Shown piece by piece: positions 1-64,000 of a DNA stretch of 64,000 nucleotides; within the stretch, counting starts at the first letter, position 1; each line of letters opens with the position of its first letter. Position numbers and translations under genes: made by a program. This DNA is from Pseudomonadota bacterium (GTDB lineage Bacteria > Pseudomonadota > Alphaproteobacteria > Acetobacterales > Acetobacteraceae). Below the pieces are notes generated by a model. The model was given only the letters and a program-made list of their open reading frames with translations. It made no database searches and was not told the DNA's origin. The stretch is from assembly GCA_021801255.1 (NCBI GenBank), contig JAJYYH010000002.1, forward strand, positions 1-64,000, given 5' to 3'.

Positions 1-353
1 TGCCGCCCTATGAGTCAGACTTTTTTCGCTTGGGGAATCCCCTTCGTCTTAATGATTTCGCTTTACCAGGCAGGTGTTGCAAATCGGACTCAGTCCACCC
101 GACGAGAGAGCGTTGAACAGCCCTGAATTGGAGGGCCTTCCCGAAGACCCGGAACTTGCCTTCGTTGCGCTTGAAAACATTCTTCGGGCACGTCTCGTCG
201 AAAGTCAGGCACGTCTCACCGAAAGTAAAAATCAAATAACTGGCACGTTGTTAACCAGCCGCCATGCAGGGCGTATGTTAACCAAGTTATATTAATCCGT
301 CCATAAGTATTTTCGTATTTCTTATTGACGGGGTAGAGCGCGTATGATTCATT
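1..353. other. Left-edge region without a recognisable gene
   Basis: No convincing coding sequence is visible. Short open frames on both strands lack a ribosome binding site and recognisable domains. Positions 187-227 hold two imperfect tandem copies of a unit of about 20 bp beginning GGCACGTCTC. The stretch runs directly into a transposase remnant and is probably mobile-element debris, but I cannot name the element. Confidence 0.4.
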
Positions 354-581
354 GTGGAGATGAGAAATGATGATGCGCGCTCACTTGATCATGCCACTTT
401 GGAGGTGCTGCGCATACGCGCGGTGCGCGGTGTGCGAGCGGGGGAAAGTCCCGCGGGTGTTGCGCGTGCCCTGGGTGTTACGGCACGGACGATGTATGGC
501 TGGTTGGCACGCTACCGGCGCGGCGGCGGGAGGGCAGCAGGCATCGCTGCCTGGACGAGACCGCCTGTCCGAGCTGGATGA
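354..581 (+). pseudogene. IS630-family transposase N-terminal remnant
   Basis: The frame encodes a helix-turn-helix segment of the type that opens IS630-family transposases: a conserved RSLDHATLE stretch, then an AVRGVRAGES helix, then GVTARTMYGWLARYR, the recognition helix region. The best start is the ATG at 360 or the GTG at 354. The match fades after about codon 55, where the product becomes unrelated and stops at 75 residues, against roughly 330-350 for an intact enzyme. The DDE catalytic domain is absent. It is a decayed fragment, unlike the nearly complete IS630 copy at 52,174-53,239, which has a different N-terminal sequence. The family call rests on memory of the conserved N-terminus. 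Confidence 0.6.
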
Positions 582-724
582 ATGCCGATCTTGATGAATG
601 CCGAGAGGCGCTCAATCAACTGGTCCTGGGTTCTCTCGGGATATCGATCGGGGCGGCGGCTGTTTGAACCTTTTCAGCCACATGGGCCGGTCTCGCGCCG
701 ATCAACATCGATCGAAATGATTTC

Positions 725-754
725 TTGACATATTTCGATCAGGCGAGATATATT
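725..754 (+). promoter_or_regulatory. Sigma-70-like promoter of the lipoprotein gene
   Basis: A perfect -35 hexamer TTGACA (725-730) is followed after 18 bp by TATATT (749-754), in locally AT-rich sequence. Transcription would begin near 761, only 10-20 bases before the candidate start codons at 772 and 781. The mRNA would therefore have almost no leader and no clear Shine-Dalgarno sequence. Confidence 0.6.
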
Positions 755-780
755 ACAATAGAAAAAGCTTGGTGGCCGCT

Positions 781-1746
781 ATGAGGGCGTCAGCTTTGCT
801 GTCAGCTTGCCTGATTTTGTCTGGCTGCAACACGCTGTCAGGCTGGTTTCCTGGCTCGCCTCCGCAAACCGTGACGCAAGTAACGGAACGGGAAACTGCG
901 GTAGTGGTAGTGTTGAAGCGGGATGAATGCATTTTTTTCAGCTCGGAGAATAAAGCGAAGCCAGCTTTTGTTGCTCCTATCGTGGCGGCGGGAATAACGA
1001 TGGCGGTGACTGCGGTCGCTGACGCGATCAAAACCGCCGTCGCGCAAGCGCAGGACAATCTAACGGCAACGTATATCGCGTACGGCGAGGGACCGATAGA
1101 TCTTAGTAAATCCAAACAATTTTTTTGCTTAGATATCGTCAGAGGGCGGTTCGGTCCGCGCGAGCGTAGCGCTCCTAAACTTAAGGGTAGCAAGCTTACA
1201 AGGAACAATCTGGAGAGTCTCGGTGTTGCCGACGACCCTTCGCTGTTCGTCGAGATATTGGTATTGGTCTCTGATGACAAAAAGACAGTCACATTTGAGC
1301 CGGTCGTTGTTCAGTTCGATAACACCGCGGCGCCCAATCCCGGCTGGCCGGCGGAAAAAGACATTGGGATCATGCTGTCATTTGCCAGTTCGCCGCTCAT
1401 CTTGGGAGGAAGCACTGCTGCCGCCGATGCGGAAAAGGCGGCAACGATATCGGTGCCAATAGCCCTCGGAAAGATGAAGCGCGGAACGTATATCTTTACC
1501 AATTGCGCGCAAATTTGGAAGCCCCAGACCGCACAATGCCGCGATCTTTTCTCGAACCAGATGCGCACGGTTCCGATAGATGCCACTAAGGACAAACCAC
1601 TGAATATCTACGCCATCGTGACCGAGAGCGGTAGTCCTGATTTCTTCGACAAGATTGTCCTTGACTCTGTATCCGGCACCTCTGTCAATAACTTCTTGAA
1701 CGCGGTTACCGATGGACTGATGAAAAACACGCCGCCATCAAAATAA
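781..1746 (+). CDS. Orphan lipoprotein of unknown function
   Basis: I do not recognise this family. The product of about 321 residues opens with a short hydrophobic signal ending in the lipobox LILSGC, so it is predicted to be lipidated on Cys and anchored in a membrane facing the periplasm. The start is ambiguous between ATG 781 and GTG 772; both keep the lipobox. The body is a mixed soluble sequence with a hydrophobic Ala/Val/Ile-rich stretch about 60-90 residues in, which may be a second membrane-associated segment. Codon use is less GC-rich than in the housekeeping genes further right, and the gene lies beside a transposase remnant, so recent acquisition is plausible. Confidence 0.6.
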   Translation: MRASALLSACLILSGCNTLSGWFPGSPPQTVTQVTERETAVVVVLKRDECIFFSSENKAKPAFVAPIVAAGITMAVTAVADAIKTAVAQAQDNLTATYIAYGEGPIDLSKSKQFFCLDIVRGRFGPRERSAPKLKGSKLTRNNLESLGVADDPSLFVEILVLVSDDKKTVTFEPVVVQFDNTAAPNPGWPAEKDIGIMLSFASSPLILGGSTAAADAEKAATISVPIALGKMKRGTYIFTNCAQIWKPQTAQCRDLFSNQMRTVPIDATKDKPLNIYAIVTESGSPDFFDKIVLDSVSGTSVNNFLNAVTDGLMKNTPPSK

Positions 1747-1816
1747 CGAGTCTTGCTCATCCGGTTGTGAAATGGGCATTGAGACTCCGGGCGAAGGCGT
1801 ATATTTGGCGGGACGA

Positions 1817-2500
1817 TCATGATCCTGGTGGGACAGCGATTCCGGTAAATTCGGAGACGCGACCGTCATTATATGTTACCTTTGCCCATATACCGCACTT
1901 GCGAACATACTCAACGACATCTTCGTCGCCAATTTGTTCCTCAAGATATTGTTGTTTTAATTTAGAAAATTCTGCGCTATCGCCATCTCTTATGAGGCTA
2001 AAAAGGCCACCTATGCTCCGTTCGCAAAGATCCTTTGCGTCTGTGACGTATTCATAATACGTAGCTTGGATTTCTTCATTTGTAGAAAACACAGTCCATT
2101 CAATATGGCAAAGATCGCTGCACCGCTGATAACTACGTTCTAATTCACCAAAGTCAGGTAGATAAAATTTTGTATCTACTTTTAAGGTCTGGAGAAGCAA
2201 CAGAGTAAATTTCCGGGTTCTCCAAAGAAATTTTCTGTTCCCGCGGATTTTACGAATGCGGTCTCGCATTTTCCTAAATGAAGATAAATCCCCGAGATTC
2301 CCAAGGCGCTCCGCTGCATTCGTTTCGGCGAACCAGTGGAAAAGCATGATGTGCTCGATCGCCAGGCGAAACTCGAAAGCGGCATAAGAGAGAAGGGCTG
2401 TGTTTCGTCCTTGGTTGCTCAGTGACAACCATGCCGCCCCTTGCGAGACGTGGTGATCGAGCGTCGTGTGTCGCATTGGAGCAATCTGGGCTGGCGGCAT
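1817..2500 (-). CDS. Hypothetical protein
   Basis: A 227-residue product with no domain I recognise. It is soluble with no signal peptide; the N-terminal half looks helical (AAFEFRLAIEHIMLFHWFAE) and the middle is rich in basic and aromatic residues. Base composition is clearly more AT-rich than the core genes from 2,700 onward, suggesting foreign origin. No good ribosome binding site precedes ATG 2500; an in-frame ATG nine codons on is an alternative. It converges with the lipoprotein gene and the two 3' ends are 70 bp apart. The open frame and compositional coherence support a real gene; function is unknown. Confidence 0.5.
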   Translation of the reverse strand: MPPAQIAPMRHTTLDHHVSQGAAWLSLSNQGRNTALLSYAAFEFRLAIEHIMLFHWFAETNAAERLGNLGDLSSFRKMRDRIRKIRGNRKFLWRTRKFTLLLLQTLKVDTKFYLPDFGELERSYQRCSDLCHIEWTVFSTNEEIQATYYEYVTDAKDLCERSIGGLFSLIRDGDSAEFSKLKQQYLEEQIGDEDVVEYVRKCGIWAKVTYNDGRVSEFTGIAVPPGS

Positions 2501-2734
2501 AGCTGTTCCATGCTGCTAGGATGGTTTTAGCGAGTGATTTATGCCCCCGACGGGCGCAAGTAGACTCAACACAATGGTCGTGGAGGCAACGATCCGCCGC
2601 TGCGGATGCGTTCAGAAAATCAGGCGCAGGTAGCCGGTATGACAGCTCCCTGAGGTCAACTTGGGCCTGTTGGTCAGGAGTTTCTAAATGCCACTAAAAG
2701 GGCGATGCACGCGCTTCAAACCGCCCCTTCTCGT

Positions 2735-3496
2735 CTACTTCGGCGCCATGCGAATAGCCCCATCAAGCCGGATGGTTTCGCCGTTCAGCATGCGGTTGGA
2801 AATGATGTGAAGCGCGAGATCAGCGTATTCTTCCGGCCGGCCGAGGCGCTGGGGAAAAGGGATGCTGGCGGCGAGGCTGTCTTGCACTTCTTGCGGCAGG
2901 CCGCGCAGCATCGGCGTGCCAAAAATCCCCGGCGCGATGGTGCAGACGCGGATGCCAGCGCGGGCGAGGTCGCGGGCGATCGGCAGTGTCATCCCGACGA
3001 TCCCACCTTTCGAGGCGCTATAGGCGGCCTGGCCGATCTGGCCGTCGAAGGCGGCGACCGAGGCGGTGTTGACGATGACGCCGCGTTCGCCATCGGCGAG
3101 CGGGTCGAGGCCTTGCGCGTCGGCCGCCATCAGGCGGATCAGGTTGAAACTGCCGATCAGATTGACCTCGATGACGCGGCGGAAATCATCCAAGGGCAGC
3201 GGCCCGTTCTTGCCGACCACGCGGCCAGGCGTGCCGATGCCGGCGCAGTTGATCAGAATGCGCGCAGGGCCGTGCCGCTCGCGCGCCGCCGCCACCGCCG
3301 CCTCGGCGCTCTCGGCGCTCGCGACATTGCAGGTAAGCGCGATGCCGCCGATCTTGCCCGCCACCTCGGCGGCGCGGGCGGCGTTCATGTCGAGCAGCGC
3401 CACTCTGGCGCCAAGCGCCGCCAAGGCCCGCGCCGTCGCCTCGCCGAGACCTGACGCGCCGCCAGTGACGAGCGCCGCCGTGCCTTTGGGATCCAT
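2735..3496 (-). CDS. SDR-family oxidoreductase (3-hydroxyacyl-CoA dehydrogenase type)
   Basis: A classical short-chain dehydrogenase/reductase of 253 residues. It has the N-terminal NAD-binding motif TGGASGLG, the NCAG motif after strand 4, and the catalytic Ser, Tyr and Lys in NTASVAA and YSASKGG. The C-terminal half ([11 protein letters not shown]) and overall sequence resemble the 3-hydroxyacyl-CoA dehydrogenase type II (HSD17B10-like) branch, so the likely reaction is NAD-dependent oxidation of a 3-hydroxyacyl-CoA or similar secondary alcohol in the cytoplasm. ATG 3496 is chosen over the upstream in-frame start because a GGAGGAG ribosome binding site precedes it. It is a single gene diverging from dcd; substrate is inferred. 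Confidence 0.85.
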
Positions 3497-3631
3497 GATG
3501 TTCTCCTCCACAAGGGGTTTCGTGCTTGGTGGCATGGCGTGATGATCAAGGCAAGGCTAGGGGATTCGCCCCTGGCCTTCCGCCCCGCGCCTGCGCTAGA
3601 CCGCATGCCAGCCGCCCGATGGAGAACGAAG

Positions 3632-4186
3632 ATGTCCGTGATGCCCGATCACTGGATCCGCCGCATGGCCGAGGAAGCGCGCATGATCGAGCCCTTCGTC
3701 GAGACCCAGCGGCGCGAGGGCGTGATCAGCTATGGTCTGTCCTCCTATGGCTATGACGCGCGTATCGCCGACGAGTTCAAGATTTTCACCAATGTCGATT
3801 CCGCCGTGGTCGATCCCAAAGCCTTCAGCCCGCAAAGCTTCGTTGATCGGCAAGGCCCGGTATGCATCATCCCGCCCAATAGTTTCGCGCTCGGCCACAC
3901 TGTCGAGTATTTCCGCATCCCGCGCGATATCCTGGTGATTTGCCTCGGCAAATCGACCTATGCGCGCTGCGGCATCATCGTCAACGTGACGCCGCTCGAG
4001 CCGGAATGGGAGGGGCAGGTGACGATCGAGATCAGCAATACCACGCCCTTGCCGGCCAAAATCCATGCCGGGGAAGGTATCTGCCAGTTTCTTTTTCTCC
4101 GGGGCGAGAGCGCGTGCGAGACCAGTTACGCCGACAAGGCGGGCAAATACATGGGCCAGCGCGGGGTCGCGCTGCCCCGGCTCTGA
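3632..4186 (+). CDS. dcd: dCTP deaminase
   Basis: Deaminates dCTP to dUTP, the route to dUMP for thymidylate synthesis, as a cytoplasmic homotrimer. The 184-residue product matches bacterial Dcd throughout: [13 protein letters not shown] near the N-terminus, the KSTYAR nucleotide-binding segment, and [19 protein letters not shown] containing the catalytic Glu. The start at ATG 3632 is preceded by GGAGAACGAAG, whereas upstream in-frame ATGs give an unrelated extension. The TGA stop (4184-4186) lies inside the first copy of a palindromic repeat that fills the whole gap to murA. Confidence 0.95.
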
Positions 4187-4290
4187 GAGTTTGAAAAAGA
4201 ATGCCCTCGCGCCCCGGAATTGATCGGAAAAAAGCAATGTTTCCAGAGGGTATTCGTTTTCAAGTTCGATTGATTTTCAGGCTCTGAGCG
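4183..4290 (-). repeat. Palindromic interspersed element, family A, copy 1
   Basis: An element of about 107 bp that fills the dcd-murA gap. It begins with CTGAG, whose TGA is the dcd stop, and ends at the base before the murA ATG. Inside are inverted arms around TTGAAAAAGAATGCCCTC and GAGGGTATTCGTTTTCAA, allowing a long hairpin. It is nearly the reverse complement of copy 2 (6,569-6,676), and copy 3 (32,910-33,016) is a diverged relative. Strand is given relative to copy 2. Confidence 0.85.
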
Positions 4291-5552
<1,262 letters not shown>

Positions 5553-5556
<4 letters not shown>

Positions 5557-6560
5557 CGCCGCACAGTTTTTTCTGTCTCGACGGGCATACCTGCGGCAAT
5601 CCGGTGCGCCTCGTCGCCGGGGGCGCGCCCATGCTCGCGGGGGCGACGATGAGCGCGCGGCGAGCCGATTTCATTGCGCGCCACGACTGGGTGCGCCGCG
5701 CCCTGATGTTCGAGCCGCGCGGGCACGATATCATGTCGGGTGCCATTCTCTACCCGCCGCTCCGCCCCGATTGCGACGCCGCGATCCTTTATATCGAGGT
5801 CTCGGGCTGCCTGCCGATGTGCGGGCATGGCACCATCGGCACCGTTACCATGGCGCTCGAACACGGCCTCATCACGCCGGCGCGGGAAGGCGTGGTGGCG
5901 CTCGATGCCCCGGCGGGGCGCGTCGTCGCCGAATATGAACGCGACGGACGCTTCATCGCGCGCGTGCGCCTGCACAACGTGCCCTCCTATCTCGCGGCGA
6001 GCGAACTGCGCATCGATTGCCCAGGCGTGGGCGAGATCGTGCTCGATGTCGCCTATGGCGGCAATTTCTATGCGATCATCGAGAAACAGCCGAATTATGC
6101 CGGGCTGGAGACATTTTCTCCGGGCGATATTCTCCGCCTGAGCCCGCTGGTGCGCGACGCGGTGAACGCGGCGGCCGAAATCGTCCACCCCGAGGATCCG
6201 ACCATCCGCGGCGTGAGCCATGTGCTCTGGGCCGGTGCGCCGCGCGATCCGCGCGCCGATGCCCGCAACGCGGTTTTCTACGGCACCCGCGCCATCGACC
6301 GCTCGCCCTGCGGCACCGGCACCTCGGCGCGCATGGCGCAACTGGTCGCCCAGGGGCGGCTTGCGGTGGGCGGCGAGTTCATCCATGAAAGCATCATCGG
6401 GAGCCTCTTTGAGGGCCGCGTCGAGGCAGCAACGACGCTCGCCGGCCTTCCCGCCATCCGGCCGAGCGTTGCCGGCTGGGCGCGGCTCTATGGGCTCAAT
6501 ACGATTTTCGTCGATCCGCGCGACCCGTTCTGGGCCGGGTTTCAGCTCGGCGAAGGGTGA
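5553..6560 (+). CDS. Proline racemase-family enzyme, probable 4-hydroxyproline 2-epimerase
   Basis: A 335-residue proline racemase superfamily member. Both catalytic cysteines are present: Cys90 in [13 protein letters not shown] and Cys253 in [13 protein letters not shown]. Two cysteines indicate racemase or epimerase chemistry; trans-3-hydroxyproline dehydratases have the first Cys replaced. The surrounding residues match bacterial 4-hydroxyproline 2-epimerases, which interconvert trans-4-hydroxy-L-proline and cis-4-hydroxy-D-proline in the cytoplasm. The usual hydroxyproline catabolic neighbours (D-hydroxyproline oxidase, deaminase) are absent, and coupling to murA by a four-base overlap is unusual. 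A role with another amino acid, or in cell-wall D-amino acid metabolism, cannot be excluded. Confidence 0.85.
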
Positions 6561-6568
6561 TCGCGGGC

Positions 6569-6676
6569 GCTCAGAGCCTGAAAATCCATCGAACTTGAAA
6601 AAGAATGCCCTCTGAAAACATTGATTTTTTCTCGGTCGATTCTGGGGCACGAGGGCATTCTTTTTCAAACTCTCAG
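6569..6676 (+). repeat. Palindromic interspersed element, family A, copy 2
   Basis: Near-identical to copy 1 but inverted. It contains a perfect 18-bp inverted repeat, TTGAAAAAGAATGCCCTC at 6595-6612 and its complement at 6651-6668, around a 38-nt loop. The right end CTCAG (6672-6676) contains the stop codon of the leftward marC-like gene. The element sits between convergent genes, where it could act as a bidirectional terminator. Confidence 0.9.
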
Positions 6677-7341
6677 TGCGCGAGGAGCGGCTTGAGCGCC
6701 GCCGCCACACCATCGAGAGTGATCTGGGTGCCGATGCAAAGGAGAACAAAGGCGATCAGCCGGCTCATGGTGCGCACCCCGGCGGGGCCGAGAAAGGCCA
6801 TCAGCCGGTCGGCGGAGCGGTAGCTGATCCAGATCACCCCCGCGAGCAGCACGGCGGCCAGCGAGGCGCCGAGAAAAAACCCGCCGACCGCGAGTTCGCC
6901 CGCCGGCCGCTCCGAGGCAAAGGCGATGGCCACCGAAATCGTCCCCGGCCCGGTGGTGAGCGGCATGGTGAGCGGGAAAAAGGCGATATCCTCGGCCGCG
7001 CCCTCCGGCGCCGATTGCGGCTCGGCGCGCGGCTCCTCCTTGTGTTCCGGCCCCGAGAGCAGCGCCCAGGCGCGCACCGCGATCACCAGGCCGCCGGCGA
7101 TGCGCAGGGCCGCCAGCGTGATGCCGAAAAAGGCGAGCGCATAGGTACCGCCCCAGAGCGAGCCGAGCATCACCAGCACGGAATACATGCCCACCCGCCC
7201 AGCCAGCCAAGTTCGCTGGGCGGGGCTCCGATCGGCAGTCGCCTCGCGAAAGATCAGTGCGCCCCCGATCGGGTTGATGATCGAGAACAGTGCCGGGAAG
7301 GCGAGGAGGAAGCTGTTGGTCGCGGCGTTCCAGAATTCCAT
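6673..7341 (-). CDS. MarC-family inner-membrane protein
   Basis: A multi-pass integral membrane protein of about 222 residues. The N-terminal helix contains the INPIGGALIF segment that marks MarC/UPF0056 proteins, and about six hydrophobic helices follow, with a hydrophilic loop rich in Glu, Pro and Ala in the middle (SGPEHKEEPRAEPQ). Members of the family have no firmly established transport substrate; the original link of E. coli MarC to multiple antibiotic resistance was not upheld. ATG 7341 gives the usual MarC N-terminus, but its nearest purine-rich motif is unusually distant, so ATG 7368 is an alternative. The stop codon lies in palindromic element copy 2. Confidence 0.8.
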   Translation of the reverse strand: MEFWNAATNSFLLAFPALFSIINPIGGALIFREATADRSPAQRTWLAGRVGMYSVLVMLGSLWGGTYALAFFGITLAALRIAGGLVIAVRAWALLSGPEHKEEPRAEPQSAPEGAAEDIAFFPLTMPLTTGPGTISVAIAFASERPAGELAVGGFFLGASLAAVLLAGVIWISYRSADRLMAFLGPAGVRTMSRLIAFVLLCIGTQITLDGVAAALKPLLAH

Positions 7342-7411
7342 GGGCCGATGGTAGGGATGTCCCTCCATCCTGGCCAGACGCCACTCGCCTCAACTCCCCG
7401 TGGGCGGCGCC

Positions 7412-7852
7412 TCAGGCGCGCGATTTGAGCAGGTCGCGGATCTCCTCGAGCAGGACCTCCGAGCGCGGTGGCGGCGCCGGGGCGGGACGGCGCTGGAGCC
7501 GCGACAAGGCCTTCACGACCCAGAAAATCGCGAAACTCACGATCAGGAAATTAATCACCGCGTTGAGAAACAAGCCGACATTGAGCGTCACCGCCCCGGC
7601 TTTTTGGGCGGCCTCGAGGGTTGCTTCGTGATCGCCTCTGAGTGTGAAAAAGACATTGGAAAAATCGATGCCGCCGACGATCAGCCCGAGCACCGGATTG
7701 AGCAGATCCTTGACCAGACTGCTGACGATGCCGGTGAAGGCGGCGCCGATGACAATACCGACCGCGAGATCGACGACATTGCCACGCATGATGAAGGCGC
7801 GGAACTCATCAACCCAGCCCGGCCGCTTCGGCACGGTGACATTGAGCGCCAT
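7412..7852 (-). CDS. mscL: Large-conductance mechanosensitive channel
   Basis: A homopentameric inner-membrane channel that opens at near-lytic membrane tension to release osmolytes on hypo-osmotic shock. The 146-residue product has the typical MscL order: FRAFIMRGNVVDLAVGIVIGAAF (N-terminal helix and TM1 pore-lining segment), a periplasmic loop, TM2 (VINFLIVSFAIFWVVKAL), and a C-terminal charged helix LLEEIRDLLKSR. ATG 7852 is preceded by a GGGGGGCG ribosome binding site; the longer frame adds an unrelated leader. It stands alone between marC and the aldo/keto reductase gene, all three on the same strand. Confidence 0.95.
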   Translation of the reverse strand: MALNVTVPKRPGWVDEFRAFIMRGNVVDLAVGIVIGAAFTGIVSSLVKDLLNPVLGLIVGGIDFSNVFFTLRGDHEATLEAAQKAGAVTLNVGLFLNAVINFLIVSFAIFWVVKALSRLQRRPAPAPPPRSEVLLEEIRDLLKSRA

Positions 7853-7890
7853 TACGCCCCCCGTTCGCTCTTGTTGCGGGGCAGAGACTA

Positions 7891-8724
7891 TCACACGTGC
7901 GCGGGTTTGTCCCACGCCGGCGCGAAGCCGGGGTTGACGCAGCGCTGATCCTTGGGCAGGGCGGCGATAGCGGCGCGGTCGCTGTCATCCAGCGCCACCC
8001 CGAAGGCCGCGAGGTTGGCACTCTGGCTCTCGCGCCGCGCGGCTTTCGGGATGGCGGCAACGCCCGGCTGATCGAGCAGCCATTTCAGGGCGATCTGTGC
8101 CGGACTGGCGCCATGTTTTTTGGCGATCGCCGCGAGGACCGGGTGCTCCGCCAGCCGTCCCTGGGCCAGCGGGCAATAGGCGGTGACGAACAACCCCTTC
8201 GCGCGGGCATAATCCAGTACCGCCGACTGGTCGAGCAGCACATGATATTCGACCTGATCGCACACGATCGGCGCGCGCACTTCCTCGACGGCGCGCCGGA
8301 GAAGGGCGGTCGGGAAATTGGACACCCCGATATGGCGCACCAATCCCGCCTCGCGCACCGCCATCAGCGTCTCGAGGGAAGCCGGCAAATCCATCTCGGG
8401 CGCCGGCCAATGGATGAGGTAGAGATCGACATAATCAAGCCGCAGCGCCTTGAGGCTCGCCGCCAGGGCGCGCTTGATGCCGTCGGGCGAAAGATGCTCC
8501 CACCACACCTTGGTGGTGACGTGCAGCTCGCCGCGCGGAATGCCCGCCGCCGCGATCGCGGCACCCACCGCGTCCTCATTGCCATACATCTCGGCGGTAT
8601 CGAGATGGCGATAGCCCAACGCCAGCGCCTGCTCGACCGCGCTTCGGCAGGCCGCGCCCTGCATGCGCCAGGTGCCGAGGCCAAGCTTGTCCATCCGCAA
8701 GCCCTGGGCGGTGATCTGTTCCAT
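7891..8724 (-). CDS. Aldo/keto reductase
   Basis: An NADPH-dependent aldo/keto reductase of 277 residues, a cytoplasmic TIM barrel. The conserved catalytic Asp and Tyr are in GYRHLDTAEMYGNE, the Lys in VTTKVWWEHL, and the substrate His in LIHWPAP. The cofactor segment IPKAARRES replaces the more usual IPKS. The start at ATG 8724 is supported by GGGAGAAGG just upstream. Best matches by memory are the 2,5-diketo-D-gluconate reductase-like group, but the substrate cannot be read from sequence. It is 19 bp from the WD40 gene and probably co-transcribed with the upstream CobW/WD40 pair. Confidence 0.88.
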   Translation of the reverse strand: MEQITAQGLRMDKLGLGTWRMQGAACRSAVEQALALGYRHLDTAEMYGNEDAVGAAIAAAGIPRGELHVTTKVWWEHLSPDGIKRALAASLKALRLDYVDLYLIHWPAPEMDLPASLETLMAVREAGLVRHIGVSNFPTALLRRAVEEVRAPIVCDQVEYHVLLDQSAVLDYARAKGLFVTAYCPLAQGRLAEHPVLAAIAKKHGASPAQIALKWLLDQPGVAAIPKAARRESQSANLAAFGVALDDSDRAAIAALPKDQRCVNPGFAPAWDKPAHV

Positions 8725-8743
8725 CGCAACCTTCTCCCGAAAT

Positions 8744-9778
8744 CTAGCGTTTGGAAAAATCGATGAGTGCGGCGACACCACTCTCGGTGCCGATGGCGAG
8801 AAACGCGCCATCTGGGCTCCAGGCAAGCGCCGAGACCGGGCCGCGCCCCGGCCCGCAAACCGGCAGGATCCGATGCGAGTCGATATCGGCAAGCACGACC
8901 AGGCCATCGGCGAAGCCGGCCGCGACCGCCTCGTGCACGGGATGGCAGGCAACGTACGTGCACATCACGTTGTCACCGCCGGCCAATTCGACCGGCGGCT
9001 TGCCCATCGGCCCACCGCCCGTGAAGGGCCACAGCACCACGGTATCGGCCCCCGAGGTCGCCAGCCACTTGCCGCCACGGCTGAAGGAAAGCGCTGCCGT
9101 CTTGGCCGGGTAGCCGCTCATGCGCATGTGTTCATTGCTGGAAAGCCGCCAGCCATGCAGCGCATTTTCCTGCATCGCCGTCACCACCACGTCGCCATCC
9201 GGCGAAAACGCCAGCGCGGTGTGGCTGCCTTTCCACTCCAGCCGGCGCGGATTGGCGGATTTGGAGGCGACGAACCACAGGCTGACACCATTGTAATGCG
9301 CCGTTGCCACCCGCTTGCCCTTGGCGTCAAACGCCAATCCGGTGATCGCGGAGGGGTGATCGAGCACCTTGAGCGGCGCGCCCTGGGCATCGAACAGATG
9401 GAGTTTTTTCCCCACCGCTGCCGCCATGACGCCGCTTGCGTGGCTCGCCACATGCTCGACCCACTTCATGCCGAAGCGAGCGATCTCGTGCTTTTCTCCA
9501 GCGCTGTTCACCGCCATGAACGCGCCGTCATCGCCGCCCGAGAGAAAACCCTCGCGCGTCACCGCCGGGGCCAGCGCCAAGACCGCGCCGTCATGCGCCG
9601 CCACGCGCCGCCACGTGCTGGGCTCGGCGCGCGCCACCAGCGCGATCGAGCCATCGCCCAAGGCAAACGCCGCCGCCGCGCCATCGCGCGAGAACACCGT
9701 GGCGACCACAAAGGCGTCGAGCTGCTGCTCGACGCCGCGCTCGGCAAGCAATTGATCGGGATTGGCGAGCCCGCTCAT
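8744..9778 (-). CDS. WD40 repeat protein
   Basis: A 344-residue protein made almost entirely of WD40-type repeats: recurring units such as ITGLAFDAKGKRVATAHYNG, AALSFSRGGKWLATSG and VSALAWSPDGAFLAIGTESG, consistent with one seven-bladed propeller and no catalytic domain. No signal peptide is present, so it is likely a cytoplasmic scaffold. ATG 9778 lies seven bases after the stop of the CobW-family GTPase gene, so the two are almost certainly one operon. I recall WD40 and CobW/G3E genes paired in other alphaproteobacteria, suggesting that the propeller works with the GTPase in metal handling, but the role is undetermined. Confidence 0.85.
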   Translation of the reverse strand: MSGLANPDQLLAERGVEQQLDAFVVATVFSRDGAAAAFALGDGSIALVARAEPSTWRRVAAHDGAVLALAPAVTREGFLSGGDDGAFMAVNSAGEKHEIARFGMKWVEHVASHASGVMAAAVGKKLHLFDAQGAPLKVLDHPSAITGLAFDAKGKRVATAHYNGVSLWFVASKSANPRRLEWKGSHTALAFSPDGDVVVTAMQENALHGWRLSSNEHMRMSGYPAKTAALSFSRGGKWLATSGADTVVLWPFTGGGPMGKPPVELAGGDNVMCTYVACHPVHEAVAAGFADGLVVLADIDSHRILPVCGPGRGPVSALAWSPDGAFLAIGTESGVAALIDFSKR

Positions 9779-9785
9779 CGCGGGC

Positions 9786-10760
9786 TCAATCCACTTGGCA
9801 GGATTCGAAACCGCGCCGCAATTGCGGGCGATTGAGGTTACGTCCGATGAACACCAGCTTCGAGCGCGGCGCGACACCCGCCGCCCAGGGACCGATGAAA
9901 TCGCCATCGGCCATCATGTGCACCGCCTGGAAAGCAAACCGCCGCTTCTCGCCAGCGTAATGAAGAATGCCCTTGGTGCGCAGAATATCCTGGCCCTGTG
10001 CGGCGAGAAGTGTCCCGATCCAGGCATTGAATTTTTCCGCATCGACCGGCCGCGTCAGCTCGAAGCTCATGCTCGTTACTTCACCGTTATGCTCGTGCCC
10101 ATCCTCGGTGAGAAAATCAGGCGATATCTCGAGAATGCGGTTGAGATCAAACGCGCCGCGATCGAGCAGCTCGCCAATCGGCACGCCGCCACGCGTCGCG
10201 CGATGGATGCGCGCGAAACGGTTGATCGCGCGAATACGCCCCTCCACCGCAGCCAGTTCTTCCCCGGAAACCAGATCGATCTTGTTGAGGACAATAACAT
10301 CGGCGAAAGCGATCTGCTCCCTGGCTTCCGGGCTATCGTCAAGTCGCGCCGGCAAATGCTTGGCATCGACCACCGTCACGATCGCATCGAGCCGCGTCTT
10401 CTCGCGCACCAGCTCATCGACGAAAAACGTCTGCGCGACCGGGGCCGGATCGGCAAGCCCGGTGGTCTCGATGATGATGCCGTCGAGCTTCCCCCGCCGC
10501 TTCATCAGACCGCCCAGGATGCGAATGAGATCGCCACGCACGGTGCAACAAATACAGCCATTGTTCATCTCGAACACTTCCTCGTCGGTATCCACGACGA
10601 GGTCGTTGTCAACACCCAACTCGCCGAACTCGTTGATCACCACGGCATAGCGCTTGCCATGGTTCTCACTCAGAATGCGGTTGAGCAGGGTGGTCTTGCC
10701 AGCGCCCAGATAACCCGTGAGCACAGTGACCGGGACCGGCGCCGAGACAGACTCCGCCAT
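9786..10760 (-). CDS. CobW/G3E-family GTPase, probable metal chaperone
   Basis: A 324-residue P-loop GTPase. It shows Walker [10 protein letters not shown] (residues 16-24), the metal-binding CxCC motif in [13 protein letters not shown], the NKID guanine-specificity motif, and a C-terminal CobW domain ending [11 protein letters not shown]. The family delivers metals (zinc, cobalt) to target proteins using GTP hydrolysis; the sequence fits the zinc-related COG0523 branch rather than a cobalamin gene, since no cobalamin genes are near. ATG 10760 has a TGGAGGG ribosome binding site. No zinc-uptake-regulator site was recognisable upstream, where a GC-rich repeat separates it from argG. Confidence 0.9.
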
Positions 10761-10832
10761 CAATCAACCCTCCAACAAACCATTTCCCCCCATATAGGCG
10801 CGCCCACGGTTCCACGCCACCGGGGCGGAAGG

Positions 10833-10935
10833 AGAAGGCCGGGGCGCTGCCCCCATCCCGGAGGCAAGCCTTCGGAAATAGGGTCCAGGGACTTCTGTCC
10901 CTGGTGGGGTCGAGGGGCAAAGCCCCTCGCCTTCT
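10833..10935. repeat. GC-rich multi-hairpin repeat, family B, copy A
   Basis: About 100 bp enclosed by AGAAGGC and GCCTTCT and containing successive short hairpins, for example GGGGCGCTGCCCC, CCAGGGACTTCTGTCCCTGG and CGAGGGGCAAAGCCCCTCG. It fills the gap between the CobW-family gene and argG, ending at the argG stop. Same architecture as the copies near 18,000, 29,200 and 31,500. Confidence 0.8.
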
Positions 10936-10936
10936 C

Positions 10937-12166
10937 TTACAACGCCCCGCCGCGCCGCCCCGCCGCCGCGGCAAGACGCAGGCGGAGCGCGTTGAGCTTG
11001 ATGAAGCCCTGGGCGTCGGCCTGGTTATAGGCGCCCTGGTCGTCCTCGAAGGTCACCACGCGCATGGAATAGAGGCTGTTTGGGCTCTCACGACCGATCA
11101 CCGTCGCGTTGCCCTTGTAAAGCTTGAGCCGCACCCGTCCGCTCACCGATTTCTGGCTCTCGTCGATGAGCGCCTGGAGCATCCGCCGCTCCGGGCTGAA
11201 CCAGAAGCCGTTATAGATCAGCTCCGCATAGCGCGGCATCAAACTGTCCTTGAGATGCGCCGCCTCACGGTCGAGGGTGAGGCTTTCGATGCCGCGATGG
11301 GCGGCGAGCAGGATGGTGCCGCCGGGCGTTTCATAGACACCGCGTGATTTCATGCCGACGAAGCGGTTTTCCACGAGATCGAGCCGGCCGATACCGTTGG
11401 CGCGGCCGAGTTCGTTGAGCCGGGTGAGGAGGGCGGCCGGCGACAGCGCCGCGCCGTCGATCGCGACCGGGTCGCCGGCGACGAAATCGATGGCGATGGT
11501 GGTCGCCTGGTCGGGCGCGTCCTCGGGGCGGATGGTGCGCTGATAGACGATTTCGTCGGGTTCGACCGCCGGATCCTCGAGGATTTTCCCCTCCGAGGAG
11601 GAGTGGAGAAGATTGGCGTCGACCGAAAACGGCGCCTCGCCGCGCTTGTCCTTGCTGATCGGGATCTGGTGCGCCTCGGCGAATTCGAGCAGCTTCGCGC
11701 GCGAGGTGAGCGACCATTCGCGCCACGGCGCGATCACCGTGACATCGGGTTTGAGGGCGTAATAGGCGAGTTCGAAGCGCACCTGATCGTTGCCCTTGCC
11801 GGTCGCGCCATGGGCCACGGCGTCCGCCCCCACCGCCTCGGCGATTTCGATCTGGCGGGCGGCGATGAGGGGGCGGGCGATCGAGGTGCCAAGGAGATAC
11901 TGCCCTTCATAGAGCGCATTGGCCCGGAACATCGGAAAGACGTAGTCGCGGACGAAGGTTTCGCGTAAATCCTCGATAAAAATTTCTTTCACGCCAAACA
12001 TTTCGGCCTTGCTGCGCGCCGGCGCCAATTCCTCGCCCTGGCCGAGATCGGCGGTGAAGGTGACGACCTCGCAGCCATAGGTTTCCTGGAGCCAGCGCAA
12101 AATGACGCTGGTATCGAGCCCGCCGGAATAGGCGAGCACCACTTTTTTCACGCTTTTCGCCGCCAT
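10937..12166 (-). CDS. argG: Argininosuccinate synthase
   Basis: Condenses citrulline and aspartate with ATP to argininosuccinate, the penultimate step of arginine synthesis in the cytoplasm. The 409-residue product is the standard bacterial length. It has the N-type ATP pyrophosphatase loop AYSGGLDTS near the N-terminus, the [14 protein letters not shown] motif, and [14 protein letters not shown] in the substrate region. ATG 12166 is preceded by CGGAGGCGG; the five-codon upstream extension has no support. It diverges from the amidase gene across about 130 bp that must hold both promoters. Confidence 0.96.
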
Positions 12167-12294
12167 TTGCCGCCTCCGCACCCGAAGCCCGGCGGGTTAG
12201 CTCAGGCCGCCGGCCCGCGCAAGGGCAGGGGGCGGGTTGAGCGATCGGCTACGCCGGCGCATCCTGTCGCCTGATTGAGCATGAGGAGCATCGC

Positions 12295-13680
12295 ATGACC
12301 GAGCTTGCCGATACGACCGCCGTCGATCTCGCCGCCGGCTTCGCCCGCAAGGAATTTTCCCCGAGCGAGGTGATCGAGGCGGTGATCGCGCGCATCGCGG
12401 CGCGGGAGCCGGAGCTGCATGCGCTTTACGCCTACGACCCGGAGGGCGCGCGGGCGCAGGCGCGCGCGGCTACGGCGCGCTGGCAGAAGGGGGAGGCGCT
12501 TGGCCCGCTCGATGGCGTGCCGGTCTCGATCAAGGAGAATCTCGCGACCAAGGGCGTCCCGATGCCGCTCGGCACCGCGGCGAGCGAACTTACCCCGCAG
12601 CCCGTCGATGCACCGCCTTCGGCGCGGCTGCGCGAGGCGGGCGCGGTGATTTTCGCCAAAACCACGATGCCCGATTACGGCATGCTCTCTTCCGGCCTCT
12701 CCAGTTTCCATCCGCTCACCCGCAACCCGTGGAATCTCGCGCGCAATCCGGGTGGGTCGAGCGCCGGGGCGGCGGCGGCGGCGGCTTCGGGCTATGGGCC
12801 GCTCCATATCGGCACCGATATCGGCGGCTCGGTGCGGCTGCCGGCCGGCTGGTGCGGCCTGGTCGGACTCAAGCCGAGCCTTGGGCGGGTGCCGATCGAT
12901 CCGCCCTATATCGGCCGCGCCGCCGGTCCGCTCACCCGCACCGTCGCCGATACGGCGGTGATGATGGCGGTGATCAGCCGCCCCGACTGGCGCGATCACA
13001 TGAGCCTGCCTCCCGCCGACATCCCCTGGCAGGCGCTCGGCTGCGAGGTGCGGGGCTTGCGCATCGGGCTGCTGCGCGAGGCCGGTGCGGGGTTCACGCC
13101 CGAGCCTGAAATCGCCGCGGCGATCGAGGCGGCGGCGCGCGCCTTCGCCCACGCCGGGGCGATCATCGTGGAAATGCCGCCTTTCCTGACCGCCGAAATG
13201 CTCGCCGGCCTGGATACCTTCTGGCGGGTGCGCGCCTGGGCCGATATCAGCGCGCTTCCCGCCGCGCGGCGGGCAAAAGTCCTGCCGTTCATCCATGCCT
13301 GGGCGGAGGGGGGGGCGCGGGCCTCGGGGCTTGAGGTCTATCGCGGGGTCAGCCAGATCATGGCGATACGCGCCGCCGCCGCGCGCGCGTTCCGCGATAT
13401 CGACTTCGCGCTCTCGCCGACCGCGCCGATGCCGGCCTTTGCCGCCGAGCTTCCCGCGCCCACCAACGACCCGGCGCGCCCGTTCGAGCACATCGCCTTC
13501 ACCGTCGGCTTCAACATGTCCGAGCAGCCGGCGGTCTCGATCAATGCCGGCTATACCCGCGAGGGCCTGCCGATCGGCATGCAGATCATCGGCCGGCGCT
13601 TCGATGACATCGGCGTGCTGCGGCTGGCGGCAAAATGGGAGGAAATGCGCCCCGCGCAACGCCCCTGGCCGATCGGTTGA
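12295..13680 (+). CDS. Amidase (amidase signature family)
   Basis: A 461-residue cytoplasmic hydrolase of the amidase signature superfamily, which uses a Ser-cisSer-Lys triad. The Lys is in VSIKEN (about residue 79), the cis-Ser in GGSSAGAAAAAAS, and the nucleophile in GTDIGGSVRLPA. The C-terminal region (SEQPAVSINAGY...LPIGMQIIG) is typical. GatA is unlikely because no gatB or gatC is adjacent, so this is probably a stand-alone amidase acting on small amides. It precedes a HAD gene by 12 bp, suggesting an operon, possibly for breakdown of an amide followed by a halogenated or phosphorylated product. Confidence 0.88.
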   Translation: MTELADTTAVDLAAGFARKEFSPSEVIEAVIARIAAREPELHALYAYDPEGARAQARAATARWQKGEALGPLDGVPVSIKENLATKGVPMPLGTAASELTPQPVDAPPSARLREAGAVIFAKTTMPDYGMLSSGLSSFHPLTRNPWNLARNPGGSSAGAAAAAASGYGPLHIGTDIGGSVRLPAGWCGLVGLKPSLGRVPIDPPYIGRAAGPLTRTVADTAVMMAVISRPDWRDHMSLPPADIPWQALGCEVRGLRIGLLREAGAGFTPEPEIAAAIEAAARAFAHAGAIIVEMPPFLTAEMLAGLDTFWRVRAWADISALPAARRAKVLPFIHAWAEGGARASGLEVYRGVSQIMAIRAAAARAFRDIDFALSPTAPMPAFAAELPAPTNDPARPFEHIAFTVGFNMSEQPAVSINAGYTREGLPIGMQIIGRRFDDIGVLRLAAKWEEMRPAQRPWPIG

Positions 13681-13692
13681 GGAGAGCGGCGC

Positions 13693-14403
13693 ATGCGCGG
13701 CGTGAAAGCGGTTCTGTTCGATGTCTTCGGCACGGTGGTCGATTGGCGCGGCAGCCTGATCGCCGAGCTGGGCGCGTTCGGCGCAAGGCGCGGCATCGCG
13801 GCGGACTGGGCCGGCCTCGTCGATGCCTGGCGCGGCGCCTATCAGCCCTCGATGCAGCGGGTGCGGAGCGGGGCGCTCCCCTGGACGGTACTCGACGATC
13901 TGCACCGCGCGAGCCTCGATGAACTGATCGCGCGGTTTGCCATCGCTGGCCTCGATGACGCCGATCGCGCCTGGATGGTCGCGGGCTGGCACCGGCTGAA
14001 ACCCTGGCCGGATACCGTGGCCGGGCTTGACGCGCTGAAACAGCGCGCGATCATCGGCACGCTCTCGAACGGCAATGTCGCGCTGCTCGTCAACCTGGCC
14101 AAGGCCGGGGGGATGGCGTGGGATGTGGTGTTCGGCGCCGATATCTTCGGCCATTACAAACCCGATCCGGAGACCTATCTCGGCGCCTGCCGCCTGCTCC
14201 GCCTGGCACCCCACGAAGTCATGCTGGCCGCCGCCCATAACAGCGATCTCGCCGCGGCCCGGGCGCTCGGCCTGCGCACCGGCTTCATCCCCCGCCCCGG
14301 CGAATATGGCCCGGCGCAAGCGCGGGATCTCCGCGCCGAGGCCGCATGGGACATTGTCGCCGAGGATATTCCCCGGCTCGCCGCGGCCGTTGCGTCCGGT
14401 TGA
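13693..14403 (+). CDS. Haloacid dehalogenase, type II-like HAD hydrolase
   Basis: A 236-residue HAD superfamily enzyme of the L-2-haloacid dehalogenase type. Motif I is FDVFGTVVDW with nucleophile Asp10; motif II Ser-Asn is in GTLSNGN; motif III Lys is in FGHYKPDPETYL; the motif IV region is AAHNSDL. The FDVFGT-W pattern and FGHYKPDPETYL fit the haloacid dehalogenase branch rather than phosphatases, where motif I usually reads DxDGT. The predicted reaction is hydrolytic removal of halide from a short 2-haloacid in the cytoplasm; many homologues have other or unknown physiological substrates. It is downstream of and probably co-transcribed with the amidase gene. Confidence 0.82.
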   Translation: MRGVKAVLFDVFGTVVDWRGSLIAELGAFGARRGIAADWAGLVDAWRGAYQPSMQRVRSGALPWTVLDDLHRASLDELIARFAIAGLDDADRAWMVAGWHRLKPWPDTVAGLDALKQRAIIGTLSNGNVALLVNLAKAGGMAWDVVFGADIFGHYKPDPETYLGACRLLRLAPHEVMLAAAHNSDLAAARALGLRTGFIPRPGEYGPAQARDLRAEAAWDIVAEDIPRLAAAVASG

Positions 14404-14407
14404 GCCA

Positions 14408-15457
14408 TTACGGCGCGGCGTCAGGGGAAAAGGGCAGGCGGAGCAGCGGAACGCCGGCGGCCGAGAGTATGCCGGAATCGAGCGTGAAGGGCAGATCGAT
14501 TTCCGGCTTGCCGCCCTCGGTGCGCGGCTGGGCCAGAAGGCTCAGCACCGCCCCGATCGCCATCGCACTTTGGCGGGTCATCAAGCCCTGGCGGGCCAGC
14601 GTCGCGACCGCCGCGTCGGGATCGACGAGATGCACCGCCCCCACCGCCTGGGGGGCGAGGGCGCGGTCAAGCGTCAGATGGGCCTCGCCGCCCAAGGTCA
14701 GCCCGCCCCATTCGAGCCGCGCCGGGGCGAGCCTGAGCCTGCCCCCGGCATCGCGCCAGGCCGCCGCCGTGCGCGCGCTATCGATGATCGGCAAAGGCAG
14801 CGGCGGCGCGAGATCGGCGGTGAGGTCGAGCAGCCCGATGCGCCGGCCAAACGGCCAGGTCACCCCCGCCGGCAGGTCGATCGCCCGCGCCTGGAGACGG
14901 AAATCGACCCGCGCGTCACTATCGGGTGGCAGCAGGCTGAGATCGATTGCGGCGACCCTGACGGCGCCAGCTCCATTGCCTTCGGGGGAGAGGTTGAGAT
15001 CCCGCGCGGTCAGCACCGCCGGCCGCTCCTCGGCGCGGGCGCCGAGCCGCGCGCGGATGGACAACGCCGCCGCCGTCAGCGCGAGCGGGGGCAGCGGGCC
15101 AAGCCGGAGCCGGGCCGGCAAGGCGGGGGTGATCACGAGGTCGCGCGGGGCGCTGATCGCCACCGAGAGCTCGATCTCGGGGGCGGAGAATTCGAAGCTG
15201 GTGGGGGAGCCCGCGGCCCCGGCACGGAGCGCAAATCCCGCGACGATCAGCCGCGCCGCGAAGGGCCAGCCGGTCAGGCGCGTCGGCGCGTCGGCGACGG
15301 TGAACCCCTCCGCGATGCGGGCGTCGCGCCAGGATGAATAACTGTCGGCAAGCTCGCCCCCAGCCCAGCGCCAGAGCACGAAATCGGCGAGTCCGAGGGC
15401 CATGACCCCGGCCAGCACCACGCCGCCCAGGCGGCGGGCGGAGAAAACCCCGCTCAT
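14408..15457 (-). CDS. DUF2125 family protein
   Basis: A 349-residue protein with one N-terminal hydrophobic segment (VVLAGVMALGLADFVLW), probably a signal anchor, followed by a long beta-rich region typical of DUF2125 proteins of alphaproteobacteria: a W-x(n)-RLTGWPFAARL segment, repeated LxLxA patterns and multiple short basic turns. Family function is unknown to me; membrane anchoring suggests an envelope role. ATG 15457 overlaps the stop of the uracil-DNA glycosylase gene by four bases, indicating translational coupling and fixing the start. It converges with the HAD gene four bases away. Confidence 0.8.
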   Translation of the reverse strand: MSGVFSARRLGGVVLAGVMALGLADFVLWRWAGGELADSYSSWRDARIAEGFTVADAPTRLTGWPFAARLIVAGFALRAGAAGSPTSFEFSAPEIELSVAISAPRDLVITPALPARLRLGPLPPLALTAAALSIRARLGARAEERPAVLTARDLNLSPEGNGAGAVRVAAIDLSLLPPDSDARVDFRLQARAIDLPAGVTWPFGRRIGLLDLTADLAPPLPLPIIDSARTAAAWRDAGGRLRLAPARLEWGGLTLGGEAHLTLDRALAPQAVGAVHLVDPDAAVATLARQGLMTRQSAMAIGAVLSLLAQPRTEGGKPEIDLPFTLDSGILSAAGVPLLRLPFSPDAAP

Positions 15458-16041
15458 GCCCAAGCCTCGCGCACAAGCCGGCGCAACGCCGGCAAAAGCT
15501 CGGCGGCGAACCACGGATTGCGCCGCTCCCACCCCAAGGTGCGCCAGGAGGGGTGCGGCAGCGGGAGCAGGCGCGGCAGAAAGCGGCGGAAATCACGCAC
15601 CCTGTCGCCCACCCGCCCCGGCCCGAGGACAAAATCCTGGGCATAGCCACCGACCAACAGGGTGAGGCGGATATCGGCCAACAGGGGCAGGAAGCGCGGA
15701 TGCCAGAGCGCCGCGCAGCCCGGCGCCGGCGGCCGGTCGCCGCCTTGCGGCAGGGTTCCCGGATAGCAGAGTCCGATGGGCAGGATCGCGACCCGCGCCG
15801 CGTCATAGAATGCCGCCTCTGTCACCCCCATCCACGCCCGGAGCCGCCGCCCCGAAGGATCGTTGAAAGGGATCCCCGTCTCGTGCACAAGCGTCCCCGG
15901 TGCCTGACCGATGATCAGCAGTCGCGCACTCGCCGCCACGCGAAAAACCGGGCGTGGGCCGCATGGCAGGAAATCGGCGCAGCGCGTGCAGGCACGCGCC
16001 TCCGCGGTGAGCCGCGCGAGCGCACCGTCAGGCAAGCGCAT
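15454..16041 (-). CDS. Uracil-DNA glycosylase superfamily protein
   Basis: A 195-residue member of the uracil-DNA glycosylase fold. Motif 1 GQAPGTLVHETGIPFNDPSG includes the GQAPG water-activating loop, and the C-terminal LPHPSWR corresponds to the DNA-intercalation motif. An N-terminal CTRC-x5-C pair resembles part of the Fe-S cluster ligand set of family 4 enzymes, but the distal cysteines are not obvious, so the cluster may be lost. The retained motif 1 predicts a family 4/5-like enzyme removing uracil or related lesions, but activity is not certain. It overlaps thpR by 14 bases upstream and DUF2125 by four bases downstream, so it is part of the tesA-thpR-UDG-DUF2125 operon. Confidence 0.75.
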   Translation of the reverse strand: MRLPDGALARLTAEARACTRCADFLPCGPRPVFRVAASARLLIIGQAPGTLVHETGIPFNDPSGRRLRAWMGVTEAAFYDAARVAILPIGLCYPGTLPQGGDRPPAPGCAALWHPRFLPLLADIRLTLLVGGYAQDFVLGPGRVGDRVRDFRRFLPRLLPLPHPSWRTLGWERRNPWFAAELLPALRRLVREAWA

Positions 16042-16561
16042 AATCCGTCTCGGCGATATAAACCGCCTGCTCCTTGCCGAGGCGCGAGCTGAACAGGGTA
16101 AAATGGCCAACCGGCACCGGTGCCGCGCGGAACAGATTATGCGCCTGCACGAAGGCGGCGAGTTTCTCGCCCGGCGGATTGTCGAGCCGGGCAAGCGAGA
16201 CATGCGGGATGAAGCGCCGCCGTTCGGGGACGAAACCGGCGCGCTGTAGCGCCGTCTCGATCTTGCCTTGGAGATGCTCGAGCGCCGGGTTGCGCTCCAC
16301 GCCGACCCAGAGCGAGACCGGTTTGCCGGCTTTCTCGAACGTGCCGACGCCGGCGAAGGTCAGCGAAAAGCCCGGCACGCGCAAGGCGGCGAGTGCCAGA
16401 TCGGCCTCCTCGGCGCGATAGCCTGGTGTCTCGCCGATGAAGCGCAACGTTAGATGGTAATTCTCCGGCCTGATCCAGCGCGCGCCCGGCAGGCCGCCGG
16501 CGAGCAAGGCGAGGCGCTGGCGCAGCGCCGCTGGCAGGTCGAGGGCCACGAACAGCCTCAT
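16028..16561 (-). CDS. thpR: RNA 2',3'-cyclic phosphodiesterase
   Basis: A 177-residue 2H phosphoesterase of the LigT/ThpR family, which opens 2',3'-cyclic phosphate RNA ends and in vitro can ligate tRNA halves. The two HxTx-type motifs are visible: YHLTLRFIGE near residue 40 and FIPHVSLARL near residue 130 (HVSL form). The true start is ATG 16561, overlapping the esterase stop in ATGA; the longer open frame upstream is antisense noise. It lies inside a tight four-gene leftward operon. Confidence 0.9.
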   Translation of the reverse strand: MRLFVALDLPAALRQRLALLAGGLPGARWIRPENYHLTLRFIGETPGYRAEEADLALAALRVPGFSLTFAGVGTFEKAGKPVSLWVGVERNPALEHLQGKIETALQRAGFVPERRRFIPHVSLARLDNPPGEKLAAFVQAHNLFRAAPVPVGHFTLFSSRLGKEQAVYIAETDYALA

Positions 16562-17205
16562 TGAGGGGCAACCTCCGCGATCAGCTTCTCGACATAGGGC
16601 AACACCGCCGCCACCACCCGCGCCTCGCCCGCGGCATTGGGGTGCAGGTGATCTTCCTGGTTGAGCGCGGCCACCCCCGCCACGCCGGCGAGGAAGAAAG
16701 GTTGATAGATCACCCCCGGTCGCTGGCCAAGCCGGTCGAACACCGCCCGATAGCGCGCGCCATACGCGGCACCCATATTGGGTGGCGCATACATCCCGCA
16801 CAGCAGCACCGGAATATGCCGTGCCGCGAGGCGGTCGAGAATGGCGCCGAGATTGTCCTCCAGCGCCGCCGGGTCGAGCCCGCGCAGCCCGTCATTGGCG
16901 CCCAGTTCGACGATCGCCGCCTGGGGTTCCTCGCCCAGCAACCAGTCCAGCCGCGCCCGCCCGTCCGAACTGGTATCGCCCGAGACCGCGCCATCCTGGA
17001 TCTCGACCGCGATCCCGCGCGCCGCCAGGGCCGCCGCGAGCCGCGCCTGAAACCCGTCGCGCTGAGGCAGGCCATAGCCGGCGGTGAGCGAATCACCCAG
17101 TACCAGCAGGCGCACCGGAGCCGGCGTTGCGCCGAGCAGGGCGAGACCGGCAAGCAGGATAAAACCTTCCCGCAACCGGCGGCGGATACCATATCCCATA
17201 GTCAT
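16558..17205 (-). CDS. Arylesterase / TesA-like lysophospholipase
   Basis: A periplasmic SGNH hydrolase of 215 residues. An N-terminal signal peptide (RRRLREGFILLAGLALLGAT) precedes block I VLGDSLTAGYGLP with the nucleophile Ser, block III ELGANDGLRG with the oxyanion Asn, and the C-terminal DHLHPNAAG carrying Asp and His. It closely follows the TesA family (acyl-CoA thioesterase I, protease I, lysophospholipase L1). Divergent placement next to a YbbA/YbbP-type ABC transporter reproduces the E. coli tesA-ybbA-ybbP arrangement. ATG 17205 shares CATG with the divergent ABC gene; AGGGAGCGAGGG upstream is a plausible ribosome binding site. Confidence 0.9.
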   Translation of the reverse strand: MTMGYGIRRRLREGFILLAGLALLGATPAPVRLLVLGDSLTAGYGLPQRDGFQARLAAALAARGIAVEIQDGAVSGDTSSDGRARLDWLLGEEPQAAIVELGANDGLRGLDPAALEDNLGAILDRLAARHIPVLLCGMYAPPNMGAAYGARYRAVFDRLGQRPGVIYQPFFLAGVAGVAALNQEDHLHPNAAGEARVVAAVLPYVEKLIAEVAPQ

Positions 17206-17923
17206 GGATGCCCTCGCTCCCCTCGGTACCACCCCTTCCGCCGCCCCTGCCGCCGCCCCGCCGCTGATCCGCGCGCGCGGCCTTGGCCTGACCGTGCCGT
17301 CTGTCGCCGGGCCGGTCAACATCCTCCGCGGCATCGATCTCGACATCGCCGCCGGGGCGACCGTCGCCCTGCTCGGCCCCTCGGGCTCGGGCAAAACCAG
17401 CCTGATGCTGCTGCTCGCCGGGCTGGAGCGCGCCACGGCTGGCACCGTCACGCTGGCCGGGCATGACCTCACCCGGCTTGACGAGGACGCCCTCGCCCGG
17501 CTGCGGCGCGACACACTCGGCATCGTCTTTCAGGCCTTTCACCTGATCCCAAGCATGACCGCGGAAGAAAACGTCGCCGTGCCGCTCGAACTCGCGGGAA
17601 AACGCGACGCCCGCGCCCGCGCTCGCGAAGCCCTCGCCGCCGTCGGCCTCGGCCACCGCCTCACCCACCTGCCGGGCCAACTCTCCGGCGGCGAACAACA
17701 GCGCGTGGCGCTGGCCCGCGCCTTCGTCCCCCGCCCCCGCCTCATCCTCGCCGATGAACCCACCGGCAATCTCGACCAATCCACCGGCCAACAGGTCATG
17801 GACCTGCTGTTCGACCTCCACGCCCAGCACGGCACCACGCTGTTGCTGATCACCCACGACCCCAACCTCGCCCCCCGCTGCACCCGCCACCTCCACCTCG
17901 CCGACGGACGCATGGTGGCATGA
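17204..17923 (+). CDS. ABC transporter ATP-binding protein, YbbA-like
   Basis: A 239-residue ABC ATPase with Walker A GPSGSGKTS, the Q-loop region (IVFQAFHLIPSMTAEENV), signature LSGGEQQRVALARAF, and Walker B LILADEPTGNLD. This is the LolD/MacB/YbbA type of ATPase that works with FtsX-like permeases. With the permease at 18,153 it forms a YbbA/YbbP-like exporter beside a TesA homologue; the E. coli partners are thought to act on membrane lipids or their breakdown products, but substrates are unproven. No strong Shine-Dalgarno precedes the ATG. The permease gene is separated by a 193-bp hairpin repeat, unusual within an operon. Confidence 0.92.
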   Translation: MDALAPLGTTPSAAPAAAPPLIRARGLGLTVPSVAGPVNILRGIDLDIAAGATVALLGPSGSGKTSLMLLLAGLERATAGTVTLAGHDLTRLDEDALARLRRDTLGIVFQAFHLIPSMTAEENVAVPLELAGKRDARARAREALAAVGLGHRLTHLPGQLSGGEQQRVALARAFVPRPRLILADEPTGNLDQSTGQQVMDLLFDLHAQHGTTLLLITHDPNLAPRCTRHLHLADGRMVA

Positions 17924-17940
17924 CGGCAGGGCAGGAAGGG

Positions 17941-18133
17941 AAGGCCAGGGGCTCTGCCCCTGGACCCCGCTGGGGCCAGTGGCCCCAGACCCCCGTCCCG
18001 GAGGCTTGCCGGGACGGGGCGCAACGAGGCTGTTGCCGACGCTCCGTCGCGCCCCTTCCCGGCAAGCCTCCAGAAACAGGGTCCAGGGACATTGTCCCTG
18101 GCAGGGGTGCAGGGGGCGGAGCACCCTGGCCTT
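17941..18133. repeat. GC-rich multi-hairpin repeat, family B, copy B
   Basis: 193 bp bracketed by AAGGCCAGGG (17941) and CCCTGGCCTT (ending 18133). It contains at least four hairpins in a row, including CCAGGGGC/GCCCCTGG, CTGGGGCC/GGCCCCAG, CCCCGTCCCG/CGGGACGGGG and CCAGGGAC/GTCCCTGG. It sits between the ATPase and permease genes of one ABC transporter, where it may modulate or terminate readthrough. Confidence 0.85.
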
Positions 18134-18152
18134 ATTCTTCCCTGCCGGCGTC

Positions 18153-20669
18153 ATGAGCCTCACGCTTCGTCTGGCGTGGCGGGAGCTGCGGGGGGGTGTG
18201 CGGGGGTGGTGGCTGGCCTTGGCGTGTCTGATTCTGGGGGTAGCGGCGATGGCGGCCGTCGGGGAGCTGCGGGCGGCGGTTGCGGCCGGGCTGGCGCAGG
18301 ATGGGCGGCGGATTCTGGGGGGTGATCTCGAGATTGATGCCGGCGCGGAAGGGATGCCGGGCGCGGTTGGAGACTGGCTTCTGGCGCGGGGCGCGCGGCT
18401 TTCGGCGGTGGTGCGGTTGCGATCGCTGTTGGTGGCGCCGTCGGGCGCGCGGGCGCTGGTCGAGGTCAAGGCGGTGGATGCCGCCTGGCCGCTGGTCGGA
18501 GCGGCAGGGCTTGCCCCGCCGCAGACGCTGGCGGCGGGATTGGCGCGCCGCGATGGGCGCTATGGGTTGCTGGCCGAGCCGGTGGTGCTGGACCGGCTGG
18601 GGCTTCGCATCGGGGCGCGGGTGCGGCTCGGCGAGGCGGAATTCGAGCTGCGCGGCGCGTTGACGCGTGAGCCCGATCGGGTGGGTAGCAGCGGTATTTT
18701 CGGCCCGCATGTGCTGATCGCCGCGGCGGCGCTGCCGGCGACCGGGTTGCTTCAGCCGGGCAGCCTCGATGACCATGCACTGCGGGCGGTGGTGCCGGCG
18801 AGCAGCGACGTCGCGGCGCTGGCGGGCCGGCTCAAGGCGCGTTTCGCGCCCCTGGGCCTGCGCGTGCATGAGGTCGGCGATGCCGCGCCGGGATTGCAGC
18901 GTTTTGTTGATCGCACGGCGTTGTTTCTGGGCCTGGTCGGGCTCACGACCCTGTTGATGGGCGGGATCGGGGTGGCCAATGGCGTGCGCGCGTGGCTCGA
19001 GCGGCGGGCGCGCAGTCTTGCCATCCTGCGCTGTCTCGGGGCCTCGGATCGGCTGATCTTTTCGCTCGTGGCAAGCGAGATCGCGCTGCTCGCGGCCTTT
19101 GGGATCGGGCTCGGGCTCGGCGTCGGCGCGATTTTGCCGGCGCTGCTGGGTGGTCCCTTGGCTGGGGTCTTGCCGCTGCCGCTTCGCCCCGGCGTCTATC
19201 CCGGCGCGCTGGCGCTGGCCGCGCTCTATGGCACGCTCACCGCTGCCGCCTTCGCGCTCTGGCCGCTGGCGCGCGGCACGCGGATAGCGGGGGCGGCGCT
19301 GTTCCGCGATGCACTGCTGCCGGCGCCGGTGCGGCCGGGGGCGGGTCTGCTCGCCGTGATCGTGGCGCTGGCACTGGCGCTGGTGGCGCTGACGCTGGCC
19401 GCCGCGCCGGATCGGCGATTGGCGCTCTGGTTCTGCATCGTCGTGGCGGGGGCCTATGTGTTGCTACGCTTGGTCGCCACGGGGCTGATGCGGCTGGCGC
19501 GCGGCCTCGAGAAACGCACGATCGCGCCCTGGGCGCGGTTGGGGCTCGCCAATCTCCATCGCGGCGGTTCGACGACGCCGCTGATGCTGCTTTCGCTCGG
19601 GCTCGGGCTTTCGACACTGTCCACGGTCGCGCTGATCGAGGCCAATCTCCGCCGGCAGGTGGCCGAGGAGCTGCCGGCGCGCGCGCCCTCGCTCTATTTT
19701 ATCGACATCCAGCGCAATGAACTGGACCGCTTCAATGCCCTCCTGCGCGCCGCTCCCGAGGTCGCCGAGGTCGCCGAGGTGCCCAATCTCAGGGCGCGGA
19801 TCGTGGCCGTCGCGGGCGTGCCGGCGGAGCAGGTGAAGGCGAGCCCCGAAAGCGCCTGGGCGCTGCGCGGCGACCGCGGCCTCACCTATGCCGCTTCCCC
19901 GCCGCCGGGCACGCGCCTGGTCGCCGGGACGTGGTGGGCGACGGATTATAACGGGCCGCCGCTGGTCTCGCTCGATGCCGGGATGGCGCATGGCTGGGGG
20001 GTGGGGGTGGGCGACGTGCTGCGTGTCAACGTGCTCGGCCGTACGCTCGATTTGCGCATCGCGAGTTTGCGGGCGATCGATTGGTCCTCGCTCGGCATCA
20101 ATTTCATCATGGTGGCGAGCCCTGGCCTGCTGAGCCAGGCGCCGCACGGCTATATCGCGGCGCTGCGCGTGGCCACGGGCGAGGAGGGGCGGCTGTTGCG
20201 CGCGGTGACCGATGCGCTGCCCAATGTCACCGGCATCCCGCTCGCCGAGGTGTTGCGGGCGATCGCGGCGTTGCTCGGGGAGGTCAGCGCGGCGCTGATG
20301 GCCGCGGGCGGGTTGACGCTGATCGCCGGGGCGATGGTGCTGGCCGGCGCGGTCGCGGCGGGGCAGCACCGGCGCCGGCGGGAGGCCGTCATTCTCGGGA
20401 CGCTGGGTGCGACGCGAGCGCAGTTGGTTGCCGCCTGGCTCACCGAATTCGCCACAATCGGCCTTGCCGCCGGGCTGATCGCGGCGCTGACCGGGGCGGT
20501 TGCGAGCTATGGCGTGATCCGGCTGATCCAGGGCGGCGATTGGCAGTTCGCGCCGATCCCCTTGCTCGCCCCGCTGTTCGGCGCCCTCGCGCTAATCCTC
20601 GTGATCGGCGCTGGCGGCCTCGCCGCGACACTCCGCGCCCGCCCCGCCGCGCTGTTGCGCAACGAATAG
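18153..20669 (+). CDS. FtsX-like ABC transporter permease, YbbP-like
   Basis: An 838-residue inner-membrane permease with the YbbP layout. One N-terminal transmembrane helix is followed by a large periplasmic domain, then an FtsX core (VGLTTLLMGGIGVANGVRAW and ASEIALLAAFGIGLGLGVGA), further helices in the middle, a second large periplasmic domain, and a C-terminal FtsX core (LMAAGGLTLIAGAMVLAGAVAAG). It pairs with the ATPase at 17,204. The start ATG 18153 follows the repeat directly; the in-frame upstream region is translated repeat and is not included. Likely role is mechanotransmission or extraction of lipids or hydrophobic compounds from the inner membrane, by analogy with YbbAP. Confidence 0.9.
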   Translation: MSLTLRLAWRELRGGVRGWWLALACLILGVAAMAAVGELRAAVAAGLAQDGRRILGGDLEIDAGAEGMPGAVGDWLLARGARLSAVVRLRSLLVAPSGARALVEVKAVDAAWPLVGAAGLAPPQTLAAGLARRDGRYGLLAEPVVLDRLGLRIGARVRLGEAEFELRGALTREPDRVGSSGIFGPHVLIAAAALPATGLLQPGSLDDHALRAVVPASSDVAALAGRLKARFAPLGLRVHEVGDAAPGLQRFVDRTALFLGLVGLTTLLMGGIGVANGVRAWLERRARSLAILRCLGASDRLIFSLVASEIALLAAFGIGLGLGVGAILPALLGGPLAGVLPLPLRPGVYPGALALAALYGTLTAAAFALWPLARGTRIAGAALFRDALLPAPVRPGAGLLAVIVALALALVALTLAAAPDRRLALWFCIVVAGAYVLLRLVATGLMRLARGLEKRTIAPWARLGLANLHRGGSTTPLMLLSLGLGLSTLSTVALIEANLRRQVAEELPARAPSLYFIDIQRNELDRFNALLRAAPEVAEVAEVPNLRARIVAVAGVPAEQVKASPESAWALRGDRGLTYAASPPPGTRLVAGTWWATDYNGPPLVSLDAGMAHGWGVGVGDVLRVNVLGRTLDLRIASLRAIDWSSLGINFIMVASPGLLSQAPHGYIAALRVATGEEGRLLRAVTDALPNVTGIPLAEVLRAIAALLGEVSAALMAAGGLTLIAGAMVLAGAVAAGQHRRRREAVILGTLGATRAQLVAAWLTEFATIGLAAGLIAALTGAVASYGVIRLIQGGDWQFAPIPLLAPLFGALALILVIGAGGLAATLRARPAALLRNE

Positions 20670-20807
20670 CAAGGCGCCGCCCGAAGCCCCGGACGGGGGC
20701 CGTCATCACGGGATTTGTTGAAATTAATGATTGAATTCGTCTGCCCGCTCAGGTATCGGCGCGTTCAAGTTAGGGCCGCGCGTCGCGGAAAAGGAGAGGA
20801 GGGACGA

Positions 20808-22181
20808 ATGGCAAAGCTGATCGGCGGCCGAGCCGTTGTTATCGGCGGCGGCCTCGGCGGCCTCGCCGCCGCGGCGGCGCTCGCCGATCACTTCGCCCAG
20901 GTGGTGGTGCTGGAGCGCGATCGCCTGCCGCGGACGGCCCTTCCGCGGGACGGCGTGCCCCAGGGGAAGCATCCGCACGTCCTTCTGCTCGGGGGCCAGC
21001 GTGCGCTCGCCGCGCTCGCCCCTGGTTTCGAAGAGGCGCTCGCCGAGGCCGGCGCCGTGCCGATGTGCCTCGGCCTGGACGGACACATCGACTGGCCTGG
21101 CCACGATCCGCTGCCGCAGCGCGATTTGGGCGCCACCGTCTATTCGGCGTCGCGGGCGCTGATCGAGGAGACCTTGCGGCGGCACGTCGTTGCGATGGCG
21201 AATGTCACGCTCCGCGAGGGTTGTCGCGCCGAGGCGCTCCTCGTCGGCGGCGATGGGGCGCGGGTGGAGGGTGTGCGCCATAGCGCGTTGGCGGACGGCG
21301 GCACGACCACGTCCGCCGATTTGGTGATCGATGCCTCGGGGCGCGGGGCGCTTACCACCCGGCTGCTGGAGGAAACCGGGCGGCAGCTGCCGGAAGAGAC
21401 CGAGATCGGTATCCAGCTCGCCTATGCGACGGCGGTCTATGCCATTCCCGAGGACGCGCCGGCCGACTGGAAATTTGCCGTGCTGTTCCCCAACCCCCGG
21501 GAGAGCAACCGTCGGGCGTTGCTGATACCGATAGAGGGCAATCGCTGGATCGTCAGCATGGTCAGCTTCCATGGCGAGATGCCACCCGACAATCCCGCCG
21601 GGTTCCTGGAATTTGCGCGCACGCTGCGTACGCCGACCATTTTTCAGGCCATAAGGAACGCCAAACTGCTCGAACCGATCACGCGCTTCGCATATCCGGG
21701 CAGCACGTGGCGGCATTTCGAACGACTTGCCGATTTCCCCCGTGGCCTGCTGCCGATCGCCGACGCGGTATGTCGTTTCAATCCGGTCTATGGCCAGGGA
21801 ATGAGCGTGGCCGCACAGGAAGCCGCGCTGTTGCGTCGCCTGCTCGGCGACCTCGCCGGCCACGACGATCCACTGGGGGCGTTGGCGGGCGCTTTTTTCC
21901 GCGACATGCCGGCTATTCTCGCCTCACCCTGGTCCACCGCGCAGGCCGATCTGGCCTACCCCCAGACCACCGGCGCGCGCCCGGCCGATTTCGCGCAGAC
22001 GATGCAGTTCTCCAGCGCCCTGGTCCATCTCGCCGTGCGTGAGCCGGATGTGCATCAGACCTGGGGGGAAGTTGTCAATCTGGTGCGCTCGCCAACCGTC
22101 TATCGCGAACCCGCATTGCAGCGTCGCGTGCAGGCGGTGATGGCGGAGATGGCGGCCGCGCAGCGCGGGGCCAGCGCGTAA
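20808..22181 (+). CDS. FAD-dependent oxidoreductase (group A monooxygenase type)
   Basis: A 457-residue flavoprotein. The N-terminal dinucleotide motif GGGLGGLAAAAALADH binds the FAD ADP moiety, DLVIDASGRG is the conserved DxxxxAxG motif, and the C-terminal NPVYGQGMSVAAQEA is the GD-like motif that contacts the FAD ribityl and pyrophosphate. This places it in the p-hydroxybenzoate hydroxylase/geranylgeranyl reductase-like family. The substrate is unknown; no ubiquinone or polyketide genes are adjacent. ATG 20808 follows GGAGAGGAGGGA, an excellent ribosome binding site. It appears monocistronic, ending before tRNA-Arg on the other strand. Confidence 0.82.
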   Translation: MAKLIGGRAVVIGGGLGGLAAAAALADHFAQVVVLERDRLPRTALPRDGVPQGKHPHVLLLGGQRALAALAPGFEEALAEAGAVPMCLGLDGHIDWPGHDPLPQRDLGATVYSASRALIEETLRRHVVAMANVTLREGCRAEALLVGGDGARVEGVRHSALADGGTTTSADLVIDASGRGALTTRLLEETGRQLPEETEIGIQLAYATAVYAIPEDAPADWKFAVLFPNPRESNRRALLIPIEGNRWIVSMVSFHGEMPPDNPAGFLEFARTLRTPTIFQAIRNAKLLEPITRFAYPGSTWRHFERLADFPRGLLPIADAVCRFNPVYGQGMSVAAQEAALLRRLLGDLAGHDDPLGALAGAFFRDMPAILASPWSTAQADLAYPQTTGARPADFAQTMQFSSALVHLAVREPDVHQTWGEVVNLVRSPTVYREPALQRRVQAVMAEMAAAQRGASA

Positions 22182-22230
22182 TCCTCCTGCGGGGACCAGA
22201 CGACACCGCGTGCCCTCGATTGTCCGGAAT

Positions 22231-22554
22231 TGGCGTCCGCGGCGGGATTCGAACCCACGGCCCCAGGATTCATACCACTTCGGCTTGCGCCGCCGCCCGG
22301 TCGGGGAGCGATCGGGCGTTCGTGGTCCGGACTGTCCCTTCACCCTGGACCTAGGAAAAAGGTCTTTAGGTGCCGCCCGTCCAGTCTCTACACCTTCCCC
22401 GCGGCATCCCGCGAGGGCTTGGCTCGGGATTGGCCCGGCGCGAGAGGCGCCGGGCGTTCCCCGAATTTGAGCGGATCCGCCGCGCCGTTTCCGCGCGCGA
22501 CGCCCAGTTCTACCACAAGGAATCCTGTGCTCTATCCTGCTGAGCTACGCGGAC
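22231..22554 (-). tRNA. tRNA-Arg(CCU) interrupted by a group I intron
   Basis: On the minus strand the 5' exon runs 22554-22518 and the 3' exon 22270-22231. Joined, they form a standard cloverleaf: acceptor GTCCGCG/CGCGGAC perfectly paired, D arm GCTC/GAGC, anticodon stem CAGGA/TCCTG around the seven-base loop TTCCTAA (anticodon CCU), T arm GTGGG-TTCGAAT-CCCGC with one G-U, discriminator G, and encoded CCA. The exons are separated by about 247 nt inserted directly after the anticodon. A TTGATC hexamer and CTAG 16 bp further on lie upstream as a possible promoter, overlapping the kup stop codon. Confidence 0.93.
22271..22517 (-). ncRNA. Group I intron (tRNA-type, IC3-like), no ORF
   Basis: The conserved group I core is readable on the minus strand. 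A P/Q-like segment AATCCCGAGCCAAGCC lies at about 22431-22416, followed by GGTGTAGAGACTGGACGGGC (R element), GGCACCTAAAGACC, and a later GGACAGTCC (S-like). The 5' exon ends in U (anticodon position 36), as needed for the U-G splice-site pair, and the intron ends in G. Size and placement match the self-splicing introns known from tRNA-Arg(CCU) of Agrobacterium and related bacteria. No homing endonuclease frame is present. Splice points may shift by one base at the 5' side because of a TT. Confidence 0.9.
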
Positions 22555-22589
22555 ATCGCGGCCTTCTCTAGCCGAACGCCGCGGCGCGA

Positions 22590-24479
22590 TCAAATGGCCA
22601 CGCGCACACCGAGTTCCACCACCCGATCGGGGGGGATGCGGAAAAATTCGGTGGCGGAGACGGCGTTGCGCGCCATCGCGAGGAAAAGCCACATGCGCCA
22701 CAGCGACATCTTCGGCACCATCGCCGGCACCAGCGTCTCACGGCCGAGGAAATAGCTCACCTGCATGGCATCGAACGGCACGTTTTTCTCGCGCAAGGCC
22801 GCGAGATCGCGCGGGATGTTCGGGCTCTCCTTGAAGCCGTAAGAGAGGATCACGCGGTGGCAGCCGGCGCCGAGATCCTCGATCGTCATGCGACTCTCGG
22901 GAGCCACTTCCGGCACATCGAGATTGTTCACCGTCACAAACAACACCTGCTCGTGCATTACCTTGTTGTGCTTGAGATTATGCAGCAGCGCGCCGGGCAC
23001 GTAGTCGGGGTTGCCGGTGAGGAACACCGCGGTCCCTGGCACCCTTATGGTGCGCGACTGCGGCAGGCGGGCGAGGAAGGTGGCGAGCGGCAGGCTGTCC
23101 TGCTGCCAGCGCGCGAGCATGAGATCGCGCCCGCGCCGCCAGGTGGTCATCAGCGCCATCAGCGCCGCACCAATCGCCAGCGGTACCCAGCCACCCTCCA
23201 CCACCTTGAGCGAGTTGGCGGCGAAAAACGTCGCATCGAGGAGAAAAAAGAAGCCGAAGACCAGGATCGTCGCGGCACGCGACCAGTGAAACTGGCGGCG
23301 GAAGACCACGGCGGCGAGGATCGCGGTGCAGGTGAACGTTCCGGTGACCGCGATGCCATAGGCCGAGGCCAGGCTGTCGCTGGTCTTGAACGCCAGCACC
23401 AGGATCAGCACGGCCAGCGCCAGGATATAGTTGATTTGCGGGACGTAGATCTGCCCCTCCTCGGTCTCGCCGGTGTGGCGCACCGTCATGCGCGGCAGGA
23501 AACCCAGTTGCATGCACTGCCGGGTCATCGAATAGGCGCCGGAGATCAGCGCCTGGCTGGCGATCACGGTGGCAACAGTGGCGAGGATCACCATCGGCAG
23601 ATGCAGCCAGATCGGGCCGAGCAGGAAGAACGGGTTGGCGAGCGCGCTCGGATCATGAATGACCAGCGCGCCCTGGCCGAAATAATTGAGCACCAGACAG
23701 GGCAATACGAAAAACAGCCACGATAGCCGGATCGGCCGCGCGCCAAAATGCCCCATATCGGCATAGAGCGCTTCCGCCCCGGTCACCGCGAGCACCACCG
23801 CGCCGAGCACGATGAAGGCGAGAAAACGATAGCGAAAACAGATCAGCACCGCATAGCTCGGCGACAGCGCCGCCAGCACGAAGGGATGCTGGAAGATCTC
23901 GATCGCGCCGAGCACGCCGATGGCGGCAAACCACAGCGCCATCACCGGGCCGAACACCCGCCCGACACTGCCGGTGCCGCGCGATTGCATTACGAACAGG
24001 ATGACGATCACCACCGCCGCGATCGGCAGGACATACTCGGCGAGACCTGGCGTCGAGACCTCAAGGCCCTCCAACGCCGAGAGCACCGAAATCGCCGGCG
24101 TGATGACGCCGTCGCCGAAAAACAGGCTGGCCCCGACAATGCCGACGATGGCGAGCCCCCGCCTTGTGCTCGCCTTCACCGAGACTCGCTGCGCGAGCGC
24201 CATCAGCGCCAGAATACCGCCCTCGCCGCGATTGTCGGCGCGCATCACCAGCAGCACGTATTTTACCGTGACGATGAGGAACAGCGACCAGAAGATCAGC
24301 GACAGCACGCCCAAAATTTCGGTCTCGGTGATGGCGTTGGGCTGCAACAGCACCAGGCTGGCGTGGAAGGCATAGAGCGGGCTGGTGCCGATATCGCCAT
24401 AGACGACGCCGAGCACGGCGAGCAGGGCGCCAAGCGGGGGCAGGGCGCGTGGCTTGATGGCGTTTGCCGCGGCGCTCAT
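22590..24479 (-). CDS. kup: KUP-family potassium transporter
   Basis: A 629-residue inner-membrane K+ uptake protein, close to the 622 residues of E. coli Kup. The family hallmark [14 protein letters not shown] is in the first transmembrane helix, followed by about eleven more helices and a soluble C-terminal domain of roughly 170 residues that ends [16 protein letters not shown]. Kup transporters are K+/H+ symporters important at low pH, fitting an acid-tolerant lifestyle. ATG 24479 starts the conserved part; the longer upstream frame is repeat-derived translation. It stands alone between tRNA-Arg and the YggS gene. Confidence 0.95.
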
Positions 24480-24632
24480 CTCGGGCTCGGCGTTTGCGAG
24501 ATGCGGCGCGGTGCGGGTCTCGGGGAGACGGGCATCAGGGAAGCCTCTGTGCACGTGGCGGGGCAGGCGGGGCCGAACGCGGCCGGCACCCATACGCCGC
24601 CCGGCGCGCCCGGCGCAAGAGTGGCGGCCAGC

Positions 24633-24706
24633 GGTCCAGACTCGCATCCTGGAAAGGATTGCACAGGCGCCGCCTTTGCTGGGATTAGGGGACAAGGCCC
24701 CTTACC
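24633..24706. repeat. GC-rich hairpin repeat, family B, partial copy E
   Basis: About 74 bp matching the second half of copy D (31,471-31,582): GGTCCAGACTCGCATCCTGG, then AAAGGATTGCA, CCGCCTTTGCTGGG and a degenerate GGGGACAAGGCCCC hairpin. The first half is absent. It lies between kup and the YggS-family gene. Confidence 0.65.
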
Positions 24707-24722
24707 TGAAATAAAAACCCCG

Positions 24723-25442
24723 TTATCGAGAATAGTCTGGCAAGCTGGCCGGCCGCGCCCCGAAAATCGCCGTGCCAAGGCGAATATGGGTGGCTCCGGC
24801 GGCGATCGCTGCCGGGAAATCCGCTGACATCCCCATCGAGAGCACCCCGAGCCCGTGCCGGCGCGCGCACGCGGCGAGCCAGGCGAAATGGGGCGCCGGG
24901 TCGGCCGCCGCCGGGGGAATGCCCATCAGGCCGGTCAGCGCGGGGCCGAAGCGGGCTTGGCAGGCGCTGATGAAGGCGTCGGCCTGACCGCGTGGGACGC
25001 CCGATTTCTGCGGCTCGCAGCCGAGATTGACCTCGACGAGAAGGTCGGGTTGGCGGCCCTCGCGCGCAATTGCTAGGGCGAGGGCGTCGGCGAGGCGCGG
25101 GCGGTCGAGGCTTTCGATGACATCGAACAGCCGCACCGCTTCCCGCGCCTTGTTGGTCTGGAGGGGACCGATGAGATGCAGACGCAAATCCGGCGACGCG
25201 GCGCGCAGGGAAGAAAATTTGGCGGCAGCTTCCTGCACCCGGTTCTCCCCGAAGAAACGCTGGCCCGCGCGGAGCGCCGCCTCGACGGCCAGGGCGGGGT
25301 GGGTTTTCGAAACCGCGACCAGGGTAATCGCCGCCGGATCGCGCTTGCAGGCGCGGGCGGCGGCGGCGATCTCGGCTCGGACCACCTCCAACCGGGCCGC
25401 GATCTCGCCGAGCGGGGTCGTTCGTGCTTCAAGCCGGGTCAT
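24723..25442 (-). CDS. YggS/PLPBP-family pyridoxal phosphate-binding protein
   Basis: A 239-residue single-domain alanine-racemase-fold protein that binds PLP and takes part in vitamin B6 homeostasis. The PLP Lys is in TLVAVSKTHPA, followed by FGENRVQEA, HLIGPLQTNKA, VNLGCEPQKSGV, and the phosphate-binding LSMGMSADFPAAIAAGATHIRLGTAIFG. No catalytic role as a racemase is expected because the second domain is missing. ATG 25442 is preceded on its strand by AGGAG nine bases upstream and shares CATG with the start of the divergent ThiE-like gene. Confidence 0.93.
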   Translation of the reverse strand: MTRLEARTTPLGEIAARLEVVRAEIAAAARACKRDPAAITLVAVSKTHPALAVEAALRAGQRFFGENRVQEAAAKFSSLRAASPDLRLHLIGPLQTNKAREAVRLFDVIESLDRPRLADALALAIAREGRQPDLLVEVNLGCEPQKSGVPRGQADAFISACQARFGPALTGLMGIPPAAADPAPHFAWLAACARRHGLGVLSMGMSADFPAAIAAGATHIRLGTAIFGARPASLPDYSR

Positions 25443-26013
25443 GGATGGAAAGCTCCTGGCTTGGGCGCGCGCCGTCAAGTCTCGCCGGAGCGGTGCCCTG
25501 CCGCCGCTCTGGCTGTTTAGCGACGCCGCCCGGCTCAGGGATCCGCGTCCGCTGATTATCCGCCTGCCGCCCGGGCTGTGTGGCGTGGTGCTGCGCCATG
25601 ACCAGCGCCGGTTGGGGCCGGACCTCGCGCGGCTCTGCCGGGCGCGGCGCGTCAAGCTCGCGATTGCCGGGGATTGGCGGCTGGCGCAGCGCCTGCGCGC
25701 TGGGCTGCATCTCCGCGCCGGGCGCGACCCAGCTTTCCAGGCGCGCGTTGCTTTCCGTACCAGCTCCGCCCATTCGCTCCCCGAACTGCGCCGCGCCCGG
25801 CGCGCCGGGGCGGTGCTGGTCTTTCTTTCCCCGGTTTTCCCGACGCGGAGCCATCCTGGGGCGAAGGGGCTTGGTCTTTGTCGCTGGGCGGCGCTTGCGC
25901 GTCGCGCCGGCGGGGCGGCGGCGGCGCTCGGTGGCATCGATGGCAGGTGCATCGGCGCGCTGCCGCGTCGTCTCGCCGTCGCCGTCGGGATGATCGGCGG
26001 GGCCGCGGCCTGA
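25441..26013 (+). CDS. ThiE/TenI-like thiamine phosphate synthase family protein
   Basis: A 190-residue protein that looks like a divergent thiamine phosphate synthase/TenI. The segment LPPGLCGVVLRHD corresponds to an early barrel strand, AIAGDWRLAQRLRAGLHL to the LIINDR region, and VFLSPVFPTRSHPGAKGLG to the conserved SPVFPT-SHP motif that binds thiazole phosphate. The C-terminal part (GGIDGRCIGALPRR) fits the phosphate-binding GGI motif. Several residues differ from catalytic ThiE, so it may be a TenI-like aminase or an inactive paralogue. Start ATG 25441 overlaps the divergent YggS start. It is very Arg/Ala-rich, which lowers certainty. Confidence 0.65.
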   Translation: MDGKLLAWARAVKSRRSGALPPLWLFSDAARLRDPRPLIIRLPPGLCGVVLRHDQRRLGPDLARLCRARRVKLAIAGDWRLAQRLRAGLHLRAGRDPAFQARVAFRTSSAHSLPELRRARRAGAVLVFLSPVFPTRSHPGAKGLGLCRWAALARRAGGAAAALGGIDGRCIGALPRRLAVAVGMIGGAAA

Positions 26014-26102
26014 AATCCAGATTGCGTCGCGCCCGAGATGCTGGTGGCAGAGCGTTGGGGAGACTATGTGAGAGGGGCGAACGCCATGCGAGGAGGAACA
26101 CG

Positions 26103-27581
26103 ATGCTCAATCCCGTTACACCCCTGCCGCTCAAGGACGCTAGCCTCTTCCGGCAGGCAAATTACGTCGGCGGCAAATGGATCGCGGCCGATAGCGGGCG
26201 CGTCCTGGCCGTGCGCAATCCGGCTAACGGCGAGGTCATCGGCGAAGTGCCGGCGATGGGCGCCGCCGAAACGCGCCGCGCGATCGAAGCCGCGCATGCC
26301 GCCTATCCCGCCTGGCGGGCGCTCACCGCGAAAGAGCGCGCGGCGATCCTCCGTCGGCTCAATGACCTCATGCTCGCCAACGCCGATGACCTCGCGGTGA
26401 TCATGACCGCCGAGCAAGGCAAGCCGCTCGCCGAAGCGAAGGGCGAGATCGCCTATGCCGCGAGCTTCATCGAGTGGTTCGCCGAGGAGGGCAAGCGCGT
26501 CTATGGCGATACCATTCCGCAAAACGCCAAGGGCCGGCGGATCATCGTCCAGAAAGAGCCGATCGGCGTTTTTGCCGCGATCACGCCGTGGAACTTCCCC
26601 GCCGCGATGATCACCCGCAAGGCCGGGCCGGGCTGGGCCGCGGGCTGCACCGGCGTCATCCGCCCGGCGAGCCAGACGCCGTTTTCCGCGCTCGCCATCG
26701 CCGTTCTCGCCGAGCGCGCTGGCTTGCCGCCCGGTGTGTGCAATGTCATCACCGGGCCCTCGGGCGAGATGGGGGGCGAACTCACCGCCAACCCGCTGGT
26801 GCGCAAGCTCTCCTTCACCGGCTCGACCGAGATCGGGGCGAAGCTGCTCGCGCAATGCGCGCCGACGATCAAGAAAACCAGCATGGAACTCGGCGGCAAC
26901 GCGCCCTTCATCGTTTTTGACGATGCCGATCTCGACGCCGCTGTCGTCGGCGCGATCGCCAGCAAATATCGCAATGCCGGGCAGACCTGCGTCTGCGCCA
27001 ACCGGCTCCTGGTGCAAGACGGCGTCTATGACGCCTTCGCCGCTAAGCTGAAAGTCGCGGTCGAGGCGTTGCGTGTGGGCGACGGGATGGAGCCGGGGGT
27101 GACGCAGGGGCCGCTGATCAATGCCGACGCAGTCGCCAAGGTGGAAGCGCATATCGCCGATGCCCTCAAGCGCGGCGCCCGCGTCGTCACCGGCGGCGCG
27201 CGCCATCCGCGCGGCGGCAATTTCTTCACCCCCACCATCCTCGCCGACGTGTCAGCCGGCGCCGATATTTTCCGCGAGGAGACCTTCGGTCCGGTCGCGC
27301 CGCTATTTCGCTTCAAAACCGAGGAAGAGGCGATCAAGCTCGCCAATGACACCGAATTCGGCCTCGCGGCCTATTTCTACGCCCGCGATGTCGGGCGCAT
27401 CTTCCGGGTCGCCGAGGGGCTGGAATACGGCATCATCGGCATCAATGAGGGCATCATCTCGACCGAGGTGGCGCCGTTCGGCGGCATGAAATCGTCGGGC
27501 CTTGGCCGCGAGGGCTCGAAATACGGCATCGAGGAATATCTCGAAATCAAATATCTCGCACTCGGCGGAATCGGGACATAG
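26103..27581 (+). CDS. gabD: Succinate-semialdehyde dehydrogenase (NADP-type)
   Basis: Oxidises succinate semialdehyde to succinate, the last step of GABA degradation. The 492-residue product aligns with E. coli GabD almost end to end: TPWNFPAAMITRKAGP, KLSFTGSTEIG, MELGGNAPFIVFDDADLD with the general-base Glu, and GQTCVCANR with catalytic Cys296 and Cys298. An oddity is Arg187 in VIRPASQTPFSALA, where GabD has Lys in KPASQTP, a residue near the cofactor. ATG 26103 is preceded by GAGGAGGAAC; the longer frame is not supported. No gabT or permease is adjacent. Confidence 0.93.
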   Translation: MLNPVTPLPLKDASLFRQANYVGGKWIAADSGRVLAVRNPANGEVIGEVPAMGAAETRRAIEAAHAAYPAWRALTAKERAAILRRLNDLMLANADDLAVIMTAEQGKPLAEAKGEIAYAASFIEWFAEEGKRVYGDTIPQNAKGRRIIVQKEPIGVFAAITPWNFPAAMITRKAGPGWAAGCTGVIRPASQTPFSALAIAVLAERAGLPPGVCNVITGPSGEMGGELTANPLVRKLSFTGSTEIGAKLLAQCAPTIKKTSMELGGNAPFIVFDDADLDAAVVGAIASKYRNAGQTCVCANRLLVQDGVYDAFAAKLKVAVEALRVGDGMEPGVTQGPLINADAVAKVEAHIADALKRGARVVTGGARHPRGGNFFTPTILADVSAGADIFREETFGPVAPLFRFKTEEEAIKLANDTEFGLAAYFYARDVGRIFRVAEGLEYGIIGINEGIISTEVAPFGGMKSSGLGREGSKYGIEEYLEIKYLALGGIGT

Positions 27582-27630
27582 AAAGTGTAAAAATTGTTTT
27601 TTTTTGCAAAAAAACTAAAAAACTCTTATT

Positions 27631-27712
27631 CGAAGCAGTGATGCCTCAGGCATCGCTGCTTCGGGAAAACTAGGTAAAAGTCTTTTTGCTTCTTTTTCTT
27701 CAGAAAAAGAAG
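27631..27712. terminator. Two consecutive hairpins downstream of gabD
   Basis: Hairpin 1 (27631-27663) has a 15-bp stem starting CGAAGCAGTGATGCC with loop TCA and one G-U. Hairpin 2 (27689-27712) pairs CTTCTTTTTC with GAAAAAGAAG. Both lie in an AT-rich gap of 177 bp with T-runs on both strands, unlike the GC-rich surroundings. The position after gabD suggests termination; the AT-rich second hairpin resembles poly-A/poly-T hairpins I recall as repeated in Acetobacteraceae. Confidence 0.6.
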
Positions 27713-27758
27713 ATTTCTTCTTTTGCTTCACCTTCCGTTGCTCGCCGAGGACACGCTA

Positions 27759-29114
27759 ATGACCTTCGACTTCGATCTTTTCGTCATCGGCGGCGGTTCG
27801 GCTGGCGTGCGCTGCGGGCGGATTGCCGCCTCGCATGGGGCGCGCGTCGGCGTGGCCGAGGAGCGGTTCTGGGGCGGCACCTGCGTCAATGTCGGCTGCG
27901 TGCCGAAGAAAATCCTCGTCCAGGCCGCCGAATACGGTGCCCAGGCCGAGGATGCGCGCGGTTTTGGGTGGGATATCACGGCCGTCAGTCATGACTGGGC
28001 GGCGCTGATCGCCGCCAAAGACCGCGAGATCGCCCGCCTCAACGCCGCCTACCGCAAGCTCCTGGAAGGCGCGGGGGCGCGGGTTTTCGAGGCGCGGGCG
28101 CGGTTTCTTGACCCCCACACCCTGGCGGTGGGCGCGGAAAAAATCACCGCCGAACGCATCGTCATCGCAACCGGCGGCCGCCCGCTTCGCCCCGATATTC
28201 CGGGCGCTGCACTCGGCATCATCTCCGATGACGCCTTCTATCTGCCCAAACGCCCCGAGCGCGTGGTAATCCTCGGCAGCGGCTATATCGCGGTCGAGTT
28301 CGCGGGAATTTTCCGTGGCCTCGGCGCCGAGGTCGATCTGGTGTTCCGCCAGCCGCGGCCGCTGCGCGGCTTCGATGACGATCTGCGCGAAGCGATGGCC
28401 GAAAGTCTCGCCGCCCAGGGCATCCGGCTGTTTCCCGAAAGCAATATCGCCGCGGTCGAGGCGGCTGGCGAGGGCCGGGTCGCGGTGTTGCGCGATGGGC
28501 GGCGGATCGCCGCCGATTGCGTCTTTTTCGCAGCCGGCAGGGCGCCCCACGTCGCCGGGCTGGGGCTGGACGCGGCCGGGGTCAAGGCGGCCGAGAGCGG
28601 CGCCGTCATCGTCGATCAGGACTGGCGGACGAGCCAGGAGAATATCTTCGCCATCGGCGATGTCACAGACCGCATCAATCTCACCCCCGTCGCCACCGCC
28701 GAGGGCCACACCCTCGCCGATCGGCTATTCGGCGGGCCGGCGCGGAACTGGAATTTCGCCGCCGTGCCGAGCGCGGTTTTCTCCACCCCGCCACTCGCCT
28801 CCGTCGGGCTCACCGAGGAGGAAGCCGTGGCGCGCGGCGCGGTCGATATCTATCTCACCCGCTTCACCCCGATGCGCCACACCATCAGCGGGCGGGCGCG
28901 GAAGACACTGATGAAACTCGTCGTCGATCAGGCGAGCGGACGGGTGCTCGGCGCGCACATGCTGGGCGAGGATGCGCCCGAGATCATGCAGGGCCTTGCG
29001 ATCGCCCTCACCTGCGGCGCCACCAAAGCCGATTTCGACCGCACCATCGGCATCCACCCCACGGCGGCGGAAGAATTCGTCACGCTGCGCACACGGACGC
29101 GAAGTGTGGGCTGA
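27759..29114 (+). CDS. gor: Glutathione-disulfide reductase
   Basis: Reduces oxidised glutathione with NADPH as a cytoplasmic FAD homodimer. The 451-residue product has the FAD motif GGGSAGVRCGR, the redox disulfide GGTCVNVGCVPKK (Cys42, Cys47), the NAD(P) motif GSGYIAVEFAG followed by Arg residues in VFRQPRPLRGFD that read the 2'-phosphate of NADPH, and the interface motif HPTAAEE with the catalytic His. The VNVGCVPKK form and RQ-x-PLRGFD are diagnostic for glutathione reductases over lipoamide dehydrogenases. Start ATG 27759 follows CGAGGA. It is probably transcribed from its own promoter in the AT-rich gap. Confidence 0.93.
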   Translation: MTFDFDLFVIGGGSAGVRCGRIAASHGARVGVAEERFWGGTCVNVGCVPKKILVQAAEYGAQAEDARGFGWDITAVSHDWAALIAAKDREIARLNAAYRKLLEGAGARVFEARARFLDPHTLAVGAEKITAERIVIATGGRPLRPDIPGAALGIISDDAFYLPKRPERVVILGSGYIAVEFAGIFRGLGAEVDLVFRQPRPLRGFDDDLREAMAESLAAQGIRLFPESNIAAVEAAGEGRVAVLRDGRRIAADCVFFAAGRAPHVAGLGLDAAGVKAAESGAVIVDQDWRTSQENIFAIGDVTDRINLTPVATAEGHTLADRLFGGPARNWNFAAVPSAVFSTPPLASVGLTEEEAVARGAVDIYLTRFTPMRHTISGRARKTLMKLVVDQASGRVLGAHMLGEDAPEIMQGLAIALTCGATKADFDRTIGIHPTAAEEFVTLRTRTRSVG

Positions 29115-29120
29115 GGTAGA

Positions 29121-29234
29121 AAGGCCAGGGGTTTCACCCCTGGACCCCACCAAGGGCGGAGCCCTTGGAACCCTTCCCATGATGCGGGTCTGGGGGCGCT
29201 GCCCCCAGTGGGTCCAGGGCGAAGCCCTGGCCTT
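29121..29234 (-). repeat. GC-rich multi-hairpin repeat, family B, copy C
   Basis: 114 bp bracketed by AAGGCCAGGG and CCCTGGCCTT. Its reverse complement is nearly the same as copy D (31,471-31,582), so copies C and D form an inverted pair around the GNAT and aminotransferase genes. Hairpins include CCAGGGGT/ACCCCTGG, CCAAGGGC/GCCCTTGG and CTGGGGGC/GCCCCCAG. Strand is relative to copy D. Confidence 0.85.
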
Positions 29235-29248
29235 GATAGGCTTCGGCA

Positions 29249-30262
29249 TCACCCCAACGCCTTCCAGAAAAACAACATATCGCAGGGCACCCCGCGAGCG
29301 GTGACGGTGAAGCCTGGGATGCGGCCGCCTTCCTGCCAGTGGGTCGCGCGCGCGAGGGCCTCGGCGGGGCCGCCGGCCATGGCGTTCAGCGTCAGCAGCC
29401 GGCGCCCGCGCGCCCGCGCCGCGGTTTCGAGCGCCGCCATCAACGCGAGCGCCAGCCCGCCGCCGCGATAGGCGGGCAGGATCAAGAGGTGCTGCACCTC
29501 GCCGCGGTGGTCCTGGTAGGGCGGCGTGTTGATATCGAGCTGCACCGCGCCGGCGAGCACGCCCTCGACCCAGCCGGCGAGCAGCACCCGGCGCCCACCC
29601 GCGACATCCGCCGAGACGCCCCGCCAGTAACGCCGCGCCTCGGCGCCCGAAAACAGCGGCAATTGCGCGTCGCTATTGGCGGCCAGCGTCAGGATATCGC
29701 CGAGGCGGCGGTCGGCCGAGGCGGCGGCGGCGGCGTCGAGCGAGATCACCTGGATGCCGGCGAGCGGTTTGGCATAGGCGAATTCCAGCGCCTTGCTGCC
29801 GTCTTCCCGCACCCTTATCGGCCCCTCGCGCAGATAGCCGTGTTTTTCGAAAAACCGCTGCGCCGCGTCGGCCCGCGTGTCGCACCAGAGCTGGAGGCGC
29901 TGCATTCCGCGCGCCGCGGTTTCCACCGCGTTCAACAGCCGCAGCGCGAGGCCGCCCCCGCGCAGATCGCGCCGCACCTGGAGGTCGGTCAGCTCGATGG
30001 TGCCATCGGTTGCGGTGGGCGCGCTGGCGGCAAGGCCAATGATATCCTCGCCTTGCGCGGCGATGAACAGCGCGCCGCGGCGTTCGGCGTAGTGGGTGGC
30101 GGGCCGGGCGAGATCGCCGAGCCGATCCGCTGGCCCCGCCGGGCCGGGGAACTCGGCGCGGGAGGCATCGATCAGGGCGCGGATGGCGGGCGCGTCCTCG
30201 TCGCGCCCAGGGCGGATGATGATATCGGGTGGCGCGCGGCGGCTCAGTGGAGGGCCGCGCAA
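29249..30262 (-). CDS. Tandem GNAT-domain N-acetyltransferase
   Basis: A protein of about 337 residues with two GNAT folds in series. The first spans roughly residues 20-165 with the acetyl-CoA-binding segment VRRDLRGGGLALRLL; the second covers about 180-335 with ILPAYRGGGLALALMAALE. Both retain the (R/Q)-x-x-G-x-G/A loop. Substrate is unknown. The start is unusual: no ATG or GTG lies between the aminotransferase gene and the conserved DIIIRPGRDED sequence, leaving TTG at 30262 (overlapping the aminotransferase by 19 bases) or CTG at 30247 (overlapping its stop in CTGA). It is probably translationally coupled to the aminotransferase gene. Confidence 0.78.
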   Translation of the reverse strand: MRGPPLSRRAPPDIIIRPGRDEDAPAIRALIDASRAEFPGPAGPADRLGDLARPATHYAERRGALFIAAQGEDIIGLAASAPTATDGTIELTDLQVRRDLRGGGLALRLLNAVETAARGMQRLQLWCDTRADAAQRFFEKHGYLREGPIRVREDGSKALEFAYAKPLAGIQVISLDAAAAASADRRLGDILTLAANSDAQLPLFSGAEARRYWRGVSADVAGGRRVLLAGWVEGVLAGAVQLDINTPPYQDHRGEVQHLLILPAYRGGGLALALMAALETAARARGRRLLTLNAMAGGPAEALARATHWQEGGRIPGFTVTARGVPCDMLFFWKALG

Positions 30263-31446
30263 AAAGCGATGATGCGCGCTCCCGCCTCCTCCAGCACCGC
30301 CGGCTCGGCGGCGTAGCTGATGCGCAAGTAGGGGCTCATGCCGAAGGCCGCGCCCTGGACCACCGCGACATGCTGTTCCTCGAGCAGGGCGGCGGCGAAA
30401 TCGGCATCCGACGCAATCATCCGCCCGCCCGCGCTGCGGCGCCCGAGACAGCCGGCGATATTGGGGAACACGTAGAACGCGCCTTCGGGTTTGTGACACG
30501 AAATACCCGGCGCGGCGTTGAGCAGATCGACCATGAGATCGCGCCGGGCGCGATAGATCGCGGCGCGCTCGGCGATGAGATCTTGCGGCCCATCGAGCGC
30601 CGCCGCCGCCGCCGCCTGGCCGATGGTCGAGACGCCCGCCGTCGCCTGCCCCTGGATATTGACCATGGCGCGGATCAGCTCACGCGGCCCGCCGCAGAAG
30701 CCGACGCGCCAGCCGGTCATGGCATAGGTTTTGGACACCCCGGAGACTGTCAGTACACGCGCGCGCAGACGCGGCTCGGCCGCCGCCATGGTGACGTATT
30801 CGAACCCGTCATAGATCAGGTGCTCATACATATCATCGCAGAGCACCCAGATATCGGGGTGTTCGAGCAGCACTTTTCCCAGTGCCGCCATTTCCGCGCG
30901 CGAACAGGCCGCTCCGGTCGGGTTGTTGGGGAAATTGAGCAGCACCAGGCGGGTGCGCGGCGTGATCGCCTGGGCGAGGTCTTCGGGGCGCAGCCGAAAT
31001 CCGCTGTTCTGCGGGCAATTCACCGGCACGACGACGCCCTGGGCCAATTCCGTGAGCAAGGTATAGGAAGCCCAATAGGGCGCCGGGATGATGACTTCCG
31101 ACCCCGGATCGACCGCCGCCATCAGGGCATTGAAAATCACCTGTTTGCCGCCATTGGCGACCATGATTTCATCGAGCGCGTAGTCGAGCCCGGAATCGCG
31201 GCGGAATTTGCGCCGCACCGCTTCCTTGAGGGCGCGCGTGCCGTCTTGCGGGGGGTATTTGGTTTCGCCGCGCAAGGCGGCTTCGTGCGCGGCGGCGATG
31301 GCGTGGGGCGGCGTCGGAAAATCGGGCTCGCCGATCGAGAGGGTGAGGACGCGGATGCCGGCCTCGCGCAAGGCTCGCGCGCGCTGCGTCATCGCCACCG
31401 TCGCGGCCGGGGGGAGGCGTTCGAGGCGCGCGGCGAGCCGGGGCAT
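30244..31446 (-). CDS. Class I/II aminotransferase, aspartate aminotransferase-like
   Basis: A 400-residue PLP-dependent fold-type I enzyme. GEPDFPTP near the N-terminus, NFPNNPTGA binding the cofactor, and the Schiff-base Lys in SGVSKTYAMTGWRVGF are all present, and the C-terminal carboxylate-binding Arg is in YLRISYA. The sequence belongs to the aspartate aminotransferase Ib subgroup, which includes aspartate/prephenate aminotransferases. It has a paralogue 180 bp away (31,625-32,827) with the same length and motifs, so the pair comes from an old tandem duplication. Whether this copy uses aspartate or another amino donor is not readable. Confidence 0.88.
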   Translation of the reverse strand: MPRLAARLERLPPAATVAMTQRARALREAGIRVLTLSIGEPDFPTPPHAIAAAHEAALRGETKYPPQDGTRALKEAVRRKFRRDSGLDYALDEIMVANGGKQVIFNALMAAVDPGSEVIIPAPYWASYTLLTELAQGVVVPVNCPQNSGFRLRPEDLAQAITPRTRLVLLNFPNNPTGAACSRAEMAALGKVLLEHPDIWVLCDDMYEHLIYDGFEYVTMAAAEPRLRARVLTVSGVSKTYAMTGWRVGFCGGPRELIRAMVNIQGQATAGVSTIGQAAAAAALDGPQDLIAERAAIYRARRDLMVDLLNAAPGISCHKPEGAFYVFPNIAGCLGRRSAGGRMIASDADFAAALLEEQHVAVVQGAAFGMSPYLRISYAAEPAVLEEAGARIIAFCAALH

Positions 31447-31470
31447 GGGGAGAATTTATCGCAGCCCAAT

Positions 31471-31582
31471 AAGGCCAGGGCGCTGCCCTGGACCCACTGG
31501 GGGCAGCGCCCCCAGACCCGCGTCATGGAAGGGATTGCAAAGGCTCCGCCTTTGCTGGGGTCCAGGGGTGAAACCCCTGGCC
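31471..31582 (+). repeat. GC-rich multi-hairpin repeat, family B, copy D
   Basis: 112 bp starting AAGGCCAGGG and ending CCCTGGCC, with hairpins CCAGGGC/GCCCTGG, CTGGGGGC/GCCCCCAG and CCAGGGGT/ACCCCTGG. It sits between the two aminotransferase genes and is in inverted orientation to copy C. Confidence 0.85.
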
Positions 31583-31624
31583 AGCCTGTCGCGAAGATCG
31601 CGCATTTATTTCCCGACGCCCCCC

Positions 31625-33012
<1,388 letters not shown>

Positions 33013-33016
<4 letters not shown>

Positions 33017-34170
33017 GCGGGGCTGGGCGCCATCATCGTGCGCAACTGGCCGCAGGCGGCGAGAATGTCGCGCCCGCGTGGCGTGCGCACCGGGGCGGCG
33101 TAGCCGGCATCCATCACGATCTCGGCGAAGCGGGCGATGGCGCGCGCGGTGCTCGGCGCGAAGCGGCTGCCCGGCCAGGGATTGAAGGGGATGAGATTGA
33201 CCTTGGCCGGCAGCCCCGCGATCAGCCGCACCAGCTCGCGCGCATCCGCCTCGCTGTCGTTCACCCCGCGCAGCATGACATACTCGAACGTGATGCGCCG
33301 GGCATTCGAGGCACCGGGATAGCGCCGGCAGGCGGCGATCAGCTCGGCGATCGGGTATTTGCGGTTGAGCGGCACCAATTCATCACGCAACGCATCGCGC
33401 ACCGCGTGCAGCGACACCGCGAGATTGACGCCAAGCTCGGCCCCGGCGCGGTCCATCATCGGCACCACGCCCGAGGTTGAGAGCGTGATCCGCCGGCGCG
33501 ACAGCGCGATGCCCTCATGGTCCATGATGATGGTCATGGCGCGGGCGACGTTTTCATAATTATAAAGCGGCTCGCCCATGCCCATCAGCACGATGGTCGA
33601 GAGCAGCCGCGGCGTCTCGCCCTTGGGGCTTGGCCATTCGCCATAGGCATCGCGGAGCGCCATGAACTGGCCGAGGATTTCGGCGGCGCCCAGGTTGCGC
33701 GTCAGGCGCTGCGTGCCGGTATGGCAGAAGCGGCAGGAAAGCGTGCAGCCCACCTGCGAGGAAAGACAAACGGCGCCGCGATCCTCGATCACGTCGGGGA
33801 TATAGACGGTTTCCACCTGTTCGCCGTCGCGAAAGCGGAGGAGGAATTTTTCCGCCTCATCGCGGCTTTTCTGCCGCAGCGCCGTCTCCGGCCGGGAGAT
33901 CACGAAATGTCGGGCGAGCTTTTCGCGCAAGGGCCGCGCGATCGAACTCATGGCGGCGAAATCGACGACGCCCTGGTGATAGATCCAATGCCAGATCTGC
34001 TTGACGCGGAATGCCGGCTCGCCGAGCGCGGCCAACGCGGCTTTGAGTTCCTCGCGCGAGAGGCCGACGAGATCGCGCCTGCCATCCGCGAGTTCGGCTG
34101 GCGGCGGGGCAAACAGCGCCGCCTTGGCGAGGATGCGGTCGCGCTCGGCGTCGCTGAGGGCGGCGCTCAT
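33013..34170 (-). CDS. rlmN: Dual-specificity RNA methyltransferase RlmN
   Basis: A radical-SAM enzyme that methylates C2 of A2503 in 23S rRNA and of A37 in several tRNAs. The 385-residue product has the [4Fe-4S] motif CTLSCRFCHTG, an upstream SSQVGC, the MGMGEPLYNYENV motif, and the C-terminal region including RGRDILAACGQL, whose Cys is the methylated intermediate. ATG 34170 overlaps the IalB-like gene stop in ATGA, showing translational coupling; the longer frame upstream is noise. Its own stop is inside palindromic element copy 3. Confidence 0.95.
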
Positions 34171-34709
34171 TTGGCCGGGCAGGCCTTGTTGATCGCGGCA
34201 TAGGCGGCGGCAAAACCGTGCAGGCTGAACTGGTCCGTCACCTGGAGATGGCGGGGGGCGGGGCTGTGGATGGCCACCTCGTGCCCCTTGAGCAGGGCGG
34301 CGACGACGGCGTGGCCGTCGCGCGCGAAGGCGGAATGCTGGGCGGTATAGAGCGCGAAACTCGCTTTCTCCACCTGGAGCCGCGCCTCGGCATTGGCGGG
34401 ATAGGCGAAGCCGGCGCTCAGCGCCACGGCGTCGCGCCCCGAGGGACGCTCGGTCACTGACAGCACGACATCGCCGCGGCCGGCGATTTTGCTCGAGGAG
34501 GATCGCGCCCGGGTGAAGGCATAGCACACGGTCTGGTCGGCCTCGTGATGGGTCGCGGCGATCCAGTCACCGAATGTGCCAAGCGGGCGCGGCGTGTCGG
34601 CCCGCGCGGGGGCGGGTTTGGTGCTCTCTTGGCTCGCGGCGTGAAGCGGAGCGGTGAGGCCGAGCGAGAGAGCGAGGAAAAGGGCAAGGGCGGGGATGAT
34701 GCGGCGCAT
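34167..34709 (-). CDS. Invasion-associated locus B (IalB) family protein
   Basis: A secreted protein of about 180 residues. A clear signal peptide (RRIIPALALFLALSLGLTAPLHA) precedes a Pro-rich linker and a domain beginning LGTFGDWIAATHHEADQTVC, typical of the IalB family first described in Bartonella but widespread in non-pathogenic alphaproteobacteria. Function is unclear; it is probably periplasmic and may act in envelope or stress functions. The ATG at 34709 is preferred over an upstream TTG. Coupling to rlmN by a four-base overlap is frequent in this class as I recall, but no functional link is obvious. Confidence 0.8.
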   Translation of the reverse strand: MRRIIPALALFLALSLGLTAPLHAASQESTKPAPARADTPRPLGTFGDWIAATHHEADQTVCYAFTRARSSSSKIAGRGDVVLSVTERPSGRDAVALSAGFAYPANAEARLQVEKASFALYTAQHSAFARDGHAVVAALLKGHEVAIHSPAPRHLQVTDQFSLHGFAAAYAAINKACPAK

Positions 34710-34840
34710 GGGGCGTTGCAATAGGATTTCGGCGCTGGCCCGACAAGCGCCGACACATGCTTTTCCTTATTTTAACCGGCACCCACGAGGATGCCCCGGG
34801 CAAAGGCGCGCATCGCCGCGCAAGGCGAGGCAGACGACCG

Positions 34841-35260
34841 ATGGATCCGTATTTCGCTCCCCCAAGGGAAGTGCTCGAGGCCTTGACGGAGGCGCGCGAA
34901 CACGCCCTCAGGCGCCGCCTCCAGGAGATGGAGCGCGTCCGGCTCCGCCTGCAGCGCCTTGCCACGCTGGCCGCGGAACTCGCGGCCTGGCGGGCGGAGG
35001 CGTTGGTCGCGGCGGCGTCGGGCGGGACAGGGCGGCATTGGTTCGAGATCGTCGGCGCGGCGCGAGCGCGGCTCGATCATCTGATCGAGGCCGGCCAAGC
35101 GGCCCTCGCGGAGGCCGAGCAGGCGACGCGCGGGGCGCGGCGGGATGCCAATGTCGCCGACCACCTCGCCGAGACCGTGGCGCGGCAACGCCTGCGGGCC
35201 CGCGCGCGCGCCGAGGAGCGGCGCATCGCCGAACTCGTAGCGACCCGCGCGGGGCTTTGA
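34841..35260 (+). CDS. Hypothetical coiled-coil protein
   Basis: A 139-residue product that is almost entirely alpha-helical: Arg, Glu, Ala and Leu dominate, with heptad-like patterns from about residue 12 to the end (EALTEAREHALRRRLQEMER and ATRGARRDANVADHLAETVA). No signal or membrane segment. ATG 34841 gives MDPYFAPPREVL; the ATG at 34757 would add a dissimilar leader. It resembles in composition FliJ-like or other small coiled-coil proteins but no family can be assigned, and no flagellar genes are near. The gene ends one base before the -35 hexamer of the tRNA-Tyr promoter. Confidence 0.6.
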   Translation: MDPYFAPPREVLEALTEAREHALRRRLQEMERVRLRLQRLATLAAELAAWRAEALVAAASGGTGRHWFEIVGAARARLDHLIEAGQAALAEAEQATRGARRDANVADHLAETVARQRLRARARAEERRIAELVATRAGL

Positions 35261-35290
35261 TTGACAAGCCCGCGGGTTTCGCCCTAGTCG
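35261..35290 (+). promoter_or_regulatory. Candidate promoter of tRNA-Tyr/tRNA-Gly
   Basis: TTGACA at 35261-35266 is followed 17 bp later by CTAGTC (35284-35289), about 16 bases before the tRNA-Tyr 5' end. The strong -35 and position just upstream of stable RNA genes support it, although the -10 is weak. Confidence 0.5.
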
Positions 35291-35305
35291 AATCCCATTA
35301 ATCGC

Positions 35306-35391
35306 GGAGGGGTGCCCGAGTGGCTAAAGGGGGCGGACTGTAAATCCGCTGGCGCACGCCTACGTTGGTTCGAATCCAACCCCCTCCACCA
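35306..35391 (+). tRNA. tRNA-Tyr(GUA)
   Basis: 86 nt with acceptor GGAGGGG/CCCCTCC, anticodon stem GCGGA/TCCGC around loop CTGTAAA (anticodon GTA), a long variable arm typical of bacterial tRNA-Tyr, T arm GTTGG-TTCGAAT-CCAAC, and encoded CCA. A run of six Ts follows shortly after. tRNA-Gly is 44 bp downstream and probably in the same transcript. Confidence 0.95.
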
Positions 35392-35435
35392 TTTTTTCCT
35401 CCCGGTCGCGCGCTGTTCGCGTTTCCGGGCATCGC

Positions 35436-35509
35436 GCGGGTGTAGCTCAATGGTAGAGCCCCAGCCTTCCAAGCTGGTTACGGGGGTTCGATTCCCCTCA
35501 CCCGCTCCA
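35436..35509 (+). tRNA. tRNA-Gly(UCC)
   Basis: 74 nt with acceptor GCGGGTG/CACCCGC, anticodon stem CCAGC/GCTGG around loop CTTCCAA (anticodon TCC), T arm GGGGG-TTCGATT-CCCCT, and encoded CCA. The DMT transporter gene begins 15 bases after the CCA end. Confidence 0.95.
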
Positions 35510-35524
35510 ACCGCCGCTCCCCGC

Positions 35525-36385
35525 ATGGGCCTTGATCCGTTCCTGCTGGCGCCCGTGCTGTTCCTCGGCCTGTGGTCCTCGGGCTTCATCTGTATCAAGA
35601 TCGGCTTGGCCTATGCCGATCCGCTGACTTTTCTGGCGCTCCGCTATGTCTGCGTGCTGGCGCTGCTCGCCCCCGTGCTGCTCGTGGTGCGTCCCCGCCT
35701 GCCACGCGGGCGGGAGTGGGGCGATCTGATCGTGGTTGGGCTGCTGATCCAGTTCGGCTATTTCGCCGGCTGCTATCTCGCCGTCGAATTCGGCCTCTCG
35801 GCGGGTGGGCTGGCGCTGATCACCTCGCTGCAACCGATCCTGGTGGCGCTGCTGGCGCCCCGTTTCGTCGGCGGCAGCGTGGGCGGGGCGCAATGGGCGG
35901 GAATGGCGCTCGGGCTTGCCGGGGCGGGGGTGGTGATCGTCTCGCGCGCCGCCGTCGGGCAGGTGACAGCGCTTGGCATCGGTTTTGCGCTCGCCGCGCT
36001 CGCCGGCATGACCGCCGGCGCGCTCTATGAGAAGCAGCGCGGCGCGGCGCATCATCCCTTGAGCGCGATTGCCGTGCAATATGGCGTCGGGCTGGCCGCG
36101 ACACTGCCCCTGGCGTTTCTCATCGAGCCGATGCGCATCGCGTGGACGGCGCCGCTGCTCGGCGCACTCGCCTATCTCGTGCTCGCCAACTCGCTGATCG
36201 CCGTGAGCCTGTTGCTGGCGATGATCCGCCGCGGCGCGGTCGCGCGGGTCTCCGCGCTGTTTTTCCTGGTGCCGCCGACCGCCGCGCTGATCGCCTGGGG
36301 GCTCACCGGCGAGCGTCTGGCGCCGCTTGGCTGGGGCGGCATGGCGCTCGCCGCGGCGGGTGTCGCCGTGGCGGCGCGGGGCTAG
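35525..36385 (+). CDS. EamA/DMT-family transporter
   Basis: A 286-residue inner-membrane protein with about ten hydrophobic helices in two EamA repeats: repeat 1 from LFLGLWSSGFICIKIGLAYA to the helix AGAGVVIVSRAA, repeat 2 from LGIGFALAALAGMTAGALYE to the C-terminus. Drug/metabolite family exporters move amino acids, nucleosides or other metabolites; the substrate is not readable. ATG 35525 lies 15 bp after tRNA-Gly with no clear Shine-Dalgarno, so it may be transcribed with the tRNAs. It occupies the place where a tuf gene commonly stands between tRNA-Gly/tRNA-Thr and tRNA-Trp. Confidence 0.88.
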   Translation: MGLDPFLLAPVLFLGLWSSGFICIKIGLAYADPLTFLALRYVCVLALLAPVLLVVRPRLPRGREWGDLIVVGLLIQFGYFAGCYLAVEFGLSAGGLALITSLQPILVALLAPRFVGGSVGGAQWAGMALGLAGAGVVIVSRAAVGQVTALGIGFALAALAGMTAGALYEKQRGAAHHPLSAIAVQYGVGLAATLPLAFLIEPMRIAWTAPLLGALAYLVLANSLIAVSLLLAMIRRGAVARVSALFFLVPPTAALIAWGLTGERLAPLGWGGMALAAAGVAVAARG

Positions 36386-36404
36386 AGCAGGCAGCCGCCG
36401 CCCC

Positions 36405-36434
36405 TTGACAGGGCGCCCGGCGCATTGTGTCTAG
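36405..36434 (+). promoter_or_regulatory. Candidate promoter of tRNA-Trp-secE-nusG
   Basis: TTGACA at 36405-36410, then TGTCTA at 36428-36433 (17-bp gap), about 24 bases upstream of tRNA-Trp. As with the tRNA-Tyr promoter, the -35 is perfect and the -10 weak. Confidence 0.5.
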
Positions 36435-36456
36435 CGCGTTCGCGTGCGTGCCGTGC

Positions 36457-36533
36457 AGGGGTGTAGCTCAATTGGCTAGAGCGCCGGTCTCCAAAACCGG
36501 AGGCTGGGGGTTCGAGACCCTCCACCCCTGCCA
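36457..36533 (+). tRNA. tRNA-Trp(CCA)
   Basis: 77 nt with acceptor AGGGGTG/CACCCCT, anticodon stem CCGGT/ACCGG around loop CTCCAAA (anticodon CCA), T arm GGGGG-TTCGAGA-CCCTC, discriminator G and encoded CCA. It is followed by secE and nusG, the conserved order in many proteobacteria. Confidence 0.95.
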
Positions 36534-36600
36534 GGGGACCGGGCGGGGCCAGTGGCGCATGATGCCAGTGGCGCGCGATGATGGAAAAGGAACAGGCGGC

Positions 36601-36795
36601 GTGGCGGTCAATCCAGTGAAATTCCTGCGCGAGGTGCGCATCGAGGCCGGGCGCGTCACTTGGCCGTCGCGCAAGGAGACCTCGATCACCACCGCGCTGG
36701 TGCTGGCGCTCGCCGCACTGGCCGCGCTGTTCCTGTTCACCATCGACCAGGTGGTCGGGTTGGGCGTGCGCGCCATGTTCGGGATCGGCGGCTGA
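36601..36795 (+). CDS. secE: Preprotein translocase subunit SecE
   Basis: The small essential subunit of the SecYEG channel. The 64-residue single-TM form is typical of alphaproteobacteria: amphipathic helix NPVKFLREVRIEAGRVTWPS with the conserved VTWPSRKET, then one transmembrane helix (TALVLALAALAALFLFTI). The start is taken as GTG 36601 because GGAAAAGGAACAGG lies just upstream and the protein then begins MAVNPVKF; an ATG at about 36,559 would add an unconserved leader. It is followed by nusG. Confidence 0.92.
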   Translation: MAVNPVKFLREVRIEAGRVTWPSRKETSITTALVLALAALAALFLFTIDQVVGLGVRAMFGIGG

Positions 36796-36826
36796 TGGCG
36801 TGCGCGGAGGCATTGGGGAACGGGTG

Positions 36827-37357
36827 ATGGCCAAGCGTTGGTACGTGGTGCACGTCTATTCGGGATTCGAGAAGAAGATCGCCCAGCAGATCAAGGAGCA
36901 AGCGGCCCAGAAAGGCCTCGCCGAGGAGATCGGCGAGGTGATGGTGCCGGCCGAGGAAGTGGTCGAGATGCGGCGCGGCCAGAAGGTCAACGCCGAGCGC
37001 AAGTTCTTCCCCGGCTATGTTCTGGTGAACATGGAGCTCTCCGACGAGGCCTGGCATCTGGTGAAAAACACGCCGAAAGTGACCGGCTTCCTTGGTAGCA
37101 AGACACGGCCCTCGCCGATCTCGGACGCCGAGGCCGAACGGGTCATGAACCAGACCCGCGAGGGGGTCGAGCATCCGCGCCCCTCGGTGCTGTTCGAGGT
37201 CGGCGAGCAGGTGCGGGTCGCCGATGGTCCCTTTACCAGTTTCAATGGCACCGTCGAGGAAGTGGACGAGGAAAAAGGCCGGGTGAAGGTCAGCGTCTCG
37301 ATTTTTGGCCGAGCGACGCCGGTTGATCTCGAATACGGGCAGGTCGAGAAGATGTAG
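36827..37357 (+). CDS. nusG: Transcription termination/antitermination protein NusG
   Basis: A 176-residue NusG with an N-terminal NGN domain (MAKRWYVVHVYSGFEKKIAQ, FFPGYVLVNM) that binds RNA polymerase, a linker, and a C-terminal KOW domain (GEQVRVADGPFTSFNGTVEEV) that contacts Rho or ribosomal protein S10. ATG 36827 gives the canonical N-terminus. In most bacteria rplK follows; here a periplasmic binding protein gene begins 40 bp later, so the secE-nusG-rplKAJL-rpoBC string is broken at this point. Confidence 0.96.
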   Translation: MAKRWYVVHVYSGFEKKIAQQIKEQAAQKGLAEEIGEVMVPAEEVVEMRRGQKVNAERKFFPGYVLVNMELSDEAWHLVKNTPKVTGFLGSKTRPSPISDAEAERVMNQTREGVEHPRPSVLFEVGEQVRVADGPFTSFNGTVEEVDEEKGRVKVSVSIFGRATPVDLEYGQVEKM

Positions 37358-37397
37358 CGCGCCGCGGCGGCGGCGCCGTTTGGGAGGAATAAAAGCG

Positions 37398-38639
37398 ATG
37401 AAAAAATTCGGCCGATGTCCGTCTGCCGCCTTGCTCGGGGTGCTGGTTTTCGCCCCGTTCCTCGGTCTGTCCTCGCACCCGGCGCTGGCCGAGGTGCCGG
37501 GCGATGTCGTGCGCATCGGCGTGCTCGACGACATGAGCGGCCCCTTCGCCGATCAGGGCGGCGCGGGTGCGGTGGTCGCGGCGCGGCTCGCGGCGGAGGA
37601 TTTCGGCCCCGAGAGCGGCGGTCTCAAGGTCGAGATCCTTGCCGCCGATCACCAGAACAAGCCCGATATCGGCACCGCGATCGCGCGGCGCTGGGTCGAT
37701 GAGCAGGGGGTGGACGCCGTCGTCGCCCTGCCCAATTCCGGGGTCGCGCTGGCGGTTGCCGCGGTGATGGCGGAACGGCACCGCACCGCGCTGGCCTCAA
37801 GCGCGCTGACCTCCGATCTCACCGGCAAATCCTGCCAGCCGACCACCGTGCAATGGGTCAGCGACACTTGGGCGCAAGGCGCCAGCACCGCCCATGCGAT
37901 GGTCGCGCGCAACCTCAAGACCTGGTATTTCCTCACGGTCGATTACGCTCTCGGCCACACCCTCGAGCGCGACGCGACGACGACGCTGGTGGCGCTCGGC
38001 GGCAAGGTGCTGGGCAGCGCGACCGCGCCGCTCGGCACCAGCGATTTCTCCTCGCCGCTGCTCCAAGCGGCCAATTCTGGAGCTCAGGTGCTGGCGCTCG
38101 CCAATACCGGGGCCGATGCGATCAACGCCATCAAGCAGGCGGCCGAGTTCGGGCTCGGCGCCAAGGGCACGCAGCTTGCCGCGCTGTTCCTGCAGATTTC
38201 CGATATCCATGCGCTCGGCCTCAAGACTGCGGCGGGGTTGCAACTGGTCGAGGCGTTCTATTGGGATAGCAACGAGACGACCCGCGCCTGGAGCCAACGC
38301 TTCGCCGCCCGCATGCAGGGCCGTATGCCGACCGAGGACCAGGCCGGTGTCTATTCCGCCACCCTCGCCTATCTGCGCGCGGTGCGTGCCGCCCGTAGCA
38401 TCGAGGGTGAGGCGGTGGTGCGGCAGATGGAGAGCGCGCCGATTGCCGATCCGCTGTTCGGCACGGTGACTATCCGCCCGGATGGGCGGGCGGTGCATGC
38501 GATGTATCTGTTCCAGGTCAAAACCCCGGCTGAAAGTCACGGCGAATGGGATCTCTACAAGCTCGTCGCGACCATTCCCGGCGAGAGCGCCTTTCGCCCG
38601 CTCGCCGCCGGCGGCTGCCGGTTGGTGGCCGGGAGATGA
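37398..38639 (+). CDS. ABC transporter substrate-binding protein (branched-chain amino acid type)
   Basis: A 413-residue periplasmic binding protein of the Leu/Ile/Val (type I fold, Peripla_BP_6) family. The signal peptide MKKFGRCPSAALLGVLVFAP ends near ALAEVPGD; the mature protein starts VRIGVLDDMSGPFADQGG and contains ADHQNKPDIGTAIARRWVDE, typical for this group. Related proteins bind branched-chain or aromatic amino acids, amides or small aromatic acids. No permease or ATPase genes are adjacent, so it is an orphan receptor. ATG 37398 is preceded by GGGAGGAAT. Confidence 0.88.
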   Translation: MKKFGRCPSAALLGVLVFAPFLGLSSHPALAEVPGDVVRIGVLDDMSGPFADQGGAGAVVAARLAAEDFGPESGGLKVEILAADHQNKPDIGTAIARRWVDEQGVDAVVALPNSGVALAVAAVMAERHRTALASSALTSDLTGKSCQPTTVQWVSDTWAQGASTAHAMVARNLKTWYFLTVDYALGHTLERDATTTLVALGGKVLGSATAPLGTSDFSSPLLQAANSGAQVLALANTGADAINAIKQAAEFGLGAKGTQLAALFLQISDIHALGLKTAAGLQLVEAFYWDSNETTRAWSQRFAARMQGRMPTEDQAGVYSATLAYLRAVRAARSIEGEAVVRQMESAPIADPLFGTVTIRPDGRAVHAMYLFQVKTPAESHGEWDLYKLVATIPGESAFRPLAAGGCRLVAGR

Positions 38640-38670
38640 AGCGGGGGGCAATGCAAGAGATCGGGCGGGA

Positions 38671-39285
38671 TCAGGCGGCTTTTTGCAGAGCCGGGGCGCG
38701 CGTGAGGCGGACGACAATCGGGCGGTGATCGGAGGAGCCGCGCGGGAGCACCGCACGGTCCTGGCAGATCAGGCCACGGGCGAGACAGCGGTCGATGCGC
38801 AGCGGCAACACCTCGCCCATCACATGTGTCGGCTGGCGCGGGCCGACATCCTGGAAGCCGGGGAGCAGCGCCGGGCCGAGCAGGTTGAAATCGCCGAGCA
38901 CCGCGGCATGCGCCGGCAGCGCCTTGCCGATACGGCGCAGCTGCCGCCGGTTCAGCACCTGGCCATGCGAGAGATGGACGTTGGCGAGGGCGAAATCGCC
39001 GAAATCGAGGATCTGACAGACGCGCTGGATGATCGTGCCGGAGGGCAGCCAGAGGACGCGCGCTGGGGCAGCGAAGGGCGCGCGGCTCCAGGTGGCGAGG
39101 CCATGGACGCGCCCGGGCAGCGGCACGCGGGCGTAATCCCCGCCGATCCAGCCGGGCAGTTGGTTCATCGCCTCGGTTGCCTCCTGCATCAGCAGGATAT
39201 CGGGGCGCTCGTGGTGGATCAGGCGCACGACATCCTCAAGCGAGGCGCCCTTCAGGCGAAGGAGGTTCCAGCTGATGATCTTCAT
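38671..39285 (-). CDS. Endonuclease/exonuclease/phosphatase family protein
   Basis: A 204-residue member of the EEP metal-dependent phosphodiesterase fold. SWNLLRLKG supplies the first Asn, LLMQEATEAM the metal-binding Glu, ANVHLSHG the catalytic His region, LGDFNLLG the Asp-x-Asn pair, and SSDHRPIVV the terminal Asp-His. All catalytic positions appear intact. There is no signal peptide, so it acts in the cytoplasm. The substrate (DNA, lipid or other phosphodiester) is unknown; the protein is shorter than Xth-type AP endonucleases and lacks their conserved DNA-binding insertions. Confidence 0.85.
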   Translation of the reverse strand: MKIISWNLLRLKGASLEDVVRLIHHERPDILLMQEATEAMNQLPGWIGGDYARVPLPGRVHGLATWSRAPFAAPARVLWLPSGTIIQRVCQILDFGDFALANVHLSHGQVLNRRQLRRIGKALPAHAAVLGDFNLLGPALLPGFQDVGPRQPTHVMGEVLPLRIDRCLARGLICQDRAVLPRGSSDHRPIVVRLTRAPALQKAA

Positions 39286-39360
39286 GGGGTGCCATGCCTA
39301 GCCGAATGTGACAGGAAGATGAAATGGCAATTTCGTGTACAAATTGCTACCGGGGAAAAA

Positions 39361-40296
39361 ATGATCCCTGGCATCGGTTTGGGCGGACCCGGGTCGGGCA
39401 TGTTCAGGCGGGCGGGTGAGGTGAGACAGGCAAGCCGCAGCCGTGCGTTCCAGGCGCTCGCCTTGGCGGTCCTCGTGACGCTGGCGGCGTGGCCGCTGGC
39501 GGCCGCGCCGACGCCACCAGCGGCGCCGGATCTGCCGGTGAGCGCCCGCATCACCCTCCCGGCCCCCGACATCGATCCCTCGCCGCCGCTCGCCCCGGCA
39601 TCCTGTCCCGTGCCCGCGGCGTTGACCACGGCGGGTCTGCCGCTCGGGGCGGTGCGCGCGGCGTTGCGCCCCGGCGGGCATCTGGAGATTCTCGCCGTCG
39701 GCTCGGGCAGCATCCTCGGCCCGCCGCCCGGGGAGGTGTTCGATTCATTTCCCTACCGGCTAGCGCAGGCGCTCAAAGGAACGGCGCCGGGGGCGGAAAT
39801 CGTGCTCAGCCTTTATGGCGGGCGCGGACTGACGGCGGCGACCCTCGCGGCGACCCTCGACCAGACGCTCGCGGCGCGGCCGGCGCAGCTCGTGCTGTGG
39901 CAGACCGGGACGATCGAGGCACTGCGCCAGCTGCCGCCACCGGCTCTGGCCCACGCCCTTGACGAGGGTGCGGCGCGGGTGCGCGCCAGCGGCGCGGCGC
40001 TGATCCTGATTGACCCGCCCTATAGCCGGTTTCTCCGCATGCATGCCGATCTCGCACCCTATGAGGCGGTGCTGCGCGGCGCCGCGACCTTGCCCGGGGT
40101 GATGCTGTTCCCGCGCTTCGATCTGATGCGCGGCTGGGCCAAGGGCGGCGGGATCGATCTCGAACGGGTGGGGCGGGCCGAACGGCGGGCCGAGGCACGG
40201 CGGCTGCAGGCCTGTCTCGGCCGGGCGCTGGCCCAGCAGGTGCTGAGCGGCGTCGCCCTCGCCGCGCCCGCAATGGGACCGCGCCTCGGGCGCTGA
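39361..40296 (+). CDS. SGNH-like secreted protein of uncertain function
   Basis: A 311-residue product with an N-terminal membrane-targeting segment (FQALALAVLVTLAAWPLAAAP) and a Pro-rich linker, then a domain resembling SGNH/GDSL hydrolases. ILAVGSGSILGPP stands where block I (GDS) would be, and the LYGGRGLTAATLAATLDQTL and LVLWQTGTIEAL segments correspond to later blocks. The classic GDSL Asp-Ser is changed to Gly-Ser and the block III Asn is not evident, so catalysis is doubtful. ATG 39361 has CCGGGGAAAAA before it; ATG 39400 is an alternative. The closest analogues I can think of are SGNH proteins linked to polysaccharide export or acetylation. Confidence 0.55.
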   Translation: MIPGIGLGGPGSGMFRRAGEVRQASRSRAFQALALAVLVTLAAWPLAAAPTPPAAPDLPVSARITLPAPDIDPSPPLAPASCPVPAALTTAGLPLGAVRAALRPGGHLEILAVGSGSILGPPPGEVFDSFPYRLAQALKGTAPGAEIVLSLYGGRGLTAATLAATLDQTLAARPAQLVLWQTGTIEALRQLPPPALAHALDEGAARVRASGAALILIDPPYSRFLRMHADLAPYEAVLRGAATLPGVMLFPRFDLMRGWAKGGGIDLERVGRAERRAEARRLQACLGRALAQQVLSGVALAAPAMGPRLGR

Positions 40297-40438
40297 GGCG
40301 CATGGCGCGGCAGATGATCGGCGACCTTGGTGAAACATCGCGAGACCCCTACTTGATTGCCCATCCCAGGTCGGCTAGGCCAGAGACCAGGGCCGGAGTG
40401 ACCTATCCGGCACGTCGGAAAAGCAGGATGATCGGCCG

Positions 40439-41365
40439 ATGCGGATTCTTGGACGGCGATGCGCGGTATTGCTCGCGACGCTCAGCTTTCTCTTCGCGCC
40501 AGCCCAGGTGATGTGGGCCGGAAGGGCTCTGGCGCAGGCGGCCGGGGCGCAGGCGGCCGGCGAGGCTTCGGCGGTGCATGCGCCGACCCCCTGGGAGATG
40601 GCCATGCAGCCGGGGTTCAGCCCGGTGAAGCGCGATATCATAGACCTGCACGACCTCGTGCTGGTGATCATCACCCTGATCACCCTGTTCGTGGGCGCGC
40701 TGCTGATCTGGGTCATGCTGCGCTACAGCGCCAAGCGCAATCCGGACCCGAGCCGCGTCAGCCACAACACCTTGATCGAGGTTCTGTGGACGGTGTTGCC
40801 GATCCTGATCCTGGTGGTCATCGCCATCCCATCCTTCCGGCTGGTCTATTATGAGGATCGCACCCACGATCCGGCGCTGACCATCAAGGTCACGGGACAC
40901 CAGTGGTATTGGGAATACACCTATCCCGACCAGGGGAATCTCGACATCGAGAGTCGCATCATTCCCGATAGCCAGCTCAAGCCCGGCCAGATGCGGCTTC
41001 TGGAAGTGGATAATCCGCTGGTGGTGCCGGTCGGCAAGGACATCCGTATCCTCACCACCAGTTCGGACGTGATCCATAGCTTCTTCATCCCGAGCCTGGG
41101 CGTGCAGCGCTATGCCATTCCCGGCCGGACCATTGAAACCTGGGTGAGGGTCGATAAGCCGGGTAGATTTTATGGCGAATGCAACCAGGTATGTGGCATG
41201 AACCACAGCCAGATGCCGATCGTGGTCGAAGCGCTCAGCGAGCAGGATTTCAAATCCTGGACGGAAAAGGCGAAGGCGGCGCAGCAGACCTCGGAGAATG
41301 GGATTTCGGCACCGGAAACCCCGCGCTTCGCCGCGGCGGGCGGCTTGCTGGATCAGGCACGCTGA
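40439..41365 (+). CDS. ctaC: Cytochrome c oxidase subunit II
   Basis: Receives electrons from cytochrome c at the CuA centre of the aa3-type oxidase. The 308-residue product has a signal peptide (CAVLLATLSFLFAPAQVMWA), two transmembrane helices (VLVIITLITLFVGALLIWVM and EVLWTVLPILILVVIAIPSF), the aromatic GHQWYWEYTYPD electron-entry motif, and the CuA site ending GECNQVCGMNHSQMP with ligands Cys248, Cys252, His256 and Met259. The residue usually Glu in CSEIC-type motifs is Gln250. There is no fused cytochrome c domain. It is the first gene of the oxidase operon. Confidence 0.95.
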   Translation: MRILGRRCAVLLATLSFLFAPAQVMWAGRALAQAAGAQAAGEASAVHAPTPWEMAMQPGFSPVKRDIIDLHDLVLVIITLITLFVGALLIWVMLRYSAKRNPDPSRVSHNTLIEVLWTVLPILILVVIAIPSFRLVYYEDRTHDPALTIKVTGHQWYWEYTYPDQGNLDIESRIIPDSQLKPGQMRLLEVDNPLVVPVGKDIRILTTSSDVIHSFFIPSLGVQRYAIPGRTIETWVRVDKPGRFYGECNQVCGMNHSQMPIVVEALSEQDFKSWTEKAKAAQQTSENGISAPETPRFAAAGGLLDQAR

Positions 41366-41426
41366 TCGATAAAGCGCGGCGCTGGTCCCGCCCCGCGGGC
41401 AGCGCCTTTCGAGGAGTTGAGCAACG

Positions 41427-43025
41427 ATGGCAAGTGCGACCACCCACGACCACGCCCACGGCGAGCATCACGGGCATTATCCGGGATTCGCGGCGCGCTG
41501 GTTGTTCAGCACCAACCATAAGGATATCGGCACGCTCTATCTGATCTACGCCGCGGTCGCCTCGGTGATTGGTGGCGGCCTGTCGATGATCATGCGCGCG
41601 CAATTGATGTATCCCGGCCAGCATATCGTCGAGAACGGCCAGATCTGGAACACCATCGTCACCGCGCACGGCTTGATCATGATTTTCCTGGTGGTCATGC
41701 CGGCGTTGATCGGCGGCTTCGGCAACTGGTTCGTGCCGCTGTTGATCGGCGCCCCCGACATGGCGTTTCCGCGCCTCAACAACATCAGCTTCTGGCTGCT
41801 GGTGCCGGCCCTGCTATTGATCTGCACCGGGTTGCTGATGGGCGAATCGGGTTCCGGCTGGACGCTCTATCCACCGCTCTCGAACGCCATGTACGAACCC
41901 GGACCGGGGATGGATTTCACCCTGTTCGCGCTCCACCTCGCCGGCATCTCATCGCTGCTCGGCGCCATCAACTTCATCACCACGATTTTCAACATGCGCG
42001 CTCCCGGCATGACGCTGCATAAGATGCCGCTTTTCGTGTGGAGCATACTCATCACCGCTTTTCTGCTCCTGCTTTCGATCCCGGTGCTCGCCGGCGCCAT
42101 CACCATGCTGATCACCGACCGTAATTTCGGCACGACGTTCTTCGATCCCCAGGGCGGCGGCGATCCCGTGCTATTCCAACATCTGTTCTGGTTCTTCGGT
42201 CATCCCGAAGTCTACATCATGATCCTGCCGGCCTTCGGGATCATCAGCCACATCATCTCCACCTTCAGCCATAAGCCGATCTTCGGCTATCTCGGCATGG
42301 CCTATGCCATGGTCGCGATCGGCGTGGTGGGCTTCATGGTGTGGGCGCATCACATGTTCGTCTCCGGCATGGACGTCGATACGCGGGCCTTTTTCATGGC
42401 CGCGACGCTGGTGATCGCGGTGCCGACGGGCGTGAAGATCTTTTCCTGGATCGCCACCATGTGGGGTGGGTCGATCGAGATGACGGTGCCGATGCTGTGG
42501 GCGGTCGGCTTCATCTTCGTCTTCACCATCGGCGGCGTCACCGGCATCGTGCTCGCCAATGCCAGCCTCGATCAGATCCTGCACAACACCTATTACGTGA
42601 TCGCGCATTTCCACTACGTCCTCTCGCTCGGCGCCATATTCGGCATCTTTGCGGGATTTTATTACTGGATCGGCAAGATGACCGGGAAACCTTTCCCGGA
42701 ATTCTGGGCCAAGGTGCATTTCTGGATGTTCTTCGTCGGCGTCAACCTGACCTTCTTCCCGATGCATTTCCTCGGGCTCGCGGGCATGCCGCGCCGCTAT
42801 CCCGACTATCCGGAAGCCTTCGCCGGGTGGAATTTCGTCTCCTCGATCGGCGCCTATATCGCGGGGGCGTCGGCGCTCGTCTTTTTCTACGTCGTGTTCC
42901 GTACCTTCACCTCGAAGGAGCACCTCGCCGATAATTACTGGGGTGCCGGAGCGACGACGCTGGAATGGACGGTGAGTTCGCCGCCGCCCTTCCATACCTA
43001 CGAGGAACTGCCGCAAATTCGCTGA
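41427..43025 (+). CDS. ctaD: Cytochrome c oxidase subunit I
   Basis: The heme a/a3-CuB catalytic subunit, 532 residues with twelve transmembrane helices. [18 protein letters not shown] and [10 protein letters not shown] carry the first heme ligand region; [20 protein letters not shown] holds the CuB His, the cross-linked Tyr and the D-channel Glu; MVWAHHMF supplies two further CuB His; [10 protein letters not shown] holds both heme ligands. The D-channel Asp is in [13 protein letters not shown]. The combination marks an A1-type heme-copper oxidase. The His-rich N-terminus ([14 protein letters not shown]) may bind metal. Confidence 0.97.
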
Positions 43026-43055
43026 GCAAACCAGAGGACAGCGACCAGAGGGGCC

Positions 43056-44018
43056 ATGAGCGACGCGGTCTGGAGTGCGCAAGGAGCGGTCGGGCCCGAA
43101 GGCGGGGAGGTTTTCTCCCCGCCCCATTGCTCGTCCGCGACCGTTGGTGACTGGATCAGTCTGCTCAAGCCGCGGGTCATCCTGCTCGTGGTGTTCACCG
43201 GCTTGGTCGGGCTTTGGGTGGCGCCGGGGCGGCTCAACCCGGTTTTGGCGATCGCCGCCATTCTCGCGATCGCGGTCGGCGCGGGCGCGGCGGGCGCGAT
43301 CAATATGTGGTATGACCGCGATATCGATACGCTGATGCGACGCACCCGGCGCCGGCCGATTCCCGCCGGGCGCATCGCACCCGACGAGGCGCTGAGTTTC
43401 GGCATCGCGCTGGCCGCCGCCTCGGTGGGGGTGCTGGGGCTCGCCACTAATTTCGCCGCCGCCCTGGTACTCGCGGTCTCGATCGCCTTCTACGTCGTCG
43501 TCTATACCATGTGGCTGAAGCGGCGGACGCCGCAGAACATTGTGATCGGCGGCGCCGCCGGCGCCTTTCCGCCGCTGATCGGCTGGGTCGCGGTGACCGG
43601 CCACGTCGCCCCGCTGCCGCTGGTGCTGTTCGCCATCATCTTCTTCTGGACGCCGCCGCATTTCTGGTCGCTCTCGCTCTATGCCCATGGCGACTACGCC
43701 CGCGCTGGCGTTCCGATGCTGCCGGTGGTGGCGGGCGCGCGGGCGACGCGGCGGCATATTCTCGGCTATACCCTGCTGCTGGTGCCACTGACGCTGCTGC
43801 CCTGGGGCTTGGGCGAGGCGGGGGTGATCTATGCCATTGCCGCCACCGTGCTGGGCCTCGGCTTTCTCCTCGGGGCCGGGCGGATCATGCGGGACGGTCA
43901 AGATGCCAGCGGGCGCAGCCTTTCCGGCGATGCCCCGGCGCGGGCGACGTTCCGCTATTCCATTCTCTATCTCTTCGCGCTGTTCGCGGCGCTTGCCGTC
44001 GATCATCTGGTGGGCTGA
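43056..44018 (+). CDS. ctaB: Protoheme IX farnesyltransferase
   Basis: Converts heme b to heme o by farnesylation, the first step of heme a synthesis for this oxidase. The 320-residue UbiA-type membrane protein has the Asp-rich motif [12 protein letters not shown] in the cytoplasmic loop after helix 2, the second [20 protein letters not shown] region, and about nine hydrophobic helices. It is inside the cox operon 31 bp after ctaD. ctaA (heme A synthase) is not in this window. Confidence 0.95.
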
Positions 44019-44021
44019 GCG

Positions 44022-44177
44022 ATGCCCGGAACATCCCCCTCGGAGCCGCCGGCGGTGATTGCGCGGGCCGAGCTTGAACGGCGCCGTCGGACGCGCAACT
44101 GGGCGCTTTTCGTCGTGCTGTTCGCCCTCGCGGGGCTGTTCTTCGCGATCACCATCGCCAAGATGACGCAGCATTGA
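44022..44177 (+). CDS. CoxF-like small membrane protein
   Basis: A 51-residue protein: a charged N-terminal helix (AELERRRRTRN) followed by a single transmembrane helix (WALFVVLFALAGLFFAITI) and a short KMTQH tail. Its place directly after ctaB (three bases) and shape match the small CoxF-like proteins found in alphaproteobacterial cytochrome oxidase operons before cox11. Cox11/CtaG itself is missing here. It is probably an assembly factor or accessory subunit of the oxidase; the name is by position and shape only. Confidence 0.75.
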   Translation: MPGTSPSEPPAVIARAELERRRRTRNWALFVVLFALAGLFFAITIAKMTQH

Positions 44178-44303
44178 CGCGGTTTATCCCTCTGCCCGCG
44201 CTCGCCGATCGCCCGACCCTTGAACGCGCGGCGCTTTTGATGATGATGATGATGCGGTTGACCCACCGGGCGGGTTGCCCGGCAGAGACAAGACGGACAA
44301 GGC

Positions 44304-45152
44304 ATGAGCACTGACACACACGCCGCCACGATTCCGGCCAGTTCCGGCCTGAAGCAGCCCTATCACTTGGTCGATCCCAGCCCGTGGCCTATTGCCGGCG
44401 CGCTCGGCGGCGGATTGACCGTGCTCGGAATCGTCTTTGTCGCGCATTATCACAACTGGGCGCTACTGATCCTGGGCCTGGCCGCGGTGCTGGCGGTGAT
44501 GTTTTTCTGGTGGCGCGATGTCCTCAAGGAAAGCCACACGCCGGGGCTGCATAGCCCGGTGGTGCAGCTTGGCCTGCGCTATGGCATGATGTTCTTCATC
44601 ACCAGCGAGGTGATGTTTTTCGTGGCCTTCTTCTGGGCCTTTTTTAATTTCGCCCTGTTCCCCGAGCATGTCGCTTTTGCCAAGGTGATGATGTGGCCGC
44701 CCGAGGGCATCCGTACCTTCGATCCCTTCCACATCCCCTTCCTCAATACTATGATCCTGCTGCTCTCGGGCACCACCGTCACCTGGGCGCATCACAGCCT
44801 GCTCGAGAACGACCGCAAGGGACTGGTTGTGGGCCTGGCCTTGACGGTGCTGCTCGGCCTCAGCTTCACCGGCTTTCAGGCGCTTGAATATTCGCACGCG
44901 CCGTTCCATTTCGGCGGCACCATCTACCCCTCCGTGTTCTTCCTCGCCACCGGCTTCCACGGCTTCCATGTCATTGTCGGCACGCTGTTCCTGATCGTCT
45001 GCTTCCTCCGCGCCCGCGCCGGTGATTTCACGCCCGAGCGTCATTTCGGCCTCGAGGCGGCCGCTTGGTATTGGCATTTCGTCGATGTGGTCTGGCTGTT
45101 TCTGTTCGTGTGCATCTATTGGTGGGGGGCGTCGGCGGTTTCCGCCGGCTAG
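44304..45152 (+). CDS. ctaE: Cytochrome c oxidase subunit III
   Basis: A 282-residue subunit with seven transmembrane helices. KQPYHLVDPSPWPI at the N-terminus, WWRDVLKE, FITSEVMFFVAFFWAFF with the conserved Glu, TVTWAHHSLLEN, and the C-terminal WYWHFVDVVWLFLFVCIYWWG are all diagnostic of bacterial/mitochondrial subunit III, which stabilises proton uptake by subunit I. It lies 126 bp after the CoxF-like gene across a gap containing a (GAT)5 run and a small CCGGGC/GCCCGG hairpin, where cox11 would be expected. Confidence 0.96.
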   Translation: MSTDTHAATIPASSGLKQPYHLVDPSPWPIAGALGGGLTVLGIVFVAHYHNWALLILGLAAVLAVMFFWWRDVLKESHTPGLHSPVVQLGLRYGMMFFITSEVMFFVAFFWAFFNFALFPEHVAFAKVMMWPPEGIRTFDPFHIPFLNTMILLLSGTTVTWAHHSLLENDRKGLVVGLALTVLLGLSFTGFQALEYSHAPFHFGGTIYPSVFFLATGFHGFHVIVGTLFLIVCFLRARAGDFTPERHFGLEAAAWYWHFVDVVWLFLFVCIYWWGASAVSAG

Positions 45153-45157
45153 CAGCG

Positions 45158-45526
45158 ATGGAGTACCCGGCGCCGTCGGGGTCCATGCTGCTCATCGCGG
45201 CGCTCCGCGGGCGCTGTCCGCGTTGCGGCCGAGGCCCAGTTTTCGCCGGGCTGCTCGCGGTTCGTCCCGCGTGTCCGGTCTGCGGCCTCGATCTCAGCGC
45301 CCATGACGCGGGTGACGGGCCGGCGGTTGCGGTGATGCTGGTGCTTGGCGCGGCGGTGGTGGGGCTCGCCTTCTGGGTGGAATTCACCTTCTCGCCGCCG
45401 CTCTGGGTGCATGCCGTGCTGTGGCCCGTCGTCACCGTGCCGCTCGCCATCCTGATGATGCGGCCGCTGAAGGCGGGGTTGATCGGTTTGCAATACCGCT
45501 ACCGGCGCGCCGAAATGGGGTCTTGA
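45158..45526 (+). CDS. DUF983 family membrane protein
   Basis: A 122-residue protein with two CxxC pairs near the N-terminus (RCPRCGRGPVF and ACPVCGLDLS), a conserved DAGDGPA segment, and two transmembrane helices. DUF983 proteins are regularly found between ctaE and surf1 in alphaproteobacteria, suggesting an oxidase assembly function, perhaps metal binding through the two zinc-ribbon-like pairs. ATG 45158 is five bases after the ctaE stop, so the two are co-translated. Confidence 0.88.
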   Translation: MEYPAPSGSMLLIAALRGRCPRCGRGPVFAGLLAVRPACPVCGLDLSAHDAGDGPAVAVMLVLGAAVVGLAFWVEFTFSPPLWVHAVLWPVVTVPLAILMMRPLKAGLIGLQYRYRRAEMGS

Positions 45527-45560
45527 GGCGGGTGGCTCGCTCCGCCCCGATCGATGGCGC

Positions 45561-46241
45561 ATGAAATCGCGCTTTCTTATCCCGACGCTGAGCACCGTGG
45601 TCATGCTCGTCATTCTGGTCAATCTCGGGCTCTGGCAAGTGCGCCGCCTGCACTGGAAAGAGGGCGTCCTCGCTGATATCGCGCGCGCCGAGGCTGCCCC
45701 TGCCATCCCGTTGCCCCGGGCGCCGGCGACGTTCGAGAAGGTGCGGGTCAGCGGGAAGTTTCTCGGCGTGGTGGCGCTCTACGGTGCGGAGGTGCGGGAG
45801 ACGCCGCATGGCCCGGACATGGGTGGGCAACTCCTGCAGGTTCTGCTGCCCGATACCGGCCCGCCGATCCTGGTCGCGCGCGGCTGGATCCCCGATGCGG
45901 CGCTGGCCGCCTTCGCCGAGCCCGCCGAGCCGGTGTGGGTTGAGGGCTTTGTGCGGACGGCGGCTCGACCGGGCTGGTTTACGCCCCGCGATGATGCCGC
46001 GAAACTTCGCTTCTACACGCTCGATCCGGCGCGGATTGGTGCGGCACTTGGCCTCAAGCAGGTGGCGCCGTTTATTCTCGTGGCATTGGGGCCGACGCCG
46101 CCGGGCGGGGTGCCGGAGCCAGCGCACAGCCTGCCGCGCCCCCCCAACGACCATCTGAGCTACGCCCTCACTTGGTTCGGCCTCGCCGCTGTCTTGCTGG
46201 TGATCTATGCGATCTGGCTGCGCCGGAGCATGCGCCAATGA
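45561..46241 (+). CDS. SURF1 family cytochrome oxidase assembly protein
   Basis: Assists heme a insertion into subunit I. The 226-residue protein has the SURF1 layout: an N-terminal transmembrane helix ending with LGLWQVRRLHWKE, a central periplasmic domain with VRVSGKF and VARGWIPDAAL, and a C-terminal transmembrane helix preceded by NDHLSYALTWFGLA. It is the last oxidase gene; its TGA stop overlaps the ATG of the M32 carboxypeptidase gene. Confidence 0.92.
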   Translation: MKSRFLIPTLSTVVMLVILVNLGLWQVRRLHWKEGVLADIARAEAAPAIPLPRAPATFEKVRVSGKFLGVVALYGAEVRETPHGPDMGGQLLQVLLPDTGPPILVARGWIPDAALAAFAEPAEPVWVEGFVRTAARPGWFTPRDDAAKLRFYTLDPARIGAALGLKQVAPFILVALGPTPPGGVPEPAHSLPRPPNDHLSYALTWFGLAAVLLVIYAIWLRRSMRQ

Positions 46242-47725
46242 ACGCGGCCTATCGCACGCTGCTCGCCCGGTTCGCCCGCATCCACACGATCGCCGAGGCG
46301 CAGGCGATGCTGAACTGGGACGCCGCCGTCATGATGCCGCCCGGCGGGAGTGCGGCGCGCGGCGATCAGCTCGCGGTGCTGGCCGGGCTCGCGCATGAGC
46401 TTCTGGTCGCCCCCGAGATCGCGGCTCTCCTGGATACGGCCGAAGCCGCTGGCGACGGTGACGAGGACGGCTGGGGTGTGGCCAATCTCGCGCTGATGCG
46501 CCATGCCCATCGCCGCGCCACCGCCTTGCCCGGTGATCTCGTCGAGGCCCAGGCGCGGACCAATTCGGCGTGCGAGAAAGTCTGGCGCAACGCGCGGGCG
46601 GCGCGCGATTTCGCCACCGTTGCCCCGCACCTTGACGAGGTGGTGCGGCTGGCGCGCGAGGCCGCGCAAGCGCTTGGCGCGGCGCTTGCGATGTCGCCCT
46701 ATGACGCGCTGATGGATGGGTTCCAGCCGGGCATCGGTGCGGCCGATGTCGCGCCGATTTTCGCCACTCTCGAAGCCTTCCTCGGCGATGCCCTGCCGCG
46801 CGTGGAAGCGCGCCAGAAGCCGCCGCACCGACCTGAGGGGGGATTTCCCGAGGCGCACCAGGAAGCGCTCTGCCGGCGCCTCGCCGCGCGTGTCGGGCTC
46901 GATTTCTCCCATGCCCGGCTTGACCGCTCGCTCCATCCCTTCTGCGGCGGCACACAAAGCGATATCCGCATCACCACCCGCTACGATGAGGCGGATTTTG
47001 CCCAGAGCCTGATGGGCGTGCTGCACGAGAGCGGGCACGCGCTTTACGAGCAGAATTTGCCGCGCGCTTATGCCCGTCAGCCGGTTGGACAGGCAGCGGG
47101 GATGGCGGTGCATGAAAGCCAATCTCTCCTGATCGAGATGCAGGCCTGCCGCGGGGATGCTTTTCTCACCTGGCTGGGGCCGGTTCTACACCAGGCTTTC
47201 GGCGGCAACCCGGGCACCTACGCGCCGGAAAACCTCGCGCGGCTATGGCGGCGCGTGGCGCGTGGATTGATCAGGGTCGATGCCGACGAACTCACCTACC
47301 CCGCCCACGTCATCCTCCGCTTCCGGCTCGAGCAGGCATTGATCGCGGGCGACCTCGCGGTTGCCGATCTGCCGGCGGCGTGGCGCGCGGAGATGGAGCG
47401 CCTGCTCGGCATCGCGCCGCGCGATGACGCGGAGGGCTGCCTGCAGGACATCCACTGGTATGACGGCGCTTTCGGCTATTTCCCGAGCTACACGCTTGGC
47501 GCGATGGCGGCGGCGCAATTGATGGCGGCAGCGCGGCGCGACACGCCGGGGCTGGATGCCGCTCTCGGCGGCGGCGATTTTGCTCCCCTGCGTGGCTGGC
47601 TCGCGCGCCAGGTTCACGGCCATGGCAGCCGCCTCGGCTGCAACGACCTGCTCCGCGCGGCGACCGGCAAGCCGCTCGGCGCCGAGGATTTCCTGGCCCA
47701 TCTCGGCGCCCGCTATCTTGTCTGA
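46238..47725 (+). CDS. M32 family metallocarboxypeptidase (Taq type)
   Basis: A 495-residue cytoplasmic zinc carboxypeptidase. The zinc site is in VLHESGHALYEQ (HExxH form) with the third ligand in HESQSLLIE, and RITTRYDEADF and DELTYPAHVILRF are further family motifs. It removes C-terminal residues from peptides with broad specificity except proline. It overlaps the SURF1 stop by four bases, so it belongs to the oxidase operon by transcription although not by function, as far as known. Confidence 0.9.
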   Translation: MNAAYRTLLARFARIHTIAEAQAMLNWDAAVMMPPGGSAARGDQLAVLAGLAHELLVAPEIAALLDTAEAAGDGDEDGWGVANLALMRHAHRRATALPGDLVEAQARTNSACEKVWRNARAARDFATVAPHLDEVVRLAREAAQALGAALAMSPYDALMDGFQPGIGAADVAPIFATLEAFLGDALPRVEARQKPPHRPEGGFPEAHQEALCRRLAARVGLDFSHARLDRSLHPFCGGTQSDIRITTRYDEADFAQSLMGVLHESGHALYEQNLPRAYARQPVGQAAGMAVHESQSLLIEMQACRGDAFLTWLGPVLHQAFGGNPGTYAPENLARLWRRVARGLIRVDADELTYPAHVILRFRLEQALIAGDLAVADLPAAWRAEMERLLGIAPRDDAEGCLQDIHWYDGAFGYFPSYTLGAMAAAQLMAAARRDTPGLDAALGGGDFAPLRGWLARQVHGHGSRLGCNDLLRAATGKPLGAEDFLAHLGARYLV

Positions 47726-48026
47726 TGCGCGCACGGCGTTTTCAAGTCCATGTCCAACCCGAAGGACGCCATCCGCCGCTGCACCGCGGTTCGCGGTCAT
47801 GAGGCACACGTAAGCAAGGGTCGGCTATTTGCTGAGTTTTCTGGTTGTTCGCTGTTTGGAATGGCTTGCAACCTTGTCAAACGGGTAGCTTGAGAACGAG
47901 CTTTCCGGCGAGCAGATATAAGATGGCCTTAACCCGGATTTCCCGCATGAATGTGGGTTCTCTTGTACCGGCTGGCCGAATCTGGCATGAGTTCCAGCAT
48001 GTTGTGGTCGATGCGGGGGCGCGCGG
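47726..48026. other. Gap between carboxypeptidase gene and IS1380 remnant
   Basis: No gene recognised. Base composition becomes AT-richer from about 47,820, probably the start of mobile DNA. The segment CCCGGATTTCCCGCATGAAT (about 47,934) could be part of an IS1380-type terminal repeat, but I could not pair it with a right end. Confidence 0.35.
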
Positions 48027-49019
48027 ATGGAACACCCAGCGGGTGAAGCGGATGAGGTTGCGCTTCGGGTTGATTTCGACCGCCGCCTGAAGCTGGAATT
48101 CCACGGCGGCCGGATCACCTCCGACGCCGGATGGCTCGCTTACCGCGAACTGGATGACGCGCTCGGGCTGACCGATGTGGCGGGGGCGGCGCTGTCGGAA
48201 TGCCGTCGTGGCAAGAACACCCGGCACCTGCTGAGCGGCCTGCTGCGCCAGCCGGTGTTCGGCCGCCTCGCCGGCTACGCGGATGTGAACGATGCCGACC
48301 TCGTTGCGCAGAATCTCATTCGCCTGGCGCAGTTCGCGGTTCGCGGTTCTCCCGCTCCAGCGCTTTCATCCGATCGCGCTCATCGCTGGTCAGCCCAGGC
48401 CGTAGCCCACGGTCCCGCTCCGCCTGGCGGACCCAACCTCGAAGGGTTTCGCCCGTACAACCAATCTTCGCTGCGATCGCGCCGATCGCCTCCCATTCAG
48501 AGGCGTGCTCCTTCGCATGCTCCAATACCATGCGGACCGCACGCTCGCGGACCTCAGGCGAATATTTCTTCGATGTCTTTCGCTTCTCCATAGCTTCATC
48601 CTCTCAAGAGTTGGAGCCTCCGGCAAATCCGGGGCGGTTCAACCCGGCCAGCCGAGCGCGTAGGGGCGTTCTACGACCATCGCGGCACGGCGGAGGAGCA
48701 CATCAAAGAGGGCAAGAACGCCGTGACCTGCACACGGCTGTCCTGCCACCGCTTCGCCGCCAACGCCGTTCGGCTGCACCTGCACGCGCTGGCCTACAAC
48801 CTCGCCAACTTCCGGCACACCCTGAGCTTGCCCGACGCGGTGAAGCACCGGTCGCTCGCCAGTCTGCGCGACCGGGTGGTCAAGATCGGCGCCAGGATCG
48901 TCCGCCACGGGCGCTCGATCACGTTCCAGATGGCGGAGGTGATGGTGCCGCGCACGCTGTTCCAGCAGATACGCGATGCCATCGCGATGCTCCGTCCGCC
49001 GCCGCCGGCTCGGTGTTGA
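48027..49019 (+). pseudogene. IS1380-family transposase, interrupted and inactive
   Basis: The N-terminal part (48027-48299) reads VDFDRRLKLEFHGG, ITSDAGWLAYRELDDALGLT, LLRQPVFGRLAGYADVND, a characteristic IS1380 transposase start. The C-terminal part resumes near 48,645 (GAFYDHRGTAEEHIKEGKNA) and ends LFQQIRDAIAMLRPPPPARC at 49019. The catalytic middle is missing and replaced by an IS3-type fragment on the opposite strand. No intact frame exists, so it is a remnant that marks the left border of the quinoprotein island. Confidence 0.8.
48300..48640 (-). mobile_element. IS3-family fragment with disrupted orfA, nested in IS1380
   Basis: About 340 bp. It reads leftward from an IS end TGAACCGCCCCGG (complement of 48628-48640) into an OrfA start at 48591: [56 protein letters not shown] tandem duplication of the seven bases CCGCGAA near 48,340 shifts the frame before the usual ENRELRQAN; after the duplication the expected codons (CTGCGCCAGGCGAATGAG) resume. 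orfB and the other IS end are absent, so it is immobile. Confidence 0.75.
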
Positions 49020-49266
49020 GCGCCGCCTTTACCGGCCGCGCAGACTGTCGGCAGGGGAATTGCGCCCGGCTGTCTCTTTACAGGGGAAGATCTCCGGTCA
49101 GACCGAACTTAACGACCAATAGCTACGGCCGAGGGCGCCATCGCGGCACTCCCTCCGTTGCAAAGGCCGTCGGATAGCGGGTACGCTGCCTCCCGGATCG
49201 CCGGATAGGCCGGCCATCCGGAGAATGTCGGTTTAAAGCAACTGAAAAGGGAGGTTTCGTAATCAT

Positions 49267-50952
49267 ATGTCGAGTCACATAAAAACCGCACTTGTCGCTG
49301 CCGCCATGCTTGGCGCGGCGACAGGTCTGGCGCTTGCGGGCGATGCGCCCAATACGGCCTGGCCGATGTCGGGCCATGACTATGCCAACCAGCGCTACAG
49401 CGCTCTTTCGGAAATAAATGGCAGCAATGTCGGGGGCTTGAAACTCGCTTATACGCTGCAACTTGGCTCGCTGCGTTCGAACGAAATGACGCCGCTCGTC
49501 ATCGGCGATACGATGTTTGTCTCGACCTCCTGGGGGCCGAAATTTGTCTATGCGCTCGATGCCAGGACCGGCGTCCTCAAATGGCGTTACGAGCCTGACA
49601 TTCCTGATGACGTGCTGCAATACGGGTGCTGCGACGTGAACAGCCGCGGCGTCGCCTATGCCGATGGCAAGCTCTTCGTTGGCCGTCTCGACGGCAAACT
49701 GGTGGCACTCGATGCCGCGACCGGCAAAGAGATCTGGACCGCCAATGTCGTTGACTACAAGCAAGGCTCGGTGATCACCTCGCCGCCGCTGGTGGTAAAG
49801 AATCTCGTCATCACCGGATTTGGCGGCGGCGAATACGGCGCGCGCGGCTATCTTTCGGCCTATGACGCGGCCTCCGGCAAACTGCTGTGGAAGACCTGGA
49901 CGGTGCCGGGGCCGGGCGAGGCCGGCAACGATAGCTGGAAGGGGGATAGCTGGCAGCATGGCGGCGGCGCGCCGTGGCTGGTCGGCTCCTATGATCCTAA
50001 GACCAACACGGTGTTCTGGGGCACCAGCAACCCCAGCCCGTGGAATTCGATTGTTCGTAGCACGGGGAATGGAGATTACGGTAGGCTGCGCAATCTCTAT
50101 ACGGCGAGCACGCTGGCGCTTGATGCGGATACCGGTCATATCAAGTGGTATGTTCAATCCACGCCGGAAGATGCGTGGGATTACGACGGGGTCAATGAAA
50201 TCGTTCTTGCCGATCTTGCCATGCAAGACGGGACGACGCCAGTTTACATGAAAGCCGATCGCAACGGCTTTTTCTACGTCGTGAATCGTGAGACGGGCAA
50301 AGTGCTTTCGGCCGAGAAATTTGTTCCGACAAACTGGGCCGAGCGCATCGATCTTGCAACGGCAACTCCGGTCGAGGTTGCGGATAAGCGGCCGGGGCCT
50401 AATCATCCGGCCAAGGATATCTGTCCGAATCTTCTCGGCGGCAAAAACTGGCAGCCGATGTCGTTCAGCCCGCAGACTGGGCTTGTCTATATCCCGTCTA
50501 ATAACTTGTGCATGGATTGGTCGGTCAGCAATGTCGATTATCATCGCGGCGTGTTCTATCTTGGTGCAGAATTCCCGACCAAACCGGGACCGGGGGGCTA
50601 CCTTGGTGCCCTGCTCGCCTGGGATCCAGTGAAACAGAAGGAAGTCTGGAGCTTCAAGGAGCCGCTGCCGTTCAATGGCGGAACACTCGCGACCGCCGGC
50701 AAGCTGGTTTTCGCAGGTGACATGGAAGGCAATTTCCGTGCCTTCGACGCACAGGACGGAAAAGTGCTCTGGGCAAAGAATCTCGGCAGTGGCATTGGCG
50801 CGGGGCCGATGTCTTTCAGTGTCGATGGCAAGCAATATATCGCCATTGTCGTCGGTCGCACCGCCTCTATCCCGGCCTTCCTGGGTGATGTCGGCAAGAA
50901 GATGTTGCAGATGACGCCTGAAGGTGGGGCCTTGTTTGTCTTCTCGCTCTGA
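49267..50952 (+). CDS. PQQ-dependent alcohol dehydrogenase, lanthanide-type (XoxF/ExaF-like)
   Basis: A 561-residue periplasmic quinoprotein that oxidises a primary alcohol using PQQ. A signal peptide (LVAAAMLGAATGLALAGDA) is followed by an eight-bladed propeller with W-docking repeats. The adjacent-cysteine disulfide is Cys121-Cys122 (YGCCDVNSRG). Metal/PQQ ligands are Glu189 (GFGGGEYGARG), Asn255 (GTSNPSPWN) and catalytic Asp305 with Asp307 (DAWDYDGVNE); the extra Asp two residues on is the known mark of lanthanide-dependent enzymes, where calcium MxaF types have Ala. No heme domain is present. Start ATG 49267 follows AAAAGGGAGG. It is operonic with the fused binding protein-cytochrome c gene. 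Methanol versus ethanol preference cannot be decided. Confidence 0.9.
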   Translation: MSSHIKTALVAAAMLGAATGLALAGDAPNTAWPMSGHDYANQRYSALSEINGSNVGGLKLAYTLQLGSLRSNEMTPLVIGDTMFVSTSWGPKFVYALDARTGVLKWRYEPDIPDDVLQYGCCDVNSRGVAYADGKLFVGRLDGKLVALDAATGKEIWTANVVDYKQGSVITSPPLVVKNLVITGFGGGEYGARGYLSAYDAASGKLLWKTWTVPGPGEAGNDSWKGDSWQHGGGAPWLVGSYDPKTNTVFWGTSNPSPWNSIVRSTGNGDYGRLRNLYTASTLALDADTGHIKWYVQSTPEDAWDYDGVNEIVLADLAMQDGTTPVYMKADRNGFFYVVNRETGKVLSAEKFVPTNWAERIDLATATPVEVADKRPGPNHPAKDICPNLLGGKNWQPMSFSPQTGLVYIPSNNLCMDWSVSNVDYHRGVFYLGAEFPTKPGPGGYLGALLAWDPVKQKEVWSFKEPLPFNGGTLATAGKLVFAGDMEGNFRAFDAQDGKVLWAKNLGSGIGAGPMSFSVDGKQYIAIVVGRTASIPAFLGDVGKKMLQMTPEGGALFVFSL

Positions 50953-51015
50953 TCTCGACGCGGGGAGGGCCTTCGCCGGCCCTTCTCCTGTCATGCGCGC
51001 TTTGGAGTTTTTCTC

Positions 51016-52134
51016 ATGGTGAGCGGTTTCCTCTCGCGCATCTGGCAACGCACGCGCTTTCCGGCGTTTGCCGTCGCGGTTTTTGGGGTGTTGTGCGTCC
51101 TGTCTTTTATCGCGCCGGCCTGGGCAGGGGACGAGACACCAGCGTTTCGCGCCTGCCTTGATCCCGATAATCTGCCTTTCAGCGCGCGCGCCGATGCCGC
51201 GGGTGGGCAGGATCGCGGCTATTATGTCGAACTAGCCAAGGCGATCGCGGCCGATCTTGGGCGTCCTTTCGAGCCGGTGTGGTATGTGATGCGCTTTGCT
51301 CGGCATGCCGTCGGCGAGGAGCTGCTTTCCGGCAAATGCGATGCCTTCTTCGCGCTGCCGCAGATGCCCGGCGCGGCGGGGCCGCAGGTGATTTTCTCAC
51401 AGCCGATCCTGCGCGAAAACTATGCGCTCGTTACCGAACCTGGACACGAGATCAGGCGGCTTGACGATCTCGATGGCCACAAGGTCGCAGTGCTGTTTTC
51501 GTCGCCCCCGCAGAGCTGGCTCGCCGAACGCGGCGGCGTTAGCGTGGTTACGGAGATGGATTCGGATGGCGCCATGGTGGCGCTGGCGGAGGGTAAGGTG
51601 GACGTGGCGATGATCTGGGGGCCGAGCGCGGGATTCTTGAACCAGAGCCGCTACCATGGGCGTTTCGCCGTTGTTCCCCTCGCCGGGCCTGGCATGGAGT
51701 TCGAGGCGGCGATTGGCTTCGATGCGCGCCATGGCGATCTCCGTGACGAGGTCGATCAGGCGCTCGTCCGTGAGAAAAAACTGGAAAGCACCTTGCTCGA
51801 CAAATATGGCTTTCCGCGCGGCGCGCCGATCAGGCTTTCGATGGCTGTACTCCGCTATCGGCTCGTCGCGGACAATCAGCCCGGCAATTCCGGAAGCGGC
51901 CGCGAGATCATCAACGCCTATTGCGCGCATTGCCATGGCGTCGATGCGCGCGCGCCGGCGACGCGGCAGAATCTTCACCTTCTCCAGCAGCGCTATGGCG
52001 ATAATATGGATCAGGTTTTTATGACCACGGTGCATCACGGGCGGCCGGACAAAGGCATGCCGAACTGGTCTGGGGTCTTGACCGAAGACCAGTTCAAGGA
52101 TGTTCTCGCCTATCTGAAGAGTTCGCAGGATTGA
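51016..52134 (+). CDS. Fused XoxJ-like periplasmic binding protein and XoxG-like cytochrome c
   Basis: A 372-residue two-domain periplasmic protein. After a signal peptide (FAVAVFGVLCVLSFIAPAWA), residues of about 40-275 form a type II periplasmic-binding-protein domain like those of MxaJ/XoxJ: FRACLDPDNLPFSA, KAIAADLGRPFEPVWY, LLSGKCDAFFALPQ, DGAMVALAEGKVDVAMIWG. Residues of about 290-370 form a class I cytochrome c with heme motif CAHCH (Cys303-His307) and axial Met348 in DKGMPNW. In known systems XoxJ and XoxG are separate; here they are one chain, next to the quinoprotein that would donate electrons to it. Start ATG 51016 has TTGGAG upstream. Confidence 0.87.
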   Translation: MVSGFLSRIWQRTRFPAFAVAVFGVLCVLSFIAPAWAGDETPAFRACLDPDNLPFSARADAAGGQDRGYYVELAKAIAADLGRPFEPVWYVMRFARHAVGEELLSGKCDAFFALPQMPGAAGPQVIFSQPILRENYALVTEPGHEIRRLDDLDGHKVAVLFSSPPQSWLAERGGVSVVTEMDSDGAMVALAEGKVDVAMIWGPSAGFLNQSRYHGRFAVVPLAGPGMEFEAAIGFDARHGDLRDEVDQALVREKKLESTLLDKYGFPRGAPIRLSMAVLRYRLVADNQPGNSGSGREIINAYCAHCHGVDARAPATRQNLHLLQQRYGDNMDQVFMTTVHHGRPDKGMPNWSGVLTEDQFKDVLAYLKSSQD

Positions 52135-52173
52135 AGCACGCCTATCTGGCGATGCAGACACCTACCAGGGCTA

Positions 52174-53239
52174 TTGCTCTGATGCATTCTACTGATTCAC
52201 ATTGGCCGGCCGACGTGCGAATCTGGCTGGATGGCACAGACAGTATGGGTGCTGGTGAGCGGGCGGGACAGGCAGCGGTTGGAGGCGATCACGTCGGACC
52301 GTAGGCGCCAACGGAAACATATCGAGCGGGCGCGGGTCGTGCTTGCTTCGGTTGGTGGTGGACCGGTGCAGCAAACTGCGCTGCAACTCGGCATCAGCCG
52401 CCCGATGGTCTGGCGCTGGCAGCAACGCGTTGCCGAAGAGGGCGTGTACGGGTTGCTGCGCGACAAGACACGCAAGCCCGGCAAGCCGCCGATCCCGGCC
52501 GAGACCGTAGCGCGCATGGTCGCGCTGACCTGCGCCGATCCGCCGCACCAGGCAACGCATTGGACCGGGCGTGCCATGGCCAAGGCGGCTGGCATCTCGT
52601 TGCGCCCGGTGCAGCGCATCCGGGAGGCGCATCACCTCCAGCCGCGTCGCGTGTGCACGTTCAAGCGGTCGCGCGATCCGCGGTTCGCCGACAAACTCGT
52701 CGACATCGTCGGCCTCTACCTTGATCCGCCGGCGCACGCGGTGGTGCTGTCGATCGACGAGAAGAGCCAAATCCAGGCACTCGACCGTACCCAGCCGGGG
52801 TTGCCGATGAAAGCAGGCCGTTGCGGCACCATGACTGACGATTACAAGCGCCATCGGCACCAGGAGTTCATCCGCTTCCTCAACGCCATCGAGCGCGACG
52901 TGCCGGCCGGCAAGCTGATCGAGGCGGTGGTCGACAACTACGCCACCCACAAGCATCCCAAGATCCGCGAGTGGCTGGCGCGGCATCCGCGCTGGACCTT
53001 CCATTTCACGCCCACCTCCGGGTCGTGGCTGAACGCGGTCGAGAACTTCTTCTCGACGCTGACGCGCAAACACATCCGTCGCGGCAGCTTTCATTCGATC
53101 GTCGACCTCCAAGCCGCCATCAACCGCTATCTCGCCAAACACAAAGCCGAGCCCAAGCCCTTCGTCTGGAGGGCCTCCGCCGCCTCGATCCTCGCCAAGC
53201 TCGACCAACTGCCTGAACCAGCCGAATGAGTCAGAGCAG
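52174..53239 (+). mobile_element. IS630-family insertion sequence with terminal repeats and TA duplication
   Basis: About 1,066 bp. The left end reads TTGCTCTGATGCATTC and the right end, read inward, CTGCTCTGACTCATTC, continuing with matching CTG-TTCA, giving imperfect inverted repeats of about 26 bp. Each end is directly flanked by TA (52172-52173 and 53240-53241), as expected for IS630/Tc1-mariner insertion. It forms the right border of the quinoprotein island. Confidence 0.85.
52231..53229 (+). CDS. IS630 transposase with an internal in-frame deletion
   Basis: A 332-residue DDE transposase. It has an N-terminal helix-turn-helix (ALQLGISRPMVWRWQQRV), a linker, first catalytic Asp in LSIDEKSQIQALDR, second Asp in AVVDNYATHKHPK, and the Glu in GSWLNAVENFFSTL. 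Between GTMTDDYKRH and RHQEFIRFLNAIE the segment of about 22-24 residues normally present in this family (GTTTLFAALN... up to QRH) is missing while the frame is kept. The deletion removes core strands between the first two Asp residues, so the enzyme is probably inactive. Confidence 0.88.
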   Translation: MAQTVWVLVSGRDRQRLEAITSDRRRQRKHIERARVVLASVGGGPVQQTALQLGISRPMVWRWQQRVAEEGVYGLLRDKTRKPGKPPIPAETVARMVALTCADPPHQATHWTGRAMAKAAGISLRPVQRIREAHHLQPRRVCTFKRSRDPRFADKLVDIVGLYLDPPAHAVVLSIDEKSQIQALDRTQPGLPMKAGRCGTMTDDYKRHRHQEFIRFLNAIERDVPAGKLIEAVVDNYATHKHPKIREWLARHPRWTFHFTPTSGSWLNAVENFFSTLTRKHIRRGSFHSIVDLQAAINRYLAKHKAEPKPFVWRASAASILAKLDQLPEPAE

Positions 53240-53298
53240 TAGGAACGATCGCCACCAGAGCAGGTCTTTATTTGGCGCGTCGCTATCAATGGTCACTA

Positions 53299-53550
53299 TC
53301 AATGGTCATCGTCGTCGTGGCCGCCGTAGCCGTAGCCGCCGTAGTAGCCATAGTATGGCGGCGGCGCGTAATAAGCTGGAGGCGGCGCATAGGCTGGCGC
53401 TTGCGCCGCTGGGGCCGGGGTCTGAACCACCACCGGAGGAGGTGGTGGATAATACGAATACGCATGCCGGTAATAGTCGTCGTCGTCGCAGCCAACGAGG
53501 CCGACGCCGACGGCACCGAGGAAAACCGAGGCCACCAGAAATCTAGACAT
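53299..53550 (-). CDS. Small Pro/Tyr-rich lipoprotein
   Basis: An 83-residue protein with a signal sequence (FLVASVFLGAVGVGLVGCD) ending in a lipobox-like GLVGC, then an acidic DDDDYY segment and a low-complexity region of Pro, Tyr, Ala and Gly (YAPPPAYYAPPPYYGYYGGY) ending HDDDDH. No known domain. It is probably attached to the outer membrane as a cell-surface or periplasmic protein; the His/Asp C-terminus could bind metals. It diverges from the similarly composed secreted protein at 53,776. ATG 53550 is preceded by GGAG. Confidence 0.65.
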   Translation of the reverse strand: MSRFLVASVFLGAVGVGLVGCDDDDYYRHAYSYYPPPPPVVVQTPAPAAQAPAYAPPPAYYAPPPYYGYYGGYGYGGHDDDDH

Positions 53551-53775
53551 TACTCCATCTCCCAGTCAGAATTTGGCCAGTCAGAATTTGGCCAATCCGG
53601 ATTTGAGCAGCGTCACCTTAACCCGAAACACATCACGGCTGGTTCAACTCGCAGTGCGGTTACGTTTTGTTATTCGGAAGGGTCCGCGCGCGAGTATATT
53701 CGATGTGCGGCGGCTCGTTCGCGCCGCGCGGATGCCATCATCGGACGCTCTCCCTATCGTCAAGGATTCCATCGC

Positions 53776-54081
53776 ATGACCTCTCGTTCACGTGGGTGCC
53801 TGCTGCTGGGTTGCCTCGCGCTAGCCACCGCCATCGGCGGTCTCTCCGCCGCCCACGCCGATGACTGGCATGGCGACGATTGGCACGAGCACGGCTGGGG
53901 CGACTGGGGCGATCGGGACTGGCATGACTGGCACGAGCATTGGGGTGGCCCCGGTTATGGCTACCCCTATGGCGCGCCGCCGCCCGTGGTCTACGCGCCA
54001 CCCCCCGTCTATGCCCCCCCGCCCCCCGGCAGCTATCCACCGCCGATGTATTATCCGCCGCGCTACGGCGATGATGACTGA
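53776..54081 (+). CDS. Secreted His/Asp/Trp-rich small protein
   Basis: A 101-residue protein with a signal peptide (GCLLLGCLALATAIGGLSAAHA), a central repeat-like DWHGDDWHEHGWGDWGDRDW segment rich in Asp, Trp and His, and a C-terminal Pro/Tyr tail (VVYAPPPVYAPPPPGSYPPP). Likely periplasmic or surface exposed; the His/Asp repeats suggest metal binding but this is inference. The longer open frame starting at 53,272 is rejected because ATG 53776 begins a proper signal peptide. The last codons and stop are duplicated directly downstream. Confidence 0.7.
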   Translation: MTSRSRGCLLLGCLALATAIGGLSAAHADDWHGDDWHEHGWGDWGDRDWHDWHEHWGGPGYGYPYGAPPPVVYAPPPVYAPPPPGSYPPPMYYPPRYGDDD

Positions 54082-54107
54082 CGCCGCGCTACGGCGATGA
54101 GGACTGA
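54056..54107 (+). repeat. 26-bp tandem duplication spanning a stop codon
   Basis: Two adjacent 26-bp units beginning CGCCGCGCTACGGCGATGA (54056-54081 and 54082-54107) differ by one base (T to G). Each ends in ACTGA, so the stop codon of the small secreted protein gene is present twice in the same phase-independent arrangement. It looks like a recent slippage event. Confidence 0.85.
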
Positions 54108-54134
54108 CCAGCGCCAAAGCCGAGTTGCATCGTT

Positions 54135-55409
54135 GTGAGCCTTGCCCGCGCGCGGCGCGGCCGGAGCCGGCTTCCAATCATCGCCGGGGCCTGGCCGGGG
54201 CCGGCGCGGCGGCTGTTCGCCGCGCGCTTCCTGCGCAGCCTCGCGCAAGGCTCCCTGGTGGTCGATTTTACCCTCTATCTCCGCCTCTTGCACTGGAGCG
54301 CGACCGCCATCGGTGCGCTCCTGGCCGGGAGCTTCGTCCTCGGCGCGGTTCTGAGCCTGCTGGTCGGCCCGGCCAGCGATCGATGTGGCTGCAAGCCCCT
54401 GCTGGTCGGCTACGAGCTGGCCATCGCGCTGGCGTTTTTTGCCACCGCCTGGACCACCAACCCCTGGGTTATCGGCTGCGCCGCCGTGTTCGCCGGTTTT
54501 GGCCGCGGGGCCAATGGCGCGCCGGGCTGCTTCGTGCCGGCGGAATTGAGCTGGCTCGCCCGCGTCGTCCCCGCCGCGCGGCGGGGCGCTGCCTACAGCA
54601 TCAACACGGCGATGGGCTTCATCGGCATGGGTCTGGGGGCGCTGCTGGCCATTACCCCCGCTTTCTGGACCCGGCTGCTTCCCGGCGCCGCGGGCTATCG
54701 CCCGCTTTTCCTGCTCGGCGGCGGCATCGCCGTGGCGATCGCCTCGCTCCTCGCGGCAACGCCTGAACAGCTCCCATGCGCCCCGGCCGAACGAGAGGCG
54801 CGCGCCCCACCCCCGCGATCTGCCCCGCTGCGCCGGGGTGAGCGTCGGCGGCTCTGGCAGATCGCGATCATCAGCCTGTTCAGCGGCGTCTCGCTCGGCC
54901 TTTCCGGGCCGCTGATCGCCTATTGGCTCGCGGTCAAATTTCGGGTTGATCCGATGCACATCGCGCCGGTTCTTGCCGTGGCCTTCGTCGCCGCCGCGCT
55001 CTCGGCCTTTGCGACCGCCTGGCTTGCCGAGCGGTTTGGCGCCGCGCGCAGTTTTGTTTTCCTTCAGGGATTTGGTACCCTCCTGCTGTTCAGTTTTCCC
55101 TTCATCCCATCATTTACGCTCGCCGCGGCGGTTTGGATATTACGATTTGCCATCGAACGCGGCGCAACCGGTGCCATGGAAGCGGTCATCATGGGCCTCG
55201 TCCGGGCCCATAAACGTGGCCTGGCAGGCGGTCTCGGCACCGCCTCGCTGGCCTTGCCACGCGCGCTCGGCCCGCTCGCGGCCGGCTACTGGATCGCCGC
55301 GGGCGATCTTGCCACCCCTTTTGTAATCGCCGCCGCTCTGCAATCCATTTACGCGGCCTTGTTCGGCATTGCGTTCTTCTCGCGTGATCGCGCCATCACG
55401 GATTCTTGA
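54135..55409 (+). CDS. Major facilitator superfamily transporter
   Basis: A 424-residue membrane protein with twelve hydrophobic helices in two bundles joined by a basic/Pro-rich linker (about residues 210-235). The MFS loop 2-3 motif appears as GPASDRCGCKPLL. A Gly-rich helix (GAAYSINTAMGFIGMGLGALL) lies near helix 5. Substrate is unknown; it may be a drug or metabolite exporter. Translation probably starts at GTG 54135, 27 bp after the duplicated stop region. No regulator gene is adjacent. Confidence 0.85.
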   Translation: MSLARARRGRSRLPIIAGAWPGPARRLFAARFLRSLAQGSLVVDFTLYLRLLHWSATAIGALLAGSFVLGAVLSLLVGPASDRCGCKPLLVGYELAIALAFFATAWTTNPWVIGCAAVFAGFGRGANGAPGCFVPAELSWLARVVPAARRGAAYSINTAMGFIGMGLGALLAITPAFWTRLLPGAAGYRPLFLLGGGIAVAIASLLAATPEQLPCAPAEREARAPPPRSAPLRRGERRRLWQIAIISLFSGVSLGLSGPLIAYWLAVKFRVDPMHIAPVLAVAFVAAALSAFATAWLAERFGAARSFVFLQGFGTLLLFSFPFIPSFTLAAAVWILRFAIERGATGAMEAVIMGLVRAHKRGLAGGLGTASLALPRALGPLAAGYWIAAGDLATPFVIAAALQSIYAALFGIAFFSRDRAITDS

Positions 55410-55587
55410 TGATAGCTGCCCGTCACGGTAACATTCCACGGGATGACAATCGAAAATACCCAGTTATGAACTTGGATTTTTCATACTTGAGAATGAAACG
55501 CATTTTCTGATGTTACAAAAATCTTTCAAATATTTTTTGATTTTGTGATTTGATCGACTTCATCAGCAATTTTTTGGGCATATCGGT

Positions 55588-56844
55588 ATGCAGGCCACGG
55601 ATTGGCAGTCTTTGCGACTGTGTTCCGTTCAGAATAGCCTCGCCGTTGGGCGAGACGCCTTGCCGTCGATCTGCGTGCTGAAATGGGGTGGTCTCGGCAG
55701 TGTGCTCACGACACGACCCTTTCTCCAGGCGCTGCGCGACCGGTTCGCAGGGCTGCACCGGATTATTTATATCACGACAGCTTCCAACGCGCCGCTGGTC
55801 GAACGCTTGGGCCTGGTCGATCAGATTTTTATGTTGGAGCCGCGCGGCTTTCGCATTATCCCAGCGCTGCGGCTGACACACCGGTTGCGCCAGGCTCAGA
55901 CAAGCATCTTCTTCGATCTGCAGATCCATACCCATCGCCGTCTCGCGCAGACGGTCGCACGATTGAGCGGCGCGTCCCGCCGGTTCGGCTTTTTCCGGCC
56001 ACGCGAGAGCATTCCGCCGCACTGCCACGGCGTCTATGCCAATCCCTTCGCGCCGGTCGATCAACTCTATCTCGAAATGGCACGTCTCGCCGGCGCCCCA
56101 CCGCCGCGCCCAAAACATATCCGCCCGCTCGGGATCAGTTTAGGGGACGAGGAAAAAGCGCGGGCCCTTCTCCATGGCTGGCTCACCCCCCAGGAGCGTC
56201 TCCTGGTCGTCAACCCCAATGCCTCCGCAACCGCTCTGGTCAGGCGCTGGCCGATTCCACGCTACGCGGCAACACTCGCGGCATTGCTGCGTGAAATGCC
56301 GCGGCTGAAAATCGCCCTGATTGGTTCTGACAGGGAGCGCGCATATGTCGAGACCCTGCGTGCGATGCTTCCCAGCGAAAAAACCCGGGTTAAAAACGTG
56401 GCTGGCCTGACCTCGCTTGGCAGCTTGATGGCGCTCATCGCGCGGGCCGATTGCGTGCTCAGCAATGATAGCGGCCCGCTCCATCTTGCCCTGGCGCTCG
56501 ATGTGCCGACCGTCGGCCTGTTCGGCCCCGTACACCCGGACCATAACGCACGGCTAGGGCGGCCGGAGCGTAAAATCATTCTTTACCATCCGGTGCTTTG
56601 CAGCCCCTGCGTACACCACGTCGCGAAACCTCCTTGTGGCGGCAATAACCATTGCATGCGGATGATTTCCCCCGAAGAGGTCGCGGATGCGTGCCGGGTT
56701 CTGTTGTCAAACCCTCCGCATGGGTCACGAGACGCCTTGCCGGAATGGCGATTTACCCGCTACGGGCCAGACGCCGATGCGCTGCGCGCCATTGCGGGCA
56801 TGCGGGCTGACCCATCCGCCCCGTGCACTACTCCCTCAATGTAA
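55588..56844 (+). CDS. Glycosyltransferase family 9 (heptosyltransferase-like)
   Basis: A 418-residue GT9 enzyme of the ADP-heptose:LPS heptosyltransferase type with a GT-B fold. ICVLKWGGLGSVLTTRPFLQAL opens the N-terminal domain, DLQIHTHRRLAQTVARL follows, and the C-terminal nucleotide-sugar domain holds LSNDSGPLHLALALDVPTVGLFGP. A Cys-rich segment near the end (LCSPCVHHVAKPPCGGNNHC) is common in GT9. Predicted to add heptose or a related sugar to LPS core at the inner membrane. The upstream 180 bp are unusually AT-rich and should contain the promoter. Its 3' end overlaps the convergent glucosidase gene by 17 bases. Confidence 0.88.
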   Translation: MQATDWQSLRLCSVQNSLAVGRDALPSICVLKWGGLGSVLTTRPFLQALRDRFAGLHRIIYITTASNAPLVERLGLVDQIFMLEPRGFRIIPALRLTHRLRQAQTSIFFDLQIHTHRRLAQTVARLSGASRRFGFFRPRESIPPHCHGVYANPFAPVDQLYLEMARLAGAPPPRPKHIRPLGISLGDEEKARALLHGWLTPQERLLVVNPNASATALVRRWPIPRYAATLAALLREMPRLKIALIGSDRERAYVETLRAMLPSEKTRVKNVAGLTSLGSLMALIARADCVLSNDSGPLHLALALDVPTVGLFGPVHPDHNARLGRPERKIILYHPVLCSPCVHHVAKPPCGGNNHCMRMISPEEVADACRVLLSNPPHGSRDALPEWRFTRYGPDADALRAIAGMRADPSAPCTTPSM

Positions 56845-58948
56845 TCCGCACCGGCGCGCCATTGCGGCTTTTCGGCAGGCACGTCACCCGGTCGCCGCTG
56901 CGCTGAAAGGTGAGGTCAACCCGGTCCGCGCCGAGCGCCAGACCGCGCAGGTGCAACAGGTCGAGGCCTTCGGGGAGGGCCGGGTGGTCGAGGGTAATGC
57001 TGCCCTCCCAGCCATCGACCGTGAGGCCAAGGCAGGATTGCAGCAGCATGAACACCGCGCCCGCCGCCCAGGCCTGCGGCAGGCAGGCGACCGGGTAGGC
57101 GATCGGGGCCTCGCCGGGGGCGCGGCGGAAGCCGCAAAACAATTCCGGCAGACGCATGTCGAAATGCACCGCCGCCTCGAACATTTTCTCCGTGAAATGC
57201 AGCGCCGGCCCGGCATGACCATAGCGGGCGAGGCCGGCCACGCAAAGCGCCGTGTCATGCGGCCAGATCGAGCCGTTGTGGTAGGACATTGGGTTGAACC
57301 GCGCCTCGCCGCGCGCCAGCGTGCGGATGCCCCAGCCAGAATCGAAGCGCCCGCTGGTGAGCAGGCGGGCCTCACGGGCGGCGCGCTCGGGCGCGGGCAG
57401 GCCAGAAAACAGCAATTGCCCGGCATTCGAACTCAGCACCCGACAAAGTGCGCCCTCGCCGTCAACCGCGATGCCGTAGCTGCCCGCCTCTGGCATCCAG
57501 AATTTTTCCTCGACCGCCAGGCGCAGCGCCTCGGCGCGCGCCTCCCAACCTGTCGCCAGCGTTGCCTCGCCGCGCCGGCGTGCGAGTTCCGCCATGGCCC
57601 GGAGGGCGGCGAACACGTAGCCCTGCACCTCGACCAGCGCGATCGGGCCGGGGGGGAAATTGCCGTCGGCATGGAACACCGAATCCTCGCTATCCTTCCA
57701 GCCCTGATTGGCGAGCCCGGTTTCGGCGCCACGCGCATAGGCGAGAAAACCCGCCGCGTGGCCATCACAGCTCCGCTCGATCCAACCCATCGCAGCGAGC
57801 AGATGCGGCCAGAGCGTGGCGATGAAGGCGAGATCGCCGGTGCGCGCGGCAAAGGCCCCGGCCAGCATGACGAACAGCGGCGTGGTATCGACGCCGCCGT
57901 AATAATGGCCGAACGGCAGCTCACCGAGCGCTGTCATCTCGCCCTTGCGCGCCTCGTGCATGATTTTCCCCGGTTCGGCGTCGCGGAAGGCCGAGGTTTC
58001 CCGCGCCTGGGTGTGGGCCAAGAATTTCAGTACGCCGCGGGCGAGGCCAGGATCGAGCCACAACGTTTCCAGCGCGGTGATGATGGCATCGCGCCCGAAC
58101 GTGGTGGAAAACCATGGGATGCCGGCATAAGGGTAAGGCCCGGTCGGCAATTCGGTGGTCAGCAGCGCGAGATCGGCGGCCGAGCGGTCGATCCAGGCGT
58201 GGAACAGCCTGACCGAGGTGGCGAGCCGCGCGCCGCGCCGGCGCTCGCGCCACATGCTTGCTCGTGCGCGCGCCGCCAGGGCACGGAATTGTTTGGCCTC
58301 CGCCACCGCTGCGGTGGGGCCGATGCTGAGATAGAGCGTGGCACTGCCCTCGGGCGGTAGTTCGAAGTGGAATTCGGCGCGATCGGCGGCAAGCGTCGTG
58401 GGATCGGCGGAAAATCCGATAAATGTCTGGCGCTCCACGCCATCGAGGCCGCGATAGGCGAGCCGCACCCCGCGCCCTTCGATCACCGGCGCCAGCGGCG
58501 CGCCACGTTCGGCGCGCCGGCTGCCGCGCACCTCGAACATATCGCGGAAATCGGCGTCGAACAGCAGCACCAGCGGCACCACCGCTGGCCTGGTGCTGAA
58601 ATTGGTGAGTTGCAGCCGCTCATGCAGATGGCGGTTCCAGAGAAAGCGGCGACGCTCAAGATGGATCACCCCTTCGGGCAGCGGCACGCCCCCGAGCGGG
58701 GGCAGCGGCCGGTTGGTCAGATTGGCGGTGAAGAAGACGTTGTCATGGCTGATCGCGGTGGCGAGCAGCGCCGGCGCGGTCTCGCCGAACAGCAGGCGGA
58801 GGCGCGAAAGGATGCGCGTGTCCTCGTCGAACAGCCCATCGCCGACGCCGAGGATATCGCCGCTGGCCTCCGAGACGACGAAAGTATCGCCGCGCTTGAG
58901 CGCGTGGAGGTGCAGCGGCAGATGGGCCGGCGGCGGATCATCCGCCAT
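56828..58948 (-). CDS. Amylo-alpha-1,6-glucosidase/glycogen debranching-type glycoside hydrolase
   Basis: A 706-residue protein with an N-terminal beta-rich glycogen-debranching N domain (residues of about 15-230, FVVSEASGDILGVGDGLFDEDTR) and an (alpha/alpha)6 barrel C-terminal part. GIPWFSTTFGRDAIITALETLW with the conserved Asp, NQGWKDSEDSVF, and SGWGIRTLARGE, NPMSYHNGSIWPHDTALC carry the catalytic and substrate-binding residues typical of GH15/GH63-like debranching enzymes. Cytoplasmic, no signal. Members act on trehalose/glycogen-type alpha-glucans or mannosylglycerate-like compounds; here glycogen is not confirmed because no glg genes are near. Confidence 0.85.
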   Translation of the reverse strand: MADDPPPAHLPLHLHALKRGDTFVVSEASGDILGVGDGLFDEDTRILSRLRLLFGETAPALLATAISHDNVFFTANLTNRPLPPLGGVPLPEGVIHLERRRFLWNRHLHERLQLTNFSTRPAVVPLVLLFDADFRDMFEVRGSRRAERGAPLAPVIEGRGVRLAYRGLDGVERQTFIGFSADPTTLAADRAEFHFELPPEGSATLYLSIGPTAAVAEAKQFRALAARARASMWRERRRGARLATSVRLFHAWIDRSAADLALLTTELPTGPYPYAGIPWFSTTFGRDAIITALETLWLDPGLARGVLKFLAHTQARETSAFRDAEPGKIMHEARKGEMTALGELPFGHYYGGVDTTPLFVMLAGAFAARTGDLAFIATLWPHLLAAMGWIERSCDGHAAGFLAYARGAETGLANQGWKDSEDSVFHADGNFPPGPIALVEVQGYVFAALRAMAELARRRGEATLATGWEARAEALRLAVEEKFWMPEAGSYGIAVDGEGALCRVLSSNAGQLLFSGLPAPERAAREARLLTSGRFDSGWGIRTLARGEARFNPMSYHNGSIWPHDTALCVAGLARYGHAGPALHFTEKMFEAAVHFDMRLPELFCGFRRAPGEAPIAYPVACLPQAWAAGAVFMLLQSCLGLTVDGWEGSITLDHPALPEGLDLLHLRGLALGADRVDLTFQRSGDRVTCLPKSRNGAPVRITLRE

Positions 58949-59158
58949 GCGGCACCAGGGCCGGGCGGCGAGCGGCGCTCATGCAGTGGTACGGCATTTC
59001 CGGGGCTCCTTGTTCGCGGCGCTTCACCTTGGCTCGGCGGAATTTATCGTGCTCGGATGCCGTCGGATAGTCACGTCCTGGTGCGACGATTTTGCTGGCC
59101 AGCATGTCCGATGCGTGATTAACATGACGTTAACGAGAAATTTATAAGGGAGACAGTC

Positions 59159-60229
59159 ATGGCGTTCGCCGATCTTTATGACATCAAGGGTACCGACCCC
59201 GCCTGGACGGTGCCGCAGGATTTCACCGCGGTATTCAACTGGGAGTTCGCGCCCGAGCGCTCGCGCCTGCTCGGCCTCTATGAGCGCGGCAAGACCATGC
59301 AGTGGAATGCCACCGACCGCCTCGACTGGAGCCTGGAACTCGACCCCGAGGATCCGCAGCAACTACCGCCCGATGCGCTGCCGATCAACGCCGCGCCGTT
59401 TTTCCAAAACCTTTCGCGCCAGGAGCAGATGACGATCCGCCGCCACCATCAGGCCTGGAGCACCTCGCAATTCCTCCACGGCGAGCAGGGGGCGTTGATC
59501 TGCGCCGCGAAAATCGTCCAGCAGGTGCCCGATCTCGACGCCAAGTTCTACGCCGCGACCCAGGTGATGGACGAGGCGCGCCATGTCGAGGTCTATAAGA
59601 AACTGCTGGAAAAATTCGGCCTCGCCTATCCGATGACGGCGCCGCTCAAGCAGCTTCTGGAGCAGGTGCTGCGCGATCCCCGCTGGGACATGACCTATCT
59701 CGGCATGCAGGTGGTGATCGAGGGCCTCGCCCTCGCCGCTTTCGCGCGCATCCGCGATCAGGCGCAAAACCCGCTCGCCGCCGCGGTGAACGCCTATGTC
59801 ATGGAGGACGAGGCCCGCCATGTCGCGTTCGGGCGGCTGTCGCTGCGGCAGTATTACCCGGAACTCAGCCAGGCGGAGCGCGACGAGCGCGAGGAATTCC
59901 TCGTCGAGGCCTGCTATCTCATGCGCGATCGCTTCGACGCCGTCGAACTCTGGCGCCATCTCGATCTGCCGGTCGAGGCGTGTCTCGATCATCTGCACAA
60001 CAGCGGCGCGCTGGCGTCCTTCCGCACCCGGCTCTTCTCGCGCATCGTGCCGACGGTGAAGGATATCGGGCTTTGGGGCGCGGTGGCGCGGAAGGGCTAT
60101 GCCCAGATGGGGGTGCTTGACTTCGCCAATGTCGATCTCGAGGCAATGGCCGAGAACGATGAGAAGGTGGCCAGCGCCTTCGACGCCCGCCGCCGCCATG
60201 TCGATGCGACGATCGCCGCCGGGGCGTAG
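59159..60229 (+). CDS. Ferritin-like diiron protein, R2-like
   Basis: A 356-residue soluble protein with the four-helix carboxylate-bridged diiron arrangement of ribonucleotide reductase R2 and related oxidases. Iron ligands appear as Glu in HGEQGALICAAK, Glu and His in MDEARHVEVY, Glu in VIEGLALAAF, and Glu and His in MEDEARHVAFG. No nrdA or nrdF partner is near and the Tyr radical position cannot be assigned, so it is not a canonical R2. It could be a diiron oxygenase; its substrate is unknown. RBS AAGGGAG lies upstream of ATG 59159. Confidence 0.85.
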   Translation: MAFADLYDIKGTDPAWTVPQDFTAVFNWEFAPERSRLLGLYERGKTMQWNATDRLDWSLELDPEDPQQLPPDALPINAAPFFQNLSRQEQMTIRRHHQAWSTSQFLHGEQGALICAAKIVQQVPDLDAKFYAATQVMDEARHVEVYKKLLEKFGLAYPMTAPLKQLLEQVLRDPRWDMTYLGMQVVIEGLALAAFARIRDQAQNPLAAAVNAYVMEDEARHVAFGRLSLRQYYPELSQAERDEREEFLVEACYLMRDRFDAVELWRHLDLPVEACLDHLHNSGALASFRTRLFSRIVPTVKDIGLWGAVARKGYAQMGVLDFANVDLEAMAENDEKVASAFDARRRHVDATIAAGA

Positions 60230-60695
60230 CGCGGCGGGCGCGAAAGCACATGGCGCCGGGCGTGTGTCGGGCGCCGTGTGTATGCGGATCGAATACGCGC
60301 CAGGGTAGAGTTGGCCATGCGGGCAGTTTTGCGCCGCGCGGCCCCGCCCGGAACCCGCCGCCACCGGTCTCCGAGGATTTGTCCACTGCCCAGCGAATTG
60401 CCAAGAGTTTCAATGGGGTGACAGACAAAGCTCAATTAGCCTTCCGGGACATGAAAAAATTCACAATAAAATCAAATGATTAGAGGTTTTGTTGTGATTT
60501 CAGCCAGACCTTTCCACAGCGACCAATTCCGGCGGCGGCGCCCTCTCGCGACATTCTGCCCACAAACTTATTCACAGGTCGTTCCCCGTTGGGCGGTGGC
60601 GCGAATTACAACCATTGGCAGCGCCGGTGATGACGTCGGCCGGGTCGGCAGCACACCCCTTGAGCCAAGGCAAGGCAGCGCCTAATCCCCTTGCC
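60230..60695. other. 466-bp intergenic region with an AT-rich island
   Basis: No gene recognised. 60,440-60,500 is strikingly AT-rich for this genome. TTATTCACA (60568-60576) and CTTTCCACA (60510-60518) are each close to the DnaA-box consensus TTATCCACA. With only two imperfect boxes this is not enough to call an origin; the AT-rich part more likely holds the uvrC promoter. Confidence 0.4.
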
Positions 60696-62642
60696 ATGCC
60701 GGAGTCGTCGCCCTCACCCCCGCCCCCCATCGCGCCCCCCATCCCGCCGCGGGCCGGCGCCGCGGTGATCCTCGACGCGCTGGCGACCCTACCGGAGGTG
60801 CCCGGGGTCTATCGCATGCTCGATGTCAAGGGCAATGCGCTCTATGTCGGCAAGGCGCGCAACCTCAAAAAACGCGTGCCGGCCTATACCCAGCCGGCGC
60901 GGCTGCCTGAGCGGCTACGGCGGATGGTTGCCGAAACTTGCGCGCTCGAAATCATCATCACCCATAGCGAGGCCGAGGCGCTGCTACTCGAAGCAACGCT
61001 GATCAAGCGCCTCAAGCCGCGCTTCAACATCGTTTTGCGTGACGACAAATCCTATCCCTGGCTGATGCTGACCGAGGATCACCCCTCCCCGCAAATCGCC
61101 AAGCATCGCGGCGCGCAGGTGCGCAAGGCGAGCTATTGGGGACCATTCGCCTCGGCCTGGGCGGTCAACCAGACGCTCACCGAATTGCAACGGATTTTTC
61201 TCCTGCGAAGCTGCGCCGATACGGTCTTCAGCGCCCGCACGCGGCCCTGCCTGCTCTACCAAATCCGCCGCTGCTCAGGCCCTTGTGTCGGGCGCATCAG
61301 CGCCCCCGACTACGCCGCCCTGGTCGAGCAGGCCAAGGCGTTTCTGGGCGGCGGCGGCGTGCGTATCCAGCGCCAGCTCGCGGCCGAGATGGAGGAAGCC
61401 TCGGCGGCCCTCGAATTCGAGCGCGCGGCGATGCTGCGTGATCGCATCCGCGGCCTGACGCAGGTACAGGGCCACGGCGCGGTCAACCCGGGGAGCCTCG
61501 GAGACGCCGATCTCATCGCCGCCTGGCAGGCCGGCGGGCGCACCGCGATCCAGGTGTTTTTCATCCGTGGCGGGCACAATAACGGCAACCGCGCCTTCTT
61601 CCCGAGCCACGCCGAGAGCGAGCCGGTCGAGGCCGTGCTCGCCGCCTTCGTCGCGCAATTCTATGACGACAAGCCGCCGCCCCGCCTCATCCTGCTCAGC
61701 CACGACCTTCCCGAGCAGGCGCTGATCGCCGAGGCGTTATCGCTCAAGGCGGGGATGCTCAAGGTGGCGCGGCGGGTGGAACTTCTGGTGCCGCGGCGCG
61801 GCGAGAAGCGCGCCGCCCTCGACCTCGCCCGCATCAACGCCCGCGAGGCGCTGGAGCGCCGCCTCGCCGAGGCCGCCGGGCAGGCAACCTTACTCGCAGG
61901 CCTCACCGAGCTTCTCGGCCTGTCCGCGCCGCCCCGCCGCATCGAGGTCTATGACAACAGCCACATCATGGGCACCAGTCCCTATGGCGTGATGATCGTG
62001 GCCGGCCCCGAGGGGTTCGAGAAATCCGCCTACCGCAAATTCGCCATTCGCGGGCCGATCACCCCGGGCGACGATTTCGCCATGCTGCGCGAGATGCTGG
62101 AGCGCCGCTTCGCCCGCCTGCCCGCCAGGCGCGAGGACGCCCCCGATGACGCCGCCTGGCCCGATCTGTTGCTCATCGATGGCGGCGCCGGTCAGCTCGC
62201 CGTTGCCGCGGCGGTGCTGGCCGCGCGCGGCATCACCGATCTGCCTCTCCTCGCCATCGCCAAGGGGCCGGATCGCGACGCCGGGCGGGAGTGGTTTCAT
62301 CGCCTCGGCCAGCCCCCGTTCCAGCTCCCGCCGCGCGCCCCGGTGCTCTACTACCTCCAGCGGCTGCGTGACGAGGCGCATCGTTTCGCCATCTCCAGCC
62401 ATCGCAGCGGCCGCGCCAGGCGGCTCGTGCAAAGCGAACTCGACGAGATCGCCGGTATCGGTGCGGCGCGCAAACGGGCGCTGCTCAATCATTTCGGCTC
62501 GGTGCGTGGGGTCAAGCAGGCGGGGCTCAGCGATCTCGAAGCCGCCCCCGGCATCAACCGCGAGATGGCGCGGCGCCTTTATGCGCATTTCAACCCCGGT
62601 GTGCGGCTGGCGGAGATTTCCTCGCCACGGCGAAGCGGCTAG
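60696..62642 (+). CDS. uvrC: Excinuclease ABC subunit C
   Basis: The dual-incision nuclease of nucleotide excision repair. The 648-residue product has a GIY-YIG domain ([21 protein letters not shown]) for the 3' cut, a conserved Cys region, a UVR motif ([21 protein letters not shown]) that contacts UvrB, the RNase H-like domain for the 5' cut ([16 protein letters not shown]), and C-terminal helix-hairpin-helix repeats ([20 protein letters not shown]). ATG 60696 is chosen because the protein then starts [11 protein letters not shown]; the 27-codon upstream extension is not conserved. pgsA follows 12 bp later. Confidence 0.95.
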
Positions 62643-62654
62643 TCTCGCGCCCCA

Positions 62655-63248
62655 ATGCTCACCGACCTGCCCAATCTCCTGACCCTCTCGCGGATCGCGG
62701 CGATCCCGCTGCTCGTCATGCTGCTCGCCTTCGGCCGTGCCTGGGCTGACCTCGCCGCGACCGCGCTGTTCGCGCTGGCCGCGATCACTGACTATCTCGA
62801 CGGCCAGCTCGCGCGGCATTGGCGCCAGACCTCGGATTTCGGCCGCATGCTCGACCCCATCGCCGACAAGCTCCTGGTCGGCGCGGTGCTGATGGTGCTG
62901 GTCGGCACCAGCCGCCTCAGCCGCTTCGGCCTCTATCCCGCCATCGTCATCATGCTGCGCGAGATTTTGGTAAGCGGGCTTCGCGAATATCTCGCCGGTA
63001 TGCGCGTCGGCCTGCCGGTGACGAAACTCGCCAAGTGGAAGACCGGCGTGCAGCTCACCGCCCTCGGCGCGCTGATCGCCGGCAACGGCACCCCGATCCT
63101 GCTCGGCCTCGGCACTTTCCCGCTGGCGCTGATCGGCGAGGCGCTGCTCTGGCTCGCCGCGCTGCTGACGCTCCTGACTGGCTGGGACTATCTCACCGCC
63201 GGGCTGCGCCACGCCGCCGCCGTGCCCCTGCCACCTGAGCGGCCATGA
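62655..63248 (+). CDS. pgsA: CDP-diacylglycerol-glycerol-3-phosphate 3-phosphatidyltransferase
   Basis: Makes phosphatidylglycerol phosphate from CDP-diacylglycerol and glycerol 3-phosphate in the inner membrane. The 197-residue product carries the CDP-alcohol phosphatidyltransferase motif DYLDGQLARHWRQTSDFGRM followed by LDPIADK, with all four Asp residues, and about five to six hydrophobic helices. The uvrC-pgsA order is conserved in many proteobacteria. mobB starts inside its stop codon (ATGA). Confidence 0.95.
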   Translation: MLTDLPNLLTLSRIAAIPLLVMLLAFGRAWADLAATALFALAAITDYLDGQLARHWRQTSDFGRMLDPIADKLLVGAVLMVLVGTSRLSRFGLYPAIVIMLREILVSGLREYLAGMRVGLPVTKLAKWKTGVQLTALGALIAGNGTPILLGLGTFPLALIGEALLWLAALLTLLTGWDYLTAGLRHAAAVPLPPERP

Positions 63249-63754
63249 AATGTCTCGGTCTGGTCGGCTGGTCGGGCAGCGGCAAGACCACGCTCCTCAC
63301 CGCGCTGCTACCCCTCCTCATCGCCCGTGGCCTCACCGTCTCGACCCTCAAGCACGCCCATCACGGCTTCGATCTCGACCAACCCGGCAAGGACAGTTTC
63401 CGCCACCGCGAGGCCGGCGCCCACGAGGTACTGGTGGCGAGCGCGCGGCGCTGGGCGCTCTTGCACGAGAATGCCGACGCCACGCCGGATTTCGCCGCCC
63501 TCCTCGCCCGCCTCTCGCCGGTCGATCTGGTTCTGGTGGAGGGCTTCAAGCAAGCGCCCTACCCGAAGATCGAAGTGTTCCGCCCCTCCCTCGGCAAGCC
63601 CCCCCTCTGGCCGGAAACCCCCGATATCCGCGCGGTCGCGAGCGACGCCGCCGGCCTCGATTGCCCCTGCCCGCTCTTGCCGCTCAACGCGCCAGGGGTG
63701 ATCGCGCGGTGGATCGTGGCCGAGCTTGCTCTCGATCCCGTCCAAGCCGCTTGA
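63245..63754 (+). CDS. mobB: Molybdopterin-guanine dinucleotide biosynthesis protein B
   Basis: A 169-residue P-loop GTPase that assists MobA in attaching GMP to molybdopterin. Walker A is GWSGSGKTTLL, the STLKHAHHGFDLD segment and DLVLVEGFK (Walker B-like) follow, as in E. coli MobB. It overlaps pgsA by four bases and is therefore translated with the uvrC-pgsA operon. mobA and moaDE are not in view. Confidence 0.93.
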   Translation: MKCLGLVGWSGSGKTTLLTALLPLLIARGLTVSTLKHAHHGFDLDQPGKDSFRHREAGAHEVLVASARRWALLHENADATPDFAALLARLSPVDLVLVEGFKQAPYPKIEVFRPSLGKPPLWPETPDIRAVASDAAGLDCPCPLLPLNAPGVIARWIVAELALDPVQAA

Positions 63755-63811
63755 GTCGCTCGCGCCAAACGGGCACATTCCTGGCGCAATTCCGGCACCG
63801 ATGAGAGATCC

Positions 63812-64000
63812 ATGCCCCGTATCGCCTTGTTCGGCCTTCTGCTGCTGCTGCCCGGCTGTTCGGGGTTCGGCACCTTCCTCGATGACACTTATGGTTTTAA
63901 CGGCGATGAGCATATCCCGATCGGGGATTCCGAGAATGTCCGCCGCGTCGAGGGCGCGCCGGTTGGCGAGCCGCCGCTCGCCACCGAACCGGGCAATGTC
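63812..64000 (+). CDS. Lipoprotein, C-terminus cut by window end
   Basis: The first 63 codons of a lipoprotein: signal MPRIALFGLLLLLPGCSGFG with lipobox LLPGC, then a hydrophilic mature sequence (TFLDDTYGFNGDEHIPIG). The open frame continues past position 64000 with no stop. It is 57 bp downstream of mobB on the same strand. Family not recognised from the visible part; ATG 63812 is the only start giving an intact signal peptide. Confidence 0.75.
   Translation, partial: MPRIALFGLLLLLPGCSGFGTFLDDTYGFNGDEHIPIGDSENVRRVEGAPVGEPPLATEPGNV

Follow-up and report, generated by a model that had tools for sequence, protein, structure and literature searches.

The window analyzed here, a stretch of 64,000 nucleotides, comes from a member of the Acetobacteraceae whose genome of about 3.2 Mb is distributed over 67 contigs. 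On the forward strand of this window, an open frame of 372 codons (51016-52134, ATG to TGA) starts 63 bp past the stop codon of a quinoprotein gene (49267-50952) and encodes a product of 372 residues. The features of this gene pair are as follows.

49267..50952, + strand: PQQ quinoprotein alcohol dehydrogenase, 561 amino acids, with the ligands Glu, Asn and DxD and an adjacent-Cys motif (TIGR03075, 4mae, tree)
51016..52134, + strand: fusion gene, encoding a signal peptide, an MxaJ/XoxJ-like domain, a linker and a cytochrome c
51016..51129, + strand: Sec-type signal peptide, residues 1 to ~38, with probable cleavage between AWA and GDE (read from the sequence)
51142..51819, + strand: MxaJ/XoxJ-like periplasmic-binding domain, residues 43-268, with Cys47/Cys108 and a W201-G-P motif (TIGR03871, XoxJ 6onp, motifs)
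51820..51891, + strand: linker, residues ~269-292 (AlphaFold2 pLDDT below 50 at 278-286; length variable among relatives)
51892..52131, + strand: class I cytochrome c, residues 293-372, with CAHCH at 303-307 and axial Met348 (PF13442/PF00034, invariant ligands, c6/CcoP-like)

An earlier sequence-only reading had described this frame as unbroken, with a single signal peptide, a binding domain and a class I cytochrome c, and this domain make-up was confirmed. Pfam searches placed SBP_bac_3 at residues 45-254 (E 5e-8) and Cytochrome_CBB3/Cytochrom_C (PF13442/PF00034) at residues 294-370 (E 8e-10 and 6e-6, respectively), all above the gathering scores. The heme ligands C303, C306, H307 and M348, the last of which belongs to a GMPNW motif, were invariant in 83 of 83 aligned fusions. 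In an AlphaFold2 model built from 48 sequences (mean pLDDT of 85), two confident domains were separated by a disordered linker at residues 278-286, and a helix of low confidence was found at residues 19-31 in the signal peptide region. Among relatives of the fusion, the linker measures 28 to 96 residues. This variation makes a flexible tether likelier than a rigid complex, and the suggestion that the XoxJ-like domain docks next to the cytochrome on the enzyme is only weakly constrained by it.

Could the frame result from a sequencing or assembly error joining two genes? This possibility, raised in the sequence-only reading, was ruled out by the recurrence of the architecture. A second fusion, 58% identical, is found beside a quinoprotein gene on contig C19 of the same genome, one full copy is present in a sister species, and another species has a fragment. 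When 84,980 species genomes were scanned, 80 loci were recovered. Most of these carry the full fusion, and the loci belong to Acetobacteraceae, Methylocella tundrae, Burkholderiales, Rokubacteria and a few other taxa. The domain-order search with a check for adjacent PQQ dehydrogenases, which had been proposed along with the sequence-only reading, gave a clear answer: in nearly all of the ~80 loci where the contig reaches far enough, the gene immediately upstream, in the same orientation, encodes a quinoprotein. By profile search, the fusion was present in about 17 of 397 Acetobacteraceae genomes and in 6 of 398 sampled genomes of the phylum, its own genome included. A first scan of genome contigs with the single protein as the query had given no match. 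Annotated plasmid records yielded one weak, unannotated place with both domains and no informative names. Most of the upstream neighbor ORFs picked by clustering in Burkholderiales had no Pfam match and are probably wrong-frame ORFs. One metagenome-assembled contig labeled Bordetella parapertussis (L095) grouped with the freshwater fusion loci of Burkholderiales, and its label looks doubtful.

The product of the upstream gene was then assigned to a family. It scored 655 bits against TIGR03075, exceeding the cut-off of 480, and its best PDB match was XoxF2 (4mae). All four lanthanide ligand columns (Glu172, Asn256, Asp299 and Asp301 in 4mae numbering) are conserved, in agreement with the earlier description of a lanthanide-type quinoprotein gene 63 bp ahead of the fusion. 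The lanthanide-type DxD is kept in nearly all fusion-linked quinoproteins. Judging from these residues, the fusion-linked quinoprotein is probably lanthanide dependent. The presence of pqqB in the genome points to PQQ synthesis. A tree was constructed that took in XoxF2, XoxF5, MxaF and XoxF3-type sequences and left out XoxF1 and XoxF4 references; in this tree, the window enzyme was placed outside the XoxF/MxaF clade. The fusion-linked quinoproteins of the main family formed one clade (100/100), sister to XoxF plus MxaF and apart from PedH. The window enzyme is not the XoxF5 of this organism, because the true XoxF5, together with a separate XoxJ, sits on contig C65 and belongs to a separate clade. 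The presence of this XoxF5-XoxJ pair also makes the methylotroph setting, in which the gene pair had been viewed, doubtful. Acidobacterial quinoproteins have been typed as XoxF3 in the literature (PMC10875860). An identity of the window enzyme with XoxF3 is unlikely, since the acidobacterial XoxF3-type group fell elsewhere in the tree, together with another Methylocella tundrae gene.

In Methylocella tundrae, seven such quinoprotein genes are present. Two belong to the fusion clade, two group with XoxF5, one joins the acidobacterial (XoxF3-type) group and the remaining two fall elsewhere. Both of those in the fusion clade carry the lanthanide Asp and a fusion. A further class, group 9 PQQ-ADH, reportedly goes back to Keltjens 2014. 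For Methylocella silvestris, two genes of the "group 9 PQQ-ADH" type have been reported, which carry the lanthanide Asp and have no known function, and this species grows on ethanol without a recognized PQQ ethanol dehydrogenase (PMC9291206). M. tundrae likewise has exactly two quinoproteins of the window clade with the Asp. By elimination, group 9 PQQ-ADH is perhaps the fusion-linked quinoprotein clade.

We next considered the binding domain, which the sequence-only reading had assigned to the MxaJ/XoxJ class. The likeness to XoxJ was borne out, whereas membership in the class proper was not. The closest PDB match by sequence was XoxJ of Methylobacterium (6onp). In a Foldseek search with the model, XoxJ gave a target-normalized TM score of 0.77 and MxaJ one of 0.67, with many other periplasmic-binding proteins scoring alike; the structure comparison did not place the domain away from MxaJ/XoxJ, which had been named as an outcome that would undo the assignment. 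The Cys47/Cys108 pair, of a kind common to XoxJ, is kept in 82 of 83 fusions, and Trp201, part of the WGP motif also common to XoxJ, in all 83. However, the score against the MoxJ-type model TIGR03871 of NCBIfam (89.7 bits, E 2.1e-25) was below the curated cut-off of 212.15, and that against TIGR03870 (36.8 bits) was below the cut-off of 258.1. The fused binding domains of the main family formed their own clade (99/99), beside and outside the XoxJ clade (100/100). Because of these scores and this placement, a function in common with MxaJ/XoxJ can be proposed for the domain only by analogy.

In amino-acid-binding proteins, an Asp grips the amino group of the ligand. The corresponding position is Trp in 83 of 83 fusions, and the position of the carboxylate-binding Arg is mostly Met or Lys, with Arg not conserved. 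Like MxaJ and XoxJ, the domain resembles a binding protein that has given up its former function. Another explanation is that it still binds a small ligand (an alcohol, a lanthanide complex or an amino acid) that is to be taken up or sensed, the cytochrome having been joined to it only incidentally. Its type II periplasmic-binding fold would suit such a role, and glutamine- and arginine-binding proteins are among its top fold matches. With both signature ligand positions replaced, no transporter gene beside the fusion gene in the window and a near-constant link to a quinoprotein, we regard this explanation as very improbable.

The cytochrome had been called XoxG-like. The NCBIfam model for MoxG/XoxG (TIGR03872) did not match the fusion, nor did it match anywhere in this genome, and no solved XoxG or cytochrome cL chain appeared at E<1 among the 60 PDB matches listed for the fusion cytochrome. 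An identity with XoxG/cytochrome cL was ruled out on these grounds. The matches obtained were to CcoP, cytochrome c6, PedF-type c550 (weakly) and the cytochrome domain of ADH-IIG (E 5e-4). Since the matches are of this kind and none is to cL/XoxG, "XoxG-like" is, as far as sequence comparison can tell, a statement about function and not about family. In that functional sense, the fusion cytochrome would accept electrons from the adjacent quinoprotein.

Some members of the same quinoprotein clade have only one of the two domains nearby. A free cytochrome close to the fused one, without a binding domain, was found at L133, L135, L141, L142 and Rhodopila L037 (198-2493), and a free binding domain only was found at L089 and L131. 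These split forms within one quinoprotein clade indicate that both domains serve that enzyme and that either can stand alone. They also indicate that tethering is not essential, since one of the two domains is missing from some modules. The Rhodopila contig L037 carries two nearby quinoprotein modules, the one with the free cytochrome and another, at 6185-9095, with a fusion. Among near relatives, the identity of the cytochrome (79-86%) tracks that of the quinoprotein (85-88%), whereas the binding domain drifts (52-61%).

These observations bear on how the two domains may divide their work. MxaJ and XoxJ have been proposed to bind the partly folded apo-enzyme and to aid the insertion of PQQ and metal (review, PMC12997753), and a solved MxaF-MxaJ pair exists (9ism/9iso). 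Together with the adjacent-Cys motif of the enzyme, they allow a scheme in which the binding domain is mainly a factor for PQQ and metal insertion, the cytochrome attached to it does redox work at that step (for example, reoxidizing PQQ or the adjacent-Cys pair) and the bulk of the electrons goes to another cytochrome. We consider this scheme improbable, because a cytochrome alone follows the quinoprotein in the same clade, as a plain acceptor would, and because the identity values of the cytochrome stay nearer to those of the quinoprotein than do those of the binding domain.

The same domain order was also found outside the main clade. In the deltaproteobacterial loci L100 and L101, the binding domain groups with true XoxJ and the enzyme (L101) lies on the XoxF/MxaF side. 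In the rokubacterial loci L099 and L051 (second module), the quinoprotein lies on the PedH side. As the main clade, L100/L101 and L099/L051 carry different quinoproteins, these sequences indicate at least three independent fusions of a binding protein and a cytochrome in this order, not counting the published XoxG:J of Methylacidiphilum. Such repetition argues that there is an advantage in keeping the two partners close to each other. Of two unrelated quinoprotein-fusion modules that lie near one another on the L051 contig (6125-9131 and 10830-13732), one belongs to the main clade and the other to the PedH side. The L099 fusion (7857-9206) has two CxxCH motifs and consists of a binding domain and two cytochrome units.

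To approach the substrate, the gene neighborhoods were compared. At the C19 locus (L021, 654-5622), the genes for ExaC, DUF779, quinoprotein and fusion follow one another in one direction, and the ExaC protein scored 964.9 bits against an equivalog cut-off of 900, identifying an acetaldehyde dehydrogenase. The description of the gene pair as a minimal two-gene module is true of the window but does not extend to this four-gene copy. In Rhodopila, quinoprotein and fusion come first, then ExaC and DUF779, followed by a PQQ-alcohol-dehydrogenase ABC binding protein, a beta-propeller protein, an ATPase and a permease. Judged by gene content, the setting of the C19 copy and of Rhodopila is of an alcohol-to-acid type, of the ped/exa kind, and not a methanol cluster. 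The ExaC operon of the second copy and the ped-type clusters of relatives make it likely that the substrates are C2+ alcohols (ethanol or another C2+ primary alcohol), not methanol.

The window copy has no ExaC neighbor. A DDE_Tnp_1_4 transposase fragment (48027-48590) lies on its left and an IS630-like transposase gene (52231-53229) on its right, and the quinoprotein-fusion pair may have moved in between an M32 peptidase gene and an MFS gene. Farther upstream, some 6 to 10 kb from the pair, are the genes for cytochrome c oxidase subunits II and I (COX2 and COX1) and their neighbors (40439-45152). An AurF-like di-iron N-oxygenase family protein (PF11583) is encoded at 59159-60229 of the window. 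The flanking transposase sequences and the missing ExaC could mean that the window copy is a decaying duplicate, an IS-flanked relict or a rarely expressed gene pair, the working system being the C19 ExaC-DUF779-quinoprotein-fusion operon. However, both window genes are full length and retain all key residues, and the stop-free quinoprotein is 84-85% identical to its C19 paralogue, while the binding domains are only 52% identical. Decay of the window copy is therefore, in our judgment, not probable.

Taking these results together, we favor, with some reserve, a reading in which the fusion is a tethered docking or maturation factor and electron acceptor for the lanthanide-type alcohol dehydrogenase encoded upstream, with a C2+ primary alcohol as the most likely substrate. 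The fusion would be a periplasmic two-domain partner of the quinoprotein. Its MxaJ/XoxJ-like scaffold, which has lost the amino-acid-binding residues, would probably bind the quinoprotein and either aid its uptake of PQQ and metal or hold the enzyme. The small cytochrome c would take electrons from reduced PQQ and pass them on in the direction of a terminal oxidase. The linker, being flexible, would give the cytochrome access to the active-site face without detachment of the first domain, and the local concentration of the acceptor would rise. Ethanol or another C2+ primary alcohol would be converted into the aldehyde, which an ExaC-type dehydrogenase would oxidize onward. Besides the analogy-based link to MxaJ/XoxJ and the modules with only one of the two domains, further points speak against this tethered-partner reading. 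Should MxaJ-type proteins work exclusively on enzyme that is still incompletely folded, there would be no evident need for a cytochrome to be permanently joined to them then, and the transposase-flanked window copy, without ExaC, could be a relict.

A XoxG:J protein, or cytochrome cGJ, of Methylacidiphilum is said to have been reported in Versantvoort 2019. The fusion of XoxG and XoxJ in this genus is published, and its product accepts electrons from XoxF (PMC8498564, PMC6688271, PMC8170126). Like the present family, it joins a cytochrome c acceptor and a XoxJ-type domain in one polypeptide beside a lanthanide quinoprotein. However, its order, as read from the name xoxG:J (PMC6688271), is cytochrome followed by a truncated XoxJ, whereas a full-length XoxJ-like domain comes first here. 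The Methylacidiphilum system has XoxF as its enzyme and a cytochrome described as XoxG/cL-like, along with a separate xoxJ; here, the enzyme clade and the cytochrome family are different. The idea of such a fusion is therefore not unprecedented, and the present family differs in the type of cytochrome, the clade of the enzyme and, judging by the published name, the domain order. In our literature search on xoxG/xoxJ/mxaJ fusions, outside which lay Keltjens 2014, Versantvoort 2019 and the papers on MxaJ assembly, the Methylacidiphilum case was the only one found and the present family was not described.

Other known systems share parts of this design. The XoxF/XoxG/XoxJ and MxaF/MxaG/MxaJ systems also have a quinoprotein, a MxaJ/XoxJ-like protein and a dedicated cytochrome c encoded by adjacent genes on the same strand, but here the last two are fused, the quinoprotein is from a sister clade, the cytochrome is not of the cL type and the neighbors in relatives indicate C2+ alcohols. 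The ped/exa clusters (PedH/PedE, the PedF cytochrome c550, PedG and ExaC) resemble our loci in having an alcohol quinoprotein, a small cytochrome c, a PedG-type binding protein, ExaC and a PQQ-associated ABC set. However, PedF and PedG are separate proteins, and PedH belongs to another clade than the fusion-linked quinoproteins. Type II quinohemoprotein alcohol dehydrogenases likewise provide a PQQ alcohol dehydrogenase with a built-in small cytochrome c, but it is fused to the dehydrogenase itself, whereas here it is fused to the accessory protein and the enzyme is encoded by a separate ORF (49267-50952 versus 51016-52134).

A broader view can be put forward, to which we give slightly less than even weight. 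The fusion-linked quinoproteins would form a distinct and widespread lanthanide-type system for C2+ alcohols, probably group 9 PQQ-ADH, in which the maturation or docking factor and the acceptor are one tethered protein; since tethering of this kind would have arisen three or more times in this order, in addition to the Methylacidiphilum case, the partners would act on the enzyme together and not in turn. The role of MxaJ/XoxJ and its possible joint action with the cytochrome, a long-standing question, becomes testable in one protein, for which the split versions provide natural controls. The fusion-linked quinoproteins are a common group, present in bacteria of soil, freshwater and acid water. 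For this lanthanide-type group, which may be group 9, the fusion family gives a probable role in the oxidation of C2+ alcohols, by way of the ExaC neighbors, and an electron acceptor.
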